This document shows, in pieces, positions 1-64,000 of a DNA stretch of 64,000 bases. Position 1 is the stretch's first letter. Every line of letters begins with the position of its first letter. A program made the position numbers and the translations under genes. The notes under the pieces are model-generated. The model was not told the origin of the DNA, searched no databases, and saw only the letters and a list, made by a program, of their open reading frames with translations. The DNA lies in NCBI RefSeq assembly GCF_009557615.1, contig NZ_CP045652.1, positions 3,224,001-3,288,000 of the forward strand, read 5' to 3'. This DNA is from Sphingobacteruim zhuxiongii (GTDB taxonomy: Bacteria; Bacteroidota; Bacteroidia; Sphingobacteriales; Sphingobacteriaceae).

Positions 1-1646
1 AATTGCTCAGGAGCAAGCCATAATGGAAACTGACCTCCGCAATGCTCGATTAACACAGCAACAAAACGCTCAATAGAACCGAAAGGCGCACGGTGAATCA
101 TCACTGGACGATGCTTTTGATTATCAGAACCGGTATATTCTAGCTCGAAACGCTCAGGAAGGTTATAATCCACTTGAATGGTTCCCAACTGCCATTTTCT
201 GCCTAAAGCATCCTTCACCATGAAGTCTAATTTTGGACCATAAAATGCTGCTTCACCATATTCAATTACGGTCGGTAAACCTTTCTCTTCTGCCGACTCA
301 ATAATCGCCGACTCCGCTAAAGCCCAATTCTCATCAGAACCGATATATTTAGTTTTATTTTCAGGGTCACGTAACGAAACCTGCGCTGTAAAATCATGAA
401 ATCCTAAAGCATTGAAAACGTATAAAACCAAATCAATTACTTTTTTAAACTCATCCTTTACTTGATCAGGACGACAGAACAAATGCGCATCATCTTGAGT
501 AAACCCACGAACGCGAGTTAACCCATGTAATTCGCCAGACTGCTCATAGCGATAAACCGTACCAAACTCTGCAAAACGCACTGGCAAGTCCTTGTAAGAA
601 CGAGGTTTTACTTTATAAATCTCACAGTGATGTGGACAGTTCATTGGTTTCAACAAGAATTCCTCGCCTTCAACCGGAGTTTTTATTGGCTGGAACGAAT
701 CCGCGCCGTACTTCTCATAATGACCCGAAGTGATGTACAACTGTTTATGTCCGATATGCGGAGTAACAACAGGTTCATAACCCGCTGCAATCTGTGCACG
801 CTGTAAAAAGTCTTGTAATTTCTGACGAAGCGCTGTCCCTTTAGGTAGCCATAACGGCAAACCCATCCCCACCTTCTCAGAGAAAGCAAATAACTCTAAC
901 TCTCTACCTAATTTACGGTGATCACGTTTCTTCGCTTCTTCGATAAAACGTAAATATTCTGTTAACTCAGATGCTTTCGGGAATGTTACTCCGTAAATAC
1001 GGGTTAACTGCTTACGCGTTTCATCACCTCTCCAATAAGCACCAGCAACATTAGTCAACTTGATGGCTTTAATAACGCCTGTATTTGGAATGTGCGGACC
1101 ACGACATAAATCCGTGAAATTTCCTTGTGAATAGAAAGTAATCTTTCCATCTTCCAAATCCTTAATCAAGTCTAGTTTGTATTCATCGCCTTTCTCAGTA
1201 AAGTAGGCCAAAGCATCAGCCTTAGAAACTGCTTTACGTTCGAAAACCTCTTTTTGCTTAGCCAACTCAAGCATCTTATCCTCAATCTGCTTGAAATCAT
1301 CCGATGAAAACTCACGATCTCCAAAATCTACATCATAGTAGAATCCTGTTTCAATCGACGGACCGATACCAAACTTAACCCCTGGATAAAGTGATTCAAG
1401 AGCTTCTGCTAGCAAGTGCGCAGATGAATGCCAAAAAGTAGATTTCCCTTTGTCATCATTCCACGTCAATAACTTCACTTGTGCATCCGACTCGATAGCG
1501 CGCGACGCATCCCAAACCTCACCATTTACTTCTGCAGCTAAGACATTTCTTGCCAAGCCTTCAGAAATTGATAACGCAACCTGCATAGCAGTTGTGCCTT
1601 TTTCATACTGACGAACTGAACCGTCAGGAAGTGTAATGTTAATCAT
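1..1646 (-). CDS. thrS: Threonyl-tRNA synthetase, 3' end cut by window
   Basis: Class II threonyl-tRNA synthetase, which charges tRNA-Thr in the cytoplasm. It reads leftward from ATG at 1646 and leaves the window after about 548 residues, so the C-terminal anticodon-binding domain is not visible. In order the protein shows a TGS domain (opening [19 protein letters not shown]), an editing domain with the HxxxH metal motif (HSSAH, followed by LLAEAL), and the class II core, including [11 protein letters not shown] and then [16 protein letters not shown] at the window edge. The order and spacing match bacterial ThrRS of about 640 residues. A -7 element at 1744-1751 implies a leader of about 90 nt. 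I see no T-box. The family call is secure; only the 3' end is unknown. Confidence 0.97.
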
Positions 1647-1743
1647 GTACAACTATGATTTTTTATTTGTGTAAAAATTTGTAAGCTCGCCAATGTTCAC
1701 AATTACATTGAATTTTATAAACTTACCTGAATTAATCGAGGTA

Positions 1744-1751
1744 CAAAAATA
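1744..1751 (-). promoter_or_regulatory. -7 promoter element for thrS
   Basis: On the minus strand this reads TATTTTTG, an exact match to the Bacteroidota -7 consensus TAnnTTTG. No TTTG is seen 19-21 nt upstream, so the -33 half is weak. Transcription would start near 1740. Confidence 0.4.
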
Positions 1752-2201
1752 CGGAATATTTCGGGTTAAAAAAAGAAAACTGAACGGGTATTTAACACCT
1801 TTCGAAAAGCTTTAAGAATTATTTTAGCACACTTATTTTCAGACTCCTTTAAATTGGGATCAGCATTATCAAAATACGATCAACGAACCAAATCTTAATC
1901 CCCAAAAAGAAGCTAAAAGGAAGGATGCCATAGCTTAAAAAATCTTTGCAAGATCCCTTAGAACCATCTCGAATGACCAAGCAATCCTCCGTCGTGAATT
2001 TAGCATTTTCAAATCCTTCCTGTTACAAAAATCTCTATTCGATTACAGTGAAAGCAGTAGGCAAACGAATCTATATGCTACAGATGTTGAAAGGAAACCA
2101 TTCCGCAATCTTCGAAGGTGTCACGAAGGAAAGTCAAAGAATGCTCTTCCTTAGGCATTAGCGGTCCAAAGTGAACCTTCGTATTTCTATACATTTTTTC
2201 T
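1752..2201. other. Intergenic region with no recognised gene
   Basis: Between the thrS promoter and the queE promoter. A 71-codon reading frame (1946-2161, +) has no recognisable motif, no good start context and a composition unlike its neighbours, so I do not call it. The stretch may hold decayed sequence, but I cannot identify a parent gene. Confidence 0.5.
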
Positions 2202-2209
2202 TACTTTTG
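2202..2209 (+). promoter_or_regulatory. -7 promoter element deciding the queE start
   Basis: TACTTTTG fits TAnnTTTG. It lies inside a 5' extension of the queE frame that opens with GTG at 2171. Transcription would start near 2213, downstream of that GTG, so ATG 2228 is the likely start. Confidence 0.5.
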
Positions 2210-2227
2210 CAGCTCTATTTCAGCGTT

Positions 2228-2851
2228 ATGTCAAATCAAGTTCCAGAAGATGGCAACATGCTTCCTTTAATGGAAGAATTCTACACAATACAAGGCGAAG
2301 GGTATCATACGGGCAAAGCGGCTTATTTTATCCGTTTAGGTGGTTGTGATGTAGGCTGCCATTGGTGTGATGTGAAAGAAAGTTGGGATGCCAATTTGCA
2401 CCCGCTTACTTCTGCTGAGCAAATCGTTGCAAATGCTTTAAAATATCCTGCAAAAACGGTAGTTATCACAGGTGGAGAGCCATTGCTTTACAACCTAACT
2501 TACCTAACGCAGAAGCTTCGTGAAGCAGGAATTCAGATTTTTCTAGAAACTTCAGGAGCATATCCATTGACAGGCTACTGGGATTGGATCTGTCTTTCAC
2601 CAAAGAAATTCAAAGGACCGCGTCAAGACGTCTTAGCGGCAGCTGGAGAATTGAAAGTGATTGTCTTCAACAAGAGTGATTTTGAATGGGCGGAAGAACA
2701 TGCCAAATTTGTAGGTAAAAACTGTAAGTTATATCTGCAACCGGAATGGTCTAAAGCAAGCGAAATGACTCCCTTGATTATCGATTACGTAAAGGATAAT
2801 CCGAAGTGGGAGATTTCATTGCAGACACATAAATACCTTAATATTCCTTAA
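2228..2851 (+). CDS. queE: 7-carboxy-7-deazaguanine synthase (radical SAM)
   Basis: QueE converts 6-carboxy-tetrahydropterin to 7-carboxy-7-deazaguanine on the way to queuosine in tRNA. The 207-residue protein carries the radical-SAM cluster motif CxxxCxxC (C40, C44, C47 in GGCDVGCHWCD), preceded by the family hallmark FYTIQGEGYHTG. ITGGEP at about residues 80-85 fits the SAM-binding GGEP motif. The frame is open back to GTG 2171, but a -7 promoter element at 2202-2209 lies in that extension and the conserved protein begins after MSNQ, so ATG 2228 is preferred. No other queuosine genes are visible; the next gene, 32 nt downstream, is an unrelated OmpA protein. Confidence 0.93.
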   Translation: MSNQVPEDGNMLPLMEEFYTIQGEGYHTGKAAYFIRLGGCDVGCHWCDVKESWDANLHPLTSAEQIVANALKYPAKTVVITGGEPLLYNLTYLTQKLREAGIQIFLETSGAYPLTGYWDWICLSPKKFKGPRQDVLAAAGELKVIVFNKSDFEWAEEHAKFVGKNCKLYLQPEWSKASEMTPLIIDYVKDNPKWEISLQTHKYLNIP

Positions 2852-2883
2852 TATTTACGAATAATGCTTAGTTTTAAACTGCT

Positions 2884-4782
2884 ATGCAGCTAAAAAAACT
2901 AAGTATTTATTGTTTTCTCTTATTGCTTTTAGCTTTAGGCGGGCAGAGCTATGCGCAAGCGCCTTCTGCCGTCCGGAAGGCTCAACAAGCCTACCTCGAA
3001 GCAGGCAAAGCACTTGGTCAAAATCAGCTGGCTCAAGCGGCAGATTGGCTGGAAAAAGCAACAAAGGCAGACCCTTCATTTGCAACCGCCTTTCAACAAT
3101 TAGGTGATGTTTACAAGAAAATGGAACGATATCAGCAGGCAATTACGGCTTATGAGCACGTCCTATCAGTAAATCCTTCTTTAACTTCATTGACTTATTT
3201 TGGCCTCGGCGAATCTTACTTGGTAATAGGCAACTATACCCAAGCGAGCAACAATTTTCAACAATATCAACTGAAGGGCAAGCTTTCAGAAAAAAGCACA
3301 CAACTTGTCGATAAGTACCTCGCTGATTGTGCCTTCTCCTTAAAACACCTCAACGACGAAAGTTCCGGATTAATTGCGTTATCAACAGCGATAAACACGG
3401 ATAAAGATGAATATTACCCAAAGCTCACCGCAGATAATGCACGTATTATATTTACTCGGAAAGAGAATAACCAAGAGAATTTCTACGAGAGCCTTTTAAC
3501 AGGCGATCAATGGAGCGAAGCCATTAAATTGCCAGAACCCATCAATACTGCGAAATTTAACGAAGGGGCTCATTGCATTTCACCTGACGGCAAATACTTA
3601 TTTTTTACTGGCTGCAATCGTCCGGACGGATTGGGAAGTTGTGATCTATATGTCTCTAAGAAAGAAAACGGAACATGGAGTGATCCATTTAATTTGGGAC
3701 CAGGAATCAATACACGAGGATGGGAATCACAACCAGCAATATCTGCCGATGGAAAAACCCTTTACTTTGTTAGCAATCGAGCCGGCGGACAAGGCAGTTA
3801 TGATATCTGGAAAGCAACGTTATTAGCCGATGGTAAATGGTCTAGTCCAGTCAATCTTGGGCCAGAAATCAACTCACCCTACGACGAAGGAGCACCTTAT
3901 TTGCATGCAGACAATAAAACCCTTTATTTTTCATCCAACGGCTGGCCTGGATTTGGAAAGAATGATATCTTTCAATCGACCCTGAGTAATAACGGCCAAT
4001 GGAGTACACCCGAAAATCTCGGTCCGGCAATCAATAACTATCTAGATCAGCGATCCTTTCATGTGAGCTTAGATGGAAGCATTGCTCACTTGGCTTCACA
4101 AGATCAAGCGCAGCAATGGGATATTTATCGATTTGATTTCCCGAAGGAAAAGCGAGCTCCTGCAATTGCATATATTGCCGGATTTGTCTTCGACAAGGCA
4201 AACAAAAAACCATTGGACGCAAGTATTCGTGTGACCAACACCAACACGAAGGAGCTTGTCTTTGAAAGAAAAAGTGATTATCTAGATGGGGGGTTCATCG
4301 CAGTCCTGCCGGTCGGATCCAACTATGCTGTACATATTCAAAAAGAAGGCTACTTATTCGATTCAAAACAATACGCTTTAGATAAAGAAGAGTTCGCGAA
4401 TAAGCATTTTCAGGATAGTATTTTTCTAGAACCTATTCTCGCAGGCGCTATCGCAACCCTTCGGAACATTTATTTCGACGTTAATAAATTTGAAATTCTT
4501 TCTAGTTCGGAAAGCGAGTTAGACCTCCTCCTCAAGTTATTAGAAAGCAATCCTAAACTGTCGATTGAGATCGCTGGACATACGGATAACACAGGTAATA
4601 AAAATACGAATCAAATACTCTCGGAACAAAGGGCACAGTCTGTTGCGAATTGGCTAAAGGCAAAGGGTATCGCTTCTGCCCGATTGGAGGTAAAGGGCTA
4701 TGGCGATAGTAAACCTATTGCTCCGAACACTTCTGAAGAAGGAAAACAAAGCAATAGGCGTACAGAATTTATAGTGAAATAA
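2884..4782 (+). CDS. OmpA-family protein with TPR and PD40 repeats
   Basis: Exported envelope protein of 632 residues, probably anchored to peptidoglycan by its C-terminus. In order: a signal peptide (residues 1-25, ending SYAQ), TPR-like helices (about 28-150), a beta-propeller of PD40/WD40-like repeats (about 170-420, with recurring SPDGKYLFFT and SADGKTLYFVSN strands), a carboxypeptidase-regulatory-like beta domain (about 428-510) and an OmpA-like domain (about 525-632) with GHTDNTGN, an LSEQRAQSVANWL helix and the final NRRTEF. This architecture is common in Bacteroidota, and some relatives are linked to gliding or type IX secretion. No such genes are adjacent, so its partner is unknown. 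Confidence 0.9.
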   Translation: MQLKKLSIYCFLLLLLALGGQSYAQAPSAVRKAQQAYLEAGKALGQNQLAQAADWLEKATKADPSFATAFQQLGDVYKKMERYQQAITAYEHVLSVNPSLTSLTYFGLGESYLVIGNYTQASNNFQQYQLKGKLSEKSTQLVDKYLADCAFSLKHLNDESSGLIALSTAINTDKDEYYPKLTADNARIIFTRKENNQENFYESLLTGDQWSEAIKLPEPINTAKFNEGAHCISPDGKYLFFTGCNRPDGLGSCDLYVSKKENGTWSDPFNLGPGINTRGWESQPAISADGKTLYFVSNRAGGQGSYDIWKATLLADGKWSSPVNLGPEINSPYDEGAPYLHADNKTLYFSSNGWPGFGKNDIFQSTLSNNGQWSTPENLGPAINNYLDQRSFHVSLDGSIAHLASQDQAQQWDIYRFDFPKEKRAPAIAYIAGFVFDKANKKPLDASIRVTNTNTKELVFERKSDYLDGGFIAVLPVGSNYAVHIQKEGYLFDSKQYALDKEEFANKHFQDSIFLEPILAGAIATLRNIYFDVNKFEILSSSESELDLLLKLLESNPKLSIEIAGHTDNTGNKNTNQILSEQRAQSVANWLKAKGIASARLEVKGYGDSKPIAPNTSEEGKQSNRRTEFIVK

Positions 4783-4792
4783 TATCGACAAT

Positions 4793-5869
4793 TTAATTAG
4801 GTAACATGATCGTGCGTCCGGTCTTCACCGATTCGTCACACGCTACCGCAATTTGCAAACTATTGAGTGCATCTTGCATAGACTTGGATAAATCAAGATT
4901 TTCTTGAATCGCTTTTAAGAAAAAGCGCTGCTCTCTGTTACAGAGTTCCTGATGATCGGGCTCATCCGTTAAATCAATCCACTCGTCGGCACGAGTAAAC
5001 TCGTTTTTTTCATCAATATTGGCGTAGTGAACTTTCAACGATTCCGCTTTTGAGTGTGCATCGATAGAGTCTGAGTTTCCAGCTTTACTACCTTCCTTCG
5101 CGACGATAGAAACGCAACCTTTCGGCCCGATAACGTCTTTGACAAAGAATGCTGTTTCACTCACCATTGGACCCCACCCTGCTTCATACCACCCAACACT
5201 ACCATTATCAAAACGAATTTGCAGTTGACCGTAGTTATAGTTATCGATAGAGATATCGTCGGTAAGACGCGCACCTATAGCTGAAACTGAAATTGGCTTC
5301 GCCTCGGTCATTTGACACATCACGTCGATGTAGTGCACACCACAATCTACGATAGGACTTAAGCTTTTCATCAGATTTCTATGCACATCCCACATGTAGC
5401 CATGACTTTGCTGATTGAGATTCATGCGCATCACTAGGGGACTACCCATACTTTTGGCTACCTCAATGAATTTCATCCATGAAGGATGATGACGCAATAT
5501 ATAACCTACAACTAATTTCTTATTTGAACGAACAGCGGCATCTAGCACACGTTGCGCTCCCTCAACCGTATCCGCTACAGGCTTTTCGATAAACACGTGG
5601 GCACCTGCTTCAAAAGATTTAATTGCATAATCTTCATGCGTATCTGGATAAGTCGATATGCAAACCGCATCTGGTTTCGTTGCAGCTAAAGCGTTCTCAA
5701 ATTCATCGAAAAGCGGATAGTCTGCTCCTAACTTTGTATTTAATTCTCTTTTGGAATTTCCACGAGACACAAGTCCTACGATTTCAAACCCCTCCATTTC
5801 ATGATAGGCACGCCCATGAGACGCCCCCATATTTCCACATCCTACAACAAGGATTCTAATTTTTCCCAT
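4793..5869 (-). CDS. Gfo/Idh/MocA family oxidoreductase (cytoplasmic)
   Basis: Predicted NAD(P)-dependent sugar or inositol dehydrogenase of 358 residues. The N-terminal Rossmann fold opens IRILVVGCGNMGASHGRAYH (the GxGxxG-type nucleotide site), followed by the EKPVADT motif (Lys of the conserved EKP) and a C-terminal alpha/beta domain holding a DCGVHYIDVM histidine segment. The frame is open back to 5935, but that would overlap the upstream gene and the conserved fold starts at MGKIR, so ATG 5869 is chosen. It lies 11 nt behind a second Gfo/Idh/MocA gene on the same strand, so the two are probably co-transcribed. The substrate cannot be told from sequence. Confidence 0.88.
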   Translation of the reverse strand: MGKIRILVVGCGNMGASHGRAYHEMEGFEIVGLVSRGNSKRELNTKLGADYPLFDEFENALAATKPDAVCISTYPDTHEDYAIKSFEAGAHVFIEKPVADTVEGAQRVLDAAVRSNKKLVVGYILRHHPSWMKFIEVAKSMGSPLVMRMNLNQQSHGYMWDVHRNLMKSLSPIVDCGVHYIDVMCQMTEAKPISVSAIGARLTDDISIDNYNYGQLQIRFDNGSVGWYEAGWGPMVSETAFFVKDVIGPKGCVSIVAKEGSKAGNSDSIDAHSKAESLKVHYANIDEKNEFTRADEWIDLTDEPDHQELCNREQRFFLKAIQENLDLSKSMQDALNSLQIAVACDESVKTGRTIMLPN

Positions 5870-5880
5870 CAATAATATAA

Positions 5881-7140
5881 TTAACTCTCGTGTCCTGGTC
5901 TTGGTATTTTTGCGGTGTCTAAGCCCATCTCCCAATTATAGCCATCGGATTTCGGTCCATAGGTCTTAGTTGAATTTAAGATTTGATCTAATGAAATTGC
6001 TTTCCCTGTATAGGCTGCTTCTCTCGCCCAAATAGCGAGCATTGTTGAGTCGGCCATGGTATCGCCATCGTTAATAACCTGCTTGTTGCGAATCGCTGCA
6101 AATAGTTCATCATGTTGCGTTTGATACATATTGTTCATCTTCCCTTGGAATTTCCATGGGTTTTGACCGTTTATTACATAGCTACTTAACATAGCAACTT
6201 GTAGATTGCCCTTATTTCCTATCGCTTCGACTGTATTTCTACCCTGCGTACCGTTTTGCTGGCGTCCAAAGTGGAAACCTTTTAAGCCATCTCCATAGTC
6301 AAACTCTATTGCAAAGTGATCGAATACATTTCCAAACTCGGTCCAAGGCTTACTTTGACGTCCGCCAGTTCCTGTTACAGTCTTAGGTAATTTATCGCCC
6401 AGCATCCAAGACATGAAGTCAATACTATGAATGGTTTGTTCAACGATGATATCACCAGAATAACGCTGATAATAAAACCAGTTGCGTAATTGATCTTGCA
6501 AATCAGTCCAAGATGCTTGTCTAGGTTTTTGCGTTAATTCGCCTCCTAAACGGAAAGTACTCAACGCGTAAATATCTCCGATATTCCCTGCGTGTACAAG
6601 CTTTGCCAGCTCGCGATTGGGCACTGAATATCTGAAGCAAAATCCTGCTACGATATTGAGCTTCTTCTCTTTTGCAAGTTTGACACTTTCACGAACGGAG
6701 TGAACTCCTGGAATATCAACAGCCATTGGCTTCTCACAAAAGATGTGTTTTCCTTTTTTTACGGCTTCAGCCAAATGATCGGGACGAAAACATGGAGGTG
6801 ATGCTAATAAAACTACATCTACATCACTAGCAATTAGATCCTTGTAGGCCTCAAAACCAACATATTTACGCTTTTCATCGACCTTAACCTTGTCTTTGTG
6901 ACCTTCTTTTAATGCCGCTAAAGCAGTTTCAATTTGGTCAGGAAAGATATCGGCAAGGGCAACAAGTTCAGCATCTGGGTCGGCTGCTAAGGCCTGAAAA
7001 GCAGCGCCAGTACCTCGACCACCACAGCCGATTAATCCGACCTTAATTTTCTTCTTAAGTTCAAATTGCGGAGTTGGGAAATCTAGTGTGGAGGTTCCTA
7101 GTAGCACACCGCTACTTTTGAGAAAATTCCTACGGTCCAT
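5881..7140 (-). CDS. Gfo/Idh/MocA family protein with twin-arginine leader
   Basis: A 419-residue protein starting MDRRNFLKSSGVLLGTS, a twin-arginine (Tat) type leader with RRxFLK. After it comes a Rossmann nucleotide site (VGLIGCGGRGTG) and an EKPMAVD motif, as in exported Gfo/Idh/MocA proteins of Bacteroidota and some GH109-like glycosidases that use bound NAD. The hydrophobic part of the leader is short, so export is likely but not certain. It is first in a two-gene unit with the leaderless relative at 4793-5869, suggesting one carbohydrate handled on both sides of the inner membrane (inference). The divergent neighbour is a DUF819 membrane protein 116 nt away. Confidence 0.87.
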   Translation of the reverse strand: MDRRNFLKSSGVLLGTSTLDFPTPQFELKKKIKVGLIGCGGRGTGAAFQALAADPDAELVALADIFPDQIETALAALKEGHKDKVKVDEKRKYVGFEAYKDLIASDVDVVLLASPPCFRPDHLAEAVKKGKHIFCEKPMAVDIPGVHSVRESVKLAKEKKLNIVAGFCFRYSVPNRELAKLVHAGNIGDIYALSTFRLGGELTQKPRQASWTDLQDQLRNWFYYQRYSGDIIVEQTIHSIDFMSWMLGDKLPKTVTGTGGRQSKPWTEFGNVFDHFAIEFDYGDGLKGFHFGRQQNGTQGRNTVEAIGNKGNLQVAMLSSYVINGQNPWKFQGKMNNMYQTQHDELFAAIRNKQVINDGDTMADSTMLAIWAREAAYTGKAISLDQILNSTKTYGPKSDGYNWEMGLDTAKIPRPGHES

Positions 7141-7256
7141 TATGATATTTTTATGTAGATCTAGTTTATGATTAGTTCTTGTAAATTAAGATTTTTTGAA
7201 CGATTACTCGGTAGAATTATCTAATTTCACAGCAAAATAACAATTATTACAAATTT

Positions 7257-8522
7257 ATGCAAATTTCTACCCCTGAAGCAGAACCTCTTATCACGAACAC
7301 CGCCGTAGTTTTAGGCCTGTTGATGACGATCTTAGGTCTCGTATTTTACAGTTCAAATCTGTCGAATAAATACATCAAGGGATTTTATAACATCATCCCT
7401 CCCTTGTTATTATGTTATTTCCTTCCCGGCTTATTAAACTCATTCAATGTGTTTGATGGGGAGAATTCACCGTTAACATCTATCGGTAGCCGTTACTTTC
7501 TTCCTGCATGTTTAATTCTTTTTATCATCAATTTAGATTTGAAGGAAATGTGGGCATTGCGAAAGCGTGCTGGCTTAATGTTTATCACGGGAACCGTTGG
7601 TATTGTCCTCGGAGGTCCTTTAGCCGTATTTTTAACCTCGTTGGTCGCTCCACAAGTCGTTGGAGGTGCTGGTCCCGATGAAGTATGGCGTGGTTTAGGT
7701 GCATTAGCAGGCTCGTGGATTGGTGGTTCGGCTAATCAAGTGGCGTTAAAAGAAATACTAAAGCCCTCTCCTAATTTGTTTTCTTCGATCATTGCTGTCG
7801 ACGTATTTGTCGCTTATATCTGGATGGCATTTCTATTATATGGTGCTGGGAAAGTTGCAAAATTCAACGCATTCTTTAAAGCCGATGATGATGACGTCGA
7901 ACAGTTAAAAGAACGAATGGATGCTAAATCAAAGGCAAACAGTAAAATTCCTGATACTAAAGATTTAATCCTCATGATCGCCATCGCTTTCGGAGGAACA
8001 GGCTTGGCAACCTTTATCTCTGAGCCATTAGCGGCCTTCATGAAGACAAATTATCCGCAACTAGAGTCCTTTTCATTGACAAGCGACTTCTTCTGGATTA
8101 TTTTATTTGCAACTATAATTGGTATCGCAATATCTTTTACACCGGCAAAGAAACTGGAATACGCAGGAGCATCTAAAGTGGGGAGCGTCTTCTTATATGT
8201 ATTAATTACGACAATCGGTATGCAAATGGATATTCTTGCGATCCTTAGCAACCCGGGATTGTTTGTCGTTGGAATGATTTGGATGTCGTTCCACGCATTA
8301 CTTCTACTAATCGTTGGAAAAATATTTAAAGTGCCATTCTTCTATTTTGCAGTAGGGAGCATGGCTAATGTTGGTGGTGTCGCTTCCGCATCGGTTACCT
8401 CCGCAGCGTTCCACCCTTCATTAATTTCTGTAGGCGTCATACTGGCTGTATTCGGATATGCCATTGGAACCTATGCAGGATGGCTAACAGCAGTATTGAT
8501 GCAATTAGTATCTCCAATCTAG
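7257..8522 (+). CDS. DUF819 family membrane protein
   Basis: Polytopic inner-membrane protein of 421 residues with about ten or eleven hydrophobic segments, Gly-rich turns (ALAGSWIGGSANQVALKE, and VGSMANVGGVASASVTS near the C-terminus) and one charged cytoplasmic loop around residues 205-235. The pattern matches DUF819 (YjcL-like), an uncharacterised family of presumed transporters. It is transcribed divergently from the Gfo/Idh/MocA pair, so a role in uptake for that pathway is possible but only inferred. A strong intrinsic terminator follows directly, so it looks monocistronic. Confidence 0.85.
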   Translation: MQISTPEAEPLITNTAVVLGLLMTILGLVFYSSNLSNKYIKGFYNIIPPLLLCYFLPGLLNSFNVFDGENSPLTSIGSRYFLPACLILFIINLDLKEMWALRKRAGLMFITGTVGIVLGGPLAVFLTSLVAPQVVGGAGPDEVWRGLGALAGSWIGGSANQVALKEILKPSPNLFSSIIAVDVFVAYIWMAFLLYGAGKVAKFNAFFKADDDDVEQLKERMDAKSKANSKIPDTKDLILMIAIAFGGTGLATFISEPLAAFMKTNYPQLESFSLTSDFFWIILFATIIGIAISFTPAKKLEYAGASKVGSVFLYVLITTIGMQMDILAILSNPGLFVVGMIWMSFHALLLLIVGKIFKVPFFYFAVGSMANVGGVASASVTSAAFHPSLISVGVILAVFGYAIGTYAGWLTAVLMQLVSPI

Positions 8523-8543
8523 CATATCAGTTTGTCTATAAAT

Positions 8544-8582
8544 AAAGAGCCTATCTCGAATGAGATAGGCTCTTTGTTTTTA
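8544..8582 (+). terminator. Intrinsic terminator after the DUF819 gene
   Basis: Perfect 14-bp stem (8544-8557 with 8562-8575), 4-nt loop GAAT, followed by a T-rich run. Confidence 0.9.
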
Positions 8583-8792
8583 CAGAACATCAATCAACAT
8601 CTGACAGATTGTTTTAGAAGTTACTGAAATAAAAAGATGTTCTACATTTTTAGATAATCTTTTTAATTATTATTTTATTATTTAAGTATTTAAATTATAT
8701 TTAACACATAAAACGCAAGCTTTATTTAATATACAAGAAATAAATATAGCAATGATAAGAAAATACATGTTAAATAAAACAACTATCTAATT
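8583..8792. other. Very AT-rich spacer upstream of the small-protein cassette
   Basis: No gene seen. The base composition is clearly more AT-rich than its neighbours, as often at the edge of accessory DNA. An 8-bp inverted repeat (8584-8591 with 8636-8643) has 44 nt between its arms and may be chance. Confidence 0.4.
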
Positions 8793-8993
8793 ATGCCAAA
8801 CAGTCAAAAAACAAAGCTTAGTGATAAGAAGAAAAAGCTGCCCTATATAAGTCCCAAAATTACGATGCAGATAGTAGAGACAGAGTGCCTTGATTTCCTC
8901 CCATACTTTACTCAAAACAAACATACTTCCTTACGTTCAAGCGAATCACTAAACTCTAACAAAGCAGAATGTACGCTTCAGAAGAAAAAATAG
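8793..8993 (+). CDS. Small protein, paralogue of the 9363 protein
   Basis: Predicted 66-residue protein with no signal peptide or membrane segment. Its middle (residues 19-36, containing LPYISPKITMQIVETE) aligns without gaps to LQYTKPLITMVIIEIE of the small protein at 9363-9566, the main evidence that it is real. It differs in its tail, which is basic and Ser/Asn-rich (ending LQKKK), where the other has an acidic, Trp-containing tail. It could be a diverged or decaying copy. Function unknown. The position fits small genes with a Y-x-x-P-x-I core that often sit next to fimbrillin-like lipoprotein genes in Bacteroidota (from memory, not checked). Confidence 0.5.
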   Translation: MPNSQKTKLSDKKKKLPYISPKITMQIVETECLDFLPYFTQNKHTSLRSSESLNSNKAECTLQKKK

Positions 8994-9242
8994 ATATTTA
9001 AGAACATATCTTGTTAATTGCTGCAGACTCATTCAGCGAAGCGGTAACATTTGTTATTCTAAACTTGGTAGATCTTTCTGTTTTCTAAAATTTCAATGAA
9101 TTCTTCTAAAAATGGTGTTCAGTTATTGTATTATCCCTGAAAAGAACATTTCAATCACACGACTAAACCAAGTATTAATTCTTACATAATTAAACCAAAA
9201 CAACAATTACCAACTCAACAGAACAACTTTATTTCTATTAAG
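8994..9242. other. Spacer between the two small genes, no gene seen
   Basis: AT-rich, with stops in all frames and no convincing coding or RNA gene. A promoter for the downstream unit begins at its right edge. Confidence 0.4.
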
Positions 9243-9272
9243 TTTAATTTTAAAGAAATTTTTATATATTTG
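9243..9272 (+). promoter_or_regulatory. Promoter for the small protein and fimbrillin-like lipoprotein
   Basis: TATATTTG at 9265-9272 is an exact -7 match. TTTA at 9243-9246, 18 nt upstream, is a near match to the -33 element TTTG. Transcription would start near 9276, giving a leader of about 87 nt before ATG 9363. Confidence 0.55.
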
Positions 9273-9362
9273 TATTTCTTTAAAAACACACTTATTAACT
9301 AACACAAAGTATTTCAAGAATGATTTCAGACATTCTTTACTTGCATACAAGACAACAGACGA

Positions 9363-9566
9363 ATGAGTAGCGATATCTCCGAGATTACACAAGTTTGTAA
9401 AAAACGGCTCCAATATACAAAACCATTAATTACCATGGTTATCATAGAGATTGAAGGCAATATTGCAACGTCATCGTCCTTTATTAGTACGGGAGGATCA
9501 AAAGGGGCACCAAAAATAGAAGAATGGGTTGATGAAGAGGGTACCAGTTTTGATCTAGAATTTTAG
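9363..9566 (+). CDS. Small acidic protein preceding a fimbrillin-like lipoprotein
   Basis: A 67-residue protein without signal peptide. Core LQYTKPLITMVIIEIEGN, then a Ser/Gly-rich linker (SSSFISTGGSKG) and an acidic tail with one Trp (EEWVDEEG) ending in DLEF. I recall many small Bacteroidota proteins with this plan (Y-x-x-P-x-I core, then A/T-S-S, then an acidic Trp tail), with no described function. The gene ends 22 nt before the lipoprotein at 9588, and a good promoter lies at 9243-9272, so the two are likely co-transcribed. The paralogous core at 8793 supports the reading frame. Confidence 0.65.
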   Translation: MSSDISEITQVCKKRLQYTKPLITMVIIEIEGNIATSSSFISTGGSKGAPKIEEWVDEEGTSFDLEF

Positions 9567-9587
9567 AAAAAAACCTACGCTAAACAC

Positions 9588-11384
9588 ATGATTAGACTCT
9601 ATTCCAAACGAAACCTTGTCGCTTCATTTCCACTAGTAATTCTATTGATCTCGACTGCCTGTGAGAAAGGGCAAATAAAAAATGAAGATATAGCTCCCAG
9701 CGATTTCACCTTAAGTTTTCATGTAAATGCTGTCCCATCGTCTGACTATTTTGAACCCATCACTAAAGCTGCTCGCAACCTAGCTGATAGTACATCAGTT
9801 ATTAGAAGCAATCGGTCAAAACAACAAATTGAACAATACAATAAAAATGTGGCTAGTAAGTCGATTCAGATTGATGGAATCGAAGCTCGGATGACGTTAT
9901 CAGAAAGCTACAGTACATCAACGTATTCGAACAACAGCTCTACACTAGACAATAAAGCGAAGTATTCGAATAGGAAAAGCGTAAGTAGTCTCCTTCAGAT
10001 GAGTAATAATCGCAAATATAGAGTACTTATTTACAATACGGACGCTAATGGAAATGCGACAACTTTCGTCACGCAGGGACAAACTACCGCGGGCTCAACT
10101 TTAAATCTTCCAGTGAATCGGAACAAGAAATATAGATGGTTCGCTTATTCGTTCAATAAAGAAAATGACATCCCCCCAATAAACATCGGAGACCCCAAGA
10201 TTAGTGTTAATGTATCAAACAATGGAATTGAAGAAGACTTTTTGTATTCGACCGGGCTGATCGTAACTTCTGATGTATATAATGGGCAAAATCCCATTGC
10301 TATTACATTCAGTCGACATCTTGCTTTGATACGACTAGAGATCAATTCTCGAGGTCTTTTTGCTCCCATAAGTGCTGCCGATATTGATATCGAAACCACA
10401 TCTTCAGGCATTAAAAATGGTTCATTTTCGCTATTAAATGGAAACTACAGTTCGACATCGAGCGCTACGACAGTCAATAACCGGGGTTGGAATAACATAG
10501 TAAAGGATACGATACCCCTAAATTGGGCTAAATATCAAGACTTTTATAGTGTCGCAACGTCGACTGCCATGAGACTTCGAATCAAGATTAACGAAATAAC
10601 TGTTATTTCTGATCGAATACTAGACGATGCCCCGAATACATCTACACAGAAACATAGAACATTTCAGAATGTCACCTTTGATTTTCCGGATTTCATAGCA
10701 AAACCTGGTCGGAAATATCAGGCACTGTTACAGTTGATAGAATCACCTATTAAAAGAGGAAGCACCTATTGGGCACGAGGAAATTTATACTATGATCCGA
10801 GTACCAAAAAGAATGAATATAGATTTCGGTACGATAACCCTTATTTCCGAAATATTAATGGTGGCATTAATAATATACTAGCGACAGATTATTGGTATGG
10901 AGGACTACGTCCAGATTTACCTGCAGACCCAACAGTAGATCCTTGCTCAGAAGTTTATCCGAAGGGCCTATGGCGCTTACCGGAAAGAGCAGAATTCACA
11001 GAGTTAATCAATTCTAGAAATCCTAGAGTTATTCGGCTGAACCAAGTTGGCGATCAAGGTTGGTTCATCTCTTGGGCTAACGCGGCAGACATTGGGTTTC
11101 CTACACATCCTCACAAACACCTAATTTTTACCGCAATCGGGAATAAGAATGCAAATGGGAAAATTCAAAACTTTAATTACAGACCAGGAAACACTACAAC
11201 TGGAGTTTGGGGTGCAGTAATGGGTGACAAAGGTTATTATCGAACGAATAGTAGCTTAGATTACTTCATTATGAATTATCGGCGAAGTGTTGGTAATACA
11301 AGTCTACAATTGGTCACAGGCACTTTATACGAAATAATAGCAGCCCCCATTCGCTGTGTTAGAGCGGCCCCTCCAAATCAATAA
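9588..11384 (+). CDS. Fimbrillin-like surface lipoprotein
   Basis: A 598-residue lipoprotein: the leader ends LLISTAC with Cys25 as the lipidated residue. The body resembles Bacteroidota fimbrillin/Mfa-like adhesins: an N-terminal beta domain with a KYRVLIYNTDANGNAT strand and a short basic segment before RWFAYSFN, then a second beta domain, and a C-terminal module starting near DPCSEVYPKGLWRLPERAEF, typical of the paralogous C-terminal domain found on such proteins. It is rich in Ser, Thr and Asn. No fimbrial assembly genes flank it, so a stand-alone surface adhesin is as likely as a pilus subunit. The small acidic protein 22 nt upstream is its probable operon partner. Confidence 0.75.
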   Translation: MIRLYSKRNLVASFPLVILLISTACEKGQIKNEDIAPSDFTLSFHVNAVPSSDYFEPITKAARNLADSTSVIRSNRSKQQIEQYNKNVASKSIQIDGIEARMTLSESYSTSTYSNNSSTLDNKAKYSNRKSVSSLLQMSNNRKYRVLIYNTDANGNATTFVTQGQTTAGSTLNLPVNRNKKYRWFAYSFNKENDIPPINIGDPKISVNVSNNGIEEDFLYSTGLIVTSDVYNGQNPIAITFSRHLALIRLEINSRGLFAPISAADIDIETTSSGIKNGSFSLLNGNYSSTSSATTVNNRGWNNIVKDTIPLNWAKYQDFYSVATSTAMRLRIKINEITVISDRILDDAPNTSTQKHRTFQNVTFDFPDFIAKPGRKYQALLQLIESPIKRGSTYWARGNLYYDPSTKKNEYRFRYDNPYFRNINGGINNILATDYWYGGLRPDLPADPTVDPCSEVYPKGLWRLPERAEFTELINSRNPRVIRLNQVGDQGWFISWANAADIGFPTHPHKHLIFTAIGNKNANGKIQNFNYRPGNTTTGVWGAVMGDKGYYRTNSSLDYFIMNYRRSVGNTSLQLVTGTLYEIIAAPIRCVRAAPPNQ

Positions 11385-11388
11385 TATT

Positions 11389-11417
11389 GAAAAAGGGCTC
11401 GTTAAATCGAACCCTTT
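11389..11417 (-). terminator. Terminator of the TonB-phytase operon
   Basis: 10-bp stem with one mismatch (11392-11401 with 11408-11417), loop of 6 nt. On the minus strand the stem runs into a T tract, so it ends the phytase transcript; it lacks a T tract on the plus strand. Confidence 0.6.
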
Positions 11418-11438
11418 CCTAATATCTAATACTTAATA

Positions 11439-12500
11439 TTACTTCTTGACATTGATGCTATCCTGTATGCTACGCCAGTCATAGTAGTGAAATACCTTTC
11501 CATTACTCATAGCGACAAGCATTCCTTTTGGAAACTTCCCTCCTATCGGGATTGATATGGCTTCCGCGCCATCACACTCAATCGCGGACACAGGAACCTC
11601 AGCAATTCTCTGATGTTGATTAGGGTTTCCTTTCGCACCTTCCCTAGGGTAAATATTGAAAGAATTATTCTGCTGGTTGGAAACAACAATATAACCTGTA
11701 CTATCAGTTGATTGATAAATAGCAATTCCTTCATGATCTTCTTTAAAATCCTTTGTACCGAATACAGTTAATTCCATATCTCCATGAAATACATCCGCGT
11801 AATATTTATGAATTCCAAAGCCTTCATCTGAATAATAAACATATCCTAATTCATCATCAACGGCAATTGCTTCAATTTCTTTACCACCTTCAAACTTACC
11901 GAACTCTCTGACCTTCTTTCCAATTACCACTCCTCCTTTATCAATTAAATCATATTGAAACAAATACCTCCCCGACTCTCCGGTTTTACGACCAACAATA
12001 GCTTGAATCTTATTACCTACAGAATCAGGTTTAGTGTACAGAGCAATACCCATAGGAGAGCGTTCTTTTTCTCCTTCAAAGACCGGAATACCGCCGTCAT
12101 CAATAGGTTTCAAGTCTGGAAGTGTAAATACTCGAATTTTGTCTGCTCCGCGTTCCGTAACGACTGCAATATCGACAATCCTTCCATTCAGATTAAAACC
12201 ATACGCAATATCGACGTTATTTGGTCTATCCAATGGCGTCACTTTATTAACAATTTTGCCGTCCATATCGTAGAGGTACAACCCTCCTGTTTTCTCATGT
12301 TTGTCTGTTCCTAGGACAAATACTTCGGTACTGTCTTTGGGATTGACCCAAATTGCTGGATCATCTGTGTCATTTGGAACTTGCTCCGTTGTAACGGTTG
12401 GTTTTAATGCATTGGAGGCGACTTCCGCTAGTTTACCCCCTGGAGTGCATGAGTTTAACAGTAACACTAGAAATCCAAGTTTTATGATAGTTACTTTCAT
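11439..12500 (-). CDS. Beta-propeller 3-phytase, lipoprotein
   Basis: Beta-propeller phytase of 353 residues, which releases phosphate from phytate using calcium. The leader ends LLLNSC, placing a lipidated Cys near residue 18, so it probably sits on a membrane facing the periplasm or surface. Family features seen: NDTDDPAIWVNPKDSTEVFV, RPNNVDIAYGF, ERSPMGIALY, EIEAIAVDDELGYVYYSDE, and EGIAIY, all typical blades rich in Asp/Glu that bind calcium and phosphate. It lies 18 nt downstream of a TonB-dependent receptor gene on the same strand. Together they suggest uptake of phytate or its breakdown products (inference). Confidence 0.9.
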   Translation of the reverse strand: MKVTIIKLGFLVLLLNSCTPGGKLAEVASNALKPTVTTEQVPNDTDDPAIWVNPKDSTEVFVLGTDKHEKTGGLYLYDMDGKIVNKVTPLDRPNNVDIAYGFNLNGRIVDIAVVTERGADKIRVFTLPDLKPIDDGGIPVFEGEKERSPMGIALYTKPDSVGNKIQAIVGRKTGESGRYLFQYDLIDKGGVVIGKKVREFGKFEGGKEIEAIAVDDELGYVYYSDEGFGIHKYYADVFHGDMELTVFGTKDFKEDHEGIAIYQSTDSTGYIVVSNQQNNSFNIYPREGAKGNPNQHQRIAEVPVSAIECDGAEAISIPIGGKFPKGMLVAMSNGKVFHYYDWRSIQDSINVKK

Positions 12501-12518
12501 TTTAATTAAGGTTAGATT

Positions 12519-15314
12519 TTATAAGTCGAATTTAAGACCAAGATTATATCGAGGTTTATAATACTCCAATTGTCGCATTAGTCCCTCTTGACCTTGATAA
12601 TAACGTAAAGGTTGGTTTGTTAAATTATTGGCTTCTGCGAAAATGCGAAACTGTCTTGTAATCTTGTAAGATGCATTTGCATCCAAAAAGAATTGCTTAT
12701 CATAATAGGCGTCAGAAAATTCATTATCACCAATTTCATCCAAATAGGCCGCGGTGAAGTTTGCTGATACGCGCGCCGAGAACTTGTTATTTTCCCAAGA
12801 GAGTGAACCATTGAACATATGAGGAGCCGTACGCGGTAATCCTAAACCTTCACGTAGAACGCCTCCCTCACCTGCAATACCTTTAGCCTTGGAACCCGTA
12901 TAAGTATAGTTTGTATAAATACCAAAGCCTTTCAAGAACTTGCCAGGTAGAAAGTCCAATTGGCGTTGGAAAGCAACCTCAAATCCATATACGTCTACCT
13001 TATCTCCGTTTCTAAATTGCGCAAAGTCCCAAGTCTCACCTGCAGCTATTGGGTTTTTAAGCTCAGGAAATAATGAACTATAGCGTTCCGCATTGAAACT
13101 TTGATCGTTGTACATATAGATAAAGTTCTTAAGATTCTTATAGAATAGTCCTCCAGAAATTATTCCTACATTTTGGAAATACTTCTCTACCATGACGTCA
13201 AAATTAGTAGCGTAAGTTGCTTTCAAATTGGGATTCCCGGCAAATAGCTCTTTATCTTCCATTAAGGTGTTCACGTAAGGTGCTAGGGCATAGTAATTCG
13301 GTCGCGCCAAACCCGTGGTAACCGCAGCTCTCAGAATGAAGTTTTCATTAAAGTTATGCTTCAGATTGATGCTCGGGAGAATATTGGTATAGTTGTTTTT
13401 ATTTCTGATTTCTCCTACCAATTCTTCCTCATCAACCACGTTATTCCCGGTATAATCTATGCTTGTATGCTCTAAACGAACACCAAGAATCAAAGCAGTA
13501 CGCTCTGTAATGTTCTGATCCCAACGAATATATTCCGCGATGATTCGTTCTTTAGCATGATAATTTTGAGACAAATATTCGTCCGGTTTATCCTCCTTTT
13601 CGAATTTCGATTTATCTGTCAAAACTAGCCCTCCTAAGAAGTCTTTACTAACAAATCCACCTGCTGCATATCGTTCTCCTTGATCCCAATTTTTTGCATC
13701 CCAAGTTTGCATTGGTAAAGTCGACAAGGCACCATATTTCGGGATAACCGTATATTCAAAGAAATTATTTTCGCGATCCTTAGACTTTAATCGAATACGA
13801 GCACCAATTCTCAAACGCCCCTTTTGCCCGGAAATGACAGACAAAGGCATACGAAAATTAATCTTGCCACCAAACTCGTCCTCATTTGTATTATTTTCAT
13901 TTTCTGTCAGTTCTTTAAATGCGAACTTCGAATAATCAGTGTATTGATCCTTGATAAAGGGTAAATACGTATCTGAGATATCTTGACCTAATTCAGCCTT
14001 CTTTACTTCATAAGCTATATAGCGTTCATTTGGTCTCTTTTCCGACGCTCGCGAGTAAGAAGCTGCCCAATCAAAATCCAGCTTGGAGCTTAATAAATGT
14101 TCCCCCGTCAAAGAGAAATTCAAAACATCTTGTCGTTCTAATCTCTTTCCCTTATTCTTATCATTATCTATTCCACCCTTTGTCTGTCGGTTCAATTTAC
14201 CAACATACATACCTTTATCCTCATCCCATTCCATATCCTTATAAGACACTGCAAAGCGATTTTCCAAATCATCGCGCCAATTATACATGGCGTTTAATGC
14301 GATACGATTTCGAGTATTAATATCAAAATCCCATGCTGCTGAAACCGAGCGACGCATTCGGTATACATCATACTTACGAATCTGCATTTCATTCATAAAT
14401 AGTTTACCAGCATCATCCTTTGCCCACTCCCCTTCGATATTATTCGAACCAAAATCGTTACTCTGCATTGTACCGCTAAGCACTAAGCCCATTTTATTAT
14501 TTAAAAATCGATTTCCGTAAATAATAGAACCATTATACATTCCTTTTTCTCGAACTGGTGAATATCCAGCTCCGATCGTCGCAGAAATACGTTGTCTATT
14601 TGGAATTGCACGGGTAATTAAATTCACACTTCCACCTATAGCATCGGCATCCATATCAGGAGTTAAGGTCTTGTTGACCTCAATAGTCGAAATCATGTCT
14701 GAGGGAATCAAGTCCATTTGCACATTTCGATTATCGCCCTCTGCCGAAGGGATACGGTCACCATTCAGGGTAACAGAGTTTAATTCAGGTGACAGTCCTC
14801 GAATAATGATATTACGGGCTTCTCCTTGATCATTTTGCATCGTAATGCCTGGTACTCGTTTTAAAGCATCTCCAATATTCTGATCCGGAAAACGTCCGAC
14901 TTGATCGGAAGATATAATATTTGAAATATTACTGTTATTTTTTTGCTGATTTAACGCTTTTGCTTGACCGCGGGCGATATCGCCCATTACTTGAACCTCA
15001 TCAATACTTCTTTGTGAAGGCCTCAACAAGACTTCAATGGCCGCTTGCCCAGCGCTAACAGTAATCGACTGCGAGTAATGCTCATATCCTAAATAATCAA
15101 CCGTCAATTGATAAGTGCCAGTCGGGAGATTCAGAAATTCAAAATTACCATTGATATCAGAAACAGTAAAACGACCACCCTCAGTGATCCTCAATGTCGC
15201 TCCAGGCAAAGAGAAATTATCATTCCCATCCATGATCTTACCTTTTAGAATAGTCGTTTGTGCGAAGGAACATAAGCACAAGAAATTAAACAGAGTTAGT
15301 AAAAATATTCTCAT
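12519..15314 (-). CDS. TonB-dependent receptor paired with phytase
   Basis: Outer-membrane TonB-dependent receptor of 931 residues. In order: signal peptide (MRIFLLTLFNFLCLCSFAQ), carboxypeptidase-regulatory-like domain (about 22-105), plug domain with IGDALKRVPGITMQND and IIIRGLSPELNSVTLNGDR, and a 22-strand barrel ending in the aromatic strand YNLGLKFDL. The frame extends to 15365, but the promoter element at 15339-15346 and the signal peptide show that ATG 15314 is the start. No SusD-like gene is present. The phytase 18 nt downstream suggests an inositol phosphate or metal-phytate substrate. The receptor family is secure; the substrate is inferred from context only. Confidence 0.92.
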   Translation of the reverse strand: MRIFLLTLFNFLCLCSFAQTTILKGKIMDGNDNFSLPGATLRITEGGRFTVSDINGNFEFLNLPTGTYQLTVDYLGYEHYSQSITVSAGQAAIEVLLRPSQRSIDEVQVMGDIARGQAKALNQQKNNSNISNIISSDQVGRFPDQNIGDALKRVPGITMQNDQGEARNIIIRGLSPELNSVTLNGDRIPSAEGDNRNVQMDLIPSDMISTIEVNKTLTPDMDADAIGGSVNLITRAIPNRQRISATIGAGYSPVREKGMYNGSIIYGNRFLNNKMGLVLSGTMQSNDFGSNNIEGEWAKDDAGKLFMNEMQIRKYDVYRMRRSVSAAWDFDINTRNRIALNAMYNWRDDLENRFAVSYKDMEWDEDKGMYVGKLNRQTKGGIDNDKNKGKRLERQDVLNFSLTGEHLLSSKLDFDWAASYSRASEKRPNERYIAYEVKKAELGQDISDTYLPFIKDQYTDYSKFAFKELTENENNTNEDEFGGKINFRMPLSVISGQKGRLRIGARIRLKSKDRENNFFEYTVIPKYGALSTLPMQTWDAKNWDQGERYAAGGFVSKDFLGGLVLTDKSKFEKEDKPDEYLSQNYHAKERIIAEYIRWDQNITERTALILGVRLEHTSIDYTGNNVVDEEELVGEIRNKNNYTNILPSINLKHNFNENFILRAAVTTGLARPNYYALAPYVNTLMEDKELFAGNPNLKATYATNFDVMVEKYFQNVGIISGGLFYKNLKNFIYMYNDQSFNAERYSSLFPELKNPIAAGETWDFAQFRNGDKVDVYGFEVAFQRQLDFLPGKFLKGFGIYTNYTYTGSKAKGIAGEGGVLREGLGLPRTAPHMFNGSLSWENNKFSARVSANFTAAYLDEIGDNEFSDAYYDKQFFLDANASYKITRQFRIFAEANNLTNQPLRYYQGQEGLMRQLEYYKPRYNLGLKFDL

Positions 15315-15338
15315 ATAGGTTTTAGTTTTTATCTGCGC

Positions 15339-15346
15339 CAAAACTA
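15339..15346 (-). promoter_or_regulatory. -7 promoter element of the TonB-phytase operon
   Basis: Minus strand TAGTTTTG, exact to TAnnTTTG; no clear TTTG at -33. Transcription from about 15335 gives a short leader of about 20 nt. The same octamer precedes the other TonB receptor at 29907-29914. Confidence 0.45.
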
Positions 15347-15561
15347 AAGCCACTAAGTAAACCACTAATTAATAAAAGATTATAAAATTGTTAAGAGATC
15401 AAACTAAAATTAAAAACACGTACTACAGATAAATAAACGACTATTTTCAAAAGAAAATTTGTTAGCTATTTCGTTACATCCGAATATCATCTTTTGGATT
15501 ATTTCAATATTAATTCAATCTCTTTAGTATTTTAGGACATAATATTCAGTAAAGGTTACTT

Positions 15562-16005
15562 ATGGAAAACAAGGTATTTTATGAAGGCCAGGTTCTTTGG
15601 TCTCAAATTGATGCAAATGTACACCTACGTCATTCTGCCTACGCAGATTTCTGTGCTCAGGCAAGAAGCAACATGCTCAATAAATTGGGTTTATCGCTTA
15701 CAGATTTCTCAAGAATGAAAATTGGTCCAATACTTTTTCGCGAAGAATTAACGTATTATCGAGAGATTGGACTAGACGAGCATATTCAAGTGACTGTTGA
15801 AATCAGCAAATTCAATCGTAAAAATTCTCGATTCTCCTTTCGTCATGAGGTTATTAAAGAAAATGGCGTGCGTGCAGCCGTAGTTGTTGTGGATGGCGCT
15901 TGGATGAATCTGGTTGAACGTAAGCTAACCTCGGTTCCTGAAAATTGGCTTTCTGTAATTGATAAGATTCCGCGCTCCGAAGATTACGTCGAAGTAGATG
16001 AATAA
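15562..16005 (+). CDS. Acyl-CoA thioesterase, hotdog fold
   Basis: A 147-residue hotdog-fold protein of the 4-hydroxybenzoyl-CoA thioesterase/YbgC type, expected to hydrolyse acyl-CoA thioesters in the cytoplasm. The motif LWSQIDANVHLRHSAYADFC matches the family's active-site helix, with Asp17 followed by H-x-x-x-x-Y; many relatives have D-x-x-G-H-V-x-N. The rest shows the expected beta strands (RKNSRFSFRHEVIKENG, AAVVVVDGAW). The gene stands alone 62 nt before rsmI. Substrate chain length is not predictable. Confidence 0.82.
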   Translation: MENKVFYEGQVLWSQIDANVHLRHSAYADFCAQARSNMLNKLGLSLTDFSRMKIGPILFREELTYYREIGLDEHIQVTVEISKFNRKNSRFSFRHEVIKENGVRAAVVVVDGAWMNLVERKLTSVPENWLSVIDKIPRSEDYVEVDE

Positions 16006-16054
16006 AACAAATAATGTCTAAACAAATCACAAATCATTCTAACGCATTATTCCT

Positions 16055-16062
16055 TATCTTTG
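16055..16062 (+). promoter_or_regulatory. -7 promoter element of rsmI, implying a leaderless mRNA
   Basis: TATCTTTG, exact to TAnnTTTG, ending only 4 nt before the rsmI ATG at 16067. The predicted transcription start falls on or next to the start codon. No TTTG is seen at -33. Confidence 0.45.
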
Positions 16063-16066
16063 ATCT

Positions 16067-16732
16067 ATGTTATATATAGTCCCTACACCGATTGGAAACT
16101 TGGAAGACATGACTTTCAGGGCTATCAATGTATTAAAATCGGTTGATATTATTCTGGCCGAAGATACGCGAACCAGTGCACCTTTATTGAAGCACTTTGG
16201 TATAGATAAAAAAGTATTTGCCCATCATCAACATAACGAACACAAAGCTGTTTCTGAGATTATTCGATTAATGAAAGAAGGACAACAGATAGCCTTGATT
16301 TCTGATGCTGGAACTCCAGCGATTTCTGATCCCGGTTTCTTACTTGTTCGTGAGAGCATCAAAGAAGGACTGGAAGTACAATGTTTGCCAGGTGCTACGG
16401 CATTTGTTCCAGCACTAGTCAATTCAGGACTTCCAAATGATCGCTTCTGTTTTGAGGGATTTCTTCCTGTTAAAAAGGGACGACAAACTCGCCTAAAAGC
16501 GCTTACAGAGGAAAAAAGAACCATGATTTTCTATGAGTCTCCGCATCGTATTCTAAAAACGATCGAAGAATTTATGGTGGTATTTGGAGAGGAACGTCAA
16601 GCGAGTTTATCCAGAGAGATCAGTAAGCTATATGAGGAAACTGTTCGCGGAACTTTAACCGAATTAAAAGAGCATTTTGAGCAAAACCCTATAAAGGGAG
16701 AATTCGTATTTTGTGTCGCTGGCGCAGAATAA
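16067..16732 (+). CDS. rsmI: 16S rRNA (cytidine-1402-2'-O)-methyltransferase
   Basis: RsmI methylates the ribose of C1402 in the decoding centre of 16S rRNA using SAM. The 221-residue protein opens MLYIVPTPIGNLEDMTFRA, the family signature, followed by ILAEDTRTSAPLLKHF, ISDAGTPAISDPGFLLVRE and PGATAFVPALVNSGLPNDRF, all hallmarks of this tetrapyrrole-methylase-fold family. The ATG is fixed by the N-terminal signature. A -7 element ends 4 nt before it, so the message may be leaderless. A PH/SHOCT gene follows 35 nt later, then lnt. Confidence 0.96.
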   Translation: MLYIVPTPIGNLEDMTFRAINVLKSVDIILAEDTRTSAPLLKHFGIDKKVFAHHQHNEHKAVSEIIRLMKEGQQIALISDAGTPAISDPGFLLVRESIKEGLEVQCLPGATAFVPALVNSGLPNDRFCFEGFLPVKKGRQTRLKALTEEKRTMIFYESPHRILKTIEEFMVVFGEERQASLSREISKLYEETVRGTLTELKEHFEQNPIKGEFVFCVAGAE

Positions 16733-16767
16733 AGAAACAATAATTAACACATTCAAATCTTGAATCA

Positions 16768-17559
16768 ATGGAAAACTATCAAATTGACAAGTACATACAA
16801 GACGGACAGGATCCGAAAGTCGTAGAAAAGATTCACGGAAAAATTCTCGACATGTTAACACCTGGAGAATCGATTAATTATATCGCATTGCAAAAGAAAC
16901 CTGCTGTCACCCTATTGCCTGATAGCATTACCGTAAGTAACAAGCGCCTATTTCTTTGCGAATTTACAAAACTAGGGCTTGCTACAAATTTTGAAATCTT
17001 CGCTTGGCAAGAAGTCAAAGACATCGCGTTTAAAGAGGAGATATTTGGCTCTAAAGTTACTGTTATCCCTTTCACAGGTGAAAACTTAACAATTGACTAT
17101 ATCCCAAAAACACAAGCTAGAAAGTTATATCAATTGATTAAAGCAGCTTTAGACAATCTTCAAAATCAGAAACAAGAACCTAAAGAAAGTAAGATCATCA
17201 TTGAAAACAAACCAGTTTACACCAATCCTACTCCGCCGGTGAAAGTCGAAGTCGATAAACCCGTGATACCTGCGGCACCTATTGAAGAAAAGCCTATCAT
17301 TTTGGAAGAAAAACGTGAAGAAAGAATCGCGCCTGCGCCTTCACTAAATGATACCTTTCAAAAACAGGAACCAAGACCCACTTCCTTCGGTACATCTTCG
17401 TCTATTCCTTCGAGCTTTTCCAACCAAGTTGAAAAGCCAACTGAAGAGGAAGACGAAATTACATTGAAATTGAAGAAACTAAAGACACTATACGACAAAC
17501 AATTGATTACACAGGCCGAATACGAGACAAAGAAAGCCGAGATATTAAGCAAATTATAA
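16768..17559 (+). CDS. PH-domain protein with C-terminal SHOCT domain
   Basis: A 263-residue cytoplasmic protein. Residues about 20-130 form a bacterial PH-like domain (YokE-type), with ITVSNKRLFLCEF and FEIFAWQEVKDIAFKEEIFG strands. A Pro/Glu/Lys-rich linker (about 132-220) looks disordered. The last 35 residues (KLKKLKTLYDKQLITQAEYE and following) are a SHOCT domain, a short two-helix module usually found at protein ends and thought to mediate oligomerisation. It lies 4 nt before lnt. Function unknown; membrane-surface or stress roles are proposed for relatives but cannot be shown here. Confidence 0.8.
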   Translation: MENYQIDKYIQDGQDPKVVEKIHGKILDMLTPGESINYIALQKKPAVTLLPDSITVSNKRLFLCEFTKLGLATNFEIFAWQEVKDIAFKEEIFGSKVTVIPFTGENLTIDYIPKTQARKLYQLIKAALDNLQNQKQEPKESKIIIENKPVYTNPTPPVKVEVDKPVIPAAPIEEKPIILEEKREERIAPAPSLNDTFQKQEPRPTSFGTSSSIPSSFSNQVEKPTEEEDEITLKLKKLKTLYDKQLITQAEYETKKAEILSKL

Positions 17560-17563
17560 GTTC

Positions 17564-19171
17564 ATGAGATCAAATTACCTGTTAGCTTTACTTTCCGCTT
17601 TTTTATTATGGCTAGCATGGCCGCCGATCCCTTATACTGCTGTATTATTATTGGTTGCCTTTGTTCCACTTTTGATTGCTATTGAGCAAACGATAAGAGG
17701 GGACTATAAGAACAAGGGAAGAAAAGTTTTTACACTAGCATTTTTAACAGGAGTAGTTTGGAATACTGCTTCGATCTACTGGGTATATAATGCAATGAAT
17801 GCATTCCTAGATGCCATTCCATCTCTCCTTATTTCACTTGTCCCTTATACGCTGGCACCGTTACTTATGGCGCTAGCTTTCCGTCTCTATTATCAATTAA
17901 GAAAGAGGAATGGAATCCTTATTAGTTTCATGGGGCTTATATCCTTCTGGATTATTTATGAATACCTACACCAAACCTGGGATCTATCCTTCCCATGGAT
18001 GACTTTAGGAAATGGATTTGCAAATACACATCAACTTATTCAATGGTATAGCATTACCGGAGTATACGGAGGAACGCTTTGGATCTGGTTAACGAATATT
18101 TGCTTGTTCTTATTGATTTGGCAAAAGAGAAATGGTATTGAAGCAATTAACAATAAAGTTCTAATTGGTTCCTTAGCAGGAATTATCTGTATTCCTGCAA
18201 TTGTATCCATCGTTTGGTATAGCAAATATGAAGAGCATGTGAATCCTTCTGAAATTGTTACGGTACAACCGAATATTGATCCTTTCGGGAAATGGGGACC
18301 GATAACGCCTGAAGAGCAGCTATCTGTTCTGACCAATTTATCTCAAAAGGTCGCAAAACTCAATACGGAATTCTTCATTTGGCCGGAGACAGCTATTTCG
18401 GATCGCAATGGTGTCAATGAAGAAGAATTCAGAGACTATCCACAATATCAAAAAATTTTAACTTTTCTAGAACCTTACCACAATGGAAATGTGCTATCCG
18501 GGATTGAGAGTTATGCGCTCTACTCGGATCAACGGACACCAACCGCGAAGAAAATAGGCAATCTGTTTTGCGACAGGTTCAATGCTGGCGTATTAATCGA
18601 TGGCAGTAGCAAATTGCAATTCTATCATAAGTCTAAATTAGTGCCTGGAGCTGAGCTTTTGCCATTCGGAAATACGTTAAGCTTTTTAAAACCGTTCTTC
18701 GCACATTTTGGAGGAACTACAGGTGGATATGCCAGCCAAGATAAACCCAGCGTTTTCTATTCAGCGAGCGGAATTGGTGCTGCACCTGTCATCTGCTATG
18801 AATCTATTTGGGGGAATTATGTGGCTGAATATGTTAAAATGGGGGCACAATTCATTGCTGTCATAACAAATGACGGTTGGTGGGGCGACACTTCCGGAAA
18901 AGACCAACACCTGCAATACGCAAAATTACGAGCGATTGAAAACCGTCGTTGGGTTGTTCGATCCGCAAATACCGGGATTTCCGCCTTTATCAATCAACGT
19001 GGTGATATTGTTCAAAAATCTTCTTGGTGGGTACCCACAGCTTTATCTCAAGAAATCAATCTGAATGAAGAATTAACGTTCTATACACGCTCGGGCGATC
19101 TAATTGTATATTTAAGTTTCTTAACAGGTTTGATATCAATCGGTTTAATGATTGTCAGAAAACGAAATTAA
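17564..19171 (+). CDS. lnt: Apolipoprotein N-acyltransferase
   Basis: Lnt adds the third acyl chain to the N-terminal Cys of lipoproteins in the inner membrane. The 535-residue protein has about six hydrophobic segments in residues 1-225, a periplasmic carbon-nitrogen hydrolase domain (about 230-505) and a last membrane segment. Catalytic triad candidates are Glu275 (IWPETAIS), Lys356 (YHKSKLVPGAELLPFG) and Cys411 (PVICYESIWGNYV). It is preceded by the PH/SHOCT gene with a 4-nt gap. Several lipoproteins in this window would be its substrates. Length and motifs match the family well. Confidence 0.95.
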   Translation: MRSNYLLALLSAFLLWLAWPPIPYTAVLLLVAFVPLLIAIEQTIRGDYKNKGRKVFTLAFLTGVVWNTASIYWVYNAMNAFLDAIPSLLISLVPYTLAPLLMALAFRLYYQLRKRNGILISFMGLISFWIIYEYLHQTWDLSFPWMTLGNGFANTHQLIQWYSITGVYGGTLWIWLTNICLFLLIWQKRNGIEAINNKVLIGSLAGIICIPAIVSIVWYSKYEEHVNPSEIVTVQPNIDPFGKWGPITPEEQLSVLTNLSQKVAKLNTEFFIWPETAISDRNGVNEEEFRDYPQYQKILTFLEPYHNGNVLSGIESYALYSDQRTPTAKKIGNLFCDRFNAGVLIDGSSKLQFYHKSKLVPGAELLPFGNTLSFLKPFFAHFGGTTGGYASQDKPSVFYSASGIGAAPVICYESIWGNYVAEYVKMGAQFIAVITNDGWWGDTSGKDQHLQYAKLRAIENRRWVVRSANTGISAFINQRGDIVQKSSWWVPTALSQEINLNEELTFYTRSGDLIVYLSFLTGLISIGLMIVRKRN

Positions 19172-19196
19172 TCTGTTTTATTACTATACGTTTTTT

Positions 19197-19204
19197 TATA
19201 TTTG
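19197..19204 (+). promoter_or_regulatory. -7 promoter element of the cysteine desulfurase gene
   Basis: TATATTTG, an exact -7 match, ending 5 nt before ATG 19210, so the transcript would have almost no leader. No clear TTTG at -33. Confidence 0.45.
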
Positions 19205-19209
19205 CCGTC

Positions 19210-20343
19210 ATGCATGTATATTTTGATAATGCCGCTACCACTGCTTTAGACAAAGCAGTTATCGACGTAATGGTACAAACAATGAACGATAATTTTGGAA
19301 ACCCTTCATCCATACATGCGCATGGTAGAGAATCCAAAACTATCGTTGAGAAAGCTAGAAGAACTGTAGCTAAATTATTGCACGCTTCTCCAGCAGAAAT
19401 ATTTTTTACCTCCGGTGGAACTGAAGCTGATAATATGGCTATCGTGCGAGCAATAGAGGCCTACGGAATTACTCACGCCGTATCGTCCCCTATTGAACAT
19501 CATGCGGTTCTACATACGCTAGAAGAATTACAGAAAGACGGAAAAATCCATTTGGATTTCCTTCGTTTAGATCAAAAAGGGAATATTGATTTATCTCATC
19601 TGGAAGAGCTGTTAGCGAAAAACCCAAGAACATTTGTTTCGATTATGCATGCCAACAACGAGTTAGGCAATATTACTGACATTCAAAAAGTGAGTGATAT
19701 CTGTAATCAATACGATGCCGTTCTACATTCCGATACGGTTCAAACTATGGGTCATTATGCCCATGATCTTTCGAAATTAAAAATTGATTTTATAACGGCA
19801 GCGGCACATAAGTTTCACGGTCCAAAAGGAGTCGGATTCTTATACATCAATAGCAGAAATAAAATTAAGCCTTTGATTCACGGAGGAGCGCAAGAACGGA
19901 ATATGCGCGGCGGTACTGAGAACGTGTATGGCATTGTCGGATTAGCGAAAGCTTTAGAGATGGCCTATGAAGAAATGGAAGCGCATCAGCAGCAAATTCA
20001 ATCGTTAAAAGATTACATGAAAGAGCAACTGATTCAAAATATTCCAGATATTTCTTTCAATGGCGAAACAGAAGCTAACAAGGCACTTTATACGGTGCTT
20101 AACGTTTCATTGCCATGTACGGATATGGGTGACATGCTATTGTTCAATCTTGATATCAAAGGAGTATCAGCATCAGGAGGATCCGCATGTAGCTCAGGCT
20201 CGGATATTGGTTCTCATGTACTGCGTGGTATAGGTGCAGATCCAAAACGTCCTTCAGTACGGTTCTCATTCAGTAAATTTAATACGAAAGAAGAAGTCGA
20301 CTTTGTCGTGCAAACACTAAAAGAAATTTGTTCTAGAGATTAA
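19210..20343 (+). CDS. Cysteine desulfurase (IscS/NifS family)
   Basis: PLP-dependent enzyme of 377 residues that takes sulfur from cysteine for Fe-S clusters or tRNA thiolation. Seen: opening VYFDNAATTALDKAV, FTSGGTEADNMAI, SIMHANNELGNI, the PLP-binding Lys201 in AAHKFHGPKGVGF, and the persulfide-bearing Cys327 in SGGSACSSGSDIGSHVL. The long loop around that Cys is of the IscS/NifS group rather than the SufS group. No scaffold or other isc/nif genes are next to it, so the exact physiological partner is unknown. A bidirectional terminator follows. Confidence 0.93.
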   Translation: MHVYFDNAATTALDKAVIDVMVQTMNDNFGNPSSIHAHGRESKTIVEKARRTVAKLLHASPAEIFFTSGGTEADNMAIVRAIEAYGITHAVSSPIEHHAVLHTLEELQKDGKIHLDFLRLDQKGNIDLSHLEELLAKNPRTFVSIMHANNELGNITDIQKVSDICNQYDAVLHSDTVQTMGHYAHDLSKLKIDFITAAAHKFHGPKGVGFLYINSRNKIKPLIHGGAQERNMRGGTENVYGIVGLAKALEMAYEEMEAHQQQIQSLKDYMKEQLIQNIPDISFNGETEANKALYTVLNVSLPCTDMGDMLLFNLDIKGVSASGGSACSSGSDIGSHVLRGIGADPKRPSVRFSFSKFNTKEEVDFVVQTLKEICSRD

Positions 20344-20349
20344 GAAATA

Positions 20350-20377
20350 AAAAAGGCCATCAAATGATGGCCTTTTT
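20350..20377. terminator. Bidirectional terminator between desulfurase and NlpE-like gene
   Basis: 13-bp perfect stem (20350-20362 with 20365-20377) with a GGCCATCA core flanked by A and T runs, so it can serve both converging genes. Confidence 0.85.
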
Positions 20378-20399
20378 CGTTATCTATCTAAAATATCTG

Positions 20400-20816
20400 T
20401 TACTTAACTTTCATCAAAGTATACTTATCTGCAAGATCACCTTTTATCTCCTTTCCTGACAAATCAAGTTGATTTAGCTGATTTTCAAGGATCTTGTAAT
20501 TATAATCCACATTCTCTAAGGATAGGATATCTTTACTTACATCCCATTTGCCAGTCTTCTCAAACACCTCTTCACTCTTTCCTACATAAACATATCGCAA
20601 GTGGTAGTTTTTGTCTTTATCTAAGCTTAACAAAGTACTAATCATAGTACAATCTGCACAAGGCAAATTGCCCTCATATGTTCCTAGTAATCCGATACCT
20701 TTTAATGCATTATCTTCGGACGCAAGCAATTGATTGACGTTGGTCTTGTTGTTGATACAACTTATGGCGAAAATCAGTCCAATTAAAACGGTCAATATGT
20801 AAGATAACTTTTGCAT
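20400..20816 (-). CDS. NlpE-like lipoprotein
   Basis: A 138-residue lipoprotein. The leader (MQKLSYILTVLIGLIFAISC) places the lipidated Cys at residue 20. The mature part matches the NlpE N-terminal domain: GTYEGNLPCADC with the CxxC pair, a LSLDKDKNYHLRYVYVGKSE strand pair and a W-containing GKWDVSKDILSL strand. E. coli NlpE signals surface adhesion and copper stress to Cpx; short Bacteroidota relatives have only this domain and no proven role. The frame is open to 20858, but the signal peptide fixes ATG 20816. Its transcript meets the desulfurase gene at a shared terminator. Confidence 0.82.
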   Translation of the reverse strand: MQKLSYILTVLIGLIFAISCINNKTNVNQLLASEDNALKGIGLLGTYEGNLPCADCTMISTLLSLDKDKNYHLRYVYVGKSEEVFEKTGKWDVSKDILSLENVDYNYKILENQLNQLDLSGKEIKGDLADKYTLMKVK

Positions 20817-20882
20817 AATTTTTTTACAATTATGCAAAACACAAAAAAAATACCACAATTGGCATTTTAAGAAAATTTAACA

Positions 20883-21215
20883 TTATTCGTCTTCGTCGAG
20901 CAGACCATTTGCGGCCATATGCGCATTGCGAAGTTCACCTAAAGCATGGAAATTTCGCTTCTGTTGCGCTATTTGCATCCCCTTTTCATAAATACTGATT
21001 GCTCGATCCTGTTGATTTTTTCCTTCTAAAAATTTTCCAAAATGATAGTAGGTTCCTACATAGTCTTCATGAACTAGGATTAGATCTTCAAATCCAGCGA
21101 GTGCTTGCTCATCGTTACCTAGCTTAACATATTCCATTGTCAGCGCATACTTTAAAAACGGGTCGTTGGGACTTTCTTCTAAAAATGCTTTGAGCTGTGT
21201 TAATCTTCCTTCCAT
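20883..21215 (-). CDS. Small TPR-repeat protein
   Basis: A 110-residue cytoplasmic protein made of about two and a half tetratricopeptide-like helical pairs (PFLKYALTMEYVKLGNDEQA, GTYYHFGKFLEGKNQQDRA), ending in an acidic DEDE tail. No signal peptide. It sits 66 nt upstream of the NlpE-like gene on the same strand and may share its transcript, although the NlpE-like gene could have its own promoter in the gap. TPRs mediate protein contacts; no partner is evident. Confidence 0.8.
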   Translation of the reverse strand: MEGRLTQLKAFLEESPNDPFLKYALTMEYVKLGNDEQALAGFEDLILVHEDYVGTYYHFGKFLEGKNQQDRAISIYEKGMQIAQQKRNFHALGELRNAHMAANGLLDEDE

Positions 21216-21459
21216 TTGACAAATTTAAGGATATTTATCAAGACGTATGCGCACTAGTTTAATTCATAGATTTACTATGCTAGCATAGAATTGACAATAC
21301 TATGACAATCCTAGTTTTAGAGCGAAACAGTAATACTATCGCAAAAAAATACGCTGCTATCCTATTTTATATAAAAATTTATCAAAAAAGGTCAGGATAT
21401 TTTAAAAACATTGCATTTAACAGAGTTCCGTTGTGATGTTCGAATCCTGTCATATACGC
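21216..21459. other. Divergent intergenic region, no gene seen
   Basis: Between the TPR gene (-) and etfB (+). It contains a tRNA-T-loop-like string at 21435-21443 that does not sit in a foldable tRNA. The etfB promoter begins at its right end. Confidence 0.4.
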
Positions 21460-21490
21460 TTTGAAATACTTCACAAAAAATGTAGGTTTG
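21460..21490 (+). promoter_or_regulatory. Full-consensus promoter of etfBA
   Basis: TTTG at 21460-21463, exactly 19 nt, then TAGGTTTG at 21483-21490: the complete Bacteroidota -33/-7 consensus (TTTG-N19-TAnnTTTG). ATG 21508 follows 17 nt later. This is the best promoter in the window. Confidence 0.8.
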
Positions 21491-21507
21491 TGTAAAACGC
21501 TAGATTT

Positions 21508-22239
21508 ATGAAGATATTAGTATGTATTAGTAATGTCCCAGATACGACATCGAAAATAACGTTTACCAATGATAACACCTTATTCAACAATACTGGTGTA
21601 CAGTATATTATTAATCCCTATGACGAAATTGCGCTTTCCAAAGCTGTAGAGCTTGCAGAAGGTGGTAAAGGTACCGTAACGGTTATTAACGTTGGTGACG
21701 CGTCAACCGAGCCTACAATTCGTAAGGCTTTAGCAATTGGCGCAGATGACGCTGTACGTGTAAATGCACAGCCACGCGATGCTTGGTTCGTTGCCAATCA
21801 AATTGCCAACTATGCAAAAAGTCAAGGTTTTGATTTAATCCTAACAGGACGTGAATCAATAGATTATAACGGAGCTCAAGTTGCAGCGCTATTGGGTGAG
21901 CTATTAGATCTTCCTTCCATTTCAATTGCAAAGAAGGTTGATATTCAAGGCACTGAAGCCACAATTGATCGTGAAATCGAAGGTGGTAAAGAAGTACTTA
22001 GCGTCTCACTTCCAGTAGTAATCGGTACTGCTGAAGGCGTTGCTGAACCAAAGATCCCAAATATGCGTGGCATTATGGGCGCTCGAAGCAAACCTTTACA
22101 AGTTGTGGAGCCTATTGAGGTGAGTGAATTAGCAACGATTGCTCGTTATGAAAGTCCTGCTCCTCGTGGTACTGTAAAATTGGTTGATGATGTTGACCAA
22201 TTAGTTCAATTACTTCATGGAGAAGCGAAAGTTATCTAA
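21508..22239 (+). CDS. etfB: Electron transfer flavoprotein subunit beta
   Basis: Beta subunit (243 residues) of the soluble flavoprotein that takes electrons from acyl-CoA dehydrogenases and passes them to the quinone pool. Seen: MKILVCISNVPDTTSKITF, INPYDEIALSKAVELAEGG, the nucleotide-binding loop region LILTGRESIDYNGAQVAALL and the conserved PVVIGTAEGVAEPKIPNMRG (the family recognition loop that docks dehydrogenases). It is 23 nt upstream of etfA and is driven by a full-consensus promoter. No acyl-CoA dehydrogenase gene is adjacent. Confidence 0.95.
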   Translation: MKILVCISNVPDTTSKITFTNDNTLFNNTGVQYIINPYDEIALSKAVELAEGGKGTVTVINVGDASTEPTIRKALAIGADDAVRVNAQPRDAWFVANQIANYAKSQGFDLILTGRESIDYNGAQVAALLGELLDLPSISIAKKVDIQGTEATIDREIEGGKEVLSVSLPVVIGTAEGVAEPKIPNMRGIMGARSKPLQVVEPIEVSELATIARYESPAPRGTVKLVDDVDQLVQLLHGEAKVI

Positions 22240-22262
22240 TCATTTTTAAGCAAGAAAAACAC

Positions 22263-23237
22263 ATGGCAATTTTAGTATATATAGAAAATACAGATGGCGT
22301 TTTAAAGAAATCAGCTTTTGAAGTTGCATCTTATGCAAAAGCAATTGCTGATCAGAAAGGCGATACCGTTGTTGCGCTTTCCATTGGAAATGTAGCAGAT
22401 ACTGAATTAGAGAAATTAGGTAAATACGGTGTTTCCAAAGTATTGAATGCAAGTCAAGATAACTTAAAAAACTTCGTCAATAAAGCTTACGCTTCCATTA
22501 TTGCTGCTGCTGCAAAACAAGAGCAAGCGTCAGTGGTCGTTCTTTCAAATTCATTTAGTGGAAAAGGGTTGGCTCCTCGTATAGCGGCAAAGCTAGATGC
22601 AGGATTAGCGGACGGAGCAATTAGCCTTCCAACATGGAATGGTGATAATATTGAAGTAAAAAAGACAGCTTTTTCAAACAAAGCTTTTGCTACAGAGGTA
22701 ATTTCTTCTTCGACGAAGGTAATTTCTCTTAGTCCAAATGCTTTCGAATTAAAAGAAGCAGCAACAACTGCGAATATTACCCCATTCACTCCAGAAGTTA
22801 ATGCAAATGACTTCGCTGTGATGGTAAAAGATATTATTCGCGCGACAGATAAAGTTTCTCTTCCTGAAGCAGAAATTGTTGTCTCAGCAGGACGCGGCCT
22901 GAAAGGTCCAGAAAACTGGGGTATGATTGAAGAATTAGCAAATGTACTCGGTGCAGCAACAGCATGTTCTAAACCGGTTTCAGACGCAGGATGGCGTCCA
23001 CATTCGGAGCACGTCGGACAAACAGGGATCGTGGTGAGTCCAAATCTTTACATTGCAATCGGCATTTCAGGTGCTATTCAACATCTAGCCGGCGTAAGTT
23101 CTTCGAAAACAATAGTCGTTATTAACAAAGATCCAGAAGCTCCTTTCTTCAAAGTAGCTGATTATGGTATTGTAGGCGACGCGTTTGAGATTGTCCCTAA
23201 ATTGACAGAAGCAATCAAAAACTTAAAACACAACTAG
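22263..23237 (+). CDS. etfA: Electron transfer flavoprotein subunit alpha
   Basis: Alpha subunit (324 residues), partner of EtfB. The C-terminal domain holds the FAD site: SAGRGLKGPENWGMIEELA, KPVSDAGWRPHSEHVGQTG, and IGISGAIQHLAGVSSSKTIV, then INKDPEAPFFKVADYGIVGD. The N-terminal domain (about 1-190) has the usual alpha/beta fold with VVVLSNSFSGKGLAPRIAA. A terminator with a 10-bp stem follows the stop codon, so the unit ends here and the next gene has its own start of transcription. Confidence 0.95.
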   Translation: MAILVYIENTDGVLKKSAFEVASYAKAIADQKGDTVVALSIGNVADTELEKLGKYGVSKVLNASQDNLKNFVNKAYASIIAAAAKQEQASVVVLSNSFSGKGLAPRIAAKLDAGLADGAISLPTWNGDNIEVKKTAFSNKAFATEVISSSTKVISLSPNAFELKEAATTANITPFTPEVNANDFAVMVKDIIRATDKVSLPEAEIVVSAGRGLKGPENWGMIEELANVLGAATACSKPVSDAGWRPHSEHVGQTGIVVSPNLYIAIGISGAIQHLAGVSSSKTIVVINKDPEAPFFKVADYGIVGDAFEIVPKLTEAIKNLKHN

Positions 23238-23256
23238 CGAAACTAAACAATGAACG

Positions 23257-23295
23257 AGTGGCCTTGGATAAAAATAACAAGGTCACTTTTTTTTT
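23257..23295 (+). terminator. Intrinsic terminator after etfBA
   Basis: 10-bp stem with one G-T pair (23257-23266 with 23278-23287), followed by a run of T residues. Confidence 0.85.
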
Positions 23296-23339
23296 GCTCC
23301 GAATATTAGCATCTTTGTAATTCCGTTAACGATTTGTCA

Positions 23340-24002
23340 ATGAAGAAAATCAAGTTAGATATTGTAGGATTATCGTATAGCCAGACACAATCTGGGGCTT
23401 ATGCGCTAGTGTTAGGGGAAGTTGCAGGGAACCGTCGACTACCAGTCATTATCGGAGGATTCGAGGCACAGTCTATCGCTGTAGAAATTGAAAAAATGAC
23501 CCCCAGTAGGCCGTTAACACACGACTTATTCAAATCCTTTGCTGATACATTCGACATCAAACTTGTAGAGGTGTTAATTTACAATTTAGTGGATGGCATT
23601 TTCTTCGCAAAATTGATATGTAGCAATGAAACTAAAACGGTAGAAATAGACGCGCGTACATCGGATGCTGTTGCTTTAGCTGTCCGCTTCGAAAGTCCAA
23701 TCTACACTTATGATTTCATCATGAATACCGCAGGCATCGTGATTGAAGGGAATGATTTTGCATTCCTTGAAAACATCGAAAACGTCGGAGCTTATAAGCA
23801 AACTGAGACGCCTACGCCGCCGGATCAAGAGCCTGAGCCTAAGCCAGAGCCTGAGCCAAAAGAAACGATTAAGAACAAACCTTCTCCCTATGCCTCGCTC
23901 ACGATGGAACAATTGGAGAAGACCCTAGAAAAAGCGATTGAAAACGAACAGTATGAAACCGCAGCAAAAATCAGGGACGAAATTGAGAATCGAAAATCTT
24001 AA
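23340..24002 (+). CDS. Bifunctional-nuclease (BFN) domain protein with UVR motif
   Basis: A 220-residue cytoplasmic protein. Residues about 1-135 are a bifunctional nuclease domain (DUF151): KLDIVGLSYSQTQSGAYALV, RLPVIIGGFEAQSIAVEIE, and DARTSDAVALAVRFESPIYT. A Pro/Glu-rich linker (about 155-180) joins it to a C-terminal UVR (UvrB/UvrC) helix pair (EQLEKTLEKAIENEQYETAA). Plant BFN proteins show RNase and DNase activity; bacterial ones are mostly uncharacterised. A TTG codon precedes at 23334, but the ATG at 23340 is the natural start. I recall this gene following etfBA in other Bacteroidota. Confidence 0.88.
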   Translation: MKKIKLDIVGLSYSQTQSGAYALVLGEVAGNRRLPVIIGGFEAQSIAVEIEKMTPSRPLTHDLFKSFADTFDIKLVEVLIYNLVDGIFFAKLICSNETKTVEIDARTSDAVALAVRFESPIYTYDFIMNTAGIVIEGNDFAFLENIENVGAYKQTETPTPPDQEPEPKPEPEPKETIKNKPSPYASLTMEQLEKTLEKAIENEQYETAAKIRDEIENRKS

Positions 24003-24039
24003 TTAATTCATAGCAAATAAATAATCTCACCTAATAAGT

Positions 24040-25410
24040 ATGTCTATTAAACTTAGGTTGACCATTATGAACTTCCTGCAATTCTTTGTTTGGGGAGCTT
24101 GGTTAATCACGATTGCCAATTACTGGTTTGGCACTAAACAATGGGACGGAACACAATTTGGTGCTATCTTCTCGACGATGGGTATCGCGTCACTCTTTAT
24201 GCCCACATTAATGGGTATTATTGCTGATCGATGGGTGAACGCGGAAAGGCTGTACATCGGATTACACTTCCTCTATGCTGTATGTTTAATTTTTCTAGCG
24301 CAAGTACAAGATCCAGGTGCATTCTTCAATGTTATGCTACTAGCTATGTGTTGTTATATGCCAACGCTGGCATTATCTAATTCAATTGCCTATACCGCAT
24401 TAACCCAAGGAAATTACGATTTAATCAAAGCTTTCCCTCCAATTCGAGTATGGGGAACAGTAGGTTTTATCGCAGCAATGTGGATCACAAATTTAAGTGG
24501 TAGTAAAGCCAGTGAATTTCAATTTTACATTGCCGCTGGCGGATCCATCTTACTTAGTGTGTATTCTGTGTTTAACCTTCCTAAGTGTCCTCCACAACAT
24601 CACTCGAAAGAAAATGCAAGTCTTGCGCAAGTGTTAGGTTTAGAAGCCTTTAAATTGTTCGGCAATTTTAAAATGGCAATGTTCTTCATATTTTCCATGT
24701 TTCTTGGAGCAGCGCTGCAACTTACTAACGCTTATGGTGATGTATTTTTAGACGAATTTAAGTTCTTCCCGAAATGGGTAGACTCTTTTGTCGTGGAATA
24801 CTCAACCATCATCATGTCTATTTCCCAAATTTCTGAAACCTTGTTTATTCTTGCCATCCCCTTCTTTTTAAAGAAGTTCGGCATTAAACAAGTGATGTTG
24901 ATTGCAATGGTGGCCTGGGTGTTACGCTTCGGCTTATTTGCCTATGGAGACCCTTCTGGCGGATTATGGATGATCATACTATCGTGTATCGTATATGGGA
25001 TGGCTTTCGACTTCTTTAACATCTCGGGATCGCTATTTGTGGAAACGACAACCAACAATCAAATTCGCTCATCTGCACAGGGACTCTTTATGATGATGAC
25101 GAACGGTTTTGGAGCAGTTTTAGGCTCCCGCGTCTCAGGTTGGGTTATTGATAAATACTATACGCTCTCGTTTAACGATACAAGCTCGCTAGCAGGCTTT
25201 TTAGATACGACAACAGATAATCAGTCTCTATTGAAATTCATCGCCTCTCGTGGCGTAGAAATCAGTAATGGAGTATTCGATAAAGTGATTCAATTAAAAG
25301 ATTGGCAACATATCTGGGTTGCTTTTGCCTTATATACGCTAGTGGTTGCTATTTTATTTGCTATTCTTTTTAGACATAAACATCAAACAGAGTCTAACAA
25401 CAATCATTAG
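24040..25410 (+). CDS. Nucleoside:H+ symporter, MFS (NupG/XapB-like)
   Basis: Inner-membrane transporter of 456 residues with twelve predicted membrane segments. The opening RLTIMNFLQFFVWGAWLIT, then GIADRWVNAERL and PPIRVWGTVGFIAAMWITNL match the nucleoside-H+ symporter family (NupG/XapB), including the conserved R-x-W-G-T-x-G after helix 4 and SSAQGLFMMMTNGFGAVLG in the second half. It would import nucleosides by proton symport. The gene follows the BFN gene by 37 nt and ends at a strong terminator; a joint role in nucleotide salvage is possible but inferred. Confidence 0.88.
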   Translation: MSIKLRLTIMNFLQFFVWGAWLITIANYWFGTKQWDGTQFGAIFSTMGIASLFMPTLMGIIADRWVNAERLYIGLHFLYAVCLIFLAQVQDPGAFFNVMLLAMCCYMPTLALSNSIAYTALTQGNYDLIKAFPPIRVWGTVGFIAAMWITNLSGSKASEFQFYIAAGGSILLSVYSVFNLPKCPPQHHSKENASLAQVLGLEAFKLFGNFKMAMFFIFSMFLGAALQLTNAYGDVFLDEFKFFPKWVDSFVVEYSTIIMSISQISETLFILAIPFFLKKFGIKQVMLIAMVAWVLRFGLFAYGDPSGGLWMIILSCIVYGMAFDFFNISGSLFVETTTNNQIRSSAQGLFMMMTNGFGAVLGSRVSGWVIDKYYTLSFNDTSSLAGFLDTTTDNQSLLKFIASRGVEISNGVFDKVIQLKDWQHIWVAFALYTLVVAILFAILFRHKHQTESNNNH

Positions 25411-25431
25411 GCTGAGTTTAATATAAAGTAT

Positions 25432-25475
25432 AAAAACACCTATAGTAACCTAAAACTATAGGTGTTTTTATTTTG
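25432..25475 (+). terminator. Intrinsic terminator after the nucleoside permease gene
   Basis: 15-bp perfect stem (25432-25446 with 25455-25469), 8-nt loop, then T-rich sequence. Confidence 0.88.
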
Positions 25476-25837
25476 ACCTAACAACAACGTTCCCTCCTTT
25501 TAGCAAGGATCACTCATTGAAATAGAAAATCAGAAAAATAAGGATACACCTATAAACGCGCTTTATTCTAAATTGAGAAAAAGTTTGGGATAGCTCGAGG
25601 AAGTGTATTGAGACTCCAACATACCGTTTATGTGCGTGCTAATTCAGTGCAACGACCTGCATAATTACTGAGTATGCAAAGTTTCTTTTTCTGTCAAATA
25701 AAAGTATTGTATAGGTCGTCAGACCATTCTAATTGAAACTAAGAATACCCTACTAAATAAAATAAATTGCAATTACACATCTAAAGAATTCTAGATTTCT
25801 TTTCAACTTTTACACCTTGAATCTTTAGGACAATTCA
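25476..25837. other. Intergenic region between two terminators, no gene seen
   Basis: About 360 nt bounded by converging terminators. No open frame of note, no tRNA fold and no promoter match that convinces. It could hold a small RNA but nothing supports one directly. Confidence 0.45.
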
Positions 25838-25865
25838 ATAAAAAAGCCTCCAATTTCTTGGAGGC
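25838..25865 (-). terminator. Terminator of the TonB/beta-helix operon
   Basis: 8-bp GC-rich stem (25846-25853 with 25858-25865), 4-nt loop, followed on the minus strand by a run of T residues. Confidence 0.82.
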
Positions 25866-25913
25866 TCTAAAATATGTACTATGATTAATATTTTTTTAGC
25901 TATTTGGTCTTGA

Positions 25914-27077
25914 TTAAAATTTGTAACCAGTCCAAGTGAACGCTGAAACATCTGCACCTTTTAGGCCGTCTTTCTTAGTAATTGTAGCATTCACATCGTT
26001 CTTGATTTTACCTTTATCTAAACCGTTAGCAGGATCAATCGTGTACTCAATAGATGTACCACCATTACCCGCTCCTTTAGCATCAGTTAAATCGATTAAA
26101 TCTGCAACAGTAGTTCCTGCACCGAATTTTGCGTACGCATTTTTAATCGTTGCTTTAGCTCCTCTACGGATTTTGAAGACATCATGCATAGTTAAATTAG
26201 CGTCCGCACCTGGCGCATTGTTGATAATCGTGATGCCATTGATCGTGAAATCTGATTGATTGATATCAGTTGGTGTCTCTCCATCTAAATTACCATCTGC
26301 TTCTACACCACGTGGATCTACAGTAACTGGCAAATATTTAGCCTCTCTAATCCCATATGCATTCGTAACAGTACCAGTGTAACCTTGAGAAAAATCAAAC
26401 ATATCATCTGTACAGTTTACAACTAAGATGTTTGAAGCATCCACTGTACCACCGAAGAATTCAATTGCGTCATCATCTCCATAAGTTAGATAGATGTTGC
26501 TTATTTTTGTTCCCTTACCAACTCCATTTAAAGTTAAACCGTTGTGTTCAGCTTCTTGATCGATACGAGCACCTGTATATTCAATTCTAACATAGTTTAA
26601 GATACCTGAGTTATCATTTACATCATCTCCACCGAATTTAATTGCGTTATTGATTTCTGTACCTGCTTCACTCTTAGCACCTTCTTTTCTTGAGATTGGC
26701 GCTTTACCATTTAGAATGATACCACCCCAGTCTCCTTGTTTTGGAGAGGATGCACTAGATGTAAAAACGATTGGCTTTGCTGCAGTACCGTCAGCGATGA
26801 TTTTACCACCTCTTTCTACTAATAAATAGATATCAGTGCCACTAGCTGCTGCCTTAATGGTTGTACCTGCAGGGATAGTTAATGTTACGCCAGAGTTGAC
26901 TAAAACAGTACCTGATAACGTATATTCTACGTTGGCATCTAAAGTAGTATTTGAAGTAATATTACCTTTTAATTCTGCCTTTCCACCTGGTGTTGGTTTT
27001 ACTGGCTCATCATCCGTAGAACATGCTGTGAATGCGAATGCTCCTGCTGCTAAAATTGCTAATAACTTTGTTTTCAT
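25914..27077 (-). CDS. Right-handed beta-helix lipoprotein
   Basis: A 387-residue lipoprotein (389 if ATG 27083 is used). The leader ends AFAFTAC, then a Pro-rich linker. The body is a parallel beta-helix: LVNSGVTLTIPAGTTIKAAA, FTSSASSPKQGDWGGIILNG, AIEFFGGTVDASNILVVNCT and DDMFDFSQGYTGTV resemble repeats seen in Bacteroidota surface proteins annotated only as hypothetical. No catalytic set of a polysaccharide lyase is evident. It is 70 nt downstream of a TonB receptor on the same strand and ends at a terminator, so it is probably the receptor's surface partner, perhaps binding its substrate (inference). Confidence 0.78.
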   Translation of the reverse strand: MKTKLLAILAAGAFAFTACSTDDEPVKPTPGGKAELKGNITSNTTLDANVEYTLSGTVLVNSGVTLTIPAGTTIKAAASGTDIYLLVERGGKIIADGTAAKPIVFTSSASSPKQGDWGGIILNGKAPISRKEGAKSEAGTEINNAIKFGGDDVNDNSGILNYVRIEYTGARIDQEAEHNGLTLNGVGKGTKISNIYLTYGDDDAIEFFGGTVDASNILVVNCTDDMFDFSQGYTGTVTNAYGIREAKYLPVTVDPRGVEADGNLDGETPTDINQSDFTINGITIINNAPGADANLTMHDVFKIRRGAKATIKNAYAKFGAGTTVADLIDLTDAKGAGNGGTSIEYTIDPANGLDKGKIKNDVNATITKKDGLKGADVSAFTWTGYKF

Positions 27078-27147
27078 AATCATTTAATTTCTATACAAAA
27101 GAACTTGGTTAACATAACTTACACGTTATCGGTATGTTAACTTTACA

Positions 27148-29886
27148 TTAAAACTTATAAGATAAACCTGCACTAAAATCCATACCTCTACGATAACGCT
27201 CAACCATTAACTTAGGCGCGTCATTCGAAAACTCCATTGTTAACTCTCTATATGGATTGATGATGTTTTCCGCCTTAATCGAGAAGCCAATTTTCTTATT
27301 CACTGTTCCTCTTAGATTGAAGTCAAACGTCGGAATTCCTTTCTCCATAATATTTCCAAATCCTCTTGTTCCAATAGAGAATATGCGGTCAGAGAAATAG
27401 TTGAAAACAAATGTTGGCATAAGTTCAACTTTATTTACGTTCAGCTTATAGGTTAAATCAGCGTTTAACATTAAAGGGGATGCGCCTTCCAATTGATCAG
27501 AAGTCTTTGTAAACTGCGCAAGAGGATTTTCTAACTTTTGCTTCGAATGCAAGTAGGATACATTCAATCCAGCAGATAGAACATTCTCACCATTAGCAGT
27601 TGCCGTTTTGATCAAATCCTTCTTGATTTCCATTTCGGCACCTATTACATCTGCTGCACCACCAACGTTTAAGAAGGTTAACGTATTACCACCAGATGGG
27701 ATTGTCGAGCGACCGATAGGATTTTTGATATGCTTATAGAATACGCCAAATGAGATTAATTCACCATTTTCAGGATAAAACTCCCATTTCAAATCGCCAT
27801 TATAAGATTCCGAAGGAATCAATCCTGAGTTACCTTCTGTATTATTATTCTGACCTGCATATCGCATTGGAGCAATTTCAATAAACTGCGGCAAGGTATA
27901 TGTCTTACTTCCAGAACCACGTAAGATCATCTTTTCGCCTAAATTATATTTCAAATTCAAACTCGGTAAAAAGAAAGATTTATCAATTTTCGAGGGGCCA
28001 ATAATATCACTTTGCGTCACATTGGTATAAAAGTCAACATCTTGATTCACCTTATCGTAGCGTAAGCCCAACACAGCTGTGAAGTCAGCATTGAATTGGT
28101 AAGTTGCACTCGCGATAGCGCTGTGAATATTCTTTTTACCGTTATAGTAAAATGGAAGAAATGCAAACTCATCATTCTTGCCACGCAGCGTCATTAAATT
28201 AAATATCGAACCTAATTGACCAGTATTAAAATATTGATCAGGGTTAGCAACATCTACATTATTATTGTAAGGAGGCAATAATTCATGATTAAAAATAGTT
28301 GCCTCAAACGCTCTTTTGGTCATATTAGCATTATAGCCGAAATCAATTTTCCGATCGAATCCTTCTTCATTGTCTATTTTATAGGTTAGAATTGCACGGC
28401 TAACAAAACCTTTTTCATTCATCGTCGAAAAATAACGTTCATTGGTACCTGAGGAGTTCGAATTGAAACGATATTTACCAGAATTCTCAATGAAGCTATT
28501 CACTCTTCTGTCTGGTTCATTCCCGATAACATAATTATAACCTAAAGCTACATCTGCACTCCAATTTTGATTGAACTCATATTTACCTAAGATTTGAGAG
28601 ACAGAAATATGGTTATCATTGATTTGTTGTCTGCGTGCAAACTCAAGGTCTCCTTCGACTTCATTTGCATTTTTACCAGAAAACTCAGAAAAATCTTGAG
28701 CTTGATCATGAATATAAAGGGAATTAAAACTTACGCTACCTTTATCGAATGCATAACGCAGGTTAACCATTGCATTTTGCGAAACATTGTATTGGTTTTT
28801 AACATAAGTTTGATCCTGATAAACTTGGCCTGCAGAAGTTGCAGCACCGATGCGACCTTCGGCAAATCGATATTTAGAGTCCATACCGGCAGTGAAAAAT
28901 AAACTTAATGTATTCCCACCTAAATTAAATCGACGGTTACCTAAAATCTTAAAATCCGAATTAACTAAGTTATTAATAGGCTTTGCTGTCCAACTATTCT
29001 TGAAAGAATAATCTTGTAAGGTGCTAATATGATGTTTTGAACCTCCATTCAGTGTGCCTAACCAGCTTGTTCCATCAATTCTCTTGAAGTTATCTTTTCC
29101 AATGGTTTGAGAATTGGCTCCCGCAGAAGCTGCAATTTCTAAACTATTGCCAGTAGCTTCTTTTGTAAAGATATCGACGTTCGCTCCAGCAACGTCTCCT
29201 CCGATAAATGGATTAAACGTTTTGTTAACATTGATACTTTGAATAACATCCGAACTGAAGAAATCTAAGGAGATATTTTTGTATAATGGGTCTTCAGAAG
29301 GTAAGGGCAATCCGTTTAGAGAAGATGAATTGTAACGATCTCCTAGACCACGAACGAAAACATTCTTCGCTCCTTCTTGTCTCGAAACACCCGCCATTTT
29401 TGTCAGTGCAGCGCGTGCGTCACTAACGCCTTTTCTAGATAGCTCTTGTGTTCCAATTGATTCGACCATCAAGTTAGATTTGCGTCTTTCCTCCAAAAGC
29501 GCAAGCTCTGTAGCTTTCTCTCTGCGTCGTGTAACAACGACTTCTTCAATCACGGCATCCTTATTTTTAAGTGCAAAAGAAATAAACTCAGTGTCTGAAG
29601 CACTTAGCGTAAATTTCAACTCTTGCCCATCATATCCCATAATACTTGCGCGAATTAAATAGTCGGCAGGTTTATTACTAGGAAGTGGAATGTAGAACTC
29701 TCCCTTTTCATTGGTAGTAGTTCCTAATTGTGAGTTAGCAATCGTAATGGTTGCTCCCTTTAATGGCTCGTAGCTTTCTACATCAACTACAACCCCTTTT
29801 ACACCGTATGCTACTTGTTGAGCATGTGCAACAAGCGTTGCAACACATAAGAGCATAACCGTAAATAATGATTTAATACAATTCAT
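27148..29886 (-). CDS. TonB-dependent receptor paired with beta-helix lipoprotein
   Basis: Outer-membrane receptor of 912 residues. Signal peptide (residues 1-22, ending VAHAQ), carboxypeptidase-regulatory-like domain (about 27-112), plug with IEEVVVTRRREKATELALLE, VRGLGDRYNSSSLNGLPLP and SSDVIQSINVNKTFNP, then a barrel ending in the aromatic FSAGLSYKF. No SusD follows; instead a beta-helix lipoprotein gene lies downstream. Upstream, a -7 element (29907-29914) and a cluster of dyads separate it from a divergent ABC operon with a His-rich permease. That hints at a metal or metal-bound substrate, but the sequence of the receptor itself is not His-rich. Confidence 0.92.
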   Translation of the reverse strand: MNCIKSLFTVMLLCVATLVAHAQQVAYGVKGVVVDVESYEPLKGATITIANSQLGTTTNEKGEFYIPLPSNKPADYLIRASIMGYDGQELKFTLSASDTEFISFALKNKDAVIEEVVVTRRREKATELALLEERRKSNLMVESIGTQELSRKGVSDARAALTKMAGVSRQEGAKNVFVRGLGDRYNSSSLNGLPLPSEDPLYKNISLDFFSSDVIQSINVNKTFNPFIGGDVAGANVDIFTKEATGNSLEIAASAGANSQTIGKDNFKRIDGTSWLGTLNGGSKHHISTLQDYSFKNSWTAKPINNLVNSDFKILGNRRFNLGGNTLSLFFTAGMDSKYRFAEGRIGAATSAGQVYQDQTYVKNQYNVSQNAMVNLRYAFDKGSVSFNSLYIHDQAQDFSEFSGKNANEVEGDLEFARRQQINDNHISVSQILGKYEFNQNWSADVALGYNYVIGNEPDRRVNSFIENSGKYRFNSNSSGTNERYFSTMNEKGFVSRAILTYKIDNEEGFDRKIDFGYNANMTKRAFEATIFNHELLPPYNNNVDVANPDQYFNTGQLGSIFNLMTLRGKNDEFAFLPFYYNGKKNIHSAIASATYQFNADFTAVLGLRYDKVNQDVDFYTNVTQSDIIGPSKIDKSFFLPSLNLKYNLGEKMILRGSGSKTYTLPQFIEIAPMRYAGQNNNTEGNSGLIPSESYNGDLKWEFYPENGELISFGVFYKHIKNPIGRSTIPSGGNTLTFLNVGGAADVIGAEMEIKKDLIKTATANGENVLSAGLNVSYLHSKQKLENPLAQFTKTSDQLEGASPLMLNADLTYKLNVNKVELMPTFVFNYFSDRIFSIGTRGFGNIMEKGIPTFDFNLRGTVNKKIGFSIKAENIINPYRELTMEFSNDAPKLMVERYRRGMDFSAGLSYKF

Positions 29887-29906
29887 AGTATGTTAATATT
29901 ATGTTG

Positions 29907-29914
29907 CAAAACTA
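29907..29914 (-). promoter_or_regulatory. -7 promoter element of the TonB/beta-helix operon
   Basis: Minus strand TAGTTTTG, exact to TAnnTTTG. The position expected for its -33 box falls inside the inverted repeat at 29934-29959, so a protein bound there should block this promoter. Confidence 0.5.
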
Positions 29915-29933
29915 TAAGCTAGTTGTTAGGTGA

Positions 29934-29959
29934 ATATTAAGATTCTATTATCTTAATAT
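29934..29959. promoter_or_regulatory. Candidate operator: perfect 10-bp inverted repeat
   Basis: Arms 29934-29943 and 29950-29959 (ATATTAAGAT and its complement), 6-nt spacer. Placed between divergent operons over the likely -33 region of the TonB gene. The regulator is unknown. Confidence 0.55.
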
Positions 29960-29965
29960 GAGTCG

Positions 29966-29977
29966 TTCGTTAACGAA
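29966..29977. promoter_or_regulatory. Candidate operator: 12-bp perfect palindrome
   Basis: TTCGTTAACGAA, 6 nt right of the first inverted repeat. Two dyads this close in a divergent promoter region suggest one or two DNA-binding dimers. Confidence 0.45.
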
Positions 29978-30027
29978 TTGTTAAGCCGTGAACAGTTAGG
30001 ATTAATCGGGATTAAATTGGGAGAAAC

Positions 30028-30039
30028 GACTAAATAGTC
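30028..30039. promoter_or_regulatory. Third dyad ahead of the ABC operon
   Basis: GACTAAATAGTC (5-bp arms, 2-nt centre), 23 nt before ATG 30063. A GGATTAA direct repeat with 10-bp period (29999-30005 and 30009-30015) lies just upstream. Confidence 0.35.
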
Positions 30040-30062
30040 TTAAATTGCAACAAAGTAACATT

Positions 30063-30710
30063 ATGAACGAGTTTGTGCTACACACAGAAAGTTTGTCCTA
30101 CCAATATCCAAAGGGCTCCAAACTTAACTTTGAAAACCTGAGCGTTTCCAAGCAAAAACACACGCTTATCCTAGGAGAGTCAGGCTCTGGAAAATCAACA
30201 TTGTTAAATCTGATTGCTGGTTTTTCCGCTCCCACTACCGGAAAGGTTTTTATTCAAGGACAAGATATCTATCAATTACAGGAATCAAATCTAGATCATT
30301 TTCGTGCAAAGAATTTGGGCTTTATCTTTCAAGAAGCTCATTTATTGAAAAACCTCACCATTGTCGAGAATATTAAGCTTGCACAATCGTTAGCTAATTA
30401 TCCCGTTAATGAAGCCGATATTATTGAGCTTTTGAAAAAACTACAATTGGATCAACTTGCCAACCGCAAGCCGAATGAGCTAAGCCGAGGACAAGTGCAG
30501 CGTGTAGCAATCGCTAGAGCATTAATTAATAAACCAGCATTACTAATCGCTGACGAACCAACCGCAGCCTTAGATGACAAGAATACTTTTTTAGTCATTG
30601 AACTAATCAAAGCCCTAGCTGACGAACAGGGAAGCACTTTGATTATCTCCACTCATGACAAAAGATTAAAGGACGAATTCAGCAATAACTATCAACTATC
30701 GCCATTATAA
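30063..30710 (+). CDS. ABC transporter ATP-binding protein (LolD/MacB type)
   Basis: Cytoplasmic ATPase of 215 residues that energises the FtsX-type permease encoded 1 nt downstream. Walker A GESGSGKST, Q-loop IFQEAHLL, signature ELSRGQVQRVAIARAL and Walker B LLIADEPTAALD are intact. The group is that of LolD, MacB and FtsE, whose partners usually move lipoproteins, drugs or signals by mechanotransmission rather than by a classic channel. A TTG at 30045 could extend it by six residues, but ATG 30063 is preferred. It is first in a three-gene operon with the His-rich permease and a DUF3299-like protein. Confidence 0.9.
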   Translation: MNEFVLHTESLSYQYPKGSKLNFENLSVSKQKHTLILGESGSGKSTLLNLIAGFSAPTTGKVFIQGQDIYQLQESNLDHFRAKNLGFIFQEAHLLKNLTIVENIKLAQSLANYPVNEADIIELLKKLQLDQLANRKPNELSRGQVQRVAIARALINKPALLIADEPTAALDDKNTFLVIELIKALADEQGSTLIISTHDKRLKDEFSNNYQLSPL

Positions 30711-30711
30711 G

Positions 30712-32163
30712 ATGAATACATTTCAACTAGTCTGGAAGAATATCACACAACAATGGGGGTCCACTCTATTAAGCATTATTTTAACCGCATTCGGAGTTGC
30801 AATTCTAGTAAGCATATACATAACTAGCGATACTTTCGAGAAGCAACTCGATAGCAATAGTAAACAGGTCGATTTAGTAATTGGAGCGAAAGGAAGTCCA
30901 TTACAACTTATTTTAAGTACCCTCTACCATATTGACAATCCAACAGGAAACATCAAGCTTGCCGAAGCAGAGAAAATTAAAGACAACCCGTTTATCGAAA
31001 CTGCCGTTCCAATCTCGCTTGGAGATAATTATAAAGGGCATCGAATAATTGGTACAGACACCAGCTATATGGGGCTTTACGAACTCTCTCTCGCAGAAGG
31101 TAAATTATGGACGAAAAGTTTTGAAGTCGTTCTAGGAAGTGAAACCGCTCGAAAGCATCAACTAAAACTCGGCGATGAAATTCAGAGTGCTCACGGATTA
31201 GCGGAAAACGCACATATTCACGACGATCATCCATTCAAAGTTGTTGGAATATTAAAACCTTCAGCTACCGTTGTTGACAATTTGATTCTTTGTGACCTCC
31301 AAAGTGTATGGGATGTACATGGAATAAAACATGATGAACATGATCACGATCACGATCACGAACATGACCATGCAACACATGAACATACTGAGGAAACGGA
31401 TGAGCATGTGAACCACAACCATGAAATACAGCCAGCTGAAACCCAGCATATCCACACTAAAGAAGATGAGCACTCGCATGAGGGACATGATCACGCCACA
31501 ACAGGCCATGAAGAAGCTGAACAAAAAAGCAATTCCAAAACTTCTGATAGTCTAGTAACTGAGCGTCCGCGACCGAATGTCCTGATAAAAAGTATTGCTG
31601 AGGATGTGATACAAGATCATAGCTTAGAAATTACTGCGCTACTCGTTAAATACAGCTCACCAGCAGCCATCGGAGTGGTCCCTAAGTTGATTAATCAATC
31701 AACAAGTATGCAAGCCGCATCGCCAGCCCTGGAAACTGCACGCTTATTTTCGCTATTAGGCGTAGGTATAGATTCCTTAGAAATTTTAGCTTATGTGATT
31801 ATGATCATCGCTGGACTAAGTGTATTTATCAGTCTTTATAATGCATTAAAGGATAGGAAATACGATTTGGCGATTATGCGGGCACTTGGTGCTTCAAAGA
31901 TTAAACTATTCATATTGCTAATTGTCGAAGGTCTGGTGATAACGACTATTGGCGGATTATTGGGATTAGTATTTGGACATCTAGGCTTGTACCTAATCGG
32001 CACGCAAACAAGTCAAAGTGCGGATATCATTCAAGCTTTTAGCATTTATAACAAGGAATGGTTAATTTTGCTTACAGCATGCCTTATCGGTGTTATTGCT
32101 TCCGCAATTCCAGCAATTAAGGCATATAATACAACAATATCGACGATACTAGGGAATAAATAA
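30712..32163 (+). CDS. FtsX/MacB-type ABC permease with His-rich periplasmic loop
   Basis: Inner-membrane permease of 483 residues: one membrane segment at about 15-37, a MacB-like periplasmic domain, then three C-terminal membrane segments (FtsX domain, about 355-480, with KDRKYDLAIMRALGASKIKL). Unusually, residues 203-266 hold 20 His, mostly as HD, HE and HN pairs, inserted in the periplasmic domain. Such His/Asp stretches bind zinc, nickel or copper in ZnuA- and ZIP-type proteins (known). The gene is tightly packed between the ATPase and a DUF3299-like gene. A metal-sensing or metal-moving role is inferred; the family call is firm. Confidence 0.85.
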   Translation: MNTFQLVWKNITQQWGSTLLSIILTAFGVAILVSIYITSDTFEKQLDSNSKQVDLVIGAKGSPLQLILSTLYHIDNPTGNIKLAEAEKIKDNPFIETAVPISLGDNYKGHRIIGTDTSYMGLYELSLAEGKLWTKSFEVVLGSETARKHQLKLGDEIQSAHGLAENAHIHDDHPFKVVGILKPSATVVDNLILCDLQSVWDVHGIKHDEHDHDHDHEHDHATHEHTEETDEHVNHNHEIQPAETQHIHTKEDEHSHEGHDHATTGHEEAEQKSNSKTSDSLVTERPRPNVLIKSIAEDVIQDHSLEITALLVKYSSPAAIGVVPKLINQSTSMQAASPALETARLFSLLGVGIDSLEILAYVIMIIAGLSVFISLYNALKDRKYDLAIMRALGASKIKLFILLIVEGLVITTIGGLLGLVFGHLGLYLIGTQTSQSADIIQAFSIYNKEWLILLTACLIGVIASAIPAIKAYNTTISTILGNK

Positions 32164-32164
32164 A

Positions 32165-32647
32165 ATGAAGAGAATATTATTTACAGTTTTACTACTTACA
32201 GCCACTGTTTCTTTTTCAAAGGCACAAATCGGTAATTATAACCAAAATCAGGTTCCTGATCATACTCCAATGATGAACAGTACTTGGGAGGCAATTGACA
32301 AGATGATGTATAAAGTATCGACGGTCGGCAATAAAAAAGTCTATACTCCGAGCTATCCCGCTCCGTTGAAAAAACTGGAAAACACGATAGTTGAACTTCC
32401 TGGTTATATTGTACCATTGGTAAGTGGTCGTAACCATAGCACATTTATGCTATCAGTTTTACCAATTACACAATGTCAATTTTGCGGAACCAATGGAATT
32501 CCACCGATGGTAGAAATTTTCATGAAGAAAGGAACAGTAAAGTTTAGCGATGAGCCGATTAAGATTAAAGGTAGAATGAAGTTTAATGCAGAACCATTAA
32601 AAGGAAATGCTGAAATTCAAATTTTCGAAGCCGTATTAATTGACTAA
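32165..32647 (+). CDS. Exported DUF3299-like protein
   Basis: A 160-residue exported protein: Sec signal peptide (MKRILFTVLLLTATVSFSKA), then an alpha/beta domain with VELPGYIVPLVSGRNHSTFM and LPITQCQFCGTNGIPPMVEI. The G-Y-x-x-P-L strand and the following C-x-x-C-containing segment recall DUF3299, whose members accompany FtsX-type ABC operons, including (from memory) the zinc-responsive zrg operon of Vibrio cholerae. It starts 1 nt after the permease gene and its stop codon directly abuts the stop codon of the converging rsmE. Function unknown; possible periplasmic metal handling. Confidence 0.68.
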   Translation: MKRILFTVLLLTATVSFSKAQIGNYNQNQVPDHTPMMNSTWEAIDKMMYKVSTVGNKKVYTPSYPAPLKKLENTIVELPGYIVPLVSGRNHSTFMLSVLPITQCQFCGTNGIPPMVEIFMKKGTVKFSDEPIKIKGRMKFNAEPLKGNAEIQIFEAVLID

Positions 32648-33361
32648 TTAACGGTTTAACAACGCAATTTCTAAGCAGGCATAAAGGGCAGCAGTTTCTG
32701 TCCGCAGTCTTGCTTCACCAAGAGATACAGGATGGAATCCAGCAGCGAGAGCTTGCTGGATTTCTTTTTGTGAGAAATCCCCCTCCGGTCCAATTAGGAT
32801 TAAATATTTTTGTGCTTTCGCAAACGACTGGTTTAAATATACCTTTTCATCGTCTTCACAGTGGGCGATTGCTTTATTATAGTCTGAGTCTTTTTGGAGT
32901 GAAATAAATCGATCAAAACTAATTGCTTCGTTCAAAACAGGCATATAGGCCTTTAACGATTGTTTCATCGCCGATATAATCACTTTGTTTAACCGATCTA
33001 TTTTAACATCCTTACGCTCGGAATGCTCGCTTATAATCGGCGTTATTTCTTGAATACCAATCTCCGTTGCCTTTTCTAAAAACCATTCGATGCGATCGAT
33101 ATTCTTCGTAGGGGCAACTGCAATATGCAGATGATAATTTGGCTTTTGGAAATCAAATACTCTTGATTTTATTTCCAGCGTACAACGCTTCGGATGTGCA
33201 TCGATAATTTCTGCTTGATACATGCCCCCTCTCCCGTCAATCAGTTGAACTGTATCTGTATTCTCTAAACGTAGAACACGGATGGCATGTTTACTTTCCT
33301 CTTCGCTCAATTGGTAGTGAGAGGCCTGTTTATCTAGGTCAGGGGTATAAAATAAATGCAT
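32648..33361 (-). CDS. rsmE: 16S rRNA (uracil-1498-N3)-methyltransferase
   Basis: RsmE methylates U1498 of 16S rRNA. The 237-residue protein has an N-terminal PUA-like domain (HAIRVLRLENTDTVQLIDGR) and a SPOUT knot fold: IAVAPTKNIDRIEWFLEKAT, EHSERK, MKQSLKAYMPVLNEAISF and the SAM-binding LILIGPEGDFSQKEI followed by SLGEARLRTETAALYACL. It is last in the dedA-ppa-ppa-corC-rsmE unit, 12 nt after corC. Its stop codon touches that of the converging DUF3299-like gene, leaving no room for a terminator between them. Confidence 0.95.
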   Translation of the reverse strand: MHLFYTPDLDKQASHYQLSEEESKHAIRVLRLENTDTVQLIDGRGGMYQAEIIDAHPKRCTLEIKSRVFDFQKPNYHLHIAVAPTKNIDRIEWFLEKATEIGIQEITPIISEHSERKDVKIDRLNKVIISAMKQSLKAYMPVLNEAISFDRFISLQKDSDYNKAIAHCEDDEKVYLNQSFAKAQKYLILIGPEGDFSQKEIQQALAAGFHPVSLGEARLRTETAALYACLEIALLNR

Positions 33362-33373
33362 CTTTAGCGTCGA

Positions 33374-34687
33374 TTAATCCTCATCATCATCATGCGCGGT
33401 TTCAATCAAATCCAATTTAACGAATTCAATATTTTGCTGCGTTTTCTTCATAATGGTAAAGCAGTAGCCAAGCTCTTCTTTACTATCGCCGACATCTGGA
33501 ATACGTTCGAAAATATGACTAACCAATCCGGCTACCGTATCATAATCTGAACTCTCCGGCAATTCTAACGGTAAATAACCATTTGCATCATGAACACTAG
33601 AGCCCGCGTCAACCATGAATTCTGTTTCAGAAATCTGCTCAACAACTGGTGTTTCCTCATCGTACTCATCTTGAATCTCGCCGACTAACTCTTCCACGAT
33701 ATCCTCCAATGTAACCATACCGGCAGTTCCACCAAACTCATCCAGGACAAAAGCAATTTGAATGCGCTTCTGCTGAAACTCCGTCATCAAATCATTGATC
33801 TTCTTAGTTTCTGGAATAAAGTAAGGCTTACGCATAATATTCTTCAACACGACCTCCTTACCCTTAACTAATAACGGTAATATATCTTTCGTGTGAACGA
33901 CACCAATAATTTGATCGATATTTTCGTCATAAATAGGAATACGCGAGTATCCTTCCTCTGTTACTGTTTCTATAAAAGCGTCAGCAGTTTCGTTTTGCTC
34001 CACTGCAATGATCTTCGTACGAGGAACCATAATGTTCTTAACAATGCGCTCGTTGAAATCAAACACATTCTTAATTAACTCATGTTCCGAGTTATTCAAT
34101 GCACCGCTCTCCTTACCTTTTTCCAAGAGATATTGTAATTCTTCCGATGAGTGACTCGCTTCATGCGTACTTACCTGAACCCCAATCAATCGTAACAAGA
34201 AATTAGCAAATCCGTTTAATAAAAAGATAATCGGTTTGAAAACATAGTAGAAAAATTGCAAAGGTATAGCCACCTTCATGGTTGTTGCAACCGGCTTTTG
34301 TATAGCAATTGATTTCGGTGCTAATTCACCAAAGACAATATGCAAAAAGGTAATTATACTAAAGGCCAGTACATGTCCCAAATTGGTCGCTAATTTACCT
34401 GTAAGTTCGACATTGAACCAACCAAATACCTCATGTACAATTTGCGTCATAACCGCTTCACCGACCCAACCGAGTGCTAAGGAAGCAAGGGTAATCCCTA
34501 ATTGTGTTGCCGCTAAATAACCATCTAGATGATCCGTAATGTTCTTTGCGATCTGTGCGACTTTACTACCGGACTTTGCTTGTAGTTCAATTTGAGAAGC
34601 ACGAACTTTTACAATCGCAAATTCAGCTGCAACGAAAAAACCATTAGCGAGTACTAAAAAAATAGTCCAAAAAATATCAATTGCCAT
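33374..34687 (-). CDS. CNNM/CorC-family membrane protein with CBS domains
   Basis: Inner-membrane protein of 437 residues: a CNNM (DUF21) domain with about four membrane segments (1-190, FWTIFLVLANGFFVAAEFAI), a CBS pair (about 205-335, VPRTKIIAV, YSRIPIYDENIDQIIGVVHT) and a CorC/HlyC C-terminal domain (about 350-430). Relatives (CorC, YtfL, MpfA) take part in magnesium or cobalt export. The ATG lies inside the upstream pyrophosphatase gene (11-nt overlap), suggesting translational coupling. Its place after two Mg-dependent pyrophosphatase genes may be meaningful (inference). Confidence 0.9.
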   Translation of the reverse strand: MAIDIFWTIFLVLANGFFVAAEFAIVKVRASQIELQAKSGSKVAQIAKNITDHLDGYLAATQLGITLASLALGWVGEAVMTQIVHEVFGWFNVELTGKLATNLGHVLAFSIITFLHIVFGELAPKSIAIQKPVATTMKVAIPLQFFYYVFKPIIFLLNGFANFLLRLIGVQVSTHEASHSSEELQYLLEKGKESGALNNSEHELIKNVFDFNERIVKNIMVPRTKIIAVEQNETADAFIETVTEEGYSRIPIYDENIDQIIGVVHTKDILPLLVKGKEVVLKNIMRKPYFIPETKKINDLMTEFQQKRIQIAFVLDEFGGTAGMVTLEDIVEELVGEIQDEYDEETPVVEQISETEFMVDAGSSVHDANGYLPLELPESSDYDTVAGLVSHIFERIPDVGDSKEELGYCFTIMKKTQQNIEFVKLDLIETAHDDDED

Positions 34688-35297
34688 TTGTTAGGTCTTT
34701 ATTTCCGAATTGTGTTTTGTAATGTTCTAAACTCTCTAATATAACACTTTGAGCATCAGATTGTCCAGAAATATTTTCAATTTTTACCGACTTACCGTCG
34801 ATAGATTTATAGGTTTGAAAAAAATGAGAAATTTCCTTCATGATATGGGAAGGAAGATCAGAAAGATCATTGTACTCTTTTAGAATAGCATCCTGATGAG
34901 CTACAGCAATAATCTTATCATCTTGATCTCCAGAATCAAGCATACGCATCACGCCAATAACCCTTGCATCAACGAGTGAATAAGGGGCTAAATCTTGTGA
35001 ACATAATACTAAAATATCTAGGGGATCGCTATCGCCACAGTAGGATTGTGGGATAAAACCATAATTAGTTGGATAGACTACTGAAGCATTCAGCACTCTA
35101 TCCAACTTTAGAAGACCGGAAGTCTTATCAATTTCATATTTCGCTCTAGAACCCTTAGTGATTTCAATGACAGCAGTTACTACTTTCGGAGCTTCTTTGC
35201 CCGGAGAGAGCTGATGCCAAGGATGTTGCTGAGCATTGGCGGAAAAAATCCCGACAAATAGCAACAATGCTATGGTCCAGAGCCTATCGACGTCCAT
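34677..35297 (-). CDS. Inorganic pyrophosphatase with signal peptide (exported paralogue)
   Basis: Family I soluble pyrophosphatase of 206 residues preceded by a Sec signal peptide (MDVDRLWTIALLLFVGIFSA, cleavage near NAQ), so it should hydrolyse pyrophosphate in the periplasm. Active-site residues appear complete: VIEITKGSRAKYEID, LDRV, NYGFIPQ, GDSDPLDIL, and [13 protein letters not shown]. It is by eye roughly 60% identical to the cytoplasmic enzyme encoded 8 nt upstream, from which it probably arose by tandem duplication plus gain of a leader. Its 3' end overlaps the corC-like gene by 11 nt. Exported family I enzymes are unusual in bacteria. Confidence 0.9.
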   Translation of the reverse strand: MDVDRLWTIALLLFVGIFSANAQQHPWHQLSPGKEAPKVVTAVIEITKGSRAKYEIDKTSGLLKLDRVLNASVVYPTNYGFIPQSYCGDSDPLDILVLCSQDLAPYSLVDARVIGVMRMLDSGDQDDKIIAVAHQDAILKEYNDLSDLPSHIMKEISHFFQTYKSIDGKSVKIENISGQSDAQSVILESLEHYKTQFGNKDLTNGN

Positions 35298-35305
35298 ATC
35301 TAAGG

Positions 35306-35848
35306 TTATTTGTTTCGAATTTCTTTGTTGTACAATTCAATACTCTCTAAAATAATGTTTTGAGCGTATGAACGTCCATATAAGTTTTCAATAGATACGT
35401 TTTTATCTTCAAGAGCTTTGTAGTCTTGGAAGAAACGAACGATCTCTTTCATAGTATGCGGAGGAAGTTCTGATAGGTCATTGATGTAATTTACTGACAT
35501 ATCATGTTTTGCTACAGCGATAATCTTATCGTCTTGCTCGCCATTGTCGATCATATGCATAACGCCGATAACTTTAGCTTCGATCAAGCTCATTGGATAA
35601 ACATCCACTGAACATAAAACAAGGATATCTAATGGATCTTTATCATCACAATAGGTTTGTGGAATAAAGCCATAATTTGCAGGATACATTACGGAAGAAA
35701 ATAGGACACGATCCAACTTGATTAATCCACTATCTTTGTCGATTTCGTATTTCGCTTTTGAACCTTTAGGAATTTCGATAATAGCATTCACGGAATTAGG
35801 CAAGTCTTCTCCAGGAGAAACTTGGTGCCAGGGATGTTGTGTACTCAT
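35306..35848 (-). CDS. ppa: Inorganic pyrophosphatase, cytoplasmic
   Basis: Family I soluble pyrophosphatase of 180 residues, which hydrolyses pyrophosphate from biosynthesis to phosphate. No leader. Conserved residues seen: [15 protein letters not shown] (Glu, Lys), LDRV (Arg), ANYGFIPQ (Tyr), DDKDPLDIL (metal-binding Asp residues; Lys replaces the usual small residue) and [13 protein letters not shown] (Asp, Asp, Lys). It lies 6 nt after dedA and 8 nt before the exported copy. The name is safe by family; whether it is the only cytoplasmic enzyme cannot be told from this window. Confidence 0.94.
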
Positions 35849-35854
35849 TAAAAA

Positions 35855-36553
35855 TTACTGTTTGTTTATTTCGTCTTTCTTTGATTTTCTGTTAGTCAAC
35901 CACTTCTTTAATAAAGCAATGACAATAGGTAAGAACGCGATGACGATCAAGCCTATAATGATATACTCTACGTAGTTGATAATGCCGGGGAACTTAATAC
36001 CCAAATAGTAGCCTGTTAATGTCAATAAGGACACCCATAAAAAGGCTCCAAAGATATTATAGAATACAAATTTGCGGAAGTTAAGTTGCACTACGCCAGC
36101 AAATATGGGTGCAAATGTACGAATAATCGGAACAAATCGACCAATTATTAATGCTGTACCGCCATATTTCTGGAAAAACTCTTCAGCCATGATCACGTAT
36201 TTTCGCTTAAACAAGAAGGAATCCTTCCGTTTAAAGAGCATGGGGCCCGTTCGATACCCAAACCAATAGCCCGCGAAATTACCGAGTATACCGGCCGCTA
36301 AAATCCCAAAATAAAGCGTTACAATATCAACATCAATCTTTTGCGCTGCACAGAATAGTCCAGCCAAGAAAAGTAAATAATCACCAGGTAGGAAGAAACC
36401 GAAAAATAAACCGGTTTCCGCAAAAACAATAAGACAAACGATGTAGAACCCACCGTGACTTAATAGATATTCAGCATCCAGCAATTGTTGAAAAGACAAC
36501 AAATATTCTTGCATAATATATTCAATAGTTCCCTCTAAACTTAAGCTAGCCAA
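35855..36553 (-). CDS. DedA-family membrane protein
   Basis: Inner-membrane protein of 232 residues with a DedA/VTT domain: the re-entrant motif FAETGLFFGFFLPGDYLLFL, G-rich helix GILGNFAGYWFGYRTG and the signature IIGRFVPIIRTFAPIFAGVV. Members of this family flip undecaprenyl phosphate or phosphatidylethanolamine across the membrane (recent work on UptA and relatives). It heads the dedA-ppa-ppa-corC-rsmE unit. An internal ATG at 36514 (starting MQEYLL) is an alternative start. Undecaprenyl-pyrophosphate metabolism and pyrophosphatase may be linked, but that is inference. Confidence 0.9.
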   Translation of the reverse strand: MASLSLEGTIEYIMQEYLLSFQQLLDAEYLLSHGGFYIVCLIVFAETGLFFGFFLPGDYLLFLAGLFCAAQKIDVDIVTLYFGILAAGILGNFAGYWFGYRTGPMLFKRKDSFLFKRKYVIMAEEFFQKYGGTALIIGRFVPIIRTFAPIFAGVVQLNFRKFVFYNIFGAFLWVSLLTLTGYYLGIKFPGIINYVEYIIIGLIVIAFLPIVIALLKKWLTNRKSKKDEINKQ

Positions 36554-36594
36554 GACAGCGCCAAAATGCTATCTAAACTGCGTAAGTCAATATT

Positions 36595-37005
36595 TTATGG
36601 ATTTGTAATAGCAGAAATAGCCTCGCGAATATTCTCCGCAATTGACTCCATCAATTCCTTATCCAATGTCAATTTTGGTCTTTCAAAATTCATATCCTGT
36701 ACCTGATTCAATGGAATCAAGTGAATGTGGGCATGTGCTACTTCTAAGCCTACAACAGCAACACCGACTTTCTTACATGGAAATGCTTTTTTAATACCTT
36801 GTGCAACGATTTTCGCAAAAACCCACATACCCATATAATCTTCATCATCGATGTCGAAAATATAATCTGTCTCCTTTTTAGGGATTACTAATACGTGACC
36901 TTCTGTTAATGGATTTACATCTAAGAATGCTAAATAATCATTGCTTTCGGCTACTTTGTAGGCTGGCACCTCTCCAGCAACTATCTTAGAAAATATTGTA
37001 GACAT
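36595..37005 (-). CDS. HIT-family nucleotide hydrolase
   Basis: Histidine-triad protein of 136 residues, expected to hydrolyse AMP-lysine-type or other nucleoside phosphoramidates. The triad HAHIHLIP is intact, and MSTIFSKIVAGEVPAYKVAE with FLDVNPLTEGHVLVIPK is the usual HinT-like N-terminus. The frame is open to 37110, but that extension has no family similarity and contains the -7 element at 37031-37038, so ATG 37005 is chosen. It stands between the greA terminator and the dedA operon. Confidence 0.93.
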   Translation of the reverse strand: MSTIFSKIVAGEVPAYKVAESNDYLAFLDVNPLTEGHVLVIPKKETDYIFDIDDEDYMGMWVFAKIVAQGIKKAFPCKKVGVAVVGLEVAHAHIHLIPLNQVQDMNFERPKLTLDKELMESIAENIREAISAITNP

Positions 37006-37030
37006 AAACTTATTCTTCAATCGTTTGAAA

Positions 37031-37038
37031 CAAAGATA
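37031..37038 (-). promoter_or_regulatory. -7 promoter element of the HIT gene
   Basis: Minus strand TATCTTTG, exact to TAnnTTTG; supports the start at 37005. No TTTG at -33. Confidence 0.5.
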
Positions 37039-37095
37039 ATAAAATTCTGCACATATGTACGGTATAATAACCGTCATATTTCCAGTTCTATGGGC

Positions 37096-37121
37096 AAAAA
37101 AAAGCCCCAATCAATGGGGCT
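37096..37121 (-). terminator. Intrinsic terminator downstream of greA
   Basis: 7-bp GC-rich stem (37103-37109 with 37115-37121), loop 5 nt, then a T tract on the minus strand. Confidence 0.8.
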
Positions 37122-37132
37122 ATATACTGTAA

Positions 37133-37163
37133 GGATGTGCGGTTATGGCATCCGCACATAACC
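37133..37163 (-). repeat. Interlocked inverted repeats in the greA 3' region
   Basis: Three overlapping dyads: 37133-37137 with 37149-37153, 37135-37142 with 37152-37159, and 37141-37147 with 37157-37163. The last two cannot form together, so the RNA could switch between folds. Located between the greA stop and its terminator. Confidence 0.5.
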
Positions 37164-37172
37164 TAATATCAC

Positions 37173-37646
37173 TTATCTAGAGATCTCTAGGACTTCTAAT
37201 TCCATCTCACCCGCCGGGACTGCAACTGTCGCTACATCACCAACTTGTAAGCCTAAAAGACCTTGAGCAATAGGCGATTTAACAGAAATCTTCCCTGCTT
37301 TCAAATCGGCCTCCGTCTCTGACACTAATTGATAGGTCATAACGGCTCCATTCTTTTTATTCTTAATCTTTACGAAAGATAATGCTAACACTTTGGAAGT
37401 ATCCAAGTTCGACTCATCGATGATCCGTGCCGATGCTAATACCTCCTCTAATTTTGCAATCTTTGCTTCGTGAAGACCTTGCGCTTCTTTCGCCGCATCG
37501 TATTCTGCGTTTTCCGAAAGATCGCCTTTATCTCTTGCCTCTGCAATAGCTTTAGCTATATTTGCACGTCCTTCTGTTTTCAGGTATTGAAGTTCTTCCT
37601 TCAATTTAGTCAGACCCTCTTCAGTGTAATAAGTTACTTCTGCCAT
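37173..37646 (-). CDS. greA: Transcription elongation factor GreA
   Basis: GreA (157 residues) rescues backtracked RNA polymerase by stimulating transcript cleavage. The N-terminal coiled coil (MAEVTYYTEEGLTKLKEELQ) carries the acidic tip ARDKGDLSENAEYDAAKE, and the C-terminal FKBP-like domain has SPIAQGLLGLQVGDVATVAV. Length and motifs are typical. It is monocistronic, ending in a terminator at 37096-37121. The 3' end, codons included, is unusually rich in palindromes (CTAGAGATCTCTAG at 37177-37190). Confidence 0.97.
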   Translation of the reverse strand: MAEVTYYTEEGLTKLKEELQYLKTEGRANIAKAIAEARDKGDLSENAEYDAAKEAQGLHEAKIAKLEEVLASARIIDESNLDTSKVLALSFVKIKNKKNGAVMTYQLVSETEADLKAGKISVKSPIAQGLLGLQVGDVATVAVPAGEMELEVLEISR

Positions 37647-37689
37647 AATATTAACCTTTTACGCGTTACTATATTTTAAATTTATAAAC

Positions 37690-37738
37690 AAAAAAAAAGA
37701 ACAAGACCACACCATCCACAGGGACAACATGGTCTTGT
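37690..37738 (-). terminator. Terminator after the two-component operon
   Basis: 9-bp perfect stem (37701-37709 with 37730-37738), 20-nt loop, and a long T run on the minus strand. Confidence 0.75.
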
Positions 37739-37779
37739 ACTTCTTACGAAGTTAAAAAATATTTTCTAATAAAACAAAT

Positions 37780-38493
37780 TTATGAAGCCGCTTCTTCTTC
37801 CTCTTCTTCACTGATGAAGCGATACCCCAAACCTCGAACAGTTTGAAGATAATATGGCTTATCGGGATTCGTTTCTATCTTCTTGCGAAGACGAACAACG
37901 TGCATATCTAAAGTCCTGGTATTGACATTGGAGCTATATCCCCAAACAACCTCCATCAACTCTTCACGTGTGATATCTTTACCTTTATTTTGCAGAAAAT
38001 GGAGTAAAATTCTATTCTCCAAAATTGTCAATTCAATTTTCTTACCATCTCGAATCAACGAGTGTACATTCGGATGGTGTTCCGTATCACCGAAATAGTA
38101 AACCTCATTTTGCACCTTCGGCACGAAGAAACGAACCTTATTCTCGATCATAGCAACCAAGACGTCCATATTAAACGGTTTGGTGATATAATCTGTTACT
38201 CCATAGCTGTAAGCGTCAATCTTATCAATATCTTGAGACTTCGCAGTCATCATGATAATAATATTTTCGAAACCCGCTTTGCGGATGCCTTCGCAAACTT
38301 CGATACCTTCTTTCCCAGGCAACATCCAATCCAAAAGAACAATATCTGGTGAGGAGGATAGAATCAGCTTTTCAGCTTCTAATCCGTCGCTACACTGAAT
38401 GACATTATAATTTTCGGTTTGAAGTCTATGGCTTACAAGGAAACGTAAGTTATCATCGTCCTCTACAACTGCAATAGTTATCTCTTTGTTCAT
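37780..38493 (-). CDS. OmpR-family response regulator (RprY-like)
   Basis: A 237-residue response regulator: receiver domain (about 5-120) with phospho-acceptor Asp55 in VLLDWMLPG, acidic pocket VVEDDDN, and Lys105 in YITKPFN; then a winged-helix DNA-binding domain (about 140-230) ending VRGLGYRF. The tail is a run of Glu. The closest named relatives I recognise are RprY of Bacteroides. It follows the histidine kinase gene by 16 nt and ends at a terminator. Its target genes are unknown; autoregulation of the S9-like gene at the head of the operon is possible. Confidence 0.92.
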   Translation of the reverse strand: MNKEITIAVVEDDDNLRFLVSHRLQTENYNVIQCSDGLEAEKLILSSSPDIVLLDWMLPGKEGIEVCEGIRKAGFENIIIMMTAKSQDIDKIDAYSYGVTDYITKPFNMDVLVAMIENKVRFFVPKVQNEVYYFGDTEHHPNVHSLIRDGKKIELTILENRILLHFLQNKGKDITREELMEVVWGYSSNVNTRTLDMHVVRLRKKIETNPDKPYYLQTVRGLGYRFISEEEEEEAAS

Positions 38494-38509
38494 AGTTAAA
38501 TACTAGGGA

Positions 38510-40168
38510 TTATCGTGGAAATATTAACGTAAATACGGTTCCTTCACCTTCAATGCTACTTACTTTAATTTCTCCGCCCATAAATTCAGTAATCTCTTTA
38601 CAAAATGCCAATCCTAATCCTACGCTTCCGCTTTGATTAAACTGGTTTTTTACTCTATAAAATTTCTTAAATATATTTTTAAGTTCATGCTTGTTGATTC
38701 CAATTCCTTGATCGGAAAACTGAATCACAAAATTCTTTTTATTTTGTTCTACACGAATATCAACAAATTTTCTCGAAACTTCGGAATATTTATAGGCATT
38801 ATCAATCAAGTTCTGAAACACCGAATTTAATAAGATGGGATCGGTATATATATTACTGTCCACATCTATTTTCGATGTTAGGTTCAAATCAGGATACTTA
38901 ATCCGTGTTGCCTCAAATATCTCCTCGCAAAAACTGTTCAAATCCACGTATTCTCCCTTAAATTTTAGAGACTTATTTTCTATCTGCGTGAATGACAGCA
39001 ATTTATTCATCAAATTATTTAGCTTATCAGCTTCTTGATCAAGTATCTTACCATACATGTGTCTTTCTTGATCAGATATCTTTTCGGCACTCTTGATGTT
39101 ATTTCCAGCAATCTTAATGACACTCACTGGTGTCTTAAACTCATGAGTCAAGTTGTTGATAAAGTCATACTGTAATTGAAATAAGCGACTATTGATCGCG
39201 ATATTCCGATAAATTAAATAAACTATCAACAACAAAATAGCATACAATAAAGATACGCCTAACACTACGGGAAAGAACTGTCTGTTAATCTCTCCACGCA
39301 AGAACTGTTCCGATGAATCAAATTGCAACTTATATTCTGATAAAGCCCCAGGTAATGCCATCTCGGTACGGATGTAACCCTCTTCTTCCGTTAGGTTGGG
39401 ATCAGCAATCGCAAGAACACTAATCTTCTCGAATAATCGTGGCTGAACGTTCTCAATCTTAATTTTTGCCGGATTTATCTTGTAAACAAATAAATCCTGA
39501 TCGTAAGCAACAGCCGTCGTAATCGTGTCTTCCATTAGTGTTTTATAAGCACGTAAGGTATTTACACGAGGAATGTTGAGATAAGTAACTTTTCCAGGGA
39601 CTGTATTATAAAATATACGATAGATGTCATTTTCCGTTAAAGATGTAGAATCATCTAAGACATCCAGAAAGTTCACCATCTTAATGGCCATATTATTGAA
39701 ATCGTCCGATGTCGGTCGATTCACTGTAGCATCGATTCGATTACGCAGTAATTTATTCTGATTATCAAGTTTAAATGAATAAATAGACTGCGGAAAAATC
39801 AATAAGTTTTGAAACCGAACCCCTCGCGCTGCACTATTTTGATTAGTGAATAGTACGTCATAGAAAACAACTTCATCCACAAAAGCATTCTTTCGTAATA
39901 TCTTTTCCGAATAAGTGACCGCATGCACCGAATCTAAATATCCTTGATAATTCGAAACTTCGGAAATACTATTGTTAAAAAAGTTATTAAAAGGCTTTAG
40001 TGTCGCATCAAATACATCGACCTTTCGATTATAGAATTCAGACTCTACATAGTTCGACATCATGACTCGCGCCAAGAAAACAGCAATAATATAAAGGATT
40101 GTTAAAAAGGCTACGAAGGCTACCAACAAGCCTAAATTCTTCCGGTATTTACTCGTTTTTTTGATCAT
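38510..40168 (-). CDS. Sensor histidine kinase (RprX-like)
   Basis: Inner-membrane kinase of 552 residues: membrane segment at about 12-35, a periplasmic domain of about 265 residues with no family I can name, a second membrane segment (about 300-320), then HisKA with His342 in NNLTHEFKTPVSV and an HATPase domain with NLIDNAYKYS, SDQGIGI, FKKFYRV and GSVGLGLAF. All kinase boxes are intact. It sits 7 nt after the S9-peptidase-like gene and 16 nt before its response regulator gene, so the three are one unit. Its large sensor domain could contact the S9-like lipoprotein in the periplasm (inference). Confidence 0.93.
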   Translation of the reverse strand: MIKKTSKYRKNLGLLVAFVAFLTILYIIAVFLARVMMSNYVESEFYNRKVDVFDATLKPFNNFFNNSISEVSNYQGYLDSVHAVTYSEKILRKNAFVDEVVFYDVLFTNQNSAARGVRFQNLLIFPQSIYSFKLDNQNKLLRNRIDATVNRPTSDDFNNMAIKMVNFLDVLDDSTSLTENDIYRIFYNTVPGKVTYLNIPRVNTLRAYKTLMEDTITTAVAYDQDLFVYKINPAKIKIENVQPRLFEKISVLAIADPNLTEEEGYIRTEMALPGALSEYKLQFDSSEQFLRGEINRQFFPVVLGVSLLYAILLLIVYLIYRNIAINSRLFQLQYDFINNLTHEFKTPVSVIKIAGNNIKSAEKISDQERHMYGKILDQEADKLNNLMNKLLSFTQIENKSLKFKGEYVDLNSFCEEIFEATRIKYPDLNLTSKIDVDSNIYTDPILLNSVFQNLIDNAYKYSEVSRKFVDIRVEQNKKNFVIQFSDQGIGINKHELKNIFKKFYRVKNQFNQSGSVGLGLAFCKEITEFMGGEIKVSSIEGEGTVFTLIFPR

Positions 40169-40175
40169 GCCGAAG

Positions 40176-42059
40176 CTATTTCAAATTCTCAGCTAAAAAC
40201 CGTTCAATCTCTTGGTAGTATTCTACTACATTTTCCTCATTTCTAAATCGCTTTCCTTCATCTTTTTTAAAGATGTAGCGCACTGGGACTTGATTAGATT
40301 TCAATTTACTCACAAATTGATTCGCATCGGTCACCGACGTGTATTTATCTTTACCCCCTTGGAAATACAAGATAGGGATACGTACTTTATCCGCATGAAA
40401 TATCGGAGAGATTGCTTGAAACAATTCAGATTCCTTTTCCGGATTTCCAATAATTCGATAATAAAGCTGAACATAGTGCTTCATATGCGAAGGAATTTCT
40501 CGGAAATAAGTAAATAAATTACTATAGCCCGAAGAAGAAATGGCGCAACGATACAAATTGTTAAAGACCGAAGCATACAATGCCGAGTATCCACCGAATC
40601 CCGCACCCATAATAGCGATACGATCTTTATCTGCAATTCCTTGATGGATTAACCAAGCAACGCCATCGGAGATATCAGATTGAATCTTCCCGCCCCACTC
40701 CTTGAATCCTGCAGTCCAAAACTCCTTCCCATATCCCATCGACCCTCTATAATTGACTTGAAATACAGCATAGCCGCGGTTCGTCAAAAATTGAACTTCC
40801 GAATCAAAGCCCCATTCATTCCTCCGATTAGGGCCGTCATGAACCAGAACAACTACCGGACAATTCTTCCTTCCTGACTTGGGGTAAGTAATAAAGGCAT
40901 GGATGGTTTTGTTATCTCTTGAGAGGTAACTTACCTCCTCCATAGCGTTCAGACTAAGATCTTTCAACTTTGGATTATCTTCAGAAAGCAATTTCAACAC
41001 TTTATTAGATTTGTTGAAATAATATATTTCGCCGGGATGAACATCACTGTAAACGCGAAAAATATAGCCGTTCAACGATGTATCACTATCGAAAAAATCA
41101 ACTTCCATTTCTGGAAACTTAGTCTTTAGATAATCGTATGCTTCTTTGTATGAAGAATTTATAATGGATTTTTTATTTCTATCGACGAAGGAACTTGTAT
41201 AAAGTAGCTCCTGCAAATTGCTGGAGTATCCCTCAATGTTTAGGTCTCCCAGCTTATTTTCATATAATTTCTGCGTTTCATTGCCTTTAGCCGCGTCAAA
41301 CTCAACCATAGCAAGTTTATCGCGTTTATCATTAGAAAGTGCATATATCAACTCTTTTGACCCTTTTTTAAATCCCATCGGAATAAAGGTAGTTTCAAAG
41401 TCGTTTTTCATCACTTCACGGAAAGGTTCTGTTTCAGATGCTCGGTACAAAATAGATTCCTGCACACTATCGCTCGTTAAAGCTAAACGCACAACACCGT
41501 CAGGAGATCCAATCCAATTCACTACATTCCCGGGGTTTGTATAGATAAGCTGATTTGGACGCCCATCAAGATAAACTCGATACAAGTCAAACAGCGAAGA
41601 ATCCCGCTTGTTCATACCTACAACCAAACTCCCATTATTACTACGCAAAGGCCCAATCCACCGTAATTTTACATCATCTGTTTCTACAAGGGGATGTCGC
41701 TCTTCGGTATGAACATTGATCCGAAACAAACGTAAGCTGTCAGTCATGGACTGTGTATTCGAGAAAATAATTTGTTGATCATCCGCCCAAAAGAACCCTT
41801 GAACATTCAGACTAGATTGATAGGTCAGTTGTTTGGAGGAGTCGGGTTGGATTAAATCGAGAACGAAGATGTTCTTACAATGATCATGAACGCCTAAGTA
41901 TGCGATTTTACTTCCGTCTGGAGACAAACGGAAATTATTCTTATCAGGTTTTACAAAGAAGTCTTCTATCGGAATAACCTTATCGCGCTTGCTTTGCGGC
42001 TTGCAGGAACCTGCCAGCATAAAAACACTTACAATAAGAACCAAAAATCTAAAATCCAT
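40176..42059 (-). CDS. S9 prolyl-oligopeptidase-like lipoprotein lacking catalytic Ser and His
   Basis: A 627-residue lipoprotein (leader ending MLAGSC, Cys19) with an N-terminal beta-propeller (about 30-370) and a C-terminal alpha/beta-hydrolase domain of the S9 acylaminoacyl-peptidase type. In active relatives the nucleophile lies in GxSxGG; here the segment is IMGAGFGGYSAL with Gly487 in place of Ser. The acid Asp571 (GGKDKYTSV) is kept, but the catalytic His, normally in DEGH, is Lys603 (KKDEGKRFRNEENV). The frame is intact and the fold motifs are kept, so this looks like a pseudo-enzyme, not a decayed gene. It heads an operon with a histidine kinase and response regulator, suggesting a ligand-binding or signalling role (inference). 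Confidence 0.86.
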   Translation of the reverse strand: MDFRFLVLIVSVFMLAGSCKPQSKRDKVIPIEDFFVKPDKNNFRLSPDGSKIAYLGVHDHCKNIFVLDLIQPDSSKQLTYQSSLNVQGFFWADDQQIIFSNTQSMTDSLRLFRINVHTEERHPLVETDDVKLRWIGPLRSNNGSLVVGMNKRDSSLFDLYRVYLDGRPNQLIYTNPGNVVNWIGSPDGVVRLALTSDSVQESILYRASETEPFREVMKNDFETTFIPMGFKKGSKELIYALSNDKRDKLAMVEFDAAKGNETQKLYENKLGDLNIEGYSSNLQELLYTSSFVDRNKKSIINSSYKEAYDYLKTKFPEMEVDFFDSDTSLNGYIFRVYSDVHPGEIYYFNKSNKVLKLLSEDNPKLKDLSLNAMEEVSYLSRDNKTIHAFITYPKSGRKNCPVVVLVHDGPNRRNEWGFDSEVQFLTNRGYAVFQVNYRGSMGYGKEFWTAGFKEWGGKIQSDISDGVAWLIHQGIADKDRIAIMGAGFGGYSALYASVFNNLYRCAISSSGYSNLFTYFREIPSHMKHYVQLYYRIIGNPEKESELFQAISPIFHADKVRIPILYFQGGKDKYTSVTDANQFVSKLKSNQVPVRYIFKKDEGKRFRNEENVVEYYQEIERFLAENLK

Positions 42060-42143
42060 ATATTAACCAGCCCCTTTTACCAAATATTAGAAAAAAATGT
42101 CGGAAAGTACGTTTTGCAACCTTATTTTTACAGCAGTAAATAA

Positions 42144-42449
42144 ATGAACAGCCGTATGTTTTTATATAATGTTTCTATAATCATTGAAGATTCTGTACAC
42201 CAATCACTATTTGACTGGATCAAACAAGAACTACTATCTAACGCTCACCCCAATCTTAAATTGCTAAAGATGCTCTATTCTCCGCATGAAGGACAGACTT
42301 ATTGTTTGCAAATCATGTTGGAAGACGAAGAAGCAATTGAAAGCATTAAGAACGGAATCATTCAAGACCTACAGGAACATATCGTGGTTAACTTCAGAGA
42401 GAAGGCATTCATATTTGACAGCGTGATGCAATATATCCCACATCAATAA
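42144..42449 (+). CDS. DUF4286 family protein
   Basis: A 101-residue protein with a ferredoxin-like pattern (MFLYNVSIIIEDSVHQSLFD, then CLQIMLEDEEAIESIKNG and VMQYIPHQ), as in DUF4286, a Bacteroidota family without known function. No signal peptide. Met5 is a second possible start. It is transcribed alone, divergent from the S9-like gene and converging on the DUF983 gene 12 nt away. Confidence 0.75.
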   Translation: MNSRMFLYNVSIIIEDSVHQSLFDWIKQELLSNAHPNLKLLKMLYSPHEGQTYCLQIMLEDEEAIESIKNGIIQDLQEHIVVNFREKAFIFDSVMQYIPHQ

Positions 42450-42461
42450 CCCATCGTCGAC

Positions 42462-42851
42462 TTACTTTTTTAACGCTGCGTATTTCGGATTGTAGGATAC
42501 CTTAGGTGATAAATAATGTAAAAGTATAAGCCTCGAATACCGATAATTGAATGGTGCGAAAATAAGTATGGTCGTAAACAACACGCCAATGTACATCCAA
42601 GGAGATTCGCTTTTCGTGATCATGGCCGTCAACAAGGCCATGCAGAGCACCTCACCAACGGAAAGTGCATAGCTCACATACATAGCCGCATAGAAATAGC
42701 CCGGTTCAATTTCGAATTTAAACCCGCAATGCGGACAATGATCGTGCATTTTCTGACGTGAAAGTCCATAAGCCGTCCCGGTGAACATCTTTCCTGTTCT
42801 ACAACGGGGACATTTTGACGAAATAACAGCTTGAATTTTCGAAACCGACAT
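42462..42851 (-). CDS. DUF983 family membrane protein
   Basis: A 129-residue protein with two CxxC pairs near its N-terminus (KCPRCRTGKMF and HCPHCGFKFEIEPGYFYAAM), which probably hold zinc, and two membrane segments (about 55-75 and 85-105). This is the DUF983 pattern; function unknown. Its ATG directly follows the stop codon of the upstream small Cys-containing gene, so the two are surely co-transcribed. Confidence 0.85.
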   Translation of the reverse strand: MSVSKIQAVISSKCPRCRTGKMFTGTAYGLSRQKMHDHCPHCGFKFEIEPGYFYAAMYVSYALSVGEVLCMALLTAMITKSESPWMYIGVLFTTILIFAPFNYRYSRLILLHYLSPKVSYNPKYAALKK

Positions 42852-43136
42852 TTACTCTTCTACTCCTTTTACCACAGTGAGCGAATTCGATTGATTTGTT
42901 TGACGGAACTTCTTATACCATAGGAGTCCAACCCCTGCAGCAATCAAAAATGGCATTGCTAATAGGAATAGGATACCATCATTTAGTCCTTTTCCTTGTG
43001 TATTTCCATCCTGCGTACTATTCTCCGCATTTAAAGAACACATGGCACATTGCGCAGTAGCTGTCGACATATTGGCCACATTTGAAAAAAGCAGCACAAA
43101 GACAAACAACAATCTGAAGGAATGTTTTCGAATCAT
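42852..43136 (-). CDS. Small exported membrane protein with CxxC
   Basis: A 94-residue protein: N-terminal signal sequence (about 1-28), a CAMC motif soon after the cleavage site, a Gly/Asn-rich linker and a C-terminal membrane segment (LNDGILFLLAMPFLIAAGVG) followed by basic residues. It is therefore probably held in the inner membrane with the CxxC in the periplasm. I recall similar small proteins in Bacteroidota without a described role; the cysteine pair suggests redox or metal binding. It abuts the DUF983 gene, which also carries CxxC pairs. Confidence 0.72.
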   Translation of the reverse strand: MIRKHSFRLLFVFVLLFSNVANMSTATAQCAMCSLNAENSTQDGNTQGKGLNDGILFLLAMPFLIAAGVGLLWYKKFRQTNQSNSLTVVKGVEE

Positions 43137-43167
43137 ATTGCAAAGTTAAGGATTTAATCTAAGAATC

Positions 43168-43872
43168 TTATACCTGCTCTGTCAGCAAGACATTGAATTT
43201 TTCCCAAAACCCATCTACTGGAAGAGGTGCCTTGATTAGCATATCTTCCTCTTTTATAGGATGCTCAAATGCCAACGAGCGCGAGTGTAAACAAATTGTA
43301 CGCTTCAGACTACCTCTAGGATAACCGTATTTATTGTCTCCAACAATCGGACAACCCATATAAGCTAGTTGACTACGTATTTGATGGGTACGCCCTGTCA
43401 ATGGATTCACTTTTAACAGATAAAAACCATCTAGCTGCCCAATCACTTCATAGTCCAATTCTGCATAGCTACCGTTCTTCACTTCTCGATTATAAGCCTT
43501 AGTAATCATCTTCTTGCGGTCCCGCAACAACCAATTTTTTAATGTTCCTTTTAAATGTTCCGGACGTTCGCGAACAACGGCCAAATAGGTTTTCTTAACT
43601 TTTCGGTCATGGAATAAACGATTCATACGATCCAATCCCTTACTAGTTTTTGCGAATAGAATCATTCCACTTACGGGACGATCAAGACGATGTATAACAC
43701 CAATAAATGCACCATTGGGTTTCTGATATTTCTCAGCAACAAAGTCTTTAACCATCTCCTCCATGGACTTGTCGCCAGAATCATCTACCTGTACAATATC
43801 CCCTCCTCGCTTGTTAATCGCTATGTAATGATTGTCTTCGAATAAAACATCATGCTCGGTAATCTTTGTCAT
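43168..43872 (-). CDS. RluA-family pseudouridine synthase
   Basis: A 234-residue RNA pseudouridine synthase. The catalytic Asp lies in GVIHRLDRPVSGMILFAKT; other family strands are YLAVVRERP, VNPLTGRTHQIRSQLAYMG and GDNKYG, followed by HSRSLAFEHP. No S4 domain precedes the catalytic part, so it is not a full RluD/RluC; a TruC- or RluA-like enzyme is more likely, with the exact uridine unknown. The frame is open to 43899, but the -7 element at 43897-43904 and family comparison place the start at ATG 43872. Confidence 0.9.
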   Translation of the reverse strand: MTKITEHDVLFEDNHYIAINKRGGDIVQVDDSGDKSMEEMVKDFVAEKYQKPNGAFIGVIHRLDRPVSGMILFAKTSKGLDRMNRLFHDRKVKKTYLAVVRERPEHLKGTLKNWLLRDRKKMITKAYNREVKNGSYAELDYEVIGQLDGFYLLKVNPLTGRTHQIRSQLAYMGCPIVGDNKYGYPRGSLKRTICLHSRSLAFEHPIKEEDMLIKAPLPVDGFWEKFNVLLTEQV

Positions 43873-43896
43873 ATCTCTACTTTCTGGTTTGCAACA

Positions 43897-43904
43897 CAAA
43901 CCTA
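43897..43904 (-). promoter_or_regulatory. -7 promoter element of the pseudouridine synthase gene
   Basis: Minus strand TAGGTTTG, exact to TAnnTTTG; fixes the downstream start at 43872. Confidence 0.5.
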
Positions 43905-43920
43905 CCCTAAATAATCAAAC

Positions 43921-43945
43921 AAAAAAAGCGACCAACGGCCACTTT
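43921..43945 (-). terminator. Terminator of the mla operon
   Basis: 9-bp stem with two G-T pairs (43925-43933 with 43937-43945), 3-nt loop, then a T run on the minus strand. Confidence 0.7.
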
Positions 43946-43984
43946 TATAATCTATTGTAAAGCAAGTGAATGCTTATAATCTTT

Positions 43985-44983
43985 TTAGTTTGCAACGGAA
44001 TCTTGCGCCTTTTCAGCCTCCTCTTTCGCTTTCTTCTTGAAGAATCCACGTAATAGGAAGTTACTTTGTAGGGCTTCCATATTTTTATCAAGCTTCTCCG
44101 TACCCATGTTCAGGTTCTTCAATATTTGCTTGATTTCGTTTGCCGCCTCTGCATCATTCGTCAAAACGCCAATCGCATTATCTTTATCATTTAAACGAGC
44201 GGTTGTCTCATTCAAGTTTGACATCAGTGCCGAAGCAGTTTGCGTCACGCCTTGCAATTGTGCAGCCGACTCTCTTAAGCTCGCAAAAACCTGTGTATCT
44301 GTCGATAAATCATGAATCAAACCTTGATCACTGTTTAACTTATTAGTTAACGAAACAAGGTTATTAACTGCCGTATTTGCTGTCGACATCGTCGAATTTA
44401 ACGAAGTAACCGACTTTCTAAGATTATTTGCTATGTCTTCATCAGTCATCAAAGCCCCTACCGTACCTTTTCCTTCAACTAATTGTTTGGAAAGCGTAGC
44501 AAAGTTTTTAGTAATCTCCAGGAGATTTTCATTGTTGACTTGCAAAGTCGCAAGCATCGCTTCCATGCCACCTGAAACGCCCGATTTAATCACATCTCCA
44601 TCCGCAACCGCAGGAATTTTCTCGCTGCCGCCAACCAAACTAATGATTGCATTACCGATTAAACCGTCGGAACTTAAGGTCGCAATGACGTCCTTACGAA
44701 TAAACTGGCTTGATTTCTCCTCCACACTCATTACTACCCGTACATTCTCTACACTTTCAAACTTAATTTCTTTGATGATACCGACCTTTACTCCGGAAAA
44801 CCAAACGTTGTTTCCAACTTTTAAGCCCTTTACATCTTTGAAATAGGTAGTTAATGCCAGATTCTTGCTGAATTTATTTTGCTGAGTACCCAACACTAAA
44901 ATACCAGCTACCAAAATAACCAACCCTATTAAGGTAAATAAACCTACAATAATCGATCGTTTTCTATCTTCTGTTGTTGCCAT
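43985..44983 (-). CDS. mlaD: MlaD-family (MCE) lipid-binding protein
   Basis: Periplasmic substrate-binding part of a phospholipid ABC transporter. The 332-residue protein has one N-terminal membrane anchor (IVGLFTLIGLVILVAGILVL) and an MCE domain (about 40-120, FKDVKGLKVGNNVWFSGVKV, SDGLIGNAIISL). A long C-terminal helical region (about 130-330) is rich in Asn, Leu and Thr and likely forms coiled coils, longer than in E. coli MlaD. It is the last gene of mlaE-mlaF-mlaD. Direction of lipid movement is not evident. Confidence 0.9.
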   Translation of the reverse strand: MATTEDRKRSIIVGLFTLIGLVILVAGILVLGTQQNKFSKNLALTTYFKDVKGLKVGNNVWFSGVKVGIIKEIKFESVENVRVVMSVEEKSSQFIRKDVIATLSSDGLIGNAIISLVGGSEKIPAVADGDVIKSGVSGGMEAMLATLQVNNENLLEITKNFATLSKQLVEGKGTVGALMTDEDIANNLRKSVTSLNSTMSTANTAVNNLVSLTNKLNSDQGLIHDLSTDTQVFASLRESAAQLQGVTQTASALMSNLNETTARLNDKDNAIGVLTNDAEAANEIKQILKNLNMGTEKLDKNMEALQSNFLLRGFFKKKAKEEAEKAQDSVAN

Positions 44984-44991
44984 AAATTGTA

Positions 44992-45768
44992 TTATACAAT
45001 AAAGTTATAATCATAGAAAGGTTTTACCCTTTCGTCATCTGTATCAAAAATTTCATCAAACTTGCCTACACGTTCAAAACGTCCATCCAAAAGCATCGCT
45101 ACTCGATCACCGACCATTTTTGCACAGGCTAAATCGTGCGTGATAATGATTGATGAAGTCTTATAACGCTCTTGAACTTCATTAATTAGGGAATTAATAT
45201 CCAAACATGTTATTGGATCTAATCCAGCTGTAGGCTCATCATACATCATAATATCGGGACGAAGAATTAATGTTCGTGCGATACCAATACGCTTCCGCTG
45301 ACCTCCGGACAATTCCGACGGCATCTGGTTAATTGCACGTAATAATCCAACCCCCTCAAGAACATCTTCAACTTCTCTATTAATTTCCGCACGTGTTAAA
45401 TTGCGCTTATTCCGTACCAGAGGAAATTCCAAGTTCTCACGAACAGTCATACTATCATATAATGCTGAGTTTTGAAATGAAAACCCAATACGCAATCGAA
45501 GTGCTCGAAGTTCTTTTTCACTCAATTGATTAACAGTCGCACCCAGTACGTTGATATCGCCTGCATCTGGCTTCAATAGACCAGAAATCAGCTTTATCAA
45601 AACAGATTTCCCTGTTCCAGAACGACCTAAAACAACTAAGTTCTCACCATTGTATAGTTCTAAATCTACGTTCCGTAATACATGCAAATCACCAAAAGAT
45701 TTACTTACGCCATCCACATGGATGACAACATCGTTATAGTCAATTTGCGCTAATTTCTTATCTTCCAT
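44992..45768 (-). CDS. mlaF: MlaF-family ABC ATPase
   Basis: Cytoplasmic ATPase of 258 residues for the Mla/MCE lipid transporter. Walker A GRSGTGKS, Q-loop SFQNSALYD, signature ELSGGQRKRIGIARTL, Walker B IMMYDEPTAGLDP and the switch His in IITHD are intact. Y at SFQNSALYDSM is typical of MlaF rather than of importer ATPases. It lies 6 nt after mlaE and 8 nt before mlaD. Confidence 0.94.
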   Translation of the reverse strand: MEDKKLAQIDYNDVVIHVDGVSKSFGDLHVLRNVDLELYNGENLVVLGRSGTGKSVLIKLISGLLKPDAGDINVLGATVNQLSEKELRALRLRIGFSFQNSALYDSMTVRENLEFPLVRNKRNLTRAEINREVEDVLEGVGLLRAINQMPSELSGGQRKRIGIARTLILRPDIMMYDEPTAGLDPITCLDINSLINEVQERYKTSSIIITHDLACAKMVGDRVAMLLDGRFERVGKFDEIFDTDDERVKPFYDYNFIV

Positions 45769-45774
45769 ACCTGA

Positions 45775-46533
45775 TTACCCCACTAAAGCTAAAACTTGAA
45801 CAATCAGTAACTCTTCGATAAATACGATAAACATCGAAGCAACAACCGCAGAATTGGCTGCTTTCCCGACACCTTCCGTTCCTTTTGAAGAATAATAACC
45901 AACATAAGTACTAACGAATCCAATTGTAAAACCGAAAACGACAGCACGGAAAACCATTGCAAACACATCTTTCGGCGCAATTGCCTCAAAGACTTGCGTA
46001 ATATAACTTAACACACTGAGTTGATCCTTCGAGATAATACTCAAATATCCGCCGGCTAATCCAATTCCCGAAACATAGAAACAAAGAACAGGAATCATAA
46101 TAGTAGTCGCCAAAATACGCGTACTAATTAGGAATTTAAACGGATTTGTACCAGATACCTCCATCGCGTCAATTTGCTCCGTTACATTCATAGAACTTAA
46201 CTCCGCTCCAATTTGCGAACCAACTTTACCTGACGCAATTAATGCAGTAACAAGTGGCGCTAAGGCTCGAACGATCGCAATAGAAATTAAATTTGGCAAC
46301 CAAGAAGCCGCTCCAAATTCTTCTAAGGAAGGTCTCGATTGTTTTGTAAATACAAAACCAACAATAAATCCAGTTAAACTAATTAATGGGAAGGACTTCC
46401 ATCCAACTTCATAACATTGTCGAATAATTTCTTTGAATTCATAGGGTGGACTTACTACTTCGCGGAAAAAACGCATCAGAAACCGATGCAGCTTTGCAAA
46501 TTCCAGTAGTAAAGATTCTATCTTCTTCGCCAT
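45775..46533 (-). CDS. mlaE: MlaE-family ABC permease
   Basis: Inner-membrane permease of 252 residues with about five or six membrane segments. The signatures GKVGSQIGAELSSMNVTEQI and DAMEVSGTNPFKFL are those of MlaE/TrbB-type MCE permeases. The frame is open to 46590, but a -7 element at 46588-46595 covers that position and the family begins near MAKKIES, so ATG 46533 is chosen. It is the first gene of the mlaE-mlaF-mlaD operon, which keeps the outer-membrane lipid asymmetry in other Gram-negatives. Confidence 0.93.
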   Translation of the reverse strand: MAKKIESLLLEFAKLHRFLMRFFREVVSPPYEFKEIIRQCYEVGWKSFPLISLTGFIVGFVFTKQSRPSLEEFGAASWLPNLISIAIVRALAPLVTALIASGKVGSQIGAELSSMNVTEQIDAMEVSGTNPFKFLISTRILATTIMIPVLCFYVSGIGLAGGYLSIISKDQLSVLSYITQVFEAIAPKDVFAMVFRAVVFGFTIGFVSTYVGYYSSKGTEGVGKAANSAVVASMFIVFIEELLIVQVLALVG

Positions 46534-46587
46534 TAAAATCGTATAGTTTAAAATATTAAGCCGCGTTTCCTTCGGCAAATAACCTGG

Positions 46588-46595
46588 CAAATGTA
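46588..46595 (-). promoter_or_regulatory. -7 promoter element of the mla operon
   Basis: Minus strand TACATTTG, exact to TAnnTTTG, giving a leader of about 50 nt before ATG 46533. Confidence 0.5.
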
Positions 46596-46750
46596 CAAAC
46601 TTTTTAGGTATCAGCTGATGTCAACTTTAAATATTAACTGCAACAATTCAAAAGGTCAAAAAGTTTTAGAAAATTATTAATCATTAAACCTTTTGTAATG
46701 CTGTCCTGTCATAGAATAAAAATTGGTTGTAAACTTTAACAATTAAGGAT

Positions 46751-48256
46751 ATGAAAAACATAAGGACATACAGCATTTTAGCCTCCCTAATCTTAATGAT
46801 TGCCGGGGTTTTTAAAACCAGCGAAGTATCCGCACAAGGATATGATGATGTCACTTTTGATGACTTCTATGATGAACTGGATCCTTATGGTAATTGGGAT
46901 GATGACCCTGAATATGGTAATGTATGGTATCCTGATGTAGAAAGAGACTTCAGACCTTACGGAACCAACGGGTATTGGTCAATGACCGAATATGGAAACA
47001 CATGGGTATCGAGCTACGACTGGGGATGGGCACCATTTCACTACGGTCGCTGGGTACATCGTGGAAACCGTGGATGGGGATGGATTCCAGGCTACGAATG
47101 GGGACCTGGATGGGTAAACTGGAGATCTGGTGGTGGATACTATGGATGGGCTCCAATGTCACCTGGCGTAAGTGTCAATGTGTCATTTAATTTACCAATC
47201 GATTTATGGGTATTTATTCCTACCGCACGTATCTATGATCATTATATGCCTAGATATTGGTCACATGGTTCTAGATACCATAATATTTACAACAGAACGA
47301 CGGTGATTAACAACACGTATATCGTGAACAATAATCGCTATTACAGCGGTCCTTCACGCAGGGATGTTGAGCGAAACATTGGTCGTCGTGTTAATGTAAG
47401 AAATGTACGTTTCGAAAACAATCGCGGTGCAAGTCGCGCAGATAATCGCAATGTATCTATCTTCCGTCCGAATCGTAACAACATGGATCGTGTTAGAAAC
47501 GAACGTGGAAACAACGGTAGAAATTCAAGAGTAGACAATAGAGGTAACTCGCGTTCTGACAACCGTGGTAATGCACGTGTAGACAATAACAGATCATCTC
47601 GTATGGAAGACCGCAGCAATAGTCGCAATGGTCGTGCAAACGAGAGCCGCGTAAATCGTAATGATCGTTCCAACTCTGATTATAAAATCAGAACAAACGA
47701 ACGTGGACAACGCGAGATGCATATCGGCAATAATTCTGGCCGAAACGATCGCTCGACTGTAACAAGACAACCGAACAACGAGTCTCGTCCTGATCGTTCA
47801 GCAGGAAATATCCGCAATGAGAACAGATCAAACAGACAAAGTGAACGTCAGATTCAAAGAGAAAGACCTACTCGTGAAATAGGTAATTCTCAATCGCGTC
47901 AACCTCGTTCATCAGGTCAGGAACGCACTGCATGGGATCGCGGATCTTCATCTTCTAGACCATCTAGATCAGAAGCAACACCGCAACGTATGGAACGTAG
48001 TCCAAGACAATCGGCGCCAAGTTCTCGTGAACAAAGAGCACCACAACAACGTGCCCCTCGCATGGAACAACAACAATCACGTCAACAAAGTCGTGTGTAT
48101 CAAGCGAGCAATAATCAACGCAGTAGTGTTGAAAGACAATCACGTTCATCGTCTGTACAACGTAGTGCACCAAGTGTGAGTCGTCAATCAGGCAACCGCT
48201 CAAATACTGGATCAGCACGTGCTGATCGTGGGAACGGAAGAGGCGGACGCAATTAA
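46751..48256 (+). CDS. Exported DUF6600 protein with long basic disordered tail
   Basis: A 501-residue secreted protein: signal peptide (about 1-29, ending VSAQ), an acidic N-terminal DUF6600-type domain (about 30-185) full of Trp, Tyr and Gly (VWYPDVERDFRPYG, GWAPFHYGRWVHRGNRGWGW), and a tail of about 300 residues made almost only of Arg, Asn, Ser, Gln, Asp and Gly with imperfect RxDNRGN units, which must be disordered and strongly basic. The tail becomes Gln/Ser/Pro-rich near its end. No enzyme motif. It could bind DNA, RNA, teichoic or lipid phosphates, or other polyanions outside the cell (inference). It is monocistronic with a strong terminator. Confidence 0.8.
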   Translation: MKNIRTYSILASLILMIAGVFKTSEVSAQGYDDVTFDDFYDELDPYGNWDDDPEYGNVWYPDVERDFRPYGTNGYWSMTEYGNTWVSSYDWGWAPFHYGRWVHRGNRGWGWIPGYEWGPGWVNWRSGGGYYGWAPMSPGVSVNVSFNLPIDLWVFIPTARIYDHYMPRYWSHGSRYHNIYNRTTVINNTYIVNNNRYYSGPSRRDVERNIGRRVNVRNVRFENNRGASRADNRNVSIFRPNRNNMDRVRNERGNNGRNSRVDNRGNSRSDNRGNARVDNNRSSRMEDRSNSRNGRANESRVNRNDRSNSDYKIRTNERGQREMHIGNNSGRNDRSTVTRQPNNESRPDRSAGNIRNENRSNRQSERQIQRERPTREIGNSQSRQPRSSGQERTAWDRGSSSSRPSRSEATPQRMERSPRQSAPSSREQRAPQQRAPRMEQQQSRQQSRVYQASNNQRSSVERQSRSSSVQRSAPSVSRQSGNRSNTGSARADRGNGRGGRN

Positions 48257-48286
48257 TATTAACATTTAGTCGAAATAAATTTTTCT

Positions 48287-48323
48287 GAAAGAGCTGCCCA
48301 AAAAGGCAGCTCTTTCGTTTTTT
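48287..48323 (+). terminator. Intrinsic terminator after the DUF6600 gene
   Basis: 12-bp perfect stem (48287-48298 with 48305-48316), 6-nt loop, then a T run. Confidence 0.9.
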
Positions 48324-48395
48324 GTTTGCGATAAAACCTGCACATTTGTATTTATTTTTTGTTAACTTGATAATTAGCACTAATTCTAGAGACAA

Positions 48396-49574
48396 ATGGC
48401 GAGACTCACTTCCATCTTAGATAACGACTTCTATAAATTCACCATGCAATACGCAGTGGTTAAACTCTTTCCGAAAGCTAAGGCCCGCTATCAATTTATC
48501 AATCGGGGGAAACATGCCTTTCCCGCTGGATTTGCGGAAAAATTGCGCGAAGCAATTAACCACATGGCCGAACTAAAGCTGAGTAAATCGGAGAAGTCTT
48601 TCTTCGCCAAAACATGTCCATACATTGACCCTACCTATTTTGATTTTCTACAAGGCTACCAATACGATCCTGATGAGGTTACGATTACCCAAGACGGACC
48701 CAATCTAGAGGTACATATTGAAGGGTATTGGTATCGTACAATTCTTTGGGAAGTACCTGTGATGGCACTAATCTGCGAGTTGTATTACGAAGTTACCGGA
48801 CAGGAACGTGTTTCGGATAAGGAGGTAGCACAGATTGTTAACGATAAAATGGATAAGTATGACAAGTTGAATATCACTATTGCGGATTTTGGAACGCGTC
48901 GTAGACATTCCTACGCTGTCCACGACTTAGTCATTAAAGCACTGCGAGAACATCAATCGAATACCTTTATCGGAACAAGTAATGTCCATTTTGCAATGAA
49001 ATATAAAACAAAACCTATCGGCACGCATGCGCATGAATGGTTTATGTTTCACGCTGCAAAATATGGTTATAAAATGGCGAATCTTCTAGGATTAGAACAT
49101 TGGGCAGATGTATATCGTGGAGATTTAGGAATTGCCCTCTCAGACACGTATACAACTGAAGCTTTCTTTAAGCAATTTGACAAGAAATTAACTAAATTAT
49201 TTGATGGCGTTCGCCATGATAGCGGCGATCCAATCGAGTTTGCAAAAATGACCATCAAACATTACGAGAGCAAGGGTATCAATCCGTTAAATAAGACGAT
49301 TATTTTCTCCGATGGCCTGGACTATGAGAAAGTCGTCAAGATTGTCAAATTCTGCGATGGGAAAATTGGTCATTCATTTGGTATTGGCACTGATTTCACC
49401 AACGATGTAGGGCTAAAACGCATGAATATTGTGTTGAAGATGACAGAAGCATATCCGGATGAAGGTGAATGGACGCCAGTTATTAAACTGTCGGACGAGC
49501 CGTTAAAGCATACGGGTGATCCAGAAGAAATCAAGATGGCGATGCGCTTTTTAAACATTTCCGATCATGCATAG
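48396..49574 (+). CDS. pncB: Nicotinate phosphoribosyltransferase
   Basis: PncB makes nicotinate mononucleotide from nicotinate and PRPP for NAD salvage, releasing pyrophosphate. The 392-residue protein shows LDNDFYKFTMQYAV at the N-terminus, the catalytic His/Arg region IADFGTRRRHSYAVHDLVIK, GTSNVHFAMKYKTKPIGTHA, GVRHDSGDPIEF and SFGIGTDFTNDVG, all standard for the family. It overlaps the following methyltransferase gene by 8 nt. The order of motifs and the length match bacterial PncB. Confidence 0.96.
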   Translation: MARLTSILDNDFYKFTMQYAVVKLFPKAKARYQFINRGKHAFPAGFAEKLREAINHMAELKLSKSEKSFFAKTCPYIDPTYFDFLQGYQYDPDEVTITQDGPNLEVHIEGYWYRTILWEVPVMALICELYYEVTGQERVSDKEVAQIVNDKMDKYDKLNITIADFGTRRRHSYAVHDLVIKALREHQSNTFIGTSNVHFAMKYKTKPIGTHAHEWFMFHAAKYGYKMANLLGLEHWADVYRGDLGIALSDTYTTEAFFKQFDKKLTKLFDGVRHDSGDPIEFAKMTIKHYESKGINPLNKTIIFSDGLDYEKVVKIVKFCDGKIGHSFGIGTDFTNDVGLKRMNIVLKMTEAYPDEGEWTPVIKLSDEPLKHTGDPEEIKMAMRFLNISDHA

Positions 49575-50277
49575 AGACGTTTATGGCGAGGCTTTATTCG
49601 ATTTTCAAGAGAAAGGCGAATTAGCAGAACCTTTATTGCTGCATAGCAGCTATGGCGATATTGAAGAGATGCCGGTCGAAGTATTTTACCGCGAAGAAGA
49701 GGATATTCCGGAGATGGAATTTATTGCTCTTTCGCTCTGCGACGGGAAGGTATTAGATGTTGGCGCTGGAACTGGAGTTCACGCGCTCTATTTACAAGAA
49801 AAAGCATTTGATGTCACGGCGCTCGAAGTTTCTGAAATTGCCTGCAACATTATGAGAAATCGGGGTGTGCAGCAGGTCAAACATGCAGATTTCTTCAAGT
49901 TCCATGGGGAACAGTATGACACCCTACTCTTCTTAATGAACGGGATTGGGATTGCCGGAACATTAGAAGGATTCCGTCTGCTACTCCAACACGCTAAAAC
50001 ATTAATGACCGATCGCGGTCAATTACTGTTCGATAGTTCTAATATTGACTACCTCTATGAAGAATACCGTATCGAGCGCCCTGATCACTATTTTGGCGAA
50101 ATTAACTTCCAATACGAATATAAATCCCAACGGGGAGAACCCTTCAAATGGCTCTATATAGATCAGGATACACTAATTAAGATTGCGCATGAAGAAGGTT
50201 GGGTCGTACAGGTACTCTTTGAAGATGAAAATGATCAATATCTCGTTCGCATGGAACCCAGAATGAAAAGCTTATAA
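49567..50277 (+). CDS. Class I SAM-dependent methyltransferase
   Basis: A 236-residue cytoplasmic methyltransferase with motif I VLDVGAGTGVHALYL, the acidic residue of motif II in VTALEVSE and motif IV-like YDTLLFLMNGIGIAGT (methyltransferase domain 25 type). The substrate is unknown. Its start lies inside pncB (8-nt overlap), so the two are translated together; a link to nicotinate metabolism (for example N-methylation) is possible but rests on context only. Confidence 0.82.
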   Translation: MHRDVYGEALFDFQEKGELAEPLLLHSSYGDIEEMPVEVFYREEEDIPEMEFIALSLCDGKVLDVGAGTGVHALYLQEKAFDVTALEVSEIACNIMRNRGVQQVKHADFFKFHGEQYDTLLFLMNGIGIAGTLEGFRLLLQHAKTLMTDRGQLLFDSSNIDYLYEEYRIERPDHYFGEINFQYEYKSQRGEPFKWLYIDQDTLIKIAHEEGWVVQVLFEDENDQYLVRMEPRMKSL

Positions 50278-50410
50278 ATAAAACACCTTTGTAGAAGCCG
50301 ATTTAATGTATTATCTCACCCTATAGTGGTCAGTAATAGCAACGATTCTCGATATTTTAAGCTTGTAATCCCACTCGTAAAAACATAAGCATTCAACCCG
50401 AATAGTTTAA
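50278..50410. other. Intergenic, nothing recognised
   Basis: First part of the 389-nt gap between the methyltransferase gene and the alpha-2-macroglobulin gene. No gene or convincing promoter seen. Confidence 0.4.
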
Positions 50411-50493
50411 GACTCTTCTCGAGTTTGGTTTGGACTTTCGTCGGACATCATTCGATAGTTTCCGGCGAAAGTCCAAATATCTACTAAGTAGAT
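50411..50493. repeat. Cluster of dyads with a 17-bp hairpin
   Basis: The main hairpin pairs 50429-50445 with 50461-50477 (17 bp, one G-T pair), loop of 15 nt. A 15-nt palindrome (50479-50493, ATCTACTAAGTAGAT) follows it at once, and a weaker dyad lies at 50411-50427. No T run follows, so it is not a standard terminator. It may be a structured RNA, a 5' leader element or a small mobile repeat. Confidence 0.6.
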
Positions 50494-50666
50494 CAAACGC
50501 CAAATACACCCCTTGTATTTCCAACCGAGGTAAAATCGCTGATTCGTTTTCACTAAATTCTATCTACAATCAAAAAATAATTTTCAGGCAGGTATGGAAT
50601 TCTATAGTATCTTGCATCAGATAGGAAAAAGTTTAACTATCATATCTCATTAGCATGCTCTATATT

Positions 50667-53600
50667 ATGAAAAGACTCTATTCAATCCTTCTTATGCTTA
50701 TCCCTGCCCTAGTATTGGGACAATCCAAGCAAGAAAGTGCAGCGATAGCTGATAAATGGAAAGAAATTGATCGATTGATTTCAATTTTGAATTATGAGCA
50801 GACCAAGCCTTTGCTCGCAGACGTAAAAGCTTACGCCCTAAAATATAAGGATGACCCTATGTTTGTAAAAGCGTTTTTTGCAGAATCGACAACACTTCGA
50901 ATTAACAAAAAGGAGGAAGAATTTTTCGAATTGGGACAAAAGCACTTTGAAACAACTATTGAAAAGACGAAAAGTCCATTAATTAAAAGCGTACTCACTA
51001 ATTTCTATGCTCAATACCTCGAATCGAATATTTATTTTGAGCTCAGTGAAACGAAGAATAGCTTTTTACAGAAAAACAGAAACGATAAGCTTACCCAGAT
51101 TAATTCCCTTTACGCCCTATCGCTAAAAGAAGAGCAAATCTTATTGAAAGAACCACTAACGGATTGGATTAGTGTACTGTCCCCACAGGATAACAGTTCA
51201 TTGAGCCCAACGCTCTATCATTATTTAAGCTATGCTTATATTACTTACTTAGGAACGAATGAGGCAGAAAATATCGAAAAGAGGCAGAAGCTAATCGACG
51301 AATTGTTAAAGCGAAGTAGAGAAATTAACGCTGCTGATGCTATTTCATATCTGTTGTCAAAAAAAATAGATCCGAATAGAATAAATAGTAACGACAAGTT
51401 TGAAAAAGTTTATTTAGATATAATAAATAACAATAAGAGCGACTATAATGCCTATCTCTATTTTGAAATCGCGTCTGCATACCTTTCAGTTGATAATACT
51501 CCGAAAGCGCTGAGCATCATTGAAAAAGCGAAAGCTGAGTATCCAAAAAGCAAATGGATAAATGTGGTTAAGAATCTAGAAACAAACATTCTACGACCAG
51601 AAATATCCGTATCGCATAAACGTCTAGAGCCTTCTGGATTATACAGTCCTTTCAAACTTAATTACAAGAATCTCAAAACTCTATACATACGAGTTTACCA
51701 AACAACAAACACACCGGATAACCTCACGGAATACAAGGTAATTAGGGACAGCTTATCGCAACTAGTATCTGCCAATGGAAAGCTTATTAATGAAGATCAA
51801 CTTTCACTGGACAAATTTCAAGATTATAAGAATCACTCGACCATATACAAATTAAATCCTTTAGAATATGGCAAATACATCGTGCTGTATTCGAATAATG
51901 CAGATTTTAAAGATGATGGTATTCTATCAAAAGTAATTCACTCTGAATTACAAATTAGTGATTTGCTTTTCGCTAACACACAAACATTGGAAAGTGATTC
52001 GAAAAACATATATAAAACGCTAATTCTAAATAAAAAAAGCGGATTACCTTACAGTAATAAGCAATTAAGCTTCTACAGTCGCCCGATAGGTGCTTCGAAA
52101 GCTAAACTTATCCAAACCCTCAAGACGGATAAAAATGGGGTGATGGAGTACGAATCTGAGGACAACACCAAGACTATTGATTATGATCTCTATGATATCT
52201 ATTTACCAGAGGAAAAACAACTAATCAACTATAGCAGCTTCCGATCTTACAACGATTATTATCGTTCTGACGAACAAGAGGATGAACCAGAAATCGCTGC
52301 GCAGACGCTTTCTGATAGAACGATTTATCGCCCTGGGCAAGAAGTTTTCTTCAAGTCAATCATCTATTTACAGGATCCTCAACATGGAAAAACATTAGCC
52401 AATGAATTTGTAGAGGTAAGACTAATCGATGCAAATGGACAAAAGGTAGATTCGCTGCAATTAAAAAGTAATGCCTACGGGTCCGTAAATGGTAAGCTTA
52501 AAATACCTTCTGTTACGTTAAATGGAAACTTTACGATTGCTGTTGTTCATAAAAAATCGGATATAGATCATCGATACATTCAAGTTGAAGAATATAAACG
52601 TCCTACCTTCAAGGTTACGCTGGATACCATTCGCGAAACATATTCAAAGAAAGACACATTAGAAATTCGAGGGAAGGCATTGATGCTATCGGGGGCTCCG
52701 TTGATTGATGCTATCGTTAATTACAAGATAAATGCAAGCGCATACGCTCGTCGATATCGAAACTTTATACTTAGGGACAGCTCAAGTCGAACCGACAGTG
52801 ATGGGAATTTTGTTATTAAAGTTCCCCTTGCGGACACTGCTCTCGCGGAATTCGACGACTTCAATTTAGGTTTTTCAATCGAAGTTGTTAACCAAACTGG
52901 TGAAATGCAAACTGCCGCAGGATCTTACATCTATTCGAGTAAGCCTTGGAGGTTATCTATAGAAACGGCATCACAATCGATAGAAGGTAAATGGAAAAGT
53001 TTCCGAATAGGCTCTAAAAATCAAAATGGGCAATTCTTAGCAATGAAGGGTCCGGTCAAGATCTATAAAAAAACTGCTGGAAATAAGGTTATTTCGAATT
53101 CGTTTATCCAATACTTTAACGAGGTTGAATATTTAGCATTGAGTGATCAAGAATATGAGCGTTATTTCCCTCAATATTTTGATCAAAGTACATTATCGAA
53201 ATCCGTTCGAAGAGAACTGATTGCTACTTACGAATTTAATACTGCTGAGAGTGATTTAATAAAATTAGATAGTCAGCTTTATAGCCGCGGGATCTACGAG
53301 ATCGTCGCTAGTAGCGTCCAAGGTGAGGATAGTATCTCTGCTCAGCGTACAGTTTGGGTAGTCGATGAAAAGACGAAGGAATATTCCGATCATAGTTTTT
53401 TCTCGGCTTACTTAGATAAAGCTGTTTATGACGTTGGTGACCGAGTAACGATCCATGTAGAATCGAAGAAAAAAGAAGCTAAGAATGTAGTCTTAGTTTC
53501 GTTTGTTGGCAATAAAATGGGGACTCCAATTCACCTGCCTTTGAAAGAAGGGAAAGCAAATTATAGCTATACCATCAATGCTTCAAATATAAATCCGCCA

Positions 53601-56465
53601 CTTCGATGGACAGCGATATTCATGAATGACAATCAATTGGAATACAAAGAACTGGAGGCGAACATAAAAAGAACGGATAAGGAAATTGTTATTAAAACGA
53701 CGACCTTTAGAGATAAACTATCGCCAGGAAGTAAGGAAAAATGGAGTTTTAGTTTGACATCGAAACAACGAGGATTGGAATCGGAAGTGTTAGCCAGCAT
53801 GTATGATGCATCGCTTAACCAATTTTCAGAAAATAATTTCCCAAAAGAATTTCAATTAAATTACCGCTATTATGGAAATAACTTGCGATATATCTTAAAT
53901 ACGTTTAATCAAGAAACGCAAGCAAGCCAATCCTTTCCTAATCTGCTTGCATTTCCATATCAAGGCAACGAGTTACCGACGCTGATTAATTATTATTTCT
54001 GGAATAACCCTTTAATTCATTTCCCTTCACCTATGCTGTATGGTAATGAGGGTATGGTTTTCGAAGCGGCAGCAGGCATTCGTGGCGTCGCATCGTTAGA
54101 CTCGCAGCAAAAAAATAGCTTATCCCCAATGCAAAGAAAGAAAGCGGAAGGTTCAGTTACTGGAACGACAAAAGGCTTTGAGGGAAGTGACGTAGAGGTT
54201 GCTACTCCTCAACCGAGTGTAAATCTAGAGCTTGTAACTTCGCGTGCGAATTTAAAAGAAACGGCGTTTTTCTTGCCAACGCTATATACCGATGCGCAAG
54301 GGAATGTAACTTTTGAATTCGATACTCCGGAGGCATTGACACAATGGAAACTTATGTTATTTGCACATGGAAAGAATTTGGAAGCCGGAACTGCTTCGTT
54401 CTATACGCAAACACAGAAACAACTTATGGTACGTCCGAATCTACCACGATATTTGCGTGAAGGAGATGAAATAATAATCAAAGCACAAATTCAAAGCTTA
54501 AGTGATGAAGAGCAAACGGGTCAAGCGAAGATTGCATTCATAAATCCTGTTGACAATAAGGATATAAGCGACTTATTTCTGCAAGAGGATTTAATTAAGC
54601 CATTCAGAATAGCGAAGAAAAGTAATCAAATAGTCGAATGGCGTATTAAGGTTCCAGCAGAATATTCAAGTATTCAAGTGAAGGTTATTGCCGCTAGCGA
54701 GGAGTTTTCAGACGGTGAGATTCAAGAACTTGCTATACTTCCGAATAAAGTATTAATTCTCGAAAGTCAAAAGGTCGCTTTAAAAGGCAATGAATCGAAG
54801 ACCTTTCCATTGGAAGTTTCTGGTAAAGACAATCTAATGGCAAAAATACAAGTACAAAGTAATCCTATTTTAGAGATTATCTCTGCATTGGATTATCTAA
54901 ATCAGTATCCATACGAATGTACAGAGCAAAGTAGCAGTCGCTGGTTCGGTTTGAAAATGGTACAGTATATCGGAAATCACTATCCTGCAATTGCAGAATA
55001 TTTCAAAAAAATAAAAGCGAATGAGACCAAGAGTCGTTTGGAAGAAAATGAAGCACTTCATGAACTGAAGATGCAAGAAATGCCATGGCTTCGCGATATT
55101 CAAGGTGACGAAAAGAAATTGAATGCGCTTGCAGAGCTTTTCAATTCCAACATTCAAAGCGACATCAATCTACTGGAAAATAAACTTGCTAAAGCGCAGT
55201 TGTCGAATGGGGCATTCCCTTGGTTCGAAGGTGGAAATGCAGACACACATATTTCCATACGAATTCTAGAAATTGTCGGCAAAGTGTTATATCTAGACAA
55301 ATCGCTGGTAGACGCCGATCTACAGGCGCAAATGAAACGCTTAACAACATACCTAGATGCGGATACGACCATTTTTAAAGAAAAAGCTTCTGCGGAACTT
55401 GCGTTAGACTATCTCTATGCAAGACATCTTTGGAATGGCTATTTTAAGCTCTCTAAAGACATATCTAATCAACTGAATAAGAAGATTGCTAAAGCTCCTT
55501 TACTTACCGCAGCAGGCCCGGCAGGTTATGCTGCTAAAGCCTGGGTGGTAAATCAATTATATGGCTCTAGCAAAGAAGCCAATGAGTTGAAAAATAGAAT
55601 TCAACAGGAGGCAATATTCGATAAAGATAAAGGGACTTATTGGCCTTCTAATGATCGTTATAATGATATTAGCTTGCACACTTACATGATCGAAGCCTAT
55701 AAGAGTTATGACCCTTCTAAACTCATGGAGATTAGCCAATGGTTATATTATAAGAAGGAATCTAATGCATGGAGAAGTACCTGGATGACAGTCGATGCGA
55801 TTTACGCGCTCTTATATACAAATAATCCACAAGACTTTGCGATGGAAAACACCGTTCAAGTTTTAGTCGATCAACAGTCTGTCGCATTGGAGCAAGCTAG
55901 CCTAGGACAAGTGAGTAAGATTTTCAACAAAGAAGAATTGGGACAAAAAAATAGGTCGATTCAGGTTAACAACAATAATGACAGAACTATTTATGGTGGG
56001 ATATATCATCAATATTTCCTTCCTGTAGAAGCGATCAAATCGAATGCACATGAGCTAAAAGTAAGTAAGGAATATTTGGTGGAGCGGAACGGTAAATGGA
56101 TTGCTACGAAAGAGGCTAAACTGGGCGAACGTATTAAAGTGCGAATCAAAATTATCAATGATAAAAATTTAGCATATGTACATCTTAAAGATAGTCGACC
56201 TTCGGGAGTTGAGCCGGTTTATAAAGCTTCTGGCTATCAATGGGCAAGACCGTATCGTTGGAGCGCAGGCTATTATTTCACATTGAAAGATGCTTCCACT
56301 AATTATTTCTTCGATAGCCTTGCAAAAGGTGTTCGGGAGGTAGAATATGAGGTTAAAGCAAATAATGTAGGTGTGTTCAATTCGGGGATTACAACGTTAG
56401 AATGCATGTATGACCCAACTGTTAATTCACGGGCAGAGAATATACAACTCATCATTGTTGAATAA
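50667..56465 (+). CDS. Alpha-2-macroglobulin family protein
   Basis: Very large exported protein of 1932 residues. Signal peptide (MKRLYSILLMLIPALVLG), a helical N-terminal region (about 20-300) unlike vertebrate homologues, macroglobulin domains including MG2 (RTIYRPGQEVFFKSIIYLQD), a bait-like low-complexity stretch (about residues 1145-1190), the A2M core (FDTPEALTQWKLMLFAHGKN) and a thioester domain with Cys1418 in ECTEQSSSRW (the CxEQ thioester). These proteins trap proteases that cleave the bait. It is not lipidated, unlike many proteobacterial ones, and no pbpC is next to it. Start: ATG 50667 rather than 50655, because the signal peptide begins there. Confidence 0.92.
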   Translation: MKRLYSILLMLIPALVLGQSKQESAAIADKWKEIDRLISILNYEQTKPLLADVKAYALKYKDDPMFVKAFFAESTTLRINKKEEEFFELGQKHFETTIEKTKSPLIKSVLTNFYAQYLESNIYFELSETKNSFLQKNRNDKLTQINSLYALSLKEEQILLKEPLTDWISVLSPQDNSSLSPTLYHYLSYAYITYLGTNEAENIEKRQKLIDELLKRSREINAADAISYLLSKKIDPNRINSNDKFEKVYLDIINNNKSDYNAYLYFEIASAYLSVDNTPKALSIIEKAKAEYPKSKWINVVKNLETNILRPEISVSHKRLEPSGLYSPFKLNYKNLKTLYIRVYQTTNTPDNLTEYKVIRDSLSQLVSANGKLINEDQLSLDKFQDYKNHSTIYKLNPLEYGKYIVLYSNNADFKDDGILSKVIHSELQISDLLFANTQTLESDSKNIYKTLILNKKSGLPYSNKQLSFYSRPIGASKAKLIQTLKTDKNGVMEYESEDNTKTIDYDLYDIYLPEEKQLINYSSFRSYNDYYRSDEQEDEPEIAAQTLSDRTIYRPGQEVFFKSIIYLQDPQHGKTLANEFVEVRLIDANGQKVDSLQLKSNAYGSVNGKLKIPSVTLNGNFTIAVVHKKSDIDHRYIQVEEYKRPTFKVTLDTIRETYSKKDTLEIRGKALMLSGAPLIDAIVNYKINASAYARRYRNFILRDSSSRTDSDGNFVIKVPLADTALAEFDDFNLGFSIEVVNQTGEMQTAAGSYIYSSKPWRLSIETASQSIEGKWKSFRIGSKNQNGQFLAMKGPVKIYKKTAGNKVISNSFIQYFNEVEYLALSDQEYERYFPQYFDQSTLSKSVRRELIATYEFNTAESDLIKLDSQLYSRGIYEIVASSVQGEDSISAQRTVWVVDEKTKEYSDHSFFSAYLDKAVYDVGDRVTIHVESKKKEAKNVVLVSFVGNKMGTPIHLPLKEGKANYSYTINASNINPPLRWTAIFMNDNQLEYKELEANIKRTDKEIVIKTTTFRDKLSPGSKEKWSFSLTSKQRGLESEVLASMYDASLNQFSENNFPKEFQLNYRYYGNNLRYILNTFNQETQASQSFPNLLAFPYQGNELPTLINYYFWNNPLIHFPSPMLYGNEGMVFEAAAGIRGVASLDSQQKNSLSPMQRKKAEGSVTGTTKGFEGSDVEVATPQPSVNLELVTSRANLKETAFFLPTLYTDAQGNVTFEFDTPEALTQWKLMLFAHGKNLEAGTASFYTQTQKQLMVRPNLPRYLREGDEIIIKAQIQSLSDEEQTGQAKIAFINPVDNKDISDLFLQEDLIKPFRIAKKSNQIVEWRIKVPAEYSSIQVKVIAASEEFSDGEIQELAILPNKVLILESQKVALKGNESKTFPLEVSGKDNLMAKIQVQSNPILEIISALDYLNQYPYECTEQSSSRWFGLKMVQYIGNHYPAIAEYFKKIKANETKSRLEENEALHELKMQEMPWLRDIQGDEKKLNALAELFNSNIQSDINLLENKLAKAQLSNGAFPWFEGGNADTHISIRILEIVGKVLYLDKSLVDADLQAQMKRLTTYLDADTTIFKEKASAELALDYLYARHLWNGYFKLSKDISNQLNKKIAKAPLLTAAGPAGYAAKAWVVNQLYGSSKEANELKNRIQQEAIFDKDKGTYWPSNDRYNDISLHTYMIEAYKSYDPSKLMEISQWLYYKKESNAWRSTWMTVDAIYALLYTNNPQDFAMENTVQVLVDQQSVALEQASLGQVSKIFNKEELGQKNRSIQVNNNNDRTIYGGIYHQYFLPVEAIKSNAHELKVSKEYLVERNGKWIATKEAKLGERIKVRIKIINDKNLAYVHLKDSRPSGVEPVYKASGYQWARPYRWSAGYYFTLKDASTNYFFDSLAKGVREVEYEVKANNVGVFNSGITTLECMYDPTVNSRAENIQLIIVE

Positions 56466-56475
56466 GTTGAACAAT

Positions 56476-56505
56476 AAAAAACGCCGCCCAATGGGCGGCG
56501 TTTTT
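56476..56505. terminator. Bidirectional terminator between alpha-2-macroglobulin and hppA
   Basis: GC-rich stem (56481-56490 with 56492-56501) flanked by A and T runs that extend the pairing, so it works for both converging genes. Confidence 0.9.
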
Positions 56506-56506
56506 A

Positions 56507-58747
56507 TTATTTAAGTTTTGATTGTTGATCGTTTATTACAATAGCTTTTTCTTTCACTTCTTGTTTTTGCTTTTTTGCTTGTTCGGCGAGATGATGTCCA
56601 CCTAGAATTGGTGCAATGACCAAACCAACTAAACAAGTGAGTTTAATTAGAATGTTCATAGAAGGCCCTGAGGTATCCTTAAATGGGTCACCTACCGTAT
56701 CGCCTGTTACAGCTGCTTTATGAGCATCGGAACCTTTATAAGTCATTTCTCCGTTAATCATAACTCCGGCTTCAAATGATTTCTTCGCATTATCCCATGC
56801 GCCTCCAGCGTTGTTTTGAAAGATTGCCCATAAGACTCCTGATACTGCAACACCGGCCATGTATGCTCCTAAAGCCTCGGCTCCCATTACAAACCCTACG
56901 ATAATTGGTGTAATGATAGTAATCGCACCTGGCAACATCATTTCACGTAATGCTGCTTTTGTTGAGATATCCACACATTTACCATATTCTGGTTGTGCTG
57001 TTCCCTCAAGAATTCCTGGAATCTCTCTGAATTGACGCCTAACTTCATTTACCATATCCATCGCCGCCTTTCCAACAGATTGCATGGCAAGCGCAGAAAA
57101 TACAACCGGAATCATACCACCGATAAATAGCGCAGCTAATACATCAGCCTTAAAAATATTGATACCATCAATACCTGTAAAAGTTACATAAGCAGCAAAT
57201 AAGGCCAATGCAGTTAGGGCTGCAGAAGCGATCGCAAAACCCTTTCCTACAGCTGCTGTCGTATTCCCTACAGAATCTAATACGTCTGTCCGCTGTCTAA
57301 CTTCTTTAGGTAGCTCACTCATCTCTGCGATACCACCAGCATTGTCAGCAATTGGTCCAAAAGCATCGATTGCTAGTTGCATTGCTGTTGTTGCCATCAT
57401 TGCTGAAGCTGCAATAGCAACTCCGTAAAATCCAGCTAAAGCGTATGAACCCCATATCGCCAACGCAAATAATAAGACCGAAGAAAATGTGGATTTCATC
57501 CCTGTCGCCAATCCAGCGATAATATTGGTAGCAGCGCCAGTTGACGAATTCTGAACGATATTTAGCACAGGCTTTTTGCCTAGGCCGGTATAATATTCCG
57601 TGAACGATGATATTAATCCGCCTACAGCCAATCCGACAATTGTAGAATAAAAGATATTCATGCGCGGAATTTCTTTAAAGCCCTCTCCGAAAAACTTCAT
57701 GTGGATAGTTTCCGGAAGCATATATTGGATCAAGAAGAAACATGAAATGACAGTAAGGATTATTGAAGCCCAGTTGCCGGTGTTTAAAGCCCGCTGTACC
57801 TGTGCTTCCTTGGCATCATTACTATTCACTTTCACTAAGAAAGTTCCAATGATAGAGGCTAGAATACCGACTCCGGCAATCACAATAGGTAATAAGATTG
57901 GCCCCATACCATTAAATGCATCTGTAAAAGTAGTCCCTGTCGCTTCCGACATATCTTTGATTATATAGTTTCCAAGAACCATGGATGCGAGTACGGTTGC
58001 TACATAGGAACCAAATAGATCCGCTCCCATCCCTGCAACGTCTCCTACATTATCGCCTACGTTGTCAGCAATGGTTGCTGGGTTACGCGGGTCATCTTCT
58101 GGAATACCCGCCTCAACTTTACCTACTAAATCCGCGCCTACGTCAGCAGCTTTCGTATAAATACCGCCGCCTACTCGGGCAAATAAAGCAATAGATTCGG
58201 CTCCTAATGAGAAGCCTGCTAGAGCTTCCAATACTACCGTCATTTCATCGTAGAACGAATTAGTATTGGTTACAAACATTTTGAGGAACAATAGAAAAAA
58301 GATGCTGAGCCCTAAGACTGCTAAGCCAGCCACTCCTAACCCCATTACCGTACCTCCAGTAAAAGAAACCTTTAGGGCTTGGGGCAATGAAGTTCTCGCT
58401 GCTTGAGTTGTGCGCACATTAGCCTTAGTCGCAATGCGCATTCCGATATTCCCAGCTAATGCAGAGAAGAAAGCACCAAAGATAAAAGCGACAACAATAA
58501 TCCAATGTGTTGTTTCGACTAGGGTAGAAACAATAAACAAAGCGATTGACGCAATGACAACGAAAATGAGTAGTATTTTGTACTCGGCTTTTAAGAAAGC
58601 CATGGCACCCTCTTGGATGCTCTTGGAAATAAATTGCATTCGGCTTTCCCCCGCATCTTGTTTCCCAACCCAACTTGCCTTCGAAAGCATGAACAGCAAC
58701 CCCAATACAGCTAGCGCTGCTGGCAGATAAATTACAAATTGTTCCAT
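56507..58747 (-). CDS. hppA: Membrane-bound ion-pumping pyrophosphatase
   Basis: Inner-membrane enzyme of 746 residues with about sixteen membrane segments that couples pyrophosphate hydrolysis to export of H+ or Na+. The substrate motif [20 protein letters not shown] followed by [11 protein letters not shown] is intact, as is the C-terminal [18 protein letters not shown]. The segment [15 protein letters not shown] has Ala at the position where K+-independent enzymes carry Lys, so it should be K+-dependent (known family rule). Whether it pumps Na+ or H+ cannot be told here. It converges on the alpha-2-macroglobulin gene at a shared terminator. Confidence 0.96.
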
Positions 58748-58868
58748 ATAAAGTCTATTTGGTTTACTTTAAAGGTATCATTTTTTTTATATCTAAAAAA
58801 ATGCGTTTTAGTACATTTTTAAGTGATATATAGACAGTTATCAGATTGGGGTGATACGAATCTACTGT

Positions 58869-60767
58869 CTAAAAAACCGGCCAGCTATAAAGGTTGTCTT
58901 TCAAGAGAACTTGCTCTGAATCCAATAATTCGCGTAGGACTTCGAGTCTTGTTTCTTCCTTTCCAACGCTTAAACAATCAATTAGGTCATGAAGTGTTCT
59001 TGGGTTCGCAAGGAGTATTTGTTGAATTTCTTGGGTGATTTTGCTTCGCTCGTTGTCTCGAAATGCTCGCGTAACACATAGATCGCAGACACCGCAAGCC
59101 TCATTCGTTTGCTCCCCAAAATAGTGTTGTAAAGCGAGACTTCGGCACTCTTTGGTATCTAAATAATGGTAGATTGCCTTAACTTGCTCTTGTTTGAAAG
59201 CTTTACGAGCTTGAATAAACGGCATATCGATATATAGGTTTTTATAATCTACCCGAGGTTGGAGAAACTGCAACTGTGGTTTGTCAGTTTTCGCTAGGTA
59301 AGTTCCCATTTCATATTGCTGCATCATTTTGAGCATATGAATAACTTCGTCAACTGACTTTCCGATTTTTTTGGCCAGCTCAAATTCATTAATTGGTACA
59401 AAGTAATCAAATACCCCTCCATATACACGAAGAATTGCTTTGATCAGGTTGTCATAAGCGACACTACTCACCTGAAATTTGTAGAGTTCTTGGAAACCGA
59501 CTTCAAATTTGAAGCGTGCAGGTATATAGACCGCATCCGAAAGACTTAGCCATTTATCACGTTCAAGAAACTTTAAAGCACTAATGGATTTCAACAATTC
59601 CAATTTGTATTTCTTAGAAAATTCAACGACATCAAAATCAAAGACCATCCCCTGTCCTGCTCCTAAAGCAATTTGAAAATAATTACATAAATAGTGATAG
59701 CACTGCTGTATAAAGGTAAAATCAGGAAAGCTTAGCTCTACATTTTCCCATAATTCATCGCGATCGGATTGCTGGTAAAGTAATACGGGATAGGCTTTCT
59801 TTTCGTCACGTCCAGCTCGTCCAGCTTCTTGATAATACGCTTCCAGTGAATCAGGAATATCGAGATGAATAACAAATCGAACGTCTGGTTTGTCTATTCC
59901 CATCCCGAAAGCATTGGTAGCGACGATTACTCGCGTTTTATTTTTTGTCCATGCCTCTTGTTTCTTCATTCGAGAGGACATTTCTAAACCGGCATGATAA
60001 AAATCTGCTGGGACACCATGGTTCAATAGATACCGTGCTACCTCTTGCGTTTCACGTCGATTGCGAACATATACAATTCCTGTCCCTCCCATCTTCTTGA
60101 TAACGCGCAGCATCCGCCCCATTTTGTTTTCCTCATTGAAAACCATGTATCCTAAGTTTTCACGTCGAAAACTTTTCTTTAGAACGTTCTCCTCTTTGAA
60201 TCCTAATTTCTCCTGAATATCGGACACTACTCTTGGAGTTGCTGTAGCCGTCAGTGCTAAAAAGGTAACATCTGGATGTAATTCACGAAGTTTCGTTAAC
60301 TCTAAGTAAGATGGTCGGAAATCATATCCCCATTGCGAAATACAATGTGCTTCATCTATCGCGAATAAATTCACCTTCATATGGCGGATTCGTTCTTGAA
60401 CTAAATCAGAATAGAGTCGCTCGGGAGCTAGATAGAGGAACTTAATATTTCCGAAAATACAGTTATCTAAGGCAATATCGACCTCCCGCTTAGACATTCC
60501 TGAGAAAATTGCAATGGCTGGGATATCACGCTTACGAAGGTTTTCAACTTGATCCTTCATTAATGCTATCAAAGGGCTGATGACTATACAAATCCCATCT
60601 TTCAATAAACTAGGAACCTGAAAACAAAGCGATTTCCCTCCGCCCGTAGGCATCAACGCAAGCGTATCTTTACCCAATAGCACGTCGTGAATAATCTCTT
60701 CCTGCAACGGACGAAATTTCTCATATCCCCAGTATTGTTTTAAGACAGAAAGACTTGTTTGTTCCAT
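58869..60767 (-). CDS. recQ: ATP-dependent DNA helicase RecQ (no HRDC domain seen)
   Basis: RecQ helicase of 632 residues, acting in recombination and replication-fork repair. Motif I LMPTGGGKS, motif II AIDEAHCISQWGYDFRPSY, motif III LALTATATP, motif VI QEAGRAGRDEKKA, then the RQC zinc site with four Cys (CRSLALQHYFGEQ, CGVCDLC). The C-terminal HRDC domain of E. coli RecQ is not evident, which is common in Bacteroidota. The start is 3 nt after the comEC stop, so it is co-transcribed with comEC. Bacteroidota often carry several RecQ paralogues, so the name rests on family, not orthology. Confidence 0.92.
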   Translation of the reverse strand: MEQTSLSVLKQYWGYEKFRPLQEEIIHDVLLGKDTLALMPTGGGKSLCFQVPSLLKDGICIVISPLIALMKDQVENLRKRDIPAIAIFSGMSKREVDIALDNCIFGNIKFLYLAPERLYSDLVQERIRHMKVNLFAIDEAHCISQWGYDFRPSYLELTKLRELHPDVTFLALTATATPRVVSDIQEKLGFKEENVLKKSFRRENLGYMVFNEENKMGRMLRVIKKMGGTGIVYVRNRRETQEVARYLLNHGVPADFYHAGLEMSSRMKKQEAWTKNKTRVIVATNAFGMGIDKPDVRFVIHLDIPDSLEAYYQEAGRAGRDEKKAYPVLLYQQSDRDELWENVELSFPDFTFIQQCYHYLCNYFQIALGAGQGMVFDFDVVEFSKKYKLELLKSISALKFLERDKWLSLSDAVYIPARFKFEVGFQELYKFQVSSVAYDNLIKAILRVYGGVFDYFVPINEFELAKKIGKSVDEVIHMLKMMQQYEMGTYLAKTDKPQLQFLQPRVDYKNLYIDMPFIQARKAFKQEQVKAIYHYLDTKECRSLALQHYFGEQTNEACGVCDLCVTRAFRDNERSKITQEIQQILLANPRTLHDLIDCLSVGKEETRLEVLRELLDSEQVLLKDNLYSWPVF

Positions 60768-60770
60768 GTT

Positions 60771-62819
60771 TTATCCATCCCAAACATACGCAAAATTATC
60801 CTTCAAAATATAATAGGGCTGCGCTAGACCGTCTAATTCTGTCGTATATCGTCGGATTGAAGACCATGAGTTACTCCCATCAAATACCAATAAGCTTGTC
60901 CGATTATTGGATATTAATCGGGCATCATTTCTCAGAAGAATAAATTTTGCCTGTGATGTACAATGGCTATTACAAATTGCTAAAGTATGGCGCTCTCCTA
61001 ATTTCAAACTATAGTTTCTATCCTTTGTCAGCTTACGGTATTTCACCTGTTTTAATCCTGCAAATTGGGAAACATCGCGATGCACATTGAATTTTAAATT
61101 AGGTTGATTAATCGTATCCGCTGATCCGAATAAAATGACCTCCCTCCTTTGAATGTATGCTATCGCATATTCTCGACCCATTTGATAAATTCTAAGTCCT
61201 TGATAGGTATTCAAAGCTTCATTTTTTTGATAGGAATTCATTCCAAGAATCAGTACCGCGAGCATGCTTGCAAATAGCATCCATTTGTTTTTAAAGCGCA
61301 GCGCTATCAGTAAAACCATTAACAAGAAATATATTGCGAAGGTCTCCTTCCAGTTTATTGATATACCTTTAATTGAAGAAAATGGTAACGATTCTATGTA
61401 CTGCAGCGCCTTATGACTGTATAGTAATACGGATTGAATATTAGTTCCCAGAAAATGGTTGATACTATTAAACGGACTAAGGGATAGGAACATTCCAGCA
61501 ATTAATATTAAGCTTGAAGGAATCGCCATTATTAGGTTACCAACGAGAAAATAAGTTGGAAATTGTTGAAAGTAATACGTTGCTAACGCAGTAGTACTGA
61601 TTTGTGCACCCATACTCATGTAAACGATATCAAGTATCTCTTTTACTCCGCTATTAAACGAATAGTAAAATCGTTTGAAGATGGGCATTGTACTCATTAT
61701 CCCGAAAACAGCGAGGTATGATAATTGAAATCCCATATCAAATAAATTCAACGGATTCGCAATTAGTAATATGAGTGCGGAACCCGCTAAGGAATTCATA
61801 CCAATTAAATCTCTTCTTGCCCACAAAGCAATTAAGAATAGACTAAACATGACTGTTGCTCTTAATACTGCCGGTACAAGTCCACAAAGCAAGGCAAATA
61901 ACCAGATCAACAATAACGCTAGTACAATTGCTATCAGTCTTCCATGTTTAATCAAGCGCAACGGCATAAGTACTAAGCTTAAAAACCCAAATAGAATACC
62001 TACATGCATCCCTGAAACACTTAAGATATGTATGGTACCTGTTGTGGAGAATGTTTCCATTAGCTTTGAACTTATCTCAGTTCTGTATCCAAATGTAATC
62101 GCTGCCGCTAAAGACGCATAGGTCTGATCGGGAATATAATCATGAAATCTTCGATACAGTAATCTTCGTCTATTGGAAATTATACTTTCAAAGTTTCGTT
62201 GAGCTTGATTTGCGATAATCTTATAATCATTCGTTCGAAACCAAATTTGATACTGGACACCTTGGCTCTTTAAATAAGCTTTATAATCAAACGCATTAGG
62301 ATTTCTCATCTTACTTATGTTTGTAATGCGTCCTTTTATAAGGATAGTATCCCCGAGCTCCCCATACTGATTAAGCAGACTATCTTTTTGAAGTAAACCT
62401 TGAACAGGTACAGGCTGTGCAAGCTGCTTTACTTTTTGTCGATCAATACGTCCTAGAAGGTTTAGTTTAAACCGAATTACCTTTTCCCGTTCGATTGGTT
62501 CTTCTTCCAAAATTGCTAGCCATACTTGATTATTCTCAAGATCTTCGGCATTCAATTGTGGTAGCTGATTCAAAGTCAACTGCATTCCAAAGAATAAAAA
62601 ACAAATGAATAAATAGCAGGATGTAGCTGGGCTTTGATTTTTTCGATTCAGTAGGAAAAGCACTGGTAGTAAACCCAAGAGAAATGTAAAGAGATGAGTC
62701 AGTTCGCTTTGGTTTACATCATTGACGTAGACAATGATAATACCTAAACAAAATGGAATCAATAGCTTAAAGCATGGAGATTTTGCTATGCCTAATTTAA
62801 ATTCAAATTGGCTCATCAT
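60771..62819 (-). CDS. comEC: ComEC/Rec2-family DNA uptake channel
   Basis: Inner-membrane protein of 682 residues, the expected channel for single-stranded DNA in natural transformation. It has a DUF4131-like N-terminal region (about 50-215) and a Competence domain with HILSVSGMHVGILFGFLSLV and LRATVMFSLFLIALWARRDL, followed by several membrane segments. The metallo-beta-lactamase domain found at the C-terminus of Bacillus ComEC is absent; only a short soluble tail follows, as in many Bacteroidota. Starts MMSQ; the second ATG (62816) is an alternative. It lies between the barrel-protein gene upstream and recQ downstream. Confidence 0.9.
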   Translation of the reverse strand: MMSQFEFKLGIAKSPCFKLLIPFCLGIIIVYVNDVNQSELTHLFTFLLGLLPVLFLLNRKNQSPATSCYLFICFLFFGMQLTLNQLPQLNAEDLENNQVWLAILEEEPIEREKVIRFKLNLLGRIDRQKVKQLAQPVPVQGLLQKDSLLNQYGELGDTILIKGRITNISKMRNPNAFDYKAYLKSQGVQYQIWFRTNDYKIIANQAQRNFESIISNRRRLLYRRFHDYIPDQTYASLAAAITFGYRTEISSKLMETFSTTGTIHILSVSGMHVGILFGFLSLVLMPLRLIKHGRLIAIVLALLLIWLFALLCGLVPAVLRATVMFSLFLIALWARRDLIGMNSLAGSALILLIANPLNLFDMGFQLSYLAVFGIMSTMPIFKRFYYSFNSGVKEILDIVYMSMGAQISTTALATYYFQQFPTYFLVGNLIMAIPSSLILIAGMFLSLSPFNSINHFLGTNIQSVLLYSHKALQYIESLPFSSIKGISINWKETFAIYFLLMVLLIALRFKNKWMLFASMLAVLILGMNSYQKNEALNTYQGLRIYQMGREYAIAYIQRREVILFGSADTINQPNLKFNVHRDVSQFAGLKQVKYRKLTKDRNYSLKLGERHTLAICNSHCTSQAKFILLRNDARLISNNRTSLLVFDGSNSWSSIRRYTTELDGLAQPYYILKDNFAYVWDG

Positions 62820-62865
62820 TGATATCGAATTTGAAAACGAATCTCTGTACGACGGTTCTTCTCTA

Positions 62866-64000
62866 CTAAATCAAGGCCGAACCATACGAATCCTGATCGA
62901 AATATCTTGTCCAGCCTACCTTCGCCCAGATTGCCCATTTTTTATTTAGTTTGACACGTTGATTGATATAAAGACGAGCCCCTCTATGGTAATAGAATGG
63001 AAAGGATAGAGAGTAAAGCATATCGCGTTCGAAACTGTATATTCTAGCATTGTAACTATCTATATCAAAATAGATCATGCGCACACTTGCTTTCCACCGC
63101 TTTTCAACATCTTGCCATTGAAAATCCTGATATGCAAGCACACCATTTTGCTTGTGCTCCATTGATTTTGAAAAATGGGTGAATTCAACGCGATTTGCAA
63201 TCTCCCAATTAGTCGAAATTTTATAATGAAAATTTATTCGTATTTGATCCTTCTTCACCTTTGCTAATTCATCATAAACCTTAAATTTAGCAAGGTAATT
63301 CTCCTCGTATTCACGATGCTGATATCGGAGAGCAATAGCACCACGTTTATACCAAATTCTTTGTATTTGGCTATAGAATAAGCTTCCTTGACTGGGTAGC
63401 CTTGCTCGATAGCGTAAATCAGGAAATTTGTGGAAATCGATAGCAGTAGATAGATCCCAGCTTCTTGATGGATGGTATCTCAATGCGAAATATACCCCCC
63501 TTTCATTGCCGAGTGTTGATAATCTCCCATATCCTTCAGCGTAGAATTGATGATAATTCGACTGATAGTTTCTATAATTTATTCCAACTGAAAACTTTTT
63601 CCCCAAGGATACGACAGACCCCATCATATGCGCCCAGCCTGTATTTATACTGTGTGCTGTTTCCCCATAGAAAAAGGTATTGAGGGATGTGTATTGTCCA
63701 TAAATTCCTAACTGTCGTAAGTGTCTACCTTTAAAGCGATATTCATTATATGCTTGCTGAGACGGCGAAACATCATGTTTAAAGTCAGTTCCTAGATAAG
63801 TGATCCCCATCTTGAGGCGAGATTTATCATATTCTGCATTCAAGCCATAGACCCTTTGCTTTACAGCCCTCCTATTCCGCAGTTCGTAGGCAGTTCGATG
63901 AAGTCCGGATGCATTGAAACCTGTAATCACCGTTGCTCCTTCCCTCGATGCCAGATTACCTGTCAATGCATTGTAAGACACAAAGGGAGTTAACTTTGTG
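62866..64000 (-). CDS. Outer-membrane barrel protein, partial and frameshifted (helix-hairpin-helix family)
   Basis: The 5' end lies outside the window; the frame stays open past the edge (TKLTPFVSYNALTGN), so the GTG at 63981 is not a start. Alternating strands such as SGLHRTAYELRNRRAVKQRV match the barrel part of Bacteroidota proteins that begin with ComEA-like helix-hairpin-helix DNA-binding repeats (from memory; that part is not visible). The frame stops at TAG 62866 after DSYGSALI. In the -1 frame from about 62880 the sequence continues GLDLVEKNRRTEIRFQIRYQ and ends at TGA 62816-62818, overlapping the comEC ATG as ATGA. That is the expected last barrel strand, so one base seems to be missing near 62880. 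Either a recent mutation or a sequence error. Confidence 0.75.
   Translation of the reverse strand, partial: TKLTPFVSYNALTGNLASREGATVITGFNASGLHRTAYELRNRRAVKQRVYGLNAEYDKSRLKMGITYLGTDFKHDVSPSQQAYNEYRFKGRHLRQLGIYGQYTSLNTFFYGETAHSINTGWAHMMGSVVSLGKKFSVGINYRNYQSNYHQFYAEGYGRLSTLGNERGVYFALRYHPSRSWDLSTAIDFHKFPDLRYRARLPSQGSLFYSQIQRIWYKRGAIALRYQHREYEENYLAKFKVYDELAKVKKDQIRINFHYKISTNWEIANRVEFTHFSKSMEHKQNGVLAYQDFQWQDVEKRWKASVRMIYFDIDSYNARIYSFERDMLYSLSFPFYYHRGARLYINQRVKLNKKWAIWAKVGWTRYFDQDSYGSALI

Follow-up and report, generated by a model that had tools for sequence, protein, structure and literature searches.

In Escherichia coli, the lipoprotein QseG binds the periplasmic loop of the histidine kinase QseE and activates it (PMC6075780), and in actinobacteria the lipoprotein LpqB has been reported to modulate the kinase MtrB (PMC5487470). 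Partners of membrane signalling proteins are also found among S9 proteins, as DPP6 and DPP10 serve as ancillary subunits of Kv4 channels; mammalian DPP10, a channel subunit, carries Gly at the position of the nucleophilic Ser, and the fly orthologue of DPP10 fulfils the same partner role and still cuts peptides (PMC4873792). The trio described here, in which an S9-type lipoprotein is encoded together with a histidine kinase and a response regulator, shares with QseG-QseE-QseF a lipoprotein gene located in an operon with kinase and regulator genes, although QseG is not an S9 protein, the gene order differs and the regulator of that system is of the sigma-54 type. LpqB-MtrB-MtrA is similar in that a lipoprotein goes together with a regulator of the MtrA type and the kinase belonging to it. 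The likeness to DPP6/DPP10 lies in an S9 protein turned partner of a membrane signalling protein, with Gly of DPP10 at the very same position; in contrast, DPP6/DPP10 are animal proteins of the DPP4-related S9 branch and assist an ion channel instead of a kinase. Acylaminoacyl peptidase (5L8S) and Dpp5, in turn, resemble the trio lipoprotein in their propeller-hydrolase fold, in the homology of the hydrolase domain and in the catalytic Asp, whereas the lipoprotein of the window possesses neither Ser nor His and is part of a two-component operon. A search of the literature accessible outside subscription journals retrieved neither this trio nor any other S9 pseudo-peptidase in a two-component operon. 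The system represents a new variation on two known themes, two-component systems assisted by a lipoprotein and S9 pseudo-enzymes, and what sets it apart is the recurrence of loss.

Three genes and a putative operator

The window, i.e. the whole stretch of 64,000 nucleotides that was analysed, belongs to Sphingobacterium zhuxiongii (contig NZ_CP045652.1) and carries all three genes on the minus strand. Judged by the open reading frames, the lipoprotein gene (40176..42059, 627 residues) is followed after 7 nt by the kinase gene (38510..40168, 552 residues) and after a further 16 nt by the regulator gene (37780..38493, 237 residues), and the gaps and all coordinates given in the initial annotation are correct. 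The closest named loci are those of S. humi, S. mizutaii and S. cellulitidis. Elsewhere in the window, two adjoining and clearly related inorganic-pyrophosphatase-like genes are found on the minus strand (34677-35297 and 35306-35848); the N-terminus of the first (LLLFVGIFSANAQQ) resembles a signal peptide, which would fit export of this copy. The plus strand encodes a 501-residue exported-looking protein (46751-48256) with a long, low-complexity C-terminal half rich in Arg, Asn, Ser and Gly.

The lipoprotein carries a signal peptide with a lipobox (LAGSC, followed by KPQ), the Cys19 of which (codon 42003..42005, minus strand) is invariant in 25 family members. No acidic surface-export stretch was found after the lipobox, which suggests that this membrane-anchored protein faces the periplasm. 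It consists of an N-terminal β-propeller (residues ~40-360) and an α/β-hydrolase domain (~372-627) and is an S9 homologue, since Peptidase_S9 (PF00326) matches residues 416-627 with 137 bits at a cut-off of 22.6. The AF2 model (pLDDT 90.3, pTM 0.87) displays the propeller-hydrolase fold, and its best PDB match in Foldseek is acylaminoacyl peptidase 5L8S (TM 0.77/0.79, E 2e-38). With 84 vs 900 bits, however, the protein stays far below the cut-off of the Dpp5 equivalog NF053518. LpqB is composed of a GerMN domain and a propeller and is not known to contain a hydrolase; a GerMN-type Pfam match is missing in the lipoprotein of the window. In alignments with 5L8S and other S9 structures, GAGFGG falls on GxSxGG and KKDEGKRF on DEGH, placing Gly487 (codon 40599..40601) at the position of the nucleophilic Ser and Lys603 (codon 40251..40253) at that of the catalytic His, while Asp571 (codon 40347..40349; all minus strand) coincides with the catalytic Asp, the one member of the triad of active S9 peptidases that is present. 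The initial annotation had read these positions and the intact frame in the same way. Seven other strong S9 matches in this genome contain Ser. As an alternative nucleophile, a Ser at position 486 was considered and rejected, since position 486 is A, S, T, N, Y or K within the genus, and no conserved Ser, Cys or Thr was found at or beside the nucleophile elbow.

The second gene product is a HisKA-type sensor kinase, as shown by its HisKA and HATPase_c domains and by an extracytoplasmic domain lying between two membrane segments. Its extracytoplasmic domain (residues ~36-300; 39269..40063, minus strand) is flanked in the AF2 model by helices 6-47 and 287-360, and the earlier description of a large unassigned periplasmic domain is borne out, as these ~265 residues give no Pfam match. 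Assignment of the sensor fold by Foldseek using the full-length model failed, since the matches represent the kinase core; the top match, WalK-YycH model 9a5d, superimposes with 41 Å rmsd and is uninformative on the sensor fold. The third gene product carries Response_reg and Trans_reg_C domains and is an OmpR/PhoB-type regulator. Calling it RprY-like, as had been done initially, is too loose: it obtains 126 bits with the RprY equivalog (cut-off 370) and more with MtrA (194) and PhoB (193), all below cut-off, and membership in RprXY was rejected. RprX-RprY of Bacteroidota resemble the pair in that their regulator, too, is broadly of the OmpR type, but differ in this score and in the kinase sensor domain, which was not found in 239 Bacteroidia genomes outside Sphingobacteriaceae.

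Upstream of the lipoprotein gene, the element TGTAAAAATAAGGTTGCA (42115..42132, minus strand), exact copies of which occur only once in the genome, contains the half sites GTAAA-N6-GTTGC at 11 bp spacing. Throughout Sphingobacterium, TGTAAAAWTAAGGTTGCA is located shortly upstream of the lipoprotein start, and it is identical in genus g27; variants such as GTAAAATTGTWGTKAC occur in deep-branching genera and in g38. The general pattern GTWWW-N6-GTTRC, defined after part of the data had been viewed, precedes the operon in most genera, with 106 of 151 loci compared to 1.0 expected from mononucleotide shuffles, a count to which related genomes contribute non-independently. As regulators of the OmpR/PhoB family bind two half sites 11 bp apart, autoregulation is probable, and the regulator likely controls its own operon via this repeat as putative operator. 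A regulon is not proposed, because a search of the own genome with the element gave 15 matches (one exact) against 19 in the reversed control. No Rfam match was obtained upstream of the lipoprotein gene.

Spread of the trio and repeated loss of catalytic residues

The Sphingobacteriaceae, comprising Sphingobacterium and related genera, are bacteria of soil and water. Among 301 genomes of this family from 25 genera, 296 contain the extracytoplasmic domain of the kinase and 290 the S9 relative, and in 158 of 161 sampled S9 loci from more than 20 genera the kinase gene lies directly downstream on the same strand, with the regulator as third member of the conserved operon. Of the three remaining loci, two hold separate paralogues with Ser and one a broken frame. 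A profile of the extracytoplasmic domain (A3) had no match in 239 Bacteroidia genomes outside the family; it matched 200 of 201 genomes of an order-level sample, which drew members of the Sphingobacteriaceae only and hence adds no further family. Across the entire Sphingobacteriaceae, the trio forms an operon. Since the flanking genes GreA, HIT, DUF4286 and DUF983 are kept in a minority of loci only, the trio itself is the unit. In genus g34 (genomes of ~2 Mb; loci L195-L199), kinase and regulator are retained with no S9 gene beside them, so that the kinase can do without the lipoprotein there. Broken or shortened S9 frames beside an intact kinase were observed in single genomes (L086 in G195, L087 in G233, L106 in G319 and L108 in G166); these few cases, in Sphingobacterium and other genera, represent either true loss or sequencing error. 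Genus g28 harbours a second, Ser-bearing S9 relative without kinase neighbour (L110 in G063, L112 in G087), which lies near the trio family's outgroup; the trio copy of this genus has lost Ser.

Within Sphingobacterium, all 35 aligned copies carry Gly487 and Lys or Arg at position 603. The absence of Ser and His is therefore conserved genus-wide, in every copy read, and is not due to chance or error. Across the family, 154 trio proteins could be divided into 35 with Ser and His, 9 having lost Ser with His kept, 110 lacking both and none lacking His with Ser kept, from which it follows that His was lost only after Ser; the equivalent of Asp571 is present in 153 of them. Hence, relatives in the same gene order with both residues do exist in other genera, but the notion that the copy in the window alone is decayed is false, as its genus and many further lineages lack both. 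In place of Ser, Gly is most frequent, with Arg, Asn or Glu in other cases, and position 603 is occupied across lineages by K, R, T, Y, F, N, D, S or Q. The triad is intact in stand-alone outgroups as well as in the deep-branching lineages g31, g46 and g47, which sets loss as the direction of change, and in the 35 trio proteins with an apparently intact triad catalysis may matter.

On a tree of the S9 proteins built without the three catalytic columns, Ser loss requires 13 changes, at least 11 of which fall on well supported branches. If regain is disallowed, 16 losses of Ser and 11 of His are obtained for a set of 42/9/60/0 proteins in the above order of classes, with 7 outgroup rows included and large genera thinned. 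The kinase's own tree, as an independent frame, gives 14 Ser changes with at least 9 forced, and a single Ser-less clade of one origin was rejected (AU p = 1e-62). These counts are changes in the sample on quick trees and could move by a few; on this basis, Ser is estimated to have been lost at least 9-11 independent times in the trio of the Sphingobacteriaceae.

Pairs of Ser-less genes with unsaturated dS display dN/dS (ω) values of 0.014-0.066, similar to or below the 0.017-0.082 of Ser-bearing pairs; by this measure, purifying selection acts strongly on the genes without Ser. When thinned Ser-bearing and Ser-less groups, divided by position 487 alone, were compared site by site, position 603 turned out to be the most relaxed alignable site after Ser loss (His in 100% vs 20%, entropy 0 vs 3.3), and positions 509, 546, 568, 579, 601 and 605 are relaxed as well. 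At least 95% conservation after Ser loss is seen for Asp571, Tyr443, Arg438, Trp416, Arg413 and the FGG turn. The hydrolase domain surpasses the propeller in conservation in both groups, with entropies of 1.22 and 1.83, respectively, where Ser is lacking, and its good conservation without Ser implies that it is kept for something besides cutting.

Role of the lipoprotein

The initial annotation had proposed a pseudo-peptidase acting as ligand sensor of a kinase. A conserved, functional pseudo-peptidase tied to a kinase is supported by the family-wide operon, the low ω, the repeated Ser loss and the conserved hydrolase domain; ligand binding and the contact between lipoprotein and kinase are inferred. 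Our preferred reading, to which we lean with some reserve, is that the lipoprotein constitutes an S9-derived third component of the two-component system for which catalysis is dispensable. An S9 peptidase would have been recruited as accessory of the kinase-regulator pair before the Sphingobacteriaceae radiated, and the trio would operate as one signalling unit, with the lipoprotein anchored in a membrane and probably facing the periplasm. There, its main job would be non-catalytic, exerted through the surfaces of propeller and hydrolase, possibly with a molecule bound in the old substrate pocket, and it would report to or tune the extracytoplasmic domain of the kinase, be it as a sensor or as a structural or activating partner. 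The kinase would phosphorylate the regulator, and this regulator probably acts on its own operon as well. Since hydrolysis is not required of such a partner, the nucleophile could be lost repeatedly, with His drifting afterwards, and the strictly preserved Ser-less lipoprotein probably now serves the kinase as a non-cutting partner. Distances of S9 and sensor domain add little to this reading, as their partial correlation of 0.60 given the kinase core is hardly above the 0.57 of S9 and core given the sensor, with no clear sign of co-evolution beyond shared history.

A rather unlikely, yet serious alternative is an envelope protein with a non-catalytic job of its own, such as peptide or protein binding or chaperone activity, which would share no more than a transcript with the system, or be one of its outputs, and would not act on the kinase. 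An upstream role is not proven by operon position alone, g34 retains kinase and regulator in the absence of the lipoprotein gene beside them, and the possible operator upstream of its gene makes the lipoprotein probably a target, too. However, this account has to cope with the near-perfect linkage to a kinase with an extracytoplasmic domain just as restricted to the family, a linkage that neighbourhood inertia fails to explain, since GreA and HIT are not conserved neighbours. A tentative special case of the accessory role is a pure ligand or peptide receptor, the emptied pocket of which binds without cutting and switches the kinase in the manner of periplasmic binding proteins. The hydrolase domain, many residues of the pocket region and Asp571 are indeed kept after Ser loss, but the demands of a stable fold or of a surface for a partner would preserve these residues equally well, and the non-triad positions 509, 546, 568 and 579 also relax after Ser loss.

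Continued hydrolysis through another residue or mechanism, to which the retained Asp571 and oxyanion-hole region might point, is very improbable in view of an elbow devoid of conserved Ser, Cys or Thr and of nine different residues at position 603. Decay toward loss of the gene, suggested by the few broken frames in single genomes and by the S9 gene not lying beside the kinase in g34, has next to no credibility, as many Ser-less pairs show the low ω given above and a long open frame is maintained in nearly all of ~290 genomes; general gene decay is refuted by the selection result.

As to the origin of the accessory component, DPP10 and the trio lipoprotein share, by analogy, the order of events, the partner role coming first and the loss of cutting later. 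To our knowledge, DPP6/DPP10 went through far fewer independent losses than the trio lipoprotein, and for a pseudo-enzyme one or two known losses are the usual number. It is conceivable, albeit speculative, that the input protein began as a peptide cutter which sensed and destroyed its substrate and switched many times independently to a binding-only receptor, as a prokaryotic counterpart of DPP6/DPP10. In the Sphingobacteriaceae, a single orthologous gene that stays in a constant operon has lost its nucleophile at least 9-11 times within one bacterial family. Since intact, half-lost and fully lost versions coexist, the need of catalysis in signalling can be tested by natural orthologue swaps, and a testable function is offered for a kinase sensor domain found in nearly all members of the family.
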